Source: Prevotellaceae bacterium (GTDB taxonomy: Bacteria; Bacteroidota; Bacteroidia; Bacteroidales; UBA932). Taken from it: a stretch of 36,500 nt of DNA. The translations under genes and the position numbers were made by a program. Shown one piece after another: positions 1 through 36,500 of the stretch. The stretch's first letter is position 1. The number at the start of each line of letters is the position of its first letter. The notes under the pieces are model-generated. The model was not told the origin of the DNA. It saw only the letters and a list, made by a program, of their open reading frames with translations, and did not search any database. The stretch is taken from assembly GCA_031266935.1 (NCBI GenBank), contig JAISAC010000174.1:1-36500 (forward strand), written 5' to 3'.

Positions 1-111
1 GGTGTATAGGTCAAAATTCAGGCTGATTTTAATCGGCTGCGTTCAATAGGTCAAAATTCAGGCTGATTTTTTTTCGAAATTTTGCTGTTTGTTTTTTTCT
101 TTTTATACTTG

Positions 112-220
112 CACTGTCAAACAAAACGGAAACGGGCAACGCTGGGGAGCGACCCGCCAGGGATAGTTTGACTTATACAGCATTTATGCGGGGGATTGTC
201 TGTTTGGGCAATCCCTTTTT
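112..220 (+). ncRNA. Putative small structured RNA inside the IS, convergent to the transposase
   Basis: TTTG (81-84)-N19-TATACTTG (104-111) promoter-like match; GTCAAAC (116-122)/GTTTGAC (166-172) closing stem enclosing CGGG-CAA-CGCT-GGGG-AGCG-A-CCCG; ends in a terminator-like hairpin. Confidence 0.45.
192..220 (+). terminator. Rho-independent-like terminator
   Basis: GGGATTG-tctgtttggg-CAATCCC-TTTTT. Confidence 0.6.
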
Positions 221-238
221 GCATAACATGCTGGTAAT

Positions 239-1150
239 TTATGCCTTAAAAAACCCATCAATAAACCGTTTACGGTTTTCTTTACTCATTCCACTGTGAT
301 TACGCAAGCTGTTTTTCAATGCTGCGAATGTGCCTTCCAATGCATTATTCGTATTGGGCATATTTTCAACCTCTTCAAAAACAAATAAATACATCAAATT
401 CCTTTTTATGCTCAGCCACGCACTGCGCAAGTTCTTGTGCGTGAAATGACTTTTTCCCGTTTGCTTGTCTACTGTTCGCTCGTTCAGGTAAGAACGCCAC
501 TTTAATTCCCACCTCTCAAACTTTATCGTAAACTCGTCTTTTGTTAACTTTGCCATTTCTTTGGCTAAAAGCCACAACTCTTTACTCGCTTCCAATTTGG
601 GATTAAGGGTCAAATAGCGCCTAATTACGGCCACCTGATGATACTGACAAAATTGAACAGGATAAGCCGAAAATTGTTTGAAAATGCCTTTTAATCCGTC
701 GCAAACTATTCCTCGCAGCTGATATTTTTTTGACAAAATATAGCTGATACCCTCTTGATAGTCTACCAACTTTTCATGCCGTACATACTTGCGCCACAAC
801 TTTTTGCCTGTCTGGCTATCCATTAAAACTACAACACCCCAAGCGCGACCAAAATAGGTACAATCCATTAAAACTATCCCCCCCTAGAGGCATTGTCATG
901 CAGCTAAAATCTTCTTTTACAGTTCGCAAACGCCGTTTTATGGTACTCTCGCTTACCGAAAAGCGCGCGGCAAGTTCGAAAATCGTCTGCTTATTTTGGC
1001 CGTATAGCTGCCACAGCGCTGGCACTGATAATCGATCGCCTCCTGTAAATTGCTTCCCGCAAGCGTAGCATTTGTACTGTTGCTTACCTTGTTTTTTGCC
1101 GTTTTTCTTGGTTACCGGTGAACCACAATAAAAGCACTTTTTTTATTCAT
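239..1150 (-). pseudogene. Transposase with zinc ribbon (KKCFYCGSPVTKKNGKKQGKQQYKCYACGKQF), HTH region and MULE/IS256-like catalytic region, split by two frameshifts
   Basis: The zinc-ribbon/HTH frame (ORF 816-1025 and its upstream extension) and the catalytic frame (ORF 239-868) are offset at a C7 run (878-884, + strand); the only nearby ATG (1150) is out of frame with the zinc ribbon across a T7 run (1138-1144). Confidence 0.7.
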
Positions 1151-1245
1151 AATCTTTGATTTGCTTCAAAGATACTATTTATCGGGATTGCAGAAAATTT
1201 CAGCCTGAATTTTGACCTATATGCCGCGCTTTCATATAATTCCGT

Positions 1246-2628
1246 TTAAATATTCAGCAACTTTTTCAGCATACCGAAGCAGGTGAATGGCGGGTACCTC
1301 GTTGTAATGTCAAACCACGTGGGGCTGGTAACGATAGCCTTACGGTTGCTGAACGCCATGAAGCTGTCCCGGCCGTGGTACTTCCCAATGCCGCTGCCGC
1401 CTACTCCGCCAAACGGCAGGTGGTGGTTGGCAATTTGCAGGAGTATTTCGTTAAAGCAGGTGGCGCCGGCGCTCGTTTTGCGCAGTATCTCCTTTTCCTT
1501 GCAGCGGCTGCCGAAGTAGTAAACTGCCAGAGGTTTTTCGTGGGAGTTCACGTATGAGGTAACTTCATTAATATCATCAAACGTCAGGATGGGGAGTATG
1601 GGGCCAAATATCTCCTCCTGCATGATGGGGTGGCTTGCGCTCATGCCGTCCACCAGCGTTGGGGCAATGTACTTCTCCGGCTCGTTAACCTCGCCGCCGT
1701 AGATGATGTTAACTCCCTGCAGCAGCCCTTTCAGCCGCTCAATAGATTTTCGGTTTACAATGCGCGGGTAGTGCTGGCTTTCCCGGCAGCTGTTGCCGAA
1801 CATTTTGACGATAGCTTCCTCGAACTTTATGATAAATTCGCGCTTTAGGGAACGGTGTATGAACAGGTAGTCCGGCGAAATGCATATCTGGCCGGCGTTG
1901 AGCGTTTTGCCCCACGCTATGCGCCTTACGGCAACGTCGATGTTCGCCTCCCGGTCAACAATGCAGGGGCTTTTTCCGCCCAGCTCCAGCACCACCGGCG
2001 TGAGGTGCTCGGCGGCGGCGCGCATCACTTTTTTGCCGAGCTCGCGGCTGCCGGTGAAAAAGATAATGTCGAAGCGCTGCTCCAGCAGGAAGATGTTCAC
2101 ATCTCTGTTGCCTTGCGCAATCCCGATGTAATCCTCCGTAAAAGTTTCGTTTATCAGCTGCTCCATTACCTTTGCGGTTGCCGGCGCGTAGGGCGACGCC
2201 TTCAGCACGGCGCAGCACCCCGACGAAATTGCCCCTACAAGCGAATTCATCATTATCAGGAACGGGTAGTTCCACGGCGCAATGACAAGCGCTATGCCCA
2301 GCGGCTCGTAAACCACCTTGCTTCTCGAAGGGAACAGCTTGAGGGGGGTAGCAACCTTTTGGGGTTTAGCCCACCTCCTTAGATGCTTAATGTGATACCC
2401 GATTTCCTGAATGACTATGCCGATTTCGGTCATGTATGCCTCTTCGGGCGACTTGTGCAAATCGCTCCACAGCGCGCTGTATATTTTAGGTTTGTAGCGC
2501 TGTATTGCCGACCTGAACTTTTTCAGCTGCTCTATGCGAAACTGAAGATCTTTTGTTCTATGTGTTGCAAAGAATTGACGTTGGCCTTCCAGCATCTTTT
2601 CGATTGCTGATGGTAATGTATTTTCCAT
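1246..2628 (-). CDS. Aldehyde dehydrogenase family protein
   Basis: 460 aa; VIAPWNYPF, FTGSRELGKKVM, LELGGKSP, NAGQICISPDY motifs. Confidence 0.95.
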   Translation of the reverse strand: MENTLPSAIEKMLEGQRQFFATHRTKDLQFRIEQLKKFRSAIQRYKPKIYSALWSDLHKSPEEAYMTEIGIVIQEIGYHIKHLRRWAKPQKVATPLKLFPSRSKVVYEPLGIALVIAPWNYPFLIMMNSLVGAISSGCCAVLKASPYAPATAKVMEQLINETFTEDYIGIAQGNRDVNIFLLEQRFDIIFFTGSRELGKKVMRAAAEHLTPVVLELGGKSPCIVDREANIDVAVRRIAWGKTLNAGQICISPDYLFIHRSLKREFIIKFEEAIVKMFGNSCRESQHYPRIVNRKSIERLKGLLQGVNIIYGGEVNEPEKYIAPTLVDGMSASHPIMQEEIFGPILPILTFDDINEVTSYVNSHEKPLAVYYFGSRCKEKEILRKTSAGATCFNEILLQIANHHLPFGGVGGSGIGKYHGRDSFMAFSNRKAIVTSPTWFDITTRYPPFTCFGMLKKLLNI

Positions 2629-2755
2629 ATTAATATTCTCCTCTTAAAAAAAAATCGCTGTTTTAATTAGTGCTCAACCTGCTGCGCGCCGGCAGCATAC
2701 CGGACACGTACAGGCAGGCAGCGCCTCCCCTGTACAGTACAGGCAGGCGCCCTTT

Positions 2756-2788
2756 GTAAATTCATGGGTTCCCATGAATATTTTTTTT
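2756..2788 (+). terminator. Hairpin followed by a T run
   Basis: ATTCATGGG-tt-CCCATGAAT-a-TTTTTTTT. Confidence 0.45.
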
Positions 2789-3092
2789 CGTTAATTATTC
2801 TGATGATACTTGGAGTAGCGTACGTACCGCAATGAGCAAAAACAGATTAAAAGCCCAAGAACAAGATGGCGGAAGCGCCAATTTTTTCAAGTAAGGTGAA
2901 CAACTAAAGATTACGGCGTATTAAAAATAGGCCATATTTTTACAAATAAATTGATAACAGGCATTATATTTTATCTTAAAAATGCCTGCTCAATGCAATA
3001 ATGCTTACTCAATGTAACAATGTAAAAACTTGGTACAAAGTTAATATTTTTTTTTGAGAATTGCAAGCGCTGATGGATACGCAAATACAGGG

Positions 3093-3827
3093 CTACCACC
3101 TTACGGCTTCCTTGAGCGCCTTGTAGCCGCTGCTGCTTGCTCGGAGCGCCTCGCCGTTTTTGAGGTGTACGCGGTATGATTCTTTTTCGTAGAGCTCGAT
3201 TTTTGCCACCATATCTACGTTTACGATGAAGGAGCGGTGTACGCGGATAAACTGCTGTGGCGGGAGATTTTCTTCAAAGTACTTCATGGTTTTTTCCTTG
3301 AGAAAGATACCCTTGTCGGTGTGCAGCTTGACGTAGTCGCCGTAGGCTTCGACGTAGCAGACGCTGTGCAGCGGGATGACGTGTATTTGCTGGCGGTCTT
3401 TTACGGCAACGCGCGTCAGGGCGCCCGGCGCAGCGAGCGTCAGCGCCGGAAGGCTCTCCGGCGAGGGTTGCCCCGAGCTCACCTTGGCGAGCGCCTTTTG
3501 CAGCGCCGCGTCGAAGCGCTGCTTAGAGTATGGCTTGAGCAGGTAGTCAACGGCGCTCTGCTCAAACGCGCGGATGGCAAACTGGTCGTAGGCGGTGGAG
3601 AAAATCACGAGCGGCGGGTTTTCCACCAGCTCCAGCATCTCCAGCCCGGTGAGCTTGGGCATCTGCACATCGAGGAAGATGAGCTGCGGGGCTTGCTCCT
3701 TGATGGCTTTCATGGCGTCAAAGCCGTTGCTTGCTTCGCCGATAATCGCTACTTCGGGGTAGCTTTTCAGGTAGTGGCGGATGATGTCCCGCGCCGGCGC
3801 CTCGTCGTCAATAATAAGTACTGTCAT
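3093..3827 (-). CDS. LytTR-family response regulator
   Basis: MTVLIIDDEAPARDIIRHYL receiver with FLDVQMP, and C-terminal LytTR domain (FIRVHRSFIVNVDMVAKIE). Confidence 0.95.
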   Translation of the reverse strand: MTVLIIDDEAPARDIIRHYLKSYPEVAIIGEASNGFDAMKAIKEQAPQLIFLDVQMPKLTGLEMLELVENPPLVIFSTAYDQFAIRAFEQSAVDYLLKPYSKQRFDAALQKALAKVSSGQPSPESLPALTLAAPGALTRVAVKDRQQIHVIPLHSVCYVEAYGDYVKLHTDKGIFLKEKTMKYFEENLPPQQFIRVHRSFIVNVDMVAKIELYEKESYRVHLKNGEALRASSSGYKALKEAVRW

Positions 3828-3863
3828 GCTTTTAAACGGTTAAATCGGTGTTTAAATCGGTAT

Positions 3864-4922
3864 TTAAATTGGTATTTTCAGCGCCGCCACAAATTTTCCG
3901 TTTTCTACTTTGGTTTGCAGCAGCGCCGAGGCGCCGTAAAGAAGCCGCAGCTGCTCTTTGGTATTCTTTAGCCCGGTGCCGGAGCCTTTGCGCTGCCCCA
4001 CGGCTTCGGTGTCGAAGTTGTTGCTGATTTCGATGTGCAGCTGCTGCGTTTTTTGCGTGGCCGTCGCCACAATGCGCACCACCTCGGTGCTCTCGTAAAC
4101 GCCGTGCTTTACGGCGTTCTCAAACAGCGGCTGCAGCAGCATGGTGGGTATTTTGAGCGGGAGGCAATCCTCCGCCATGTTCATTTCGTACGCAAGCTTG
4201 CTGCCAAAGCGCAGCTGCTCTATGGAGAGGTAGCGCCTGATGTTCTCCATCTCCTCCTTCAGCGTGGATATTTCGTGGTGCGTGGCGAGCACCGTGTAGC
4301 GCAGGTAGTCCGACAGGGCTACGAGCATCTCCTGCGACTGATTGGCGTCTTTTATTATCAGCGAGTTGAGCGAGTTGAGGCTGTTGAACAGAAAGTGCGG
4401 GTTGATTTGCGACTTGAGCAGGTTGATTTCTCTGTCTTTCAGCATTTTGGTAAGGTGTATTTCGTTGGCGGCCTTTTCGTTCAGCTGCTCAATAGCAATG
4501 CGGAGGTGGTAAACCATCACAATTATCGCGTACAGCAGCGCTCCCTCAAGTATTTTCCACGGCAGCGAGCTGACCATGAAGTCAAAGTAGGCGCCGCTGT
4601 CCTTGATGGCAAAAAGGTACGTAAAGGCGTAGCTGCAACCTAAGCATACCGCCAGCATTAGGGTAAACAGAATGCAGTGCGCCAAAATGTTGAACCTCCA
4701 CGATTTTTTGTCCCACGAGTTGTAGCGAATGGGATACCACAGCGGCAAAAAGCACATGGCAAGCAGCAGGTTAAACGCCAGCGCGTCTATCAGCAGGATG
4801 TGAAACGGTATGCTGCTTACGTAAAATGCTACCGAGATGTAAACGTCAATAACAATCATCCAGCCTGCCACGTAAGCTAAGCGCGACCGGTAAGAGCGGA
4901 GTATCGGGTTGATGTTGTTCAC
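3864..4922 (-). CDS. LytS-type sensor histidine kinase
   Basis: Transmembrane N-terminus; LKSQINPHFLFNSLNSLNSLI (His_kinase family) and C-terminal ATPase motifs (LLQPLFENAVKHG, GTGLKNTKEQL). Confidence 0.93.
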   Translation of the reverse strand: MNNINPILRSYRSRLAYVAGWMIVIDVYISVAFYVSSIPFHILLIDALAFNLLLAMCFLPLWYPIRYNSWDKKSWRFNILAHCILFTLMLAVCLGCSYAFTYLFAIKDSGAYFDFMVSSLPWKILEGALLYAIIVMVYHLRIAIEQLNEKAANEIHLTKMLKDREINLLKSQINPHFLFNSLNSLNSLIIKDANQSQEMLVALSDYLRYTVLATHHEISTLKEEMENIRRYLSIEQLRFGSKLAYEMNMAEDCLPLKIPTMLLQPLFENAVKHGVYESTEVVRIVATATQKTQQLHIEISNNFDTEAVGQRKGSGTGLKNTKEQLRLLYGASALLQTKVENGKFVAALKIPI

Positions 4923-4992
4923 AAATTACTATTCTGCTGTTGCATTATTTTAGGATTAAGGCCAAAGCTCGGCGTGGCGAAGCTTCGTGCTG

Positions 4993-5877
4993 CTAATCGG
5001 GCTTGAGCTTGACTTCGCCCCCGCCAAATACGGCTGTTACCTCCAGAATGAGCGTCTTTTTTTCGTCCACCTCAAAGGTAGGCTTGGGGCGCCTGTCAAC
5101 AAACCTGCCGAACATCTGGTCTTGCCGCAGCTCCACGCGCCAGTCAACGGGGACGTAAAGCAGCACGCCGCCAAACACCGTGTTTATCTCCAGCGTGTGT
5201 ACGCCTTCGTCGAGCTGCGCCTCGCTAAAGTCGAGCTCTGCGCCGCCAAATATGCAGTTAATTTCGCCGCCTCTGAAGTTTTTGACGCTTATCTTTTCGT
5301 GAAGTCCGCTAAATACCGAGTTGTACTCCACGTAGCCCGACTTGGATGCGCCTGGGCGGCCGGCAGTATTCTTTTTTTTGCTGTTGTGGCAGCGGTGGCG
5401 AAACCGGTAAAAAAACGGCGCGCCCGCAGGGAAGTCGCGGCAGTGGTGCAGCTGCCGGTACCTGTCGAACAGCTCGAAGCGCTGCTCGGACGAAAGGTTT
5501 TTTATCCTCTCCGTGCGCTGCCGCCACTTGTTGAAGCGCTGCCTGCGCCAGATCGGGAAGATCGCAACGTTAAGCCCTACAATGATGATGAGGAGCGCCC
5601 AAATGTTTACTTTGAGGAAGCTCAGCGACTCGAAGTTGAGCTCGAACAAAATAAAAAGCCCCCCGATGAGAATCAGGATTACGCCGATAAAAAATTTGCG
5701 GGCGCTGAGCAGGCACAAAAAGCCGATGACGCACGCCAGCATTTTCCACGAAAAAATGATACGCTTGTGCTCAATCGGCAGTACGCCGCTGTCGAACATC
5801 AGCAGCAGCACGCCCGCAGCTACAAAAAGCAAGCCTGTGAAGAGCGAGCGGATGGTGAATAAGCGATGTGTCTTCAT
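4993..5877 (-). CDS. LiaF-like membrane protein (LiaF-type TM region and C-terminal domain)
   Basis: Several TM segments then repeated VFGGxxL/IFGGAELDFSEA motifs typical of LiaF-like C-termini; third gene of the LytSR cluster. Confidence 0.8.
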   Translation of the reverse strand: MKTHRLFTIRSLFTGLLFVAAGVLLLMFDSGVLPIEHKRIIFSWKMLACVIGFLCLLSARKFFIGVILILIGGLFILFELNFESLSFLKVNIWALLIIIVGLNVAIFPIWRRQRFNKWRQRTERIKNLSSEQRFELFDRYRQLHHCRDFPAGAPFFYRFRHRCHNSKKKNTAGRPGASKSGYVEYNSVFSGLHEKISVKNFRGGEINCIFGGAELDFSEAQLDEGVHTLEINTVFGGVLLYVPVDWRVELRQDQMFGRFVDRRPKPTFEVDEKKTLILEVTAVFGGGEVKLKPD

Positions 5878-6065
5878 TTCAAAAGCAATTGTATGGTAAA
5901 CAAAATTGTATGGTAAACGGTATGGTAAACAAATATGTTGTCATTATGCTGTAAAAATTAAGCGTTTTGATTTCGGGGGACGAAGCTACACCCTTCACGG
6001 CGCTTTCTCAACAGGTATTCTGTGTGCTTTGATAAATCCCCGACCAACAGCAGATTTTTATCGAC

Positions 6066-6152
6066 AAATTTGATTCTGAATTCTGAATTTTGAATTTTGA
6101 ATTCCTGACGGCGTAAGCCAATTCAAAATTCAAAATTCAGAATTCAAAATTT
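6066..6152. repeat. Palindromic AATTC-rich element, full copy with CCTGACGGCGTAAGCC core
   Basis: Arms of (TTTTGAATT)n / (AATTCAAAA)n around CCTGACGGCGTAAGCC; CCTGACGGCGTAAGCCAATTCAAAATT is also present at 9992-10018. Confidence 0.75.
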
Positions 6153-8040
6153 CCTTCACCGTTTGGTAAATGCCGTCGGCGTCGAAGCCGCACTCGGCTT
6201 GCAGCTGCGCCATGGCGCCGTGCTCCACAAACCTGTCGGGGATGCCAAGCCTCGTAACCTGCACCTTGTAGCCGTTTGCGGTGAAAAATTCGGCAGCCGC
6301 GCTCCCCATGCCCCCCACAACGGCGCCATCCTCTACGGTAATTACGCGGGTAAAGAGCTTTGCAACCTCGTGCAGCGTTTCCTCATCAACCGGCTTGGCA
6401 AAGCGCATATCGTAGTGCATGACCGAGATGCCCTCCTGCTCGAGCCTGCCCGCGGCCTGCGCCGCAAAGTTGCCGGCGTGGCCAAGGCTTAGCACGGCAA
6501 TGTGGCTGCCGTTCCGGACGAGCCGCGCTTTCCCCACGGGTATTTCTTCAAAAGGCCTGCGCCAGCGCTCCGTAACGCCGCTCCCGCGCGGGTAGCGTAT
6601 GGCAAACGTGCGCTGCTGCGGCAGCTGCGCCGTGTACATCATGCTGCGCAGCTCCACCTCGTTCATCGGAGCGGCCACCACCATGTTGGGGATGCAGCGT
6701 AAGAAGGCAACATCGTAGGCGCCGTGGTGGGTAGCGCCGTCCTCGCCTACAAGCCCGCTGCGGTCGAGGCAAAATACAACGTGCAGGTTTTGCAGCGCCA
6801 CGTCGTGAATGATGGAGTCGTAGCCCCGCTGCATGAAGCTGGAGTAGATGTTGCAAAACGGAATTTTTCCGGCGGCGGCCAGCCCGGCGGAGAACGTTAC
6901 GGCATGCTGCTCGGCAATGCCTACATCGAAAGCGCGGCTGGGCATTTTCTCCATCATGATATTGAGCGACGAGCCGGTGGGCATGGCGGGGGTTATCCCG
7001 ATAATTTTTTCGTTTTTTTCGGCAAGCTCTACGATTGTTTCGCCGAAAACGTGCTGGTAGAGCGGTGGCTGCCCGCTTCTGTTCGTGCAGAGGCGCTCGC
7101 CCGTGTTGCGGTCAAACGTGCCGGGCGCATGCCACAGCGTTTGGTTTTCTTCGGCAGGCTTGTAGCCTTTGCCCTTCACCGTAATGACGTGCAGCAGCTT
7201 GGGACCGGGTATGTTTTTCAGCATTTCCAGCGTACCCACCAGCTTGTTCACATCGTGCCCGTCAATCGGGCCAAAGTAGCGGAAGTTGAGCGCCTCAAAC
7301 AGGTTGCCCCGCCGCAGAATGGAGGACTTGACGGCAATCATTGTTTTTTGCAGAAAGAGGCGAATACCTTTCAGCCGCTCCGTTCGGTTCCAGACCTCGT
7401 TTTTCACCCTGTTGTAAACCTGCGAGGTGGTTATCTTTGTGAGGTATTCGCTGAGCGCTCCTACGCTGGGGTCTATTGCCATGTTGTTGTCGTTGAGGAT
7501 AACGAGCAGGTTTGACTTTTCGATGCCGGCGTTGTTCAGCCCTTCAAAAGCCAGCCCACCGGTCATGGAGCCGTCGCCGATGATGGCCACCACGTGGCGC
7601 TGCTCGCCCTGCATCTTGGCGGCAACCGCCAGGCCCAGCGCAGCCGAAATTGAGGTCGAGGAGTGGCCTGTGCCAAAGGCGTCGTATTCGCTCTCCGCCA
7701 TTTTGGGGAATCCGCTAATGCCGTGGTAGCAGCGGTTGTTGGCAAAGAGCTTGCGCCGCCCCGTCAGGATTTTGTGCGCGTATGCCTGATGCCCAACATC
7801 CCACACCAGCTTGTCGTAGGGCGTGTTGTAAACGTAGTGCAGGGCTACCGTGAGCTCCACCACGCCAAGGCTGGCGCCAAAGTGCCCGGGATTTTCCGAC
7901 ACCTTGTCAATGATAAAATCGCGTACCTCACGACACACCTCCGGCAGCGCTTGCCTGCCTAACCGCTTCAAATCTGTCGGGAACTCTACTGTTTCCAGCA
8001 ATGGGTACTTACCTTGGGGCATACTTGTAAAATTTAACAT
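6130..8040 (-). CDS. dxs: 1-deoxy-D-xylulose-5-phosphate synthase
   Basis: 636 aa; VWDVGHQAYAHKILTGR, GDGSMTGG, FDVGIAEQHAVTFSAGLA, GLVGEDGATHHGAYD. Confidence 0.97.
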   Translation of the reverse strand: MLNFTSMPQGKYPLLETVEFPTDLKRLGRQALPEVCREVRDFIIDKVSENPGHFGASLGVVELTVALHYVYNTPYDKLVWDVGHQAYAHKILTGRRKLFANNRCYHGISGFPKMAESEYDAFGTGHSSTSISAALGLAVAAKMQGEQRHVVAIIGDGSMTGGLAFEGLNNAGIEKSNLLVILNDNNMAIDPSVGALSEYLTKITTSQVYNRVKNEVWNRTERLKGIRLFLQKTMIAVKSSILRRGNLFEALNFRYFGPIDGHDVNKLVGTLEMLKNIPGPKLLHVITVKGKGYKPAEENQTLWHAPGTFDRNTGERLCTNRSGQPPLYQHVFGETIVELAEKNEKIIGITPAMPTGSSLNIMMEKMPSRAFDVGIAEQHAVTFSAGLAAAGKIPFCNIYSSFMQRGYDSIIHDVALQNLHVVFCLDRSGLVGEDGATHHGAYDVAFLRCIPNMVVAAPMNEVELRSMMYTAQLPQQRTFAIRYPRGSGVTERWRRPFEEIPVGKARLVRNGSHIAVLSLGHAGNFAAQAAGRLEQEGISVMHYDMRFAKPVDEETLHEVAKLFTRVITVEDGAVVGGMGSAAAEFFTANGYKVQVTRLGIPDRFVEHGAMAQLQAECGFDADGIYQTVKEILNSEF

Positions 8041-8071
8041 ATCTAAAGGACAAAGATAGCAAACTTTGCGG

Positions 8072-8098
8072 TTTTACTCGCTACTTTTGCGAGTAAAA
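8072..8098. promoter_or_regulatory. Palindrome enclosing a TAnnTTTG box in the dxs/OmpA divergent intergenic region
   Basis: TTTTACTCGC-tactttt-GCGAGTAAAA, 10-bp perfect stem; loop and right arm contain TACTTTTG; TATCTTTG on the minus strand at 8050-8057 suits dxs. Confidence 0.5.
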
Positions 8099-8121
8099 AA
8101 AATTTAATTTATTTGTAACCC

Positions 8122-9144
8122 ATGAAGTACGCAATCCGTTTTACTACAATATCGCTACTGCTGATTTCTGCATCCTGCATTTCGCCTAAAAAATTTCAGG
8201 ATTTGCAAGCTCAAAAAGCAATTTGCGACGACAAAAACGCGCAGCTGGAGTCGGAAAACAAGGATTTGAAAGAAAAAAATCAGCAGCAGCAAGAACTTGA
8301 ACGAAAACAGAATAGCCACATATTCGACCTGCAGGATACGGTGGAGCTGCTGAGGGCAGACCAGCGCCTGCTGAACAGCCGCTACGCCGACTTGCTGAAA
8401 ACGCAGGAAACCATGCAGACGGGCAGCCGGCAGGAAATTCGCAAGCTGCTTGAGCAAATTCAGCAAAATCAGGAAGCGTTGCAGCAAAAAGAAAGCCAGC
8501 TGTTCAACGCGGAGCAGGCGCTTAACGAGCGCACCCTGTCTGCGCAGCAGCTCGAAGCGGAGCTCAACGAGCGCGGGCTTTCCATCCAAAAGCTGGAGGA
8601 GGATTTGGGCGAGCGCAACCGGAAGCTGATAGCCCTGCAGCAAGCCCTGTTCCAAAAAGATTCGGTTGCGCAGGCGCTGCGCAAAAAGGTGGCCGACGCG
8701 CTGCTGGGCTTTGAGGGAAAAGGGCTGACCGTAGCCATGCGCGACGGAAAGGTATATGTTTCGCTCGACGAAAAGCTGGTATTTGCATCGGGCAGCTCCA
8801 CCGTTGACGCGCGCGGCGTTGAGGCTATCAGCAGCTTGGCAAAGGTGCTGGAGCAGAACCCCGACATCAACGTAACCATCGAAGGGCACACCGACGATGT
8901 GCCGTACAAGGGCACAGGTCAGCTGCAGGACAACTGGGATTTGAGCGTGAAGCGCGCCACATCGGTAGTGCGCATTATGCTTAGAAACAGAGGTATAGAC
9001 CAGTCGCGGGTAACGGCGGCGGGCAGGGCTGAGTTTATGCCCCTGCAAGCCGGCAAAACGCCCGAAGTGCGGCAGGCAAACCGGCGCATTGAGGTTATCC
9101 TTGCCCCTAAGCTCGACGAAGTATTTAAGCTGCTGGAAAATTAA
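8122..9144 (+). CDS. OmpA-family lipoprotein with coiled-coil region
   Basis: Lipoprotein signal (LLLISASC), long coiled coil, C-terminal OmpA domain (NVTIEGHTDDVPYKG...RVTAAGRAEF...NRRIEVIL). Confidence 0.92.
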   Translation: MKYAIRFTTISLLLISASCISPKKFQDLQAQKAICDDKNAQLESENKDLKEKNQQQQELERKQNSHIFDLQDTVELLRADQRLLNSRYADLLKTQETMQTGSRQEIRKLLEQIQQNQEALQQKESQLFNAEQALNERTLSAQQLEAELNERGLSIQKLEEDLGERNRKLIALQQALFQKDSVAQALRKKVADALLGFEGKGLTVAMRDGKVYVSLDEKLVFASGSSTVDARGVEAISSLAKVLEQNPDINVTIEGHTDDVPYKGTGQLQDNWDLSVKRATSVVRIMLRNRGIDQSRVTAAGRAEFMPLQAGKTPEVRQANRRIEVILAPKLDEVFKLLEN

Positions 9145-9172
9145 ATTCAAAAATTCAAGAATTCAAAATTCA
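9145..9172. repeat. AATTC-rich repeat (half copy) between ompA-like gene and lgt
   Basis: attcaaaaattcaagaattcaaaattca. Confidence 0.6.
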
Positions 9173-9173
9173 A

Positions 9174-9965
9174 ATGTTATCGGCAATTGTATGGAATGTT
9201 GACCCTGAGCTTTTCTCCATTGGGCCGATTCATGTGCGCTACTACGGGGTGCTGTTTGCGCTGTCGTTTGTATGCAGCTACCTCATCTTTGTGCGCTTTT
9301 TCAAGCGCGATAAGCTGCCGCTACCGCTGCTCGATACGCTTACCATGTGGGCGGTAGTCTCCACCATTGTTGGCTTACGCCTTGGGCACTGCCTGTTTTA
9401 CGACCCGGGCTACTACCTCTCGCACCCGCTCGAAATCCTGAAAATTTGGGAAGGCGGCTTAGCAAGCCACGGCGCGGCTATTGGCGTTCCGCTGGGGCTA
9501 TACTTTTTTTGCCGCAAGTACAAGATGAACTACCTTTGGCTGCTCGACAGAATAGTAATTGTGGTAGCGCTCACCGGCTTTTTCATCCGCATGGGCAACC
9601 TGATGAACTCCGAGATATACGGCATCCAGACTTCGCTGCCGTGGGGCTTTATTTTTGAGCGCCGCCACGAGGTTGTGCCCAAGCATCCCACGCAAATATA
9701 CGAGGCGCTGGCTTACCTGCTGATATTTTGTATCCTCCTGTACGCTTACGCAAAAAAATCCAGCCTGCTCAACCGCAAAGGCTTCTTATTCGGAGCATTT
9801 CTTGTGCTGGTGTTCACCTTCCGCTTCTTTGTGGAGTTCATCAAAGAGCGCCAGGTTGACTTTGAGGAAGGTATGCCGCTTGATATGGGGCAGCTGCTTA
9901 GCATCCCCTTTGTGCTGCTGGGTATATCCATGCTGATATACAGCTGGAAGACGAAGAAATTTTGA
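9174..9965 (+). CDS. lgt: Prolipoprotein diacylglyceryl transferase
   Basis: IGPIHVRYYGVLFALSF, GLASHGAAIGVPLGLYFF, RMGNLMNSEIYG, HPTQIYEALAYL. Confidence 0.96.
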   Translation: MLSAIVWNVDPELFSIGPIHVRYYGVLFALSFVCSYLIFVRFFKRDKLPLPLLDTLTMWAVVSTIVGLRLGHCLFYDPGYYLSHPLEILKIWEGGLASHGAAIGVPLGLYFFCRKYKMNYLWLLDRIVIVVALTGFFIRMGNLMNSEIYGIQTSLPWGFIFERRHEVVPKHPTQIYEALAYLLIFCILLYAYAKKSSLLNRKGFLFGAFLVLVFTFRFFVEFIKERQVDFEEGMPLDMGQLLSIPFVLLGISMLIYSWKTKKF

Positions 9966-10035
9966 ATTCTGAATTTTGAATTTTGAATTATCCTGACGGC
10001 GTAAGCCAATTCAAAATTTATAATTCAAAATTCAT
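9957..10035. repeat. Palindromic AATTC-rich element, full copy with CCTGACGGCGTAAGCC core
   Basis: Same gene-proximal arm as at dxs (GAAATTTTGAATTCTGAATTTTGAATTTTGAATT) and identical 27-bp core plus right arm. Confidence 0.75.
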
Positions 10036-10115
10036 AACTCTCTTTGCTATTGAGGTTGTTTTGTTAGAAAAATGAGGTAAAAAATGAGGCTGAACCCTCA
10101 AAAAAAGATTTAGCC
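10035..10115 (+). repeat. Foldback-element copy A (truncated)
   Basis: ctctctttgctattgaggttgttttgttagaaaaatgaggtaaaaaatgaggctgaaccctcaaaa matches copies at 11026 and 31024. Confidence 0.7.
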
Positions 10116-10244
10116 TTATTTTCTTTTATTTTTCTTTTTGTTGGATTAATTAGAGTTTATATTCAATAGTTGATGGCACCTCAAACCATTTAAATTTCGT
10201 GCGTTTGCCCCGTCATAGCACCTCAAAAAAAAGAAATAACCATA

Positions 10245-10276
10245 TTTGCCCGTAAGGAATTATTATTGTAAATTTG
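10245..10276 (+). promoter_or_regulatory. Bacteroidota-type promoter
   Basis: TTTG (10245-10248)-N20-TAAATTTG (10269-10276) just upstream of the small ORF pair. Confidence 0.6.
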
Positions 10277-10316
10277 CCCCGTCAGCGTGGTTACAAACAA
10301 AAAAAACAATACAGCG

Positions 10317-10580
10317 ATGTTAGTTCGGAATTTTTATTATTATCTTGCCAATCAGGACGAATTGGTGAAGCAGTATAACGGAAAATACCTCGTAATCTCC
10401 GACCGAAAGATTATCTATTCCTCGCCCGACGATGCCGACGCTTTCAAAAAAGGAATGGAGATGGCAGGATTAGGCAACTTTATTATGCAGCTTTGCACAC
10501 CGGGCGAACAGGCATATACTGTGAAGTGTTACACGCCTCGGGTGGTTTTTTCTGACGTGCGCAACCGCCAAAAGAGCTAA
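10317..10580 (+). CDS. Small protein, possibly DUF5678-like
   Basis: ORF 10287-10580; ATG at 10317 gives MLVRNFYYYLANQDELVKQYNGKYLVISDRKIIYSSPDDADAFKKGMEMA; ends 4 nt before the next ORF. Confidence 0.65.
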   Translation: MLVRNFYYYLANQDELVKQYNGKYLVISDRKIIYSSPDDADAFKKGMEMAGLGNFIMQLCTPGEQAYTVKCYTPRVVFSDVRNRQKS

Positions 10581-10584
10581 ATAA

Positions 10585-11025
10585 ATGGGGAAAAGTTACG
10601 CATTTACAAAGAAATACGACAATATTACTCATGTACTTACGCTACCCGTATCAATTTCCTTAATTGGCTCTAACGGAAAGTACGAAACCCAGGGGATTAT
10701 TGATACAGGCGCAATTTGTTCGGTGGTGTCGATGAATGTGGTAGAAAAGTTGGGCGGCATACCATTCAGCTATCAGTTTATCAATACGGCAAGTGCGCAC
10801 AATACGCTAACACCACTTTATAAAGCAGCAGTGGTTTTGTGTGGTAAACTCGAAATAACAAATTTGACTGTTAGCGACGGTATTTTGCCTGTGGGCGAAG
10901 AATGTTTGATAGGAATGGATATACTTGCGCTTGGCGACCTTGCTGCTACGCATTTTGATGGTAAAACCTGCATTTCATTCCGTATTCCTTCGCTACAAAG
11001 TATAGAATTTACAGAGGACTCCTAA
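10585..11025 (+). CDS. Retropepsin-like aspartic protease domain protein
   Basis: GIIDTGAICSVVSMNVV catalytic-type motif and ECLIGMDILALGDL hydrophobic-Gly motif. Confidence 0.75.
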   Translation: MGKSYAFTKKYDNITHVLTLPVSISLIGSNGKYETQGIIDTGAICSVVSMNVVEKLGGIPFSYQFINTASAHNTLTPLYKAAVVLCGKLEITNLTVSDGILPVGEECLIGMDILALGDLAATHFDGKTCISFRIPSLQSIEFTEDS

Positions 11026-11150
11026 AAACTCCCAAAAATGAGGTAATGAAGTTAATACACATCGTTACGTTCTTTACTACTACTGAGGTTGTTTTGTTGA
11101 GAAAATAAGGTGAAAAATAAGGTTGAACCCTCAAAAGAACCTCATTCCTA
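11026..11150 (+). repeat. Foldback-element copy B (right arm missing)
   Basis: aatgaggtaatgaagttaatacacatcgttac...actgaggttgttttgttgagaaaataaggtgaaaaataaggttgaaccctcaaaagaacctcatt. Confidence 0.75.
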
Positions 11151-11304
11151 TTTAGATGGATTGGAAGCCATGAAACTGAAAGGAGAGCCCACCATACCGT
11201 TACATGAGTTTATAAATGAACAAAACAAAAAACGTGGATTAAATGTATAATATGATTATCGGTAAAATGAGAGAATAAAAAATATCGAGTACAACAGGAC
11301 AATC

Positions 11305-11336
11305 ATTCAAAATTCAAAATTCAAAATTCAAAATTG
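11305..11336. repeat. AATTC-rich repeat abutting the DUF4249 start
   Basis: attcaaaattcaaaattcaaaattcaaaattg; the last TTG is the only start codon at this N-terminus. Confidence 0.6.
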
Positions 11337-12497
11337 AGAACTAAAACTCTTTGTTTTTTTGCAGCGCTGCTTGCCTGCTCGTGCGTAGAGCGCGTTACTA
11401 TCGACACGAATAGCCAAAATCCAAAGCTGATAGTGGTGGCTATGCTTACCACCGACACTATGCAGCAGGTGGTTACTATCACCAAATCGACCAACTTTTT
11501 TGGCGGGGATACCTGCCCGGCCGTACCCAACGCAAAGGTGTGGATAAACGATGAGCAGCTTACCCTGCTTGACGCCGGAAAAGGCGCTTACGCCACCCGA
11601 GACGATTTTTCTCTGGTGCCCGGCAACACCTACCGGCTGCGCGTGCTCTACGATATGAACGGAGACGGCGCGGACGAGGAATTCTGGGCAGAGGACGTTG
11701 TGCCCCACGCCATGTCGGTGCTGGGTATGCCGGGTGTACTGGTTACCCCCATTAACATGGATGGCGACACCTCCAGGTATGCGCCCCCCTTTATTGTTTC
11801 TGCCTTCGTTTGGCGCGAAAATCCTAACGACAGCTACGGCCGCGTCACCCAACGCTACCAGGGCAAGCAGCGGTCGGAAAATTTGACGCAGTACTCCATC
11901 GGCGACCTCTCATCCCTCTCCTCCAACCCCACTGCGGTACCGGGAATTTGTACGATTACCCGTGGCGGCTTTTTTCTGGAAGGGCAAACCGATACCGTTT
12001 TTTACTGCCCTTTTGATACCGTAACGCTCAGGGTGGACGGCATAACCACAGCAATGGCGCGCTTCGTTTCGTCGGCGCGAATGGAGAGCAACGGCAGCAA
12101 CCCCATGTTTGGCGGAGCGCCGGCCAACGTGGAGTCCAACATTAACGGCGCTAACGTGACGGGTTGCTTTGGGCTTTCCGCCGGCGGGAGGCCTGCCAGC
12201 TTTGTATTGCCGATGAATACCAAAACGCTGGACGGCGATAACGTATGGTTTAACATGCGCGATACTACCCTGCAAATTACCATACAGGAGGGCACTGCTA
12301 CCTACGCTACCGGCCCCTTAAAAGGGCAGGTGTACTTTAGGATGAAAAGCGTTGACGCCCATATCAAAGGATTTTGGGCGTACAAAGGTGCGGGCGAGGA
12401 GGCTTCAAGGTTCGAGATGAAAAGCTACAACGAATTTTGGGACATTGCCGGTAACGAAAAGTGGATGCGCGGGAGCAGGGCGCGGGGGATGGATTAA
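11334..12497 (+). CDS. DUF4249-type lipoprotein
   Basis: MRTKTLCFFAALLACSCVERVTID... lipobox then DUF4249-like LIVVAMLTTD...VPNAKVWIND...YRLRV; TTG start. Confidence 0.8.
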   Translation: MRTKTLCFFAALLACSCVERVTIDTNSQNPKLIVVAMLTTDTMQQVVTITKSTNFFGGDTCPAVPNAKVWINDEQLTLLDAGKGAYATRDDFSLVPGNTYRLRVLYDMNGDGADEEFWAEDVVPHAMSVLGMPGVLVTPINMDGDTSRYAPPFIVSAFVWRENPNDSYGRVTQRYQGKQRSENLTQYSIGDLSSLSSNPTAVPGICTITRGGFFLEGQTDTVFYCPFDTVTLRVDGITTAMARFVSSARMESNGSNPMFGGAPANVESNINGANVTGCFGLSAGGRPASFVLPMNTKTLDGDNVWFNMRDTTLQITIQEGTATYATGPLKGQVYFRMKSVDAHIKGFWAYKGAGEEASRFEMKSYNEFWDIAGNEKWMRGSRARGMD

Positions 12498-13150
12498 ACC
12501 CAATCGGGGTACGCTCTGAACACCAGTACGCTGCCCTCCGAAAAATGTACGGAAAACGAATCTCCCAGCGACGCGTTCAGCGTACCCATCCACCACGAGG
12601 GTAAGGAGCGGTCGGTAATCGGGTATTGCAGCCCCTTGGTGGTGATTTTTGTGCGCGGCGACAGGCAAAATATAGATACCTGCTGTCCGGCAAAACTCTC
12701 GAAAGTTGAGCTGCTACAGGCTACGCTTAGCGCGCCATAGTTAGTTAGCATTTGCACATCTACTTTTCCGGCGTAGTCGGCCATGAGCGATATGTTGCCC
12801 AGCGTATGGTCTTCCCTTTTGCCGGTTGCCCCCAGAATGGTAATTTTGTTGTAGCCGTTGAGCTTGCAAAAATTTATGGATTTTGTAAGGTCGTTGCTCT
12901 CCTGGTCCGCCTCATGGTGCAGCCTGTCGGCAAAGCGCTCTTTCAGCTCCGGCGGAATGCTATCCAAATCACCTACGATGTGGGTAGGCTCCATGCCGAA
13001 TTGCAGCAGCGCCTCCACCGCACCGTCGCAGCAGACAATGGAGGTTGCGCTTCGCAAAAGCCGCAAGGCAACGCTGTGCACGGGAAACTCCCCATGCGCC
13101 AGCGCTACCGTATAAAAGGGTTGTATGAGATTTAAAAATTTAAGGCTCAA
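12494..13150 (-). CDS. Thiamine pyrophosphokinase
   Basis: CCDGAVEALLQFGMEPTHIVGDLDSI, DQESNDLTKSINFC, ILGATGKREDHTLGNI. Confidence 0.92.
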   Translation of the reverse strand: MSLKFLNLIQPFYTVALAHGEFPVHSVALRLLRSATSIVCCDGAVEALLQFGMEPTHIVGDLDSIPPELKERFADRLHHEADQESNDLTKSINFCKLNGYNKITILGATGKREDHTLGNISLMADYAGKVDVQMLTNYGALSVACSSSTFESFAGQQVSIFCLSPRTKITTKGLQYPITDRSLPSWWMGTLNASLGDSFSVHFSEGSVLVFRAYPDWV

Positions 13151-13219
13151 AACTCCAACCCTGTTTTTGGGGTTTTAAAGGCTTTTTTTGGAGATTTAAA
13201 TCAAGCATGGCCTTATGCA

Positions 13220-14548
13220 TCATTTTTTGGTTTTCACCTCAATAATTGCATCGAAACCGCTCGGTATGTCGGCCAGCTTGAACGTTGCGCTGCCCGTTTT
13301 TTTGCCCTTCTTCCACGAGAGCTTCGAGGTTGCGCTTGGGTTTAGCCATTTTGCCGACAGAACGGCGGCAGGGAATTGTAGCGTTAGCTCCTCGCCTTCC
13401 TTGTTCAGAATGTGGATGTAGTGCGTGTTGCCCTTTCGGGTGGTTGCTCCCCACGCCTGCGGCCTGGCAACGCCTGCTGCCGTGCCGTATATGGTTTCTC
13501 CGTAAGCCGACATCCACTGCCCCATCTCCTTCAGGCGGGCAATGCAGGTATCCTCCACCTCGCCCGTAGGCATAGGCCCAACGTTCAGCAGGAGGTTTGC
13601 TCCGTATCCGGCGGACTTCACCAGCAGCTGTACCAGCTGCCGGGTTGACTTGAAGTCGTTGTCGCGGAGGTGGTATCCCCACGAGCGGTTTATGGTTTCG
13701 CAGGTTTCGAGCGGCAGAGCTCCGGCAATGCTTTGGTTTGCGCTAAATCCACCCCCTGTGTTTTCGCCGGGCAAATCTTTCTCAAAAGCTTGGTAGTCCT
13801 CGCCGGGCAGGGCCGGGAGATGGTGGTTGTTGGCAATCATGCAGGCGGGTTGCAGGGTGTGAATTAAGCTGTATATCTCGTCAAAGCGCCAGTTCACGGC
13901 AGACATTTCGTGCGCTACTTTTTGATTTTCCTCCGGCAGCTGGTCCCATTCTCCGTCAAACCATATTCCTGCAATTTCGCCGTAGCCGGTGAGCAGCTCC
14001 GTCAGCTGCGCCTTCATGAAGGCAACGTAGGAACTCCAGTCCTTTTGCTCGTTGTGGACTATGCCTTTGCCTGTGCGGCCTGTGGTGTGGCTGTAATCTT
14101 CGCGCGACCAGTCCAGCAGGGAGTAGTAGAGCGCCAGCTTAATTCCCTCCTTGTGGCACTCGTCGGCCAGCTGCCGGATGAGGTCTTTGCCGTAGGGTGT
14201 GCGCATAATGTTCCAATCGGACTGCTTGGTATCCCAGTTGCTAAACCCGTCGTGGTGGCGCGAGGTGAAGGTGATGTACTTCATGCCGGCTTCCTTGGCA
14301 ATGCCCACCAGCTTTTTTGCGTCAAACAGCTGAGGGTTGAAAATGTGCTGCAGCTTTTTGTAATCGTGCACGGCTATTGATTTATTGTGCATAACCCACT
14401 CGCCGTCGCACAGGACGCTGTACGGACCAAAGTGGACAAATAAACCGAAACGTGCCTCCTCAAACCATTGGTGGCTGGGATTTTTGGCTTGTGCGCTTGC
14501 GCCGGCATACAGCAGGCAAATGATGAATAGCGTTGCTAATTTTTTCAT
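13220..14548 (-). CDS. Alpha-L-fucosidase (GH29)
   Basis: WFEEARFGLFVHFGPYSV, TFTSRHHDGFSNWDTKQSDWN, IWFDGEWDQ, NLLLNVGPMPTGEV; N-terminal signal peptide. Confidence 0.95.
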   Translation of the reverse strand: MKKLATLFIICLLYAGASAQAKNPSHQWFEEARFGLFVHFGPYSVLCDGEWVMHNKSIAVHDYKKLQHIFNPQLFDAKKLVGIAKEAGMKYITFTSRHHDGFSNWDTKQSDWNIMRTPYGKDLIRQLADECHKEGIKLALYYSLLDWSREDYSHTTGRTGKGIVHNEQKDWSSYVAFMKAQLTELLTGYGEIAGIWFDGEWDQLPEENQKVAHEMSAVNWRFDEIYSLIHTLQPACMIANNHHLPALPGEDYQAFEKDLPGENTGGGFSANQSIAGALPLETCETINRSWGYHLRDNDFKSTRQLVQLLVKSAGYGANLLLNVGPMPTGEVEDTCIARLKEMGQWMSAYGETIYGTAAGVARPQAWGATTRKGNTHYIHILNKEGEELTLQFPAAVLSAKWLNPSATSKLSWKKGKKTGSATFKLADIPSGFDAIIEVKTKK

Positions 14549-14552
14549 GTTG

Positions 14553-14604
14553 TGATTGTGATTAATTGCTAATTGTTAATTGTTAATTATTAATTGTTAA
14601 TTGT
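14553..14604. repeat. AT-rich short-period repeat (TTAATTGTTAATTG)
   Basis: gattaattgctaattgttaattgttaattattaattgttaattg between fucosidase and rlmB-like genes. Confidence 0.6.
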
Positions 14605-14606
14605 TT

Positions 14607-15362
14607 TCAGCTTCTTTGCCTGACCGCCTCAAACAGCGCTACCGCTGCCGCCGCGCTCACGTTGAGCGAGGCAATGCTGCCGCGCAGCGGAATACGCACC
14701 AGCTCATCTGCCGTGCGCAGGATGTCGGACGATATGCCTGCCTCCTCCGACCCCATTACGATGGCGGTTGGCCGGGCGAGGTTGAGCGCGTACAGGCTCT
14801 TGTCGGCTTTTTCGGTAGCAGCTACCACCTGCACTCCGCTGTTACGCAGGTAGGCTATTGCGCTGCGAAGGCTGGGTACGCGGCATACCGGCATTATGTT
14901 GAGCGCACCCGCCGACGTCTTGAGCGCGTCGCCGTTGATTTGCGCAGCGCCCTTGGCCGGAACTGCTATGGCATGCACCCCTGCGCACTCCGCCGAGCGC
15001 GCAATAGCGCCGAAATTGCGCACGTCGGTTACGCCGTCGAGCAGCAGCACCAGCGGCGCTTCCCCGCGCTCTACAACGCTTATTACCACCTCTTCAAAAT
15101 CTGCGTAGGCTATGAGCGAAGCAAACGCCACCACTCCCTGATGATTTTTTTGCGTAAGCGCGTTGAGCTTTTCAGCCGGTACGCGCTGCACCGGTACATG
15201 CCGCTCTTCGAGCAGCGCAACCAGCTGCTGCGCCAGCTCACCCTCCATGCCTCTTCTCAGCATTACCTTGTCTATTTCGCGGCCGTTTTGCAGGGCCTCC
15301 ATCACCGGACGTATGCCAAATAGCAGATTTTCGGGCGACACTTTTCGTTGCTTATAAATCAT
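14607..15362 (-). CDS. rlmB: TrmH-family RNA 2'-O-ribose methyltransferase (RlmB-like)
   Basis: LLFGIRPVMEAL, LLLDGVTDVRNFGAIARSAECAGVHAI, IVMGSEEAGIS, RIPLRGSIASLNVSAAAAVALFE. Confidence 0.93.
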   Translation of the reverse strand: MIYKQRKVSPENLLFGIRPVMEALQNGREIDKVMLRRGMEGELAQQLVALLEERHVPVQRVPAEKLNALTQKNHQGVVAFASLIAYADFEEVVISVVERGEAPLVLLLDGVTDVRNFGAIARSAECAGVHAIAVPAKGAAQINGDALKTSAGALNIMPVCRVPSLRSAIAYLRNSGVQVVAATEKADKSLYALNLARPTAIVMGSEEAGISSDILRTADELVRIPLRGSIASLNVSAAAAVALFEAVRQRS

Positions 15363-15567
15363 TCAATTTTTGGAAGTTATGTAAGAATAGAATTTTAATA
15401 AAATAGCATTTTGTTTTTATAAATAACTAATATTAAGCGATTTACGTTTTGTAAAAATCAAACGCAAAGTTCAAATGCTGTAATACAAAAATATAACAAA
15501 TCTTTCAGAGCAGCAAAAATATTTCATCACAAGAGGCGTAAACCATAAGATCAATAAAGAATTAATT

Positions 15568-15813
15568 CCAAATTCGGAAGTAAAAGGATGCCAAGTTCGG
15601 AAGTAAAATGATGCCAAATCGGGAAGTAAGAAGATGCCAAATCGGGAAGTAAAAGGCTGCCAAATCGGGAAGTAAAAGGCTGCCAAATCGGGAAGTGAAA
15701 GGCTGCCAAATCGGGAAGTAAAAGGTTGCCAAATCGGGAAGTAAAAGGCTGCCAAATCGGGAAGTAAAATATCGCCAAATCGGGAAGTAAAAAGTTGCCA
15801 AATTCGGAAGTTT
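15568..15813. repeat. 23-bp tandem array, 10 full units plus a partial 11th; consensus CCAAATCGGGAAGTAAAAGGCTG
   Basis: Units start every 23 bp at 15568, 15591, 15614, 15637, 15660, 15683, 15706, 15729, 15752, 15775, partial at 15798; no spacers. Confidence 0.97.
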
Positions 15814-15825
15814 TATGTATCTTTG
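15795..15825 (+). promoter_or_regulatory. Promoter of the DUF4143 ATPase gene, overlapping the end of the repeat array
   Basis: TTG (15795-15797)-N20-TATCTTTG (15818-15825), ATG at 15845. Confidence 0.65.
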
Positions 15826-15844
15826 CACTCAAAAATAGCTGTAT

Positions 15845-17113
15845 ATGAGCAAAAGTAACTATTTATCAAGGGTTTGTGATTTTGACCTTCAAAGTGCGCT
15901 TGACGCTATGGGAGCGGTGCTTATTGAAGGGGCAAAATGGTGCGGAAAAACAAGCACCGCCGCAAATGTTGCACGAAGTATCCTGCTTATGCAGGATACC
16001 GATAATGCGCGCTCTTACCAGGAGATGGCAGATACCAAGCCTTCGCTGCTGCTGAAAGGTGAAAATCCGCGCCTGATTGACGAATGGCAAATGTCGCCCA
16101 TTCTTTGGGATGCGGTGCGCTTTGAAGTGGATAACCGAGGCTTGGCAGGACAGTTTATTTTGACCGGTTCTGCCGTGCCTGCCGACAACGTAACGTCGCA
16201 CACGGGAACGGGTCGTTTTGCAAGGATTTTGATGCGCCCGATGAGCTTGTACGAATCGAAAGAATCAAACGGAACCGTTTCGCTTGCCGATTTGTTTGAC
16301 GGGAAGCACGAAATCGAAGGCAAATCCGATTTAAGCATAGAGCATATAGCGTTTGCGCTATGCAGAGGCGGTTTTCCTGCAACAATCAACAAGTCCGATG
16401 CAACGGCCTTGCGAATGGCTGTTGATTATGTTGAAGCAATTATCAATCAGGATATTTCGCGGGTTGATGGCGTAGAAAAAAATCCAACCCGCGTTAGGTT
16501 GCTTTTGCGCTCGCTGGCCCGAAATATCGCGACAATGACTTCTGCGCAAACGATACTGGGCGATGTAGAAAGCACCGAAACAAGCATTTCGGATAAAACG
16601 TTTGCAGTGTACTACAATGCTTTACGACGAATTTTTGTGGTAGAAGATATGCTTGCATGGTCGCCTTCGCTGCGCTCCAAAGCGGCGATACGCACCTCGC
16701 CGAAGCGCCATTTTGTTGACCCATCAATTGCTACGGCTGCTATGCGCATCAATCCGGCAGCAGTTTTGCAGGATTTTGAATATTTTGGCTTTCTGTTTGA
16801 AGCGCTGTGCGCGCGCGATGTTCGCGTTTACGCGCAGCGAAATGACGGAGATGTGTTTCACTACCACGACAAAAGCGGATTGGAGGCAGATATGATTGTG
16901 CAGCTGCGCAATGGCCGCTGGGGTGCAGTAGAAGTAAAGTTAGGAAACCGGCAAATCGAACAGGCAGCAGATAATCTGTTAAAATTGAAAGAGAAGATAA
17001 ACACAGACAAAATGCGAGACCCTTCGTTTTTGCTCATACTGACCGGTGGGCAATTTGCTTACCGTAGAAAAGACGGCGTTTTGGTTGTCCCGATTGGATG
17101 TTTGAAAAATTAA
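15845..17113 (+). CDS. ATP-binding protein, AAA + DUF4143
   Basis: VLIEGAKWCGKTSTA (Walker A), PRLIDEWQMSPILWDAVR, FILTGSAVP, C-terminal GLEADMIVQLRNGRWGAVEVKLG. Confidence 0.94.
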   Translation: MSKSNYLSRVCDFDLQSALDAMGAVLIEGAKWCGKTSTAANVARSILLMQDTDNARSYQEMADTKPSLLLKGENPRLIDEWQMSPILWDAVRFEVDNRGLAGQFILTGSAVPADNVTSHTGTGRFARILMRPMSLYESKESNGTVSLADLFDGKHEIEGKSDLSIEHIAFALCRGGFPATINKSDATALRMAVDYVEAIINQDISRVDGVEKNPTRVRLLLRSLARNIATMTSAQTILGDVESTETSISDKTFAVYYNALRRIFVVEDMLAWSPSLRSKAAIRTSPKRHFVDPSIATAAMRINPAAVLQDFEYFGFLFEALCARDVRVYAQRNDGDVFHYHDKSGLEADMIVQLRNGRWGAVEVKLGNRQIEQAADNLLKLKEKINTDKMRDPSFLLILTGGQFAYRRKDGVLVVPIGCLKN

Positions 17114-17150
17114 TTTTTGTTGAAGCCAAAAATACGGTTTAGCGACCAAT

Positions 17151-18023
17151 TTACTTGGCGTTAGGTTTCGGATGCTTCGTTTTATCCTCCTTAACGTCCC
17201 TGTACTCCAGGCCTTCGTTATAGACTTTCATGGCGCGGAAGCTCATACCCATGCTTGAGTATCCTCCGTCGTGAAAGAGGTTTTGCATGGTTACCTTGCG
17301 GGTGAGGTCGGAGAATAGCGTAATGACGTAGTTGGCGCAGTCTGTGCTGTCGGCGTTGCCGAGCGGCGACATGCGGTCGGCAAAGTCCACGAGGTTGTCG
17401 AAGCCCATAATGCCGCTGCCGGCAGTGGTTAGCGTGGGCGACTGCGAAATGGTGTTGATGCGGATTTTTTTTTCGCGCCCGTAGATGTAGCCAAAGCTGC
17501 GGGCAATGGATTCGAGCATGGCTTTGGCGTCGGCCATATCGTTGTAGCCGTACAGCGTACGCTGCGCTGCAATGTACGAGAGCGCTACCACCGACCCCCA
17601 ATCGCTGATGGCGTCGGCCTTGCGGCATACTTGCAGCATCTTGTGAAACGAAATGGCCGAAATATCCAGCGTTTGCTGGAGGTAGGCGTAGTCGAGGTCG
17701 TCGTACATTTTCCCCTTGCGCACGTTTGGCGACATGCCGATGGAGTGCAGCACAAAGTCAAGCTGCCCTCCGAGGTGCTCCATGCTCTTTTGCACCAGAT
17801 TTTCCAGGTCATCCACCTTGGTTGCGTCGGCAGGAATAACGACAGTGTTGAGCTTTTTTGCCAGCTCGTTGATAGTGCCAAGCCGCATGGAAACAGGCGT
17901 ATTGGTGAGCACAACCTGTGCCCCCTCCTCGCAGGCGCGCTCTGCCACCTTCCATGCAATAGATTTTTCGTTGAGCGCCCCAAAAATAAGCCCCTTTTTG
18001 CCTTTTAGTAAGCCGTATATCAT
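17151..18023 (-). CDS. fabI: Enoyl-[acyl-carrier-protein] reductase (FabI)
   Basis: GLIFGALNEKSIAWKVAERACEEGAQVVLT, LDFVLHSIGMSP, YNDMADAKAMLESIARSFGYIYG. Confidence 0.95.
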   Translation of the reverse strand: MIYGLLKGKKGLIFGALNEKSIAWKVAERACEEGAQVVLTNTPVSMRLGTINELAKKLNTVVIPADATKVDDLENLVQKSMEHLGGQLDFVLHSIGMSPNVRKGKMYDDLDYAYLQQTLDISAISFHKMLQVCRKADAISDWGSVVALSYIAAQRTLYGYNDMADAKAMLESIARSFGYIYGREKKIRINTISQSPTLTTAGSGIMGFDNLVDFADRMSPLGNADSTDCANYVITLFSDLTRKVTMQNLFHDGGYSSMGMSFRAMKVYNEGLEYRDVKEDKTKHPKPNAK

Positions 18024-18077
18024 TCTTTTACTTTTACTTATTCAAGCTTCCCACCTTGTTAAATAGTTGAAATTCAG

Positions 18078-18172
18078 GTGGTGATTTTTCGAAAAAAGTG
18101 GCGATAATTTTATATAAATTACTATATTTGTGATAGTTACAATGCAAAACAAGTAATAAAAATTATCACCAC
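18078..18172 (+). promoter_or_regulatory. Promoter flanked by operator-like inverted repeats
   Basis: GTGGCGATAATTTTATA (18098-18114) and inverted ATAAAAATTATCACCAC (18156-18172) flank TATATTTG (18123-18130); a third, partial GTGGTGAT at 18078-18085; ATG at 18176. Confidence 0.6.
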
Positions 18173-18175
18173 ATT

Positions 18176-18385
18176 ATGAGCACAAAAATAGGCAATTTAA
18201 GCGAATTGGCAAGCATTCTGACAGAAAAAGAAAAGCGGGACACGGGGCGGGGGACGCTTTTTCAAGGTCAAGAGGCGCGTTCTCCACACAGGGCGTTGCT
18301 TCGTTCGGCTCAAGATTTTTCATTTTTGTACCAAAAGAAGCAGCTGTTCTGCTTTAGCTTCTGCTCTTTGGAGCGCGCTACGTAA
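18176..18385 (+). pseudogene. Probably truncated ORF; N-terminus MSTKIGNLSELASILTEKEKR
   Basis: Well-placed promoter and ATG, but after ~22 aa the sequence becomes low-information and overlaps the 3' end of the convergent radical SAM gene. Confidence 0.35.
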
Positions 18386-20118
18386 ATTTTCTCCTTTGTA
18401 TAGGGATTTAGGCCGGTGTAGTACATCACGGAGCTCAGCGTCATGGGGGTTGGGGTAAAGTCCTGCACCTGCTCCAGCCGGAATCCTTGCAGGCGCGTTA
18501 TGTCCGCCAGCTGCTGCATGTGAGCGTTGGTGCAGGCCGGATGGCTGGATATGAAGTAGGGTATGAGCTGCAGGCGCAGGTTTTCGGCTCGATTTTGCGC
18601 GTCAAAAAGCTGCTTCAGCTGGTAAAATAGCCGGTAGCTTGGCTTTCGCATGGCCGCCAGCACCTCTTCGGCGGTGTGCTCCGGCGCTACCTTGAGCCTC
18701 CCCGATACGTGGTGGCGCAGGAGGGTTTGGAAGTACTTTTGCGCAGCTTCGTCCAAGAATCCGTGCTCGTCCACAACCAAATCGTAGCGAATACCGCTGC
18801 CAACAAAAGCTTTTTTTACGCCCGGCAACGCCCGGATTTTTGCGTACAGCTCAAGCAAAGGCGCGGTATCGGCGTTGAGGTTGCCGCACCGCCTGGGGTA
18901 CAGGCACGAGCAGCGCGAGCACTTGGCGCACGCCTTTGCGCTCCTGCCCTGCATCCTGTACATGTTGGCCGATGGGCCTCCTACGTCGGAGAGGTAGCCT
19001 CTGAAGTCGGGCAGCGCAGCCACCTTTTTGGCCTCCTCCAGCACAGATTGCTGCGAACGGCTTGCCACAAACTTGCCCTGGTGCATGGAGATGGCGCAAA
19101 AGCTGCACCCACCAAAGCATCCGCGGTGGATGTTGATGGAGTGCTTCACCATTTCGTAGGCCGGTATGCGCTTGTCCCTGTAGCGCGGGTGCGGCAGGCG
19201 CGTGTAGGGCAGGTCAAACGAAGCGTCAATCTCCTGCTCGCTCATGGGCGGATACTGCGGATTGACTACCACCACCATATCCCCCACCGCCTCCTGCAGA
19301 ACTGCGGCCTGCACCTTGTTCGACTCCGTCTCGATGCGTGTAAAATTTTCGGCAAACTTGGCCTTGCTCTTTTGGCAGTCCTCAAAGGAGTGCAGGGCAA
19401 CGGCGGCGCTGCTGCCGCAGCCCTTCCGCCGCATGTAGGCTGTTTGCGGAATATCCGTCAGCGCCTCCACGGCTTCGCCGCAGCTCAGGCGCCGGGCAAC
19501 CTCGGCTATCGGCTTTTCGCCCATTCCGTACACCAGCATGTCGGCGCGGGTATCGTAGAGTATGCTGGGCCGCAGCGTATCCTGCCAGTAATCGTAGTGG
19601 GTGAACCTGCGAAGCGAGGCCTCTACGCCGCCAAGAACGACAGGTACCTGCGGGAAAAGCTCCTTGAGCGTGCGGGCGTACACGTAAGCCGCGTAGTCGG
19701 GGCGCATGTCGTTACGCCCGTCGGGCGTGTAGGCGTCGCTGCTGCGCAGGCGCCTGTTGGCGGTGTAGCGGTTTACCATGCTGTCCATGCTACCCGATGT
19801 AACGCCAAAGAACAGCCGCGGCGCGCCAAGTTTTTTAAAGTCGCGCAAGTCGTCGCGCCAGTTGGGCTGCGGAATAACGGCCACGCGGTAGCCCTGCGCC
19901 TCGAGCGTACGGCCAATCACCGCCGCCCCAAACGAGGGGTGGTCAACGTAAGCGTCGCCTGTAAAGAGGATAACGTCAACGTAATTCCAGCCGCGGCGTT
20001 GGCACTCTTTTGCCGAGGTGGGAAGAAATTCAAAAGTATGTGTGTAGTGTGTCAAATAAATAGCTTTGCATGGCAGCAAAAATACTTCTTTTTTTTTCAT
20101 AAAAAAATTACTTTCCAA
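18310..20118 (-). CDS. YgiQ-family radical SAM protein
   Basis: FTGDAYVDHPSFG, VVLGGVEASLRRFTHYDYW, HRGCFGGCSFCAISMHQGK radical SAM cysteines. True start may be downstream of 20118. Confidence 0.94.
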   Translation of the reverse strand: MESNFFMKKKEVFLLPCKAIYLTHYTHTFEFLPTSAKECQRRGWNYVDVILFTGDAYVDHPSFGAAVIGRTLEAQGYRVAVIPQPNWRDDLRDFKKLGAPRLFFGVTSGSMDSMVNRYTANRRLRSSDAYTPDGRNDMRPDYAAYVYARTLKELFPQVPVVLGGVEASLRRFTHYDYWQDTLRPSILYDTRADMLVYGMGEKPIAEVARRLSCGEAVEALTDIPQTAYMRRKGCGSSAAVALHSFEDCQKSKAKFAENFTRIETESNKVQAAVLQEAVGDMVVVVNPQYPPMSEQEIDASFDLPYTRLPHPRYRDKRIPAYEMVKHSINIHRGCFGGCSFCAISMHQGKFVASRSQQSVLEEAKKVAALPDFRGYLSDVGGPSANMYRMQGRSAKACAKCSRCSCLYPRRCGNLNADTAPLLELYAKIRALPGVKKAFVGSGIRYDLVVDEHGFLDEAAQKYFQTLLRHHVSGRLKVAPEHTAEEVLAAMRKPSYRLFYQLKQLFDAQNRAENLRLQLIPYFISSHPACTNAHMQQLADITRLQGFRLEQVQDFTPTPMTLSSVMYYTGLNPYTKEKIYVARSKEQKLKQNSCFFWYKNEKS

Positions 20119-20179
20119 TATTTGTATTAACTTTGTATCTCTTAAAATATCCCATAAAATATCCCATATAGCCAGACAT

Positions 20180-20983
20180 ATGAGAATACTTTACGCGATA
20201 GGATTGTCGGTAGCGCTGCTAAGCTGTACTCATACAGCGTATGGCAGGAGCAAACACCTGCCGGGCTACGATGCCGATTACCGATACTACTTTCATCGCA
20301 CGTATATACCGGACAACAGCATACAGCTGGGGTTCTCGGCAGGCTACAGCCAGTACAACGCTACGTTAACGCGCAAGGAGGATTTTCGCAACGGCCCAAG
20401 GCTTATGCCCGCTGCTAACCTGCTGCACGTTGGCATGTTGGGCGAAAAAGGCTTTTTTGACATGCGCATTACCTTCGCCACAGGCGTTTACTACACGCAG
20501 CTCAACAGCTACCTTTTTGGCTGGCCAAGCTACAAGGGCGCTGCCTACGTTGTTGACTTTGAGGACGACCTTAACGTGCACTACACCTCTGTAAGCGACG
20601 TAAGGTCTGTTGCATCGTACGCCAGCGTACCCGTTGAGGTAACCTTCGCGCTGGCCAACGACCCCGATTATGGGTTTTACCTCAAGGGCAGTTTAAAAGC
20701 TAACTTTAACCTTTACGCTACCTCCAAATTCATCACCGAAGCCAGCACCTCGGAGGAGGTTAAGCAGCGCCTCAAGTCTTACTTTGAAAGCGTTGATTCC
20801 TTTTTTGTCAACGCACACGTCAAGCTGGGCCTCCGCTGGGGAAGCTTCGATACCTTCAACTTCAGGCTGGAGGCGGGGATACCGTTTAAGCTCTCCAAGA
20901 GCAGTACGATTTACTACCACATGAATCAAGGCTTTACTGCACAGATATCGCTATACGTTCCTCTATTTGTTTTTTACAGCTAA
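20180..20983 (+). CDS. Outer-membrane beta-barrel-like protein of unknown function
   Basis: ORF 20066-20983; MRILYAIGLSVALLSCTHTAYG signal-like N-terminus from ATG 20180; amphipathic strands and C-terminal ISLYVPLFVFYS. Confidence 0.65.
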   Translation: MRILYAIGLSVALLSCTHTAYGRSKHLPGYDADYRYYFHRTYIPDNSIQLGFSAGYSQYNATLTRKEDFRNGPRLMPAANLLHVGMLGEKGFFDMRITFATGVYYTQLNSYLFGWPSYKGAAYVVDFEDDLNVHYTSVSDVRSVASYASVPVEVTFALANDPDYGFYLKGSLKANFNLYATSKFITEASTSEEVKQRLKSYFESVDSFFVNAHVKLGLRWGSFDTFNFRLEAGIPFKLSKSSTIYYHMNQGFTAQISLYVPLFVFYS

Positions 20984-20995
20984 AAAAAAAATAGT

Positions 20996-21685
20996 ATGCA
21001 AACGAAAAAAATGCTTCCCGCCGTATGCCTGACGATGTATCTGACGCTGCTTGCCTTGCCCTGCTGCGAGCCAACCGATGACGATCGCGAATTTAACAAG
21101 AGCGTACTACTGCTCGACGGCGATCTGCCCAAATACACGGAGTATGGCTACAACATGGCCGGGGCAAAGATTACTACGGTCAACAGGCATAGGACACTCG
21201 AGCAAGTTTGGAGGCTCTTCTCTTACAACTACTCCGGCATAGCCGACGCGCGCATTTCAAAAGCGGGAGACGGGATGCTCCGGTTTTCCTTGATGGGGTA
21301 CAAAACGCCCGACAACGTGATGGAGATATTGTTCGACTTCCGATCGGAAATGCCCAATTCGCTCACCGGATTGCAGGAGTTGCTGGCCGGCCAAAAATTC
21401 TCCTCTCAGCAGGGCACCCTTTTGGTTGAGCTTCCGTCCGGCGACGAAAATTTTGGCAACGGGCTAAACGTTACGTCTGCTTCGCTCCACTTCATCCGTA
21501 GCCGAAATATATACGCCGACTCAAACGAGCGCCGCGGCGTAAGCCTTTCCGGAACATTTGAGTTTGCCGGAACATTTATCGAAAATGGCGAAAATGTTAG
21601 CATAACGGTAAGCAGCGGCCGGTTTGATATCCTGTTCAGCAGCTCCTACGGCGATAATAGCATCGAATTTTCCAACATTTTATAA
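20996..21685 (+). CDS. Hypothetical lipoprotein-like secreted protein
   Basis: MQTKKMLPAVCLTMYLTLLALPCCEPTDDD: signal/lipobox-like N-terminus; 12 bp after the preceding gene. Confidence 0.65.
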   Translation: MQTKKMLPAVCLTMYLTLLALPCCEPTDDDREFNKSVLLLDGDLPKYTEYGYNMAGAKITTVNRHRTLEQVWRLFSYNYSGIADARISKAGDGMLRFSLMGYKTPDNVMEILFDFRSEMPNSLTGLQELLAGQKFSSQQGTLLVELPSGDENFGNGLNVTSASLHFIRSRNIYADSNERRGVSLSGTFEFAGTFIENGENVSITVSSGRFDILFSSSYGDNSIEFSNIL

Positions 21686-21729
21686 CATTATGACTAAACA
21701 AAACCCTTTCCTTCAACCCCATAAAAAAC

Positions 21730-23778
21730 ATGAAAAGTAGAGCAACTAAAAGCACCATTTGCTTTTGCCGCTGGACGCGCAAAAGCTACGCTGTGTTCAA
21801 CAGCCTCGGTAAGCAAATAAAAATCGGCGTGCTGGCCACAAGCTTATCGCTGGTAACGCTCGGCGCACAGCAGGCGTCGGCGCAGGCAAGTGCCCATCAG
21901 GCCTCCGAGCGCGAGCACGAGGATAAGCCCGTACCCATAGACGAAATTACGGTAACGGGCGATAAAGCGCTGGCCATCGCCGAGCCGGCGCGCATGGTAG
22001 CCCTCATCGGCCGCAGCGACATCGAGCGGGCGGCGGTGCAGAACATCCAAGACCTGCTGCGCTACGTTGACGGCGTTGACGTCAGAACGCGCGGCGGCAA
22101 CAACGTGCAGGCCGATATATCCCTCCGCGGCGGCGCCTTCGACCAAACGGTCGTCCTCCTCAACGGCGTAAACATTACCGACCCGCAAACCGGCCACTAC
22201 TCCTTAGATATTCCCATTAACCTCGAAGACGTGCAGCGCATAGAGGTGCTGCAAGGCCCCGGCGCGTGGGCATTTGGCGCGGTTACGTACAGCGGCGCCA
22301 TCAACATCGTTACGAGCACACCGGAGCGCTCGGGCGCCTCTGTGGGGCTGATGCAGGGTATGCACGGCTACCGGAGCGGCAGCGCTACGGGAAGCTTTGC
22401 CGCAAAATCCCTGCGCACGGCAGTATCGGCAAGCAGGAGCAAGAGCGACGGGTACGCCGCCAACACCGAATTTGATGTTGCCAACGTGTACGCGCAGGTG
22501 CGCTACGCCACCGGAAAAAGCGGCGTTCTCAGCGGACAGCTGGGCTACCAGAGCAAGGATTTTGGGGCAAACAGCTTCTATACGCCGGAGTATCTCCACC
22601 AGCACGACCGTACGCAAACTCTCCTTTCGAGCGTACGCTACAGCGCTGAAAGAGGAGCGTGGGGGCTTTCCGCAACCCTCTACCACCGCCGGCACTACGA
22701 CCGGTACGAACTTTTCCACGCCGACCCTCCCAGCTGGTACGCCGGCCACAACTACCACCGCACCGATATGGCGGGAGGGCAGGCGCAGCTTACCCGCCTC
22801 GACAAATTCGGGGCAAGCGCCGCCGGATTCGGCTACCGCTACGAGCACATCTACAGCAGCGCGCTGGGTGAGCCAATGCCGAAGCCTGTCGCCGTGAGGG
22901 GAGAGGAGGGAAGCAACGCTTTCTACACGCGCCAAAAAAAGCGCGAGCACCTCTCGGCCTTCCTGCAGCGTACGCTCCACGTGCGGAAGCTCCACATCAC
23001 GCTTGGGGTAATGGGCGCCGGCAACAACGACTTTGGCTTCAGCGCGTACGCCGGCGGTAATGCGGCGTATGACCTCAACGCCGCATGGCAGGTAATCGCT
23101 GCCGGCAGCAACGACTACCGCCTGCCAACGTTTACCGACCTGTACTACAGCGTAGGCTCGTACAGGGGAAATGCCGATTTAAAGCCGGAGGAAGCCGTTA
23201 CCGGAGAGCTTGCGCTGCGCTACCGCAGGGCTTCCTGGAGCGCCTCGGCCTCGGGGTTTTACCGCTACGGCTACCGCATCATCAACTGGAGGCTCAACCC
23301 GGACGACAACCTTTGGTACTCGCAAAATATAGCCAACGTTGCGACCTCCGGCGTGAGCCTTCACGCCGAGTACGCACCGCAAGGGCGCTTTCTCAAAAAG
23401 GCGGCCATCAGCTACGCCCACCTGTACGCTACGCCAAGCGACGAAGAGAAAACGGCAAGCTACGTGGTAGAGCAGCTGAGCCACCACCTCACGGCGGCGC
23501 TCCAGCATGGCGTATGGGGCAACCTGTACGCCTCGTGGCGCCTGCAGTACCGGCAGCGCGCCGGAAGCTACAAGCCTTTTGACGCCGACACCAAAACCTA
23601 CGCCGCGGCAACGCAATTCAAGCCTTTCTGGCTGTGCGATTTAAAGATATGCTGGGAGGACGATCGCTGTAGCATCTTTGCCGAGGCCACAAACCTGCTT
23701 AACGTTACCTACCTTGACTTTGGCAACATACCGCAGCCGGGGCAGTGGGTAAAGGCAGGAATCGTTGTGAAATTTTGA
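21730..23778 (+). CDS. TonB-dependent receptor (BtuB-like architecture)
   Basis: Plug motifs (ITVTGDKALAIAEPARMVALIGRSDIERAAVQNIQDLLRYVDGVDVRTRGGNNVQADISLRGG, VEVLQGPGAWAFG variant) and C-terminal beta strand ending VVKF. Confidence 0.93.
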   Translation: MKSRATKSTICFCRWTRKSYAVFNSLGKQIKIGVLATSLSLVTLGAQQASAQASAHQASEREHEDKPVPIDEITVTGDKALAIAEPARMVALIGRSDIERAAVQNIQDLLRYVDGVDVRTRGGNNVQADISLRGGAFDQTVVLLNGVNITDPQTGHYSLDIPINLEDVQRIEVLQGPGAWAFGAVTYSGAINIVTSTPERSGASVGLMQGMHGYRSGSATGSFAAKSLRTAVSASRSKSDGYAANTEFDVANVYAQVRYATGKSGVLSGQLGYQSKDFGANSFYTPEYLHQHDRTQTLLSSVRYSAERGAWGLSATLYHRRHYDRYELFHADPPSWYAGHNYHRTDMAGGQAQLTRLDKFGASAAGFGYRYEHIYSSALGEPMPKPVAVRGEEGSNAFYTRQKKREHLSAFLQRTLHVRKLHITLGVMGAGNNDFGFSAYAGGNAAYDLNAAWQVIAAGSNDYRLPTFTDLYYSVGSYRGNADLKPEEAVTGELALRYRRASWSASASGFYRYGYRIINWRLNPDDNLWYSQNIANVATSGVSLHAEYAPQGRFLKKAAISYAHLYATPSDEEKTASYVVEQLSHHLTAALQHGVWGNLYASWRLQYRQRAGSYKPFDADTKTYAAATQFKPFWLCDLKICWEDDRCSIFAEATNLLNVTYLDFGNIPQPGQWVKAGIVVKF

Positions 23779-23835
23779 ATTTTTGCTCACGCATTCATTA
23801 TGCCCTTAACATGGCGTAATCAAATCGCCGGCGGT

Positions 23836-24450
23836 TCACTTAATCTCCACCGAGAGCAGCGGCGTACCCTCAATTTTTGCGACAAGCGTATCGCCTATTT
23901 TTACGCTTCCGTCGCCCGGCGGCGTACCCGTAAAAATGAGGTCGCCCATCCGGAGCGTAACGTAGCTCGATACGTGCGATACAATGCGGCTAAAGCCAAA
24001 AATCATCTCGCTGCTGCCGGCCTGCTGCACCGTCTTGCCGTTCAGCTCCAGCGAGAACTTTATATCCGCCGCATCCCGCAAGGCGGCGAGCTCCACGAAG
24101 CTGGGGCTAACGGGCGCAGAGTAGTCAAACGCCTTGCAGGCCTCCCAGGGCAGGCCTTTTTTTATGCACTCCTGCTGCACGTCGTGCGCGGTAAAGTCAA
24201 CGCCAACGCCAACTTGGGCGTAGTAGCGGTGCGCAAAGCGCTCGCTTATGCTGCGGCCCATCCGGCAAATGCGCAGCGCCAGCGCTACTCCACAGCGCAA
24301 ATCTTGCGTAAAGCGGGGGTAGTATAGCGGCTGGTTGCCGCGCAGCAGCGCAGTATCCGGCTTGATAAAAAAAACGGGATTACCCGCCCCGCCGTCCGGC
24401 AGCACTTCGCTATGGCCATGATAGTTGTAGCCTACGCAAATAATTTTCAT
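23836..24450 (-). CDS. Fumarylacetoacetate hydrolase-family protein
   Basis: MKIICVGYNYHGH, VFFIKPDTAL, MGRSISERFAHRYY, LIFTGTPPGDGSVKIGD. Confidence 0.9.
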   Translation of the reverse strand: MKIICVGYNYHGHSEVLPDGGAGNPVFFIKPDTALLRGNQPLYYPRFTQDLRCGVALALRICRMGRSISERFAHRYYAQVGVGVDFTAHDVQQECIKKGLPWEACKAFDYSAPVSPSFVELAALRDAADIKFSLELNGKTVQQAGSSEMIFGFSRIVSHVSSYVTLRMGDLIFTGTPPGDGSVKIGDTLVAKIEGTPLLSVEIK

Positions 24451-24560
24451 TGATGAATTTCAGATTTTATTAAACTTTAAAACGCATATAATTTTGCTTC
24501 TTAGCGTTCGGATTTCAAAAAATAGCTATATTTGCCGAAACAAAATTAAACATTTTCGCT

Positions 24561-25007
24561 ATGATAATTGACCAACTAAGCAGCGCGAAAAAATATTTTT
24601 CGCTAAACCGACACTTTGAGAAAGCGTTTGACTTCCTCATCAACAACGATTTGAGCAAGCTGGAGGAGGGCAAGTACGAGCTTGACGGCGCCAACGTTTA
24701 CGCTACCCTCATGGTGCGCCAGGGTATTGCGCCGGAGGCCGCTAAGCACGAAGCGCACGATTGCTACATTGACATACAGCTCTGCGTTAGCGGTAAGGAG
24801 ACCTTTGGCTGGAGCCACCGCTCCGACTGCGAAAGCATCAAGGAGGCGTACAACCCCGAAAAGGACATCGTCTTCTACGCCAATAAGCCCGATACCTACA
24901 TCGGAATTAAGCCGGGGCAATTCGCCATCTTCTTCCCCGAAGACGTGCATGCACCCCTAATCGGCAACGGCGAAATAAAAAAAATAGTGGTGAAGGTGAA
25001 ATGCTGA
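24561..25007 (+). CDS. YhcH/YjgK/YiaL-family protein
   Basis: LEEGKYELDGANVYATLM, EAHDCYIDIQLCVSGKETFGW, FAIFFPEDVHAPLIG, KIVVKVK. Confidence 0.9.
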   Translation: MIIDQLSSAKKYFSLNRHFEKAFDFLINNDLSKLEEGKYELDGANVYATLMVRQGIAPEAAKHEAHDCYIDIQLCVSGKETFGWSHRSDCESIKEAYNPEKDIVFYANKPDTYIGIKPGQFAIFFPEDVHAPLIGNGEIKKIVVKVKC

Positions 25008-25044
25008 ATTTTGAATTCTGAATTCTGAATTTTGAATTTTGAAT
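25004..25044. repeat. AATTC-rich repeat arm overlapping the YhcH-family stop codon; opposite-orientation arm at 25131-25146
   Basis: tgctgaattttgaattctgaattctgaattttgaattttgaat; inverted aaaattcaaaaattc at 25131-25146. Confidence 0.6.
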
Positions 25045-25150
25045 GAGGATGGCGGGCGCGGCAGGACGGGGGGGGGCGACGGGGAAACGCCATTTTTTAC
25101 CAACATTTTGTTCCGAACAGGAGGAGGATTAAAATTCAAAAATTCTCCCG

Positions 25151-27088
25151 CTATATCATCTCTCCCCACCTCCACATCAGGTCGTCCTGCTGCTTCTTGA
25201 GGTCGTTGTAGCGCGCAAAAAAGTCGAGGGTTGCCTTTGTGGGGTTTTCGGCCAGCGCGGCATCCATTTTTGCCAGCTCGGCGTCGCAGCGCTCAATCTG
25301 CTTTTCCAGCTCTTCGCGCTGCTTTTGCTGCTTGCGCTGCTGCCGGTCCTTCTCCTTTTTGTCGGCGTACGACAGCTCTTCTTGAGAGGTTTCGGTTTGC
25401 GCTTCCTTCTTTTTTTGCGGAGATGGCGTTATTTCCTGCGCCGGGGTCGTGGCCTGCAGCTCCAGCTCGCGCATTGACTCGAGCTTTCGCCGCTGCAGGA
25501 AGTCCCAAATGGAGCCGAGGTGCTCCTTTACCTTGCCGTCGCGAAATTCGTACACCTTGTTCACCAGCCCGTCCAGAAACTCGCGGTCGTGCGACACCAC
25601 TATCAGCGTACCGTCATACTTCAAGAGCGCGCTCTTGAGTATATCTTTTGAGCGCATGTCCATGTGGTTGGTCGGCTCGTCGAGCACCAGCAGGTTGTAT
25701 GGCTCCAGCATCAGCCTTGCCATAGCGAGCCGCGAGCGCTCGCCGCCGCTCAGCACGCGCACTTTTTTGTCCACATCGTCGCCACGAAACAGGAATGCCC
25801 CCAAAATATCGCGCAGGCGGGTTCGGATTTCGCTGGTGGCAACGCACTCCAGCGTGTCGTACACGGTGAAATCTCCGTTCATCAGGTCGTCCTGATTCTG
25901 CGCAAAATACCCAATGTTTACGTTATGCCCCACAATTGATTCTCCCTGCTCGTATGGCAGCTGCCCCACGATGATGCGGCTCATGGTCGTTTTTCCTTCG
26001 CCGTTGCGCCCCACAAAGGCAATGCGCTCCCCCCGCTCCACGGAGATGTTGGCGTTGGAAAAAATAACCTTGTCGCCGAATTTTTTTTGCACCTCTTTGG
26101 CAAGGTAAACCACGTTGCCCGACCGCGGCGCGGGCGGAAATTTGATGTTGAGCGCCGCCGTGTCTTCGTCGTCTATCTCAATGCGGTCTATCTTCTCCAG
26201 CTGCTTTATGCGCGACTGAACCTGATTTGATTTTGTAGCCTTGTAGCGAAAGCGCTCAATAAACTCCTCCGTTTTCTCAATCGCCTTTTGCTGGTTGCGG
26301 TAGGCGGCGAGCTGCTGCTCGCGCCGCTCTTTGCGCAGCGCCACGTACTTGGAGTACGGCACGTTGTAGTCGTATGCCTTGCCCAGCAGCAGCTCTACCG
26401 TGCGGTTGGTTACGGCGTCGAGAAAGGTTCTGTCGTGCGAAATGAGGACGAGGGCGCCCGAGTAGCTTCTCAGGTAGTCCTCAAGCCACTGTATGCTTTC
26501 GATGTCGAGGTGGTTGGTTGGCTCGTCGAGCAGGATCAGGTGGGGGCGCTGCAGGAGTATCTTCGCCAGCTCAATGCGCATACGCCACCCGCCGCTAAAC
26601 TCGGTGGTTTGCCTTGCAAAGTCGGTCCGCTTAAATCCCAGGCCCAGCAGCGCCCTTTCGGCTTCGCCCTCGCGGTTGTCTCCGCCCAGCATGTGATAGC
26701 GGTCGCTCACCTCGTTGAGGCGCTCTATGAGCTTGGCGTACGCGCTGCTTTCGTAGTCGGTGCGCTCGCTCAGCTCGCTGGTGATGCGCTCCAGCTTTTG
26801 CTCAAGGCGCTGCAGGTGCGCGTAGGCGGTGAGCGCCTCGTCCATTACGGTGCGGCCGTCGCTCACCTGCATGATTTGCGGCAGGTAGCCTATCTCAATT
26901 CCGTCGGGGACAGCCACATGCCCGCCGGTGGGCGCCTGCAGCCCCACGATGATTTTCAGGAGCGTTGATTTGCCCGCGCCGTTCTTACCTACCAGCCCAA
27001 TTCTGTCGCGCGGATTTACCATGAACGTTACGCCGTCGAACAGCGTGGTGGCATTAAAAGATACCTCTAAATTGCTGATTGAAACCAA
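25151..27088 (-). CDS. ABC-F family ATP-binding protein
   Basis: Two ABC domains (GLVGKNGAGKSTLLK, FVGRNGEGKTTMSR), LSGGERSRLAMARLML, linker and C-terminal coiled coil. Confidence 0.95.
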   Translation of the reverse strand: MVSISNLEVSFNATTLFDGVTFMVNPRDRIGLVGKNGAGKSTLLKIIVGLQAPTGGHVAVPDGIEIGYLPQIMQVSDGRTVMDEALTAYAHLQRLEQKLERITSELSERTDYESSAYAKLIERLNEVSDRYHMLGGDNREGEAERALLGLGFKRTDFARQTTEFSGGWRMRIELAKILLQRPHLILLDEPTNHLDIESIQWLEDYLRSYSGALVLISHDRTFLDAVTNRTVELLLGKAYDYNVPYSKYVALRKERREQQLAAYRNQQKAIEKTEEFIERFRYKATKSNQVQSRIKQLEKIDRIEIDDEDTAALNIKFPPAPRSGNVVYLAKEVQKKFGDKVIFSNANISVERGERIAFVGRNGEGKTTMSRIIVGQLPYEQGESIVGHNVNIGYFAQNQDDLMNGDFTVYDTLECVATSEIRTRLRDILGAFLFRGDDVDKKVRVLSGGERSRLAMARLMLEPYNLLVLDEPTNHMDMRSKDILKSALLKYDGTLIVVSHDREFLDGLVNKVYEFRDGKVKEHLGSIWDFLQRRKLESMRELELQATTPAQEITPSPQKKKEAQTETSQEELSYADKKEKDRQQRKQQKQREELEKQIERCDAELAKMDAALAENPTKATLDFFARYNDLKKQQDDLMWRWGEMI

Positions 27089-27305
27089 TATAATTCAAAA
27101 TTTTAAAATTCGATAAAGCCTAATACCGGCAGCCAAAATATGCGGCAATATTACAAATAATCGGTGATACTCGCAAGCGTAAGGCGCGGAGGACGGCGCA
27201 AGCGTTCACAAAATAAACAAGGCGGGAAAGCGCTACGCGCCTATACATGACGAGTTGAAATGTATCCATATAAAATATTTGGAGGATTATTCTGAAAAAA
27301 AGTAA

Positions 27306-27379
27306 TATATTTGCAAGCGCAATGCCGGTAAGGAATGTATCTGTCGGCTTGAGCAAGGCTTCAAGCTATGCTGAGCCGA
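27306..27379 (+). promoter_or_regulatory. trxB promoter and 5' UTR hairpin
   Basis: TATATTTG (27306-27313); TCGGCTTGAGC (27344-27354) pairs with GCTGAGCCGA (27370-27379). Confidence 0.45.
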
Positions 27380-27399
27380 TTTAAGTGAGGTTGAACAAC

Positions 27400-28350
27400 A
27401 TGAATATAGAACAAAGTATGAATATAGAACACGTAAAATGCTTAATCGTTGGCAGCGGACCTGCCGGCTACACCGCTGCCATCTATACTTCGCGGGCTAA
27501 CTTGCACCCTGTTGTTTATGAAGGTTTTGTACCGGGCGGGCAGCTAACCATGACAACGGACGTAGAGAATTTTCCCGGATATCCCGACGGCATCAGCGGC
27601 GCTGCCATGATGGAGGCAATCCGCAGCCAGGCTTTGCGCTTTGGCGCTGATATTCGGCCGGGGTTAGCCGTTCAGGTTGATCTGTCCAAGCGCCCGTTTA
27701 CCGTTACCACAGACGGCGGGCACGTGCTCGAAGCCGAAGCGCTGATAGCGGCCACAGGCGCTACGGCAAAATACTTAGGCTTAGCCTCCGAGGCCGAGTA
27801 CATGGGGCAAGGCGTGTCGGCCTGCGCCACGTGCGACGGTTTTTTTTACCGCAAGCAGGATGTTGCTGTGGTGGGCGGCGGCGATACCGCCTGCGAAGAC
27901 GCGCTGTACCTCGCCGGCTTGTGCCGAAAGGTATATATGGTGGTACGCCGCAACGTGCTGAGGGCTTCAAAAACCATGCAAAAGCGCGTGCTGGAAGCGC
28001 CAAATATTGAGGTGCTGTGGGAGCACCAAACCAGGGAGGTGCTGGGCGACGCCGGCGGCGTAAATGGCCTGCTGCTGGTCGGCGCCGGGGGCGAGGAGCG
28101 AACGGTAGCCGTAACGGGACTTTTTGTGGCAATAGGGCACCACCCCAACACGGAGCTGTTCAAAAAATGGCTAACGTTAGACGAACAAGGGTACATCGTA
28201 ACGAAAGGCAAGAGCACGGCAACAAGCGTCGAAGGCGTATTTGCCTGCGGCGACGTGCAAGACCCCGCTTACCGGCAGGCCATTACTGCCGCCGGTTCCG
28301 GCTGCATGGCGGCCATTGATGCTGAACGATTTTTGATGGAAAAAGGTTGA
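27400..28350 (+). CDS. trxB: Thioredoxin-disulfide reductase
   Basis: CLIVGSGPAGYTAAIYTSRANLHPVVYEG, SACATCDGFFYR, VVGGGDTACEDALYLA, GVFACGDVQDPAYRQAITAAGSGCMAAIDAERFL. ORF track starts at 27385 (GTG). Confidence 0.96.
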   Translation: MNIEQSMNIEHVKCLIVGSGPAGYTAAIYTSRANLHPVVYEGFVPGGQLTMTTDVENFPGYPDGISGAAMMEAIRSQALRFGADIRPGLAVQVDLSKRPFTVTTDGGHVLEAEALIAATGATAKYLGLASEAEYMGQGVSACATCDGFFYRKQDVAVVGGGDTACEDALYLAGLCRKVYMVVRRNVLRASKTMQKRVLEAPNIEVLWEHQTREVLGDAGGVNGLLLVGAGGEERTVAVTGLFVAIGHHPNTELFKKWLTLDEQGYIVTKGKSTATSVEGVFACGDVQDPAYRQAITAAGSGCMAAIDAERFLMEKG

Positions 28351-28439
28351 AACGGAAAAATAATTGCAGCATTTTTATCGGGATTTCCTCAAAAATAGCT
28401 ACCTTTACCTGATTTTTTTCACCCGATTTTTTCTATGCC

Positions 28440-29258
28440 ATGCTCATGATAAAGAAATTACATATGAAGGAATGCCTGTTTTTGCTGTCGGTGGCGGTCA
28501 TGATGGCTTCCTGCAACTCTTTTGAGAAGCTGCTCAAGAACAACGATTTTGCTCTGAAGTACCGAGAGGCCGGACGCTACTACGACATCGCCAAGTACGA
28601 CAAAGCCGTGCTGCTGTACGAAAACGTGCTGCCGTTTTACCGCAGCACGCAGCAGGAGGACACCGTGAACATTCGCATTGCGCGCAGCTACTACTACCAG
28701 CACGATTACGAAATGGCGCAGTACTACTACGAGCATTTTAGCAACAGCTTTCCGCGAAGCGGGTTTCTGGAGGAAGCCGAATTTATGCAGGGCATGTGCA
28801 GCTACAACGCATCGCATAAAGCGTCGTTAGACCAGACGGAAACCAACAGCGCCATTCAGGCTTTTAACCTCTACCTGTACAAGCATCCTCAAGGCCAAAA
28901 AGCGGATGAGTGCCGCGAAAAAATAGCCGAGCTGCAGGATAAGCTGGCGGAAAAAGCGTATCAAAGCGCAAAAATATACTACACCACCGAGCACTACAAG
29001 GCTGCAGTGGTGTCGCTGAAAAATTGCATCAAAGCCTACCCCAACTCAAAGTACCGCGAGGAGATGCTGTTCTTGATCCTAAAATCGAGCTACCTCCACG
29101 CGGAAAACAGCGTGTCCGACAGGCAGCGCGAGCGCTACCAACTCACTATCGACGAATACTACAGCTTAGTTAGCGAATACCCGAATACGAAGTACAAAAA
29201 TGAAGCGGAAAAGATGTACCAAAATCTACTCAAAAATACGAAGACTACAACAACTTGA
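28440..29258 (+). CDS. bamD: Outer membrane protein assembly factor BamD
   Basis: Lipobox ...MMASCNSFEKLLKNNDFALKYREAGRYYDIAKYDKAVLLYENV; TPR-rich; position upstream of rpoZ-coaBC. Confidence 0.92.
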   Translation: MLMIKKLHMKECLFLLSVAVMMASCNSFEKLLKNNDFALKYREAGRYYDIAKYDKAVLLYENVLPFYRSTQQEDTVNIRIARSYYYQHDYEMAQYYYEHFSNSFPRSGFLEEAEFMQGMCSYNASHKASLDQTETNSAIQAFNLYLYKHPQGQKADECREKIAELQDKLAEKAYQSAKIYYTTEHYKAAVVSLKNCIKAYPNSKYREEMLFLILKSSYLHAENSVSDRQRERYQLTIDEYYSLVSEYPNTKYKNEAEKMYQNLLKNTKTTTT

Positions 29259-29302
29259 TTTATTACGAGTTAAGTAAATAAAATGCCTATCCGCAGCATT
29301 GA

Positions 29303-29343
29303 TATTCTTAATTCTTATAATTCTTAATTCTTAATTATATTAG
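29303..29343. repeat. AT-rich short-period repeat (TTCTTAATTCTTAATT)
   Basis: tattcttaattcttataattcttaattcttaattatatta between bamD and rpoZ. Confidence 0.55.
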
Positions 29344-29347
29344 CATC

Positions 29348-29671
29348 ATGGATTTAAAGAAAACAAATGCGCCTCTTAATACCATAACCCGTGATATGGG
29401 TAAGCTGGATGTAACGGGCAACGTGTACGAATCAATTGCCATCATCGCAAAGCGCTCCAACCAAATTTCGGTGGAGATGAAGCAGGAGCTCAACAGCAAG
29501 CTGGAGGACTTCTCCAACTACACCGACACGCTGGAGGAAGTGTTTGAAAACAAGGAGCAAATAGAAATTTCGCGCTACTACGAAAAGCTTCCAAAGCCCA
29601 GCCTCATTGCAACGCAGGAATTTTTAGAGAATAAGATTTACTACCGCAAAACGGGTGAGGCTGCAAAGTAG
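29348..29671 (+). CDS. rpoZ: RNA polymerase omega-like (Rpb6/RpoZ) subunit, Bacteroidota type
   Basis: GNVYESIAIIAKRSNQISVEMKQELNSKLEDF...LPKPSLIATQEFLENKIYYRK, between bamD and coaBC. Confidence 0.85.
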   Translation: MDLKKTNAPLNTITRDMGKLDVTGNVYESIAIIAKRSNQISVEMKQELNSKLEDFSNYTDTLEEVFENKEQIEISRYYEKLPKPSLIATQEFLENKIYYRKTGEAAK

Positions 29672-29709
29672 CTTTTTGTGAGGGTGCAGGTTTCACGCTA
29701 TTCTAAGGT

Positions 29710-29760
29710 AAAGCAGCAGCGCGCAAAACGAAGTGTGCATTGCTGCTTTGCTTGTTTTAT
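29710..29760 (+). terminator. Strong intergenic hairpin between rpoZ and coaBC (terminator/attenuator-like)
   Basis: AAAGCAGCAgcGCGCA...TGTGCatTGCTGCTTT, followed by gcttgttttatt. Confidence 0.5.
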
Positions 29761-29786
29761 TAAAAAAATTAGAGCGATTTTAAACG

Positions 29787-30995
29787 ATGCTTAGCGGAAA
29801 AAAAATAGTGCTGGGCGTAACCGGAAGCATTGCAGCCTACAAGGCGGCGGCGCTGGTGCGCCTGCTGGTGAAAAGCGGCGCAGAGGTCAAGGTGCTGATG
29901 ACCAACGCGGCCAAGCAGTTCATCACGCCGCTTACGCTGGCTACGCTATCCCGGCATCCGGTGCTGGTAGAGTTTTTCTCCCCCGAAAACGGCGAGTGGA
30001 ATAGCCACGTAAAGCTGGGGCTGTGGGCAGATTTGGTGCTCGTTGCGCCGGCTTCGGCCAACACCATCGGAAAAATGGCATGTGGCATTGCCGACAACCT
30101 TTTACTCACCACCTACCTCTCGTCCAAATGCCCTACGGCCGTTGCTCCGGCTATGGATTTGGACATGTACGCCCATGCCGCTCATCAGCAAAACTTAAAT
30201 TTGCTCCGCTCGCGCGGCGTGCTGGTGATAGCGCCGGCCTGCGGCGAGCTGGCAAGCGGGCTGCAGGGGCAAGGGCGCATGGAGGAACCGGAAGAAATAG
30301 TGAAGCGGCTGCAAGCTTTTTTTGAGAAAAAAAGCCACCTAAGCGGCAAGCATTTTCTTGTTACCGCAGGCCCTACCTACGAAAGCATAGACGCCGTGCG
30401 CTTCATAGGCAACTATTCTTCGGGCAAAATGGGCTACGCCATTGCAGAAGAGCTGGCGGCGCGCGGTGCGCAGGTTACGCTGCTATCGGGGCCGGTGAGC
30501 ATAACGGCAAGCCATGCGGGCATAACGCTCTGCAAGGTAACATCGGCGCAGGAAATGTTCGACGCCGCCGTGCGCATCTTCCCCGATACCGACGGCGCGG
30601 TTATGGCGGCAGCGGTTGCCGATTTTACGCCGGAGCGTAAGGTTGAAGGTAAGCTGAAGCGGGGAGAAAATTCGCTCTCGCTAGCGCTTGCTCCCACTAA
30701 GGATATTGCAGCATACCTGGGCAGCATCAAAAAAAAGGGGCAGGCGCTGGTGGGCTTTGCGCTGGAAGCGGCCAACGAGCATGACAACGCTCTAAAAAAG
30801 CTGCGCGAAAAAAACTTTGATTTTATCGTACTCAACTCTACGAACGAGGCTGGCGCAGGCTTCAACGTTGATACGAACAAGGTGTATATCATAGACAAAA
30901 ACGGCGAACAAGCAGCCTGCGAATTGAAGCCAAAGCCTGAGGTGGCAAAGGATATTGTGGACAGGCTACAGGAGGTGTTGAATGTTGAATGTTGA
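29787..30995 (+). CDS. coaBC: Bifunctional phosphopantothenoylcysteine decarboxylase/phosphopantothenate--cysteine ligase
   Basis: GVTGSIAAYKAAALVRLLVK, PASANTIGKMACGIADNLL, VTAGPTYESIDAVRFIGNYSSGKMGYAIAEE. Confidence 0.96.
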   Translation: MLSGKKIVLGVTGSIAAYKAAALVRLLVKSGAEVKVLMTNAAKQFITPLTLATLSRHPVLVEFFSPENGEWNSHVKLGLWADLVLVAPASANTIGKMACGIADNLLLTTYLSSKCPTAVAPAMDLDMYAHAAHQQNLNLLRSRGVLVIAPACGELASGLQGQGRMEEPEEIVKRLQAFFEKKSHLSGKHFLVTAGPTYESIDAVRFIGNYSSGKMGYAIAEELAARGAQVTLLSGPVSITASHAGITLCKVTSAQEMFDAAVRIFPDTDGAVMAAAVADFTPERKVEGKLKRGENSLSLALAPTKDIAAYLGSIKKKGQALVGFALEAANEHDNALKKLREKNFDFIVLNSTNEAGAGFNVDTNKVYIIDKNGEQAACELKPKPEVAKDIVDRLQEVLNVEC

Positions 30996-31023
30996 AGAAA
31001 ATGGTAAATTTTATAGCGTCATG

Positions 31024-31246
31024 GGAACTCTTAAAAACTTTCAAAATGAGGTAATGAGGTTAATGCACATCGTTACTCTCTTTGCTACTGAGGTTGTTTT
31101 GTTGAGAAAATTAGGTAAAAATGAGGTTATACCCTCAAAAGAACCTCATTTCCAACCTAATTTTTATAACAAGACTACCTCAGTAGCCAATAGATTATTC
31201 CCCACACCCTACCTCATTACCTCATTGATGAGACTTTTAGAAGTTC
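31024..31246. repeat. Foldback (long imperfect palindrome) element, copy C, apparently complete
   Basis: Left arm ggaactcttaaaaactttcaaaatgaggtaatgaggt...ttgctactgaggttgttttg; right arm reverse complement gggaacttctaaaagtctcatcaatgaggtaatgaggt...ttggctactgaggtagtcttg; centre aaaattaggtaaaaatgaggtt/aacctcatttccaacctaatttt. Confidence 0.88.
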
Positions 31247-32172
31247 CCTCATTACTTTTCAGGAGTAGCCGAAAATATTTTTGGCTCATGGCCGCGCTGT
31301 GCACCTGTGCAGCGGCGGCGCAGGCGCAGGCTGTCCGCTGCAACGTAACGCTGAACGCCCAAAAGGTGCAGAGCACAAACCGTACGCTGTTTGAAACGCT
31401 GAAAACGGAGATAGCCAACTTCGTCAACAACCGCGCCTGGACAAGCCACACCTACCAGCAGTTTGAGAGCATAGAGTGCAACTTTATCATTACGCTCAAC
31501 GAGCAGCAAGGCGAGAACGACTTTAAGGGAACGCTACAGGTACAGGCGCAGCGCCCCGTTTACGGAAGCATTTACAACAGCCCAACCATCAATACGATAG
31601 ATAACGATTTTGAGTTTTCGTACAAGGAAAATGAGATTTTGGATTTCAGCGAAAACACGCACTCGTCGAACCTGACCTCCATGCTGGCCTACTGGGTTTA
31701 CGTTGTGCTGGGCATAGACTACGACACGTTTTCGGCCAACGGCGGCACCGAGTGGTTTCGCAGGGCAGAGCGCATAGCGCAGAACGCGCAGAGCGAAACT
31801 AAGCAAGGCTGGTCGTCGTCGTCGGGGCTAAACCGCCGCAACCGCTACTGGCTAATAGAAAATATCCTGGGCAACAAATATACGCGCGAGCGCCAGGCAT
31901 ACTACACCTACCACCGGCTGGGGCTGGACCTGATGAGCGAAAAATCCGAAGAGGGGCGCAAGCAGGTTATGCTGGCCTTGCAGGAAATGCAAAAGCTGTA
32001 TCAGGAAAAACCGGATAATACGCTGTTCTTTTACACCGTATTTTTTGATGCCAAAGCGGACGAAATCGTAAACATTTTTTCGGAAGCAACGCCTGCCGAA
32101 AAGCAGGCGGCCTACCAGCTTCTCTCTGCAATTAATAATACTAACGACCCTAAGTATAAAAAATTGAAATGA
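31228..32172 (+). CDS. DUF4835-type protein; start codon uncertain
   Basis: Signal-like RKYFWLMAALCTCAAAAQAQ then VRCNVTLNAQKVQSTNRTLFETLKTEIANFVNNRAWTSHTY; between coaBC and recN. Candidate starts: 31228 (inside the foldback element) and 31288; ORF track uses 30982. Confidence 0.8.
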   Translation: MRLLEVPSLLFRSSRKYFWLMAALCTCAAAAQAQAVRCNVTLNAQKVQSTNRTLFETLKTEIANFVNNRAWTSHTYQQFESIECNFIITLNEQQGENDFKGTLQVQAQRPVYGSIYNSPTINTIDNDFEFSYKENEILDFSENTHSSNLTSMLAYWVYVVLGIDYDTFSANGGTEWFRRAERIAQNAQSETKQGWSSSSGLNRRNRYWLIENILGNKYTRERQAYYTYHRLGLDLMSEKSEEGRKQVMLALQEMQKLYQEKPDNTLFFYTVFFDAKADEIVNIFSEATPAEKQAAYQLLSAINNTNDPKYKKLK

Positions 32173-32188
32173 CTATATTGAAATAACT

Positions 32189-33850
32189 ATGCTGCAATCG
32201 CTGATTATAGAGAACTATGCCCTGATTGATAAGCTGGAAATAAATTTCAGGCATGGATTGAATATTGTTACCGGCGAAACCGGCGCCGGTAAATCTATCT
32301 TGCTTGGCGCAATAGGGCTGCTCTTGGGCCAGCGCGCCGACGTAGCCGCGCTAAAGGACAAGGAGCGCAGCTGCGTGGTAGAGGGCATGTTTGTGGTAAC
32401 CAATCAGGATATTGAGCCGCTGTTTGAAGCCAACGATATTGACTTTAGCGGAGTTACCACCATTCGCCGCGTGATTAGCCCCAACGGCAAATCGCGCACA
32501 TTTATCAACGACCAGCCCGTAACCCTGTCCGTGCTGAAGGATATTGGAGAGAACCTGGTGGACATCCACTCGCAGCACCAGAATATGCTGCTGCAAAACG
32601 CCGCATTTCAGCTCAAGGTCGTAGATTCTTTGGCCGACAGCAAGAAGCTGCTGGACGGCTATAAACGCGCCTTTGCCAACCTGAAGCGCACCGAGCGGCA
32701 GCTGGCCGAGCTGGAGGAGCAGGCCCGCCTGTCCCAAAACGATGTGGACTACTTTACCCACCTGCTTAACGAGCTGAAAGCTGCAAGCCTGCGGGAAGGC
32801 GAGCAGGTTGAGCTGGAAAACGAGCAGCAGCAGCTCACCCATGCCGAAGAAATAAAGTCAACATTTACGCACGTGGCGACGCTGCTTTCATCGGAAGAAG
32901 CCTGCGCAACCAAAATGCTGCGCGAGGCGGCCGCCATTCTCGAAAAAACAGGCGGAGTTTTTGCAAAGGCCGAGCCGCTGGCCGACCGCCTGCAAAGCAG
33001 CCTGATTGAGGTCCGGGATGTAGCGCGCGACGTGGAGGCTATTGCCGAAAGCACAGAGGTAAACGTAGAGCGCCTCGCGGAGGTAAACGAGCGGCTTGAC
33101 CTCCTCTACGCGCTGCAAAAGAAGCACAAGGTGAGCTCGGTGGAGGAGCTGATAGCCGCGCGCGAGCAGCTGGAGCAAAAGGTGTGCTTAGTGGAAAACA
33201 TGGACGAGCAGCTGGCTGCCGTGCGCAAGGAGCGCGATGCCCTGCTCGACGAAGCCGAAAAGCAGGCGAAGCAGCTGAGCACGGCGCGCCGCAAAGTCTT
33301 CCCCAACATCGAAGCGCACGTGGTGGACATGCTGAAAGAGCTGGGGATACCCGGCGCAGCAATGCTGGTGGAGCATACTACGCTACCGGAGCTTGCCGCC
33401 AACGGAAAAGATGAAATTCGATTTCTGTTCTCCGCCAACAGGGGAATGCCGCCGCAGGACATAGCGCGGGTGGCGTCGGGAGGCGAAATATCAAGGCTCA
33501 TGCTTAGCCTCAAATCGCTGGTTGCATGGACGGGCAACCTCCCCACCATCATTTTTGACGAAATAGATACCGGCGTTTCGGGCGAAGTAGCCGACCGGAT
33601 GGGGAAAATTATCAGCAGCTTAGGCAAGTCCATTCAGGTGGTAAACATTACGCATTTGCCGCAGATAGCCAGCAAAGGACAAACGCACTTCCTTGTGTAC
33701 AAAGAAGATGCAGGCGGCGGAGCGATCACCAGCATCCGGCAGCTCTCCGATAGCGAGAGGGTTACAGAAATAGCAAAGATGCTTAGCGGCCAATCGCTCA
33801 GCGAAGCCGCAATAAAAAATGCCAAGGAGCTGCTACAAAATTGGGAGTAG
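32189..33850 (+). CDS. recN: DNA repair protein RecN
   Basis: MLQSLIIENYALIDKLEINFRHGLNIVTGETGAGKSILLGAIGLLLG, VDIHSQHQN, ASGGEISRLMLSLKSL, IIFDEIDTGVSGEVADRMG. Confidence 0.97.
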   Translation: MLQSLIIENYALIDKLEINFRHGLNIVTGETGAGKSILLGAIGLLLGQRADVAALKDKERSCVVEGMFVVTNQDIEPLFEANDIDFSGVTTIRRVISPNGKSRTFINDQPVTLSVLKDIGENLVDIHSQHQNMLLQNAAFQLKVVDSLADSKKLLDGYKRAFANLKRTERQLAELEEQARLSQNDVDYFTHLLNELKAASLREGEQVELENEQQQLTHAEEIKSTFTHVATLLSSEEACATKMLREAAAILEKTGGVFAKAEPLADRLQSSLIEVRDVARDVEAIAESTEVNVERLAEVNERLDLLYALQKKHKVSSVEELIAAREQLEQKVCLVENMDEQLAAVRKERDALLDEAEKQAKQLSTARRKVFPNIEAHVVDMLKELGIPGAAMLVEHTTLPELAANGKDEIRFLFSANRGMPPQDIARVASGGEISRLMLSLKSLVAWTGNLPTIIFDEIDTGVSGEVADRMGKIISSLGKSIQVVNITHLPQIASKGQTHFLVYKEDAGGGAITSIRQLSDSERVTEIAKMLSGQSLSEAAIKNAKELLQNWE

Positions 33851-33925
33851 AATTGAGCAGGCAGGTGAGGAACTACTCCCCCACCCTCTCACACCACCGC
33901 GCGTACTTTCGTACACGGCGGCTTC
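33850..33925 (-). mobile_element. Group II intron 3' relic: domain V and domain VI hairpins
   Basis: Minus-strand AGCCGCCGTGTAC-GAAA-GTAC-GC-GCGGTGGTGT (domain V geometry: AGC, GAAA tetraloop, 2-nt bulge) at 33891-33923; domain VI-like GGTGGGGGA-gtag-TTCCTCACC at 33864-33885. Confidence 0.65.
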
Positions 33926-34094
33926 TGTAAATTGTTGAATGCCACGTAATTCAATGTAAGGTTGAATTACACACCAAGGCTCGTTTCTGTCCGCTGCCAA
34001 AGCAGCTTGCAATTCCAATGCCTGATTTACCGTAAAATGACGGAGCAAAACCTCAAGCACATGCAGATTCGAACTCAAAAAAAAATCAAATTAT

Positions 34095-34125
34095 TTTGGT
34101 ATTTAAAAATATTGTAGTACATTTG
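34095..34125 (+). promoter_or_regulatory. Bacteroidota-type promoter
   Basis: TTTG (34095-34098)-N19-TACATTTG (34118-34125). Confidence 0.55.
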
Positions 34126-34131
34126 CCGTAC

Positions 34132-34210
34132 AAATTTTTGAAATAAGTCACAATAAGGATTATTCCGTTGTGAAAACATTCGAGGCGGGGGGTAACACCT
34201 CGCCTTTTTT
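34132..34210 (+). ncRNA. Putative ~80-nt small RNA
   Basis: Follows the promoter; TCACAA (34148-34153)/TTGTGA (34168-34173) stem with inner GGA-ttat-TCC; ends in terminator hairpin; no ORF. Confidence 0.45.
34184..34210 (+). terminator. Rho-independent-like terminator
   Basis: GGCGGGG-ggtaaca-CCTCGCC-TTTTTT (one G-U pair). Confidence 0.65.
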
Positions 34211-34328
34211 ATATGCTATCTTTATGAACGTCAAGACCATAACACTTGTCCGTAAGCTTACATTTTAATGGTTTAACCATTATTTATTGAAGGCTAAAAG
34301 ATAGCAATTGTACCTTAAGTACGGTAGT

Positions 34329-34569
34329 AAGCGTGGTTGCGTGGTCTTGATTTTTATCGTACGCGCTTGGAAAACCTGTGTTTTTCATCTAATAAGGCTT
34401 ACAGTATCGGCTTCTTGCTTTTTGGGACAAAACTTCCGCTACGGAAACGTTGGTAATCTCAACTCACGGATTTATCAAAAAGCAAAACGACGTTCCAAAA
34501 CAGGAAATTCAAAAAGCCGTTCAAAGCAGGACAAAATATTTTGAAGGTAAACTTAAAAGCAAGAAAAAA
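34329..34569 (+). pseudogene. Decayed Gp49/HigB-like (DUF891-type) toxin
   Basis: Frame from 34402: QYRLLAFWDKTSATETLVISTHGFIKKQNDVPKQEIQKAVQSRTKYFEGKLKSKKK* resembles the toxin C-terminus; upstream part (GLDFYRTRLENLCFSSNKAY) is in another frame and stops interrupt the N-terminal region. Confidence 0.6.
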
Positions 34570-34859
34570 TGAAAACATACACATTCGACGAAGTAAAGGA
34601 CAAACTCATTGGGAAAGTTGGGACACCGAGAAGAGACCATTTTGAGTCTGAGCTTCAAATGGACTTAATTGGCCACTCCATTAAGCAGACGCGGCAAGAG
34701 CGTAACTTGACGCAAGAAGAGCTGGGCAAGCTTATAGGTGTTCAAAAAGCCCAAATCTCACGGCTTGAAAACAACGCAAACAACATAACAATGGGCACCT
34801 TATTGAGAGTATTTACTGCGCTAAACGTAAAAATAAAGCTGCAAGTTGAAGCAGTCTAA
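34569..34859 (+). CDS. XRE-family HTH antitoxin (HigA-like)
   Basis: MKTYTFDEVKDKLIGKVGTPRRDHFESELQMDLIGHSIKQTRQERNLTQEELGKLIGVQKAQISRLENNANNITMGTLLRVFTALNVKIKLQVE. Confidence 0.88.
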   Translation: MKTYTFDEVKDKLIGKVGTPRRDHFESELQMDLIGHSIKQTRQERNLTQEELGKLIGVQKAQISRLENNANNITMGTLLRVFTALNVKIKLQVEAV

Positions 34860-35067
34860 TTCAACTTTCGGAAATTGTGTTTAAGCGGCTAATTCCACTT
34901 AATTCTCCCCCTGCCAACATCTTTTAGCTGCAAAAATGCTTACAGGTACCGTTATTTTCTATAAAGATGCTTATATTTGTAGGAATATACCTGTCGGTAA
35001 GCTGCGTTATCGGTATCGTCCTTTCCGGCAATTGCAAATAGTTAAATCGTAAATAGCTTATTGAATT

Positions 35068-36500
35068 ATGTCTTTTTGTAAAGAAAGAGCTGCTACCGAG
35101 GGGCTTACCTTTGACGATGTGCTGCTGGCGCCGGCATACTCCGAGGTGCTGCCGCGCGAGGTATCGGTTACCACCCGGTTTACGCGCCATATTGCCATCA
35201 ACGCGCCCATTGTATCTGCCGCAATGGATACCGTTACCGAGACTCAGCTGGCCATTGCCATTGCCCGCGAAGGCGGCATTGGCGTAATCCACAAAAATAT
35301 GAGCATTGAGCAGCAGGCGGCGCAGGTGCGCACCGTAAAGCGCGCCGAAAACGGAATGATTTACGACCCGCTCACCATCAGCCCGGACAAGACGGTGGGC
35401 GAGGCGCTGTTCATCATGAAGGAGAATAAAATCGGCGGCATTCCGGTGATAAACGAGCAGCGCAAGCTGGCGGGCATCGTTACCAACCGCGATTTGCGCT
35501 TTGAGGACAACATGAGCCGCCAAGTTCGGGAGGTAATGACGCCGCGCGAAAAGCTTATCACCATTACGGAAAAAGACTTCAAAAACCTCGAAAGCGCGGT
35601 TGAAATCCTGCACATCCACAAAATTGAGAAGCTGCCGGTGGTGAACGCCGAAAACGATACGCTGCAAGGCTTGGTTACGTTCAAAGACCTGACCAAGGTG
35701 AAGGATAACCCCAACGCCAGCAAGGATAGCATGGGCAGGCTGCGGGTAGCTGCGGGCGTGGGCATCACCCCCGACGCCATGCAGCGGGTAGCTGCGCTGG
35801 TGGAGGCCGGCGTTGACGCCATTGCCATCGACACGGCGCATGGCCACACGCCCGGCGCGGTGGAGCTGCTCCGGCAGGTAAAGCGCCTGTACTCGTCCAT
35901 TGATGTGGTGGTGGGCAACACCGCTACCGCCGAAGCCGCGCTGCTGCTTGCCAACGCCGGTGCCGACGCCGTAAAGGTGGGGATTGGCCCCGGCTCTATC
36001 TGCACCACGCGCATCGTTACGGGCGTGGGCGTACCGCAGCTCTCCGCCATATACGACGTTGCAAAAGCGCTCAGGGGAACCGACATCCCCGTTATTGCCG
36101 ACGGCGGAATTCGCTACTCCGGCGATATTGTAAAAGCGCTGGCGGCAGGCGCCGACAGCATCATGGCAGGGTCTATGTTTGCCGGCGTGGAGGAATCGCC
36201 CGGCGAAACCATTATTTACAACGGCCGAAAGTTTAAATCCTACCGCGGAATGGGGTCGCTCGAAGCCATGCAGCACGGCTCCAAAGACAGGTATTTTCAG
36301 GAGGAAGTGGACGAGCTGAGAAAGCTGGTTCCCGAAGGCATCGCAGGCCGAGTGCCGTTCAAGGGCGCTCTGTCGGAGGTGATTTACCAAATGCTGGGCG
36401 GCCTGCGCGCCGGCATGTTCTACTGCGGAGCAAAGGATATAGCAGCGCTGAAGCAGGCAAAGTTTGTGCGCATTACCAACTCCGGCATGGCGGAAAGCCA
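35068..36500 (+). CDS. guaB: Inosine-5'-monophosphate dehydrogenase, 3' end beyond the window
   Basis: ATG 35068, open to window end: [34 protein letters not shown]...[20 protein letters not shown]...[28 protein letters not shown]. Not in the ORF track (no stop in window). TATATTTG promoter box near 34972. Confidence 0.97.

Follow-up and report, generated by a model that had tools for sequence, protein, structure and literature searches.

What purpose might be served by a block of head-to-tail repeats directly in front of a solitary ATPase gene, and does it belong to that gene or to its host? The question is raised by the window (the whole 36,500-nt stretch of a Prevotellaceae bacterium contig that was analysed), in which a repeat of period 23 with 10.6 copies at 15568-15811 (score 339, Tandem Repeats Finder) is by far the top repeat. 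An earlier sequence-only reading had described ten 23-bp units and a partial eleventh upstream of the ATPase gene, and the repeat finding and the constant head-to-tail spacing of 23 nt in a repeat search of the window agree with this. The region that it had given for the array (15568-15845) holds only as far as 15811, the rest (15812-15844) being promoter and leader outside the array. The features of the locus are listed below.

14607-15362, minus strand: SpoU/rlmB-type rRNA methyltransferase (Pfam), divergent, with its own promoter at 15486-15519 (minus strand); not part of the array-ATPase unit
15532-17166, plus strand: array-plus-ATPase segment, approximate extent; missing next to both rlmB and fabI in the closest relative examined
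15568-15811, plus strand: tandem array, consensus CCAAATCGGGAAGTAAAAGGCTG; ten 23-bp units (15568-15797) and a 14-bp eleventh (15798-15811)
15568-15613, plus strand: units 1 and 2, edge type CCAA(A/G)TTCGGAAGT, from the sequence; a form common to other genomes
15614-15797, plus strand: units 3-10, core type CCAAATCGGGAAGT, from the sequence; probably an expansion
15798-15811, plus strand: unit 11, partial, edge type, from the sequence; within the -33/-7 spacer
15795-15825, plus strand: core promoter, Bacteroidota-type; TTG at 15795-15797, 20-bp spacer, TATCTTTG at 15818-15825
15845-17113, plus strand: AAA_14-DUF4143 ATPase, 422 aa, COG1373-type (Pfam, alignment, structure model, PADLOC PDC-S01)

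The array and the ATPase gene in the window

The edges of the array differ from its core, as can be read directly from the sequence and as had been noticed before: units 1, 2 and 11 have the form CCAA(A/G)TTCGGAAG (containing TTCGG), and units 3-10 the form CCAAATCGGGAAG (containing TCGGG). Because the edge form is also that of relatives with only 3-5 units (L024, L039), the core is probably a later expansion, by duplication of the core variant, of a shorter ancestral array. In its own genome (2.85 Mb, 73% complete) CCAANTNSGGAAGT has 11 matches, all inside the window array; a chance or simple repeat is ruled out by the score, by this uniqueness and by the conservation across phyla described below. 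As regular direct repeats adjoining a defence-annotated gene the units resemble a CRISPR array, a class that the sequence-only reading had rejected, rightly, since they abut at exactly 23 bp without spacers. Many short 7-bp tandem arrays of the AATTCAA type also occur in the window (6073-6151, 9958-9989, 11305-11335, 14562-14605 and 25000-25045), with similar ones upstream of two DUF4143 genes of the same genome (L097, L098); these appear to be a distinct repeat that occurs genome-wide.

The TTG at 15795-15797 forms the end of unit 10, the 20-bp spacer before TATCTTTG contains unit 11, and the ATPase begins with the ATG at 15845. These coordinates agree with the -33-like and -7 elements proposed earlier, and the placement of unit 11 in the spacer is repeated at L024, L035, L039, L040 and L042. 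The promoter of rlmB had been placed outside the array, and the closest relative examined (G339), which has no array at that place, conserves 98% of the stretch concerned (15482-15531). Homology to this relative stops at 15531 on the rlmB side (L214) and at 17166 on the fabI side (L204); the two flanks are on different contigs there, which is not a clean empty site, and none was obtained between rlmB and fabI, the two genes not being adjacent in the relatives examined. In the window the ATPase gene stands alone between these chromosomal genes (rlmB-type and SDR/fabI-type by Pfam), without a linked regulator, and is the only plausible gene in 15362-17151, the ORFs over the array being repeat-derived.

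The protein has an AAA_14 P-loop domain followed by DUF4143, the arrangement of its family (PF13173, E = 4e-10; PF13635, E = 6e-31; both above the curated cut-off), with the motifs GAKWCGKT (Walker A) and LIDEW (Walker B). The PADLOC PDC-S01 profile PDLC04790 covers residues 5-420 of 422 (E = 8e-63), a full-length match, and the PD-(D/E)XK-like residues E319, D349 and E363-x-K365 are invariant in an alignment of 15 homologues. A winged helix is predicted at about residues 207-290 in a structure model whose N-terminal half (the AAA part) is poor and of low confidence. No solved homologue was found by sequence and no PDB match at E = 0.001 by fold search, which gave only sub-threshold matches (archaeal AAA ATPases, winged-helix regulators and Card1/Can2-type nucleases). 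The same genome contains 15 DUF4143 matches. One survey (PMC12988326) ranks PDC-S01 fourth in frequency among prokaryotic defences, counting 29,494 in Bacteria and 9,986 in Archaea, and notes that most such candidates still await experimental validation. In the open-access literature on DUF4143, COG1373 and PDC-S01 we found no description of arrays at these genes, and for PDC-S01 neither an experimental validation nor a mechanism.

Arrays across the protein family

A pattern search for the exact window unit gave no match in 294 other genomes of the order, because units differ by gene: a protein-based search of 60 genomes of the same family found arrays upstream of most relatives, with a different unit in each. 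We assembled 157 distinct full-length genes from the family, from the genome of the window and from ten others; for 155 of them the upstream sequence was long enough, and a tandem direct repeat was counted as significant when it scored above 99% of dinucleotide shuffles. Such a repeat was present upstream of 113 of the 155 genes (98 of 139 when loci found by their arrays are left out), counts which, the genes being related, are not independent events. Ordinary genes of the same loci had a repeat in 10 of 66 cases, none at period 23 or 32-33 (7 of 17 raw positives were excluded from this control, all of period 23 and all either neighbour-shared or orphan arrays or an ATPase gene), and downstream regions in 10 of 107.

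A significant period of exactly 23 bp was found in 38 of the 49 genes with the Walker motif GxKxCGK that had not been selected by their arrays (a lag other than 23 was best in 7 of 62 GxKxCGK genes), and the usual period of the GxRQxGK branch is 32-33 bp. Several GARQVGKT-type genes of the window's own genome likewise have 32-33-bp arrays, e.g., nine exact TATACCCTAATTYTGTGCA units (L101, G000:C48:4928-5210); the period thus varies with the family branch. Homologue arrays comprise about 2 to 13 units, most of them only 2-4, and two orthologues that are 97% identical, from two species of the window's genus, have an equal array span of 13 positions; the earlier suggestion of tuning by copy number is weakly favoured by the range of unit numbers and disfavoured by the shared span.

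Period 23 was also found in named records, namely Bacteroides ovatus and B. uniformis plasmids, two Collinsella plasmids, Prosthecochloris, Lentilactobacillus and Sulfitobacter, and period 22 at a Rhizobium acidisoli homologue; the named plasmid records independently support the breadth of the association. Among them are the homologue on the B. ovatus plasmid (WP_032845912.1), whose array has 3 units, and that on B. uniformis pBUN1 (WP_141982211.1). No significant array was detected at the distant, plasmid-borne homologues of Thermus, Aliarcobacter, Azotobacter and Agrobacterium (A. tumefaciens). Scanning viral contigs with the window protein alone gave no relative; by tblastn, relatives of the ATPase were found on gut contigs deposited as bacteriophage, and the three that were examined (MT835683, MT838873 and MT839327; L230, L231 and L232) have 23-bp arrays of their own. 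Of 42 genes that lack a direct array, 13 carry a long palindrome close to their start instead, which is operator-like too. Such palindromes are frequent at DUF4143 genes without direct arrays, near-perfect and immediately 5' of the start codon (L196, L114, L135, L123, L235 and L238).

In Bacteroidota nearly all the arrays sit on the core promoter. Of 48 genes with period 23 there, 38 have a TAnnTTTG box no more than 130 bp from the start codon, compared with 6% of shuffles. The gap between the array end and the box that follows is 1-52 bp in 35 of these 38 (14 bp or less in 18); in one the array reaches 1 bp into the box, and in two it lies just after it. At L065 and L086 the array comes after the -7 box and ahead of the start codon, and would thus be transcribed.

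We also scanned 84,980 genomes blindly for two units at 23-bp spacing, which returned 19 loci in records of Bacteroidota, Bacilli, Treponema, Propionibacteriaceae and Ignavibacteriales, nearly all of them MAGs. A full-length relative of the ATPase is directly downstream of the array in 13 of the 19, and a remnant in one more (L032); at a further one (L022) the gene has evidently been lost. The link to DUF4143 genes is thus much broader than the sequence-only reading had supposed, and homologous arrays scattered without such a link, for which it had proposed to look, are not what the scan brought up (14 of 19 linked). Four orphan arrays adjoin other genes with no detectable ATPase nearby (L026:1203-1262, L028:1562-1736, L031:3496-3532 and L033:5693-5752); possible explanations are targets acting in trans or remnants. 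The array of L031 keeps a 20-bp spacing to a TATTTTTG box before an unrelated gene, and elsewhere in the genome of L028 there is an ATPase whose unit is similar (L134). In a Propionibacteriaceae MAG (L034:2708-2759) both orientations of the unit occur in the array beside one ATPase, while another ATPase, at a distance of about 3 kb, is accompanied by a 23-bp array of a different unit.

Units are one-sided, being found upstream in 64 of 64 genes, downstream in 2 of 64 (1 of 64 in shuffles) and within the gene in none of 64, which rules out terminal repeats of a mobile cassette. The same asymmetry bears on the idea that the array is a mobility or recombination site of the array-ATPase cassette. 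The patchy distribution, the absence of the cassette beside rlmB in the nearest relative and the relatives on plasmids and gut phage contigs would agree with such a site, as would L022, which shares flanks of 85-87% identity with L036 and has lost the ATPase gene while keeping two units, with the breakpoint at the array end. However, a plain deletion fits that junction, no partner recombinase is seen beside the window gene, and the units stand on one side only; we regard this explanation as very improbable.

Unit, protein and host

The unit follows the protein and not the host. Unit similarity tracks protein identity (Mantel r = 0.60; the maximum of 999 permutations was 0.23), and a unit core close to CCAAAT-C-GGAAGTAAAA recurs in MAGs of Bacilli, Treponema, Ignavibacteriales and Propionibacteriaceae with proteins of 50-78% identity. 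Pairs from different phyla with at least 50% protein identity (n = 146) have a mean unit similarity of 4.33, a comparison that rests partly on binning, since many loci come from MAGs and carry organism labels derived from it. In 53 pairs of paralogues from the same genome the mean is 2.57 against a null of 2.32, hardly above chance. The unit-protein correlation alone could come from joint inheritance; the real argument is the contrast between cross-phylum pairs and same-genome paralogues, and recognition of the unit by the product of the adjacent gene would fit it.

A separate host transcription factor that binds the array and controls the ATPase gene is formally possible, and a small helix-turn-helix gene lies directly upstream in the Collinsella plasmids. 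It is disfavoured because units are shared by homologues of different phyla and differ among paralogues of one genome, the reverse of what such a factor would predict; moreover, the window gene has no linked regulator, and we judge such a factor to be quite improbable. Three different units of the genome to which the window belongs have all their matches inside their respective arrays (11 of 11, 10 of 10 and 9 of 9); a dispersed regulon is rejected, as none of these units occurs outside its array. That the array might be a neutral tandem duplication, functionless and kept by chance, is scarcely credible: unequal exchange would produce just such a homogenised core with divergent edges, but the period is conserved, the position at the promoter is constant, and the core is conserved across phyla at only about 50% protein identity.

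When unit matching was mapped onto the protein, one of the strongest signals (raw r 0.56-0.57, partial 0.19-0.23) came from the predicted recognition helix at residues 241-266, with a second peak near the nuclease site; the effect is small and carries no significance test. The first peak weakly supports recognition of the unit by the modelled winged helix.

A probable self-specific operator and its analogues

Position at the promoter, one-sided units, confinement to a single array and the palindromes together make up the anatomy of a self-specific operator. A multi-site operator or a cognate site of the ATPase, both proposed in the sequence-only reading, are favoured jointly by the promoter position and the co-inheritance of unit and protein. 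We consider it likely that the array is a gene-specific, iteron-like operator to which the downstream ATPase binds, and through which it would repress its own gene and no other. The ATPase would bind its own 23-bp unit cooperatively along the array. With its last unit inside or next to the -33/-7 spacer, a filled array would block RNA polymerase and so hold expression of the ATPase low. Autorepression is the most likely sign of this control, since the bound array would cover the polymerase site. Cross-regulation among paralogues of the same genome would not be expected, because the unit varies from gene to gene within the family. Release of the array, for example with the protein engaged elsewhere or titrated by incoming DNA, would turn the gene on. 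A Thermus gene with AAA_14, DUF4143 and HTH motifs was up 6.6-fold in an Argonaute-positive strain with a plasmid present (PMC4406477). Inducible control would agree with this, but no array was seen at the homologue examined on the plasmid of Thermus HB27. The array-ATPase system may also be linked to antiviral defence.

Alternatively, the array might be an assembly or loading platform, a place on self DNA at which the ATPase-nuclease is stored, counted or held inactive, effects on transcription being secondary and loss or copying of the array during infection being the trigger of defence. A multi-copy array in place of a single operator would suit such a platform, as would an AAA ATPase that could oligomerise and the intact PD-(D/E)XK-like residues of a PADLOC PDC-S01 protein. 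Nearly all Bacteroidota arrays, however, are on the core promoter, which an operator needs and a platform does not, and most have only 2-4 units; we therefore think a platform unlikely. Extended to the whole family, the operator reading becomes more tentative: PDC-S01 may consist of mutually orthogonal, self-recognising units, in which each protein and its private array diversify together at a period of 23 or 32-33 set by the branch, and the array may be both a brake and a self-sensor that arms the nuclease on invasion.

The private DNA sequence beside each gene is a testable substrate for binding, footprinting, structural and regulatory work, and the protein-unit pairs are a naturally occurring collection of matched protein-DNA specificities that might yield a recognition code. 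For PDC-S01, a very common but untested candidate for antiviral defence, the array together with the intact nuclease-like residues hints at what the ATPase may sense.

Plasmid iterons and type II toxin-antitoxin operators are the closest working analogues of the array, and membership in either class fails on the features tested. Iterons are direct repeats of about 17-22 bp that often overlap the promoter of the gene for their binding protein, and their specificity differs between incompatibility groups. The window array likewise consists of direct repeats at the promoter of the presumed binder's gene, but the locus is chromosomal, there is neither a Rep initiator nor an origin, and the gene encodes an AAA_14-DUF4143 ATPase that has a nuclease-like domain. 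Type II toxin-antitoxin systems have a self-specific operator at their own promoter and many paralogues that are kept from cross-talk. A self-specific operator, as proposed here, and many paralogues are common to both, whereas here there is a single gene with no adjoining antitoxin gene (the ATPase being the sole plausible gene in 15362-17151, a two-gene operon is rejected) and arrays reach 13 units. BldC of Streptomyces is reported to bind cooperatively along direct repeats of DNA and so to regulate transcription (PMC5859096); it is a MerR-like regulator, neither an ATPase nor a member of a family with the gene-specific self-recognition proposed here.
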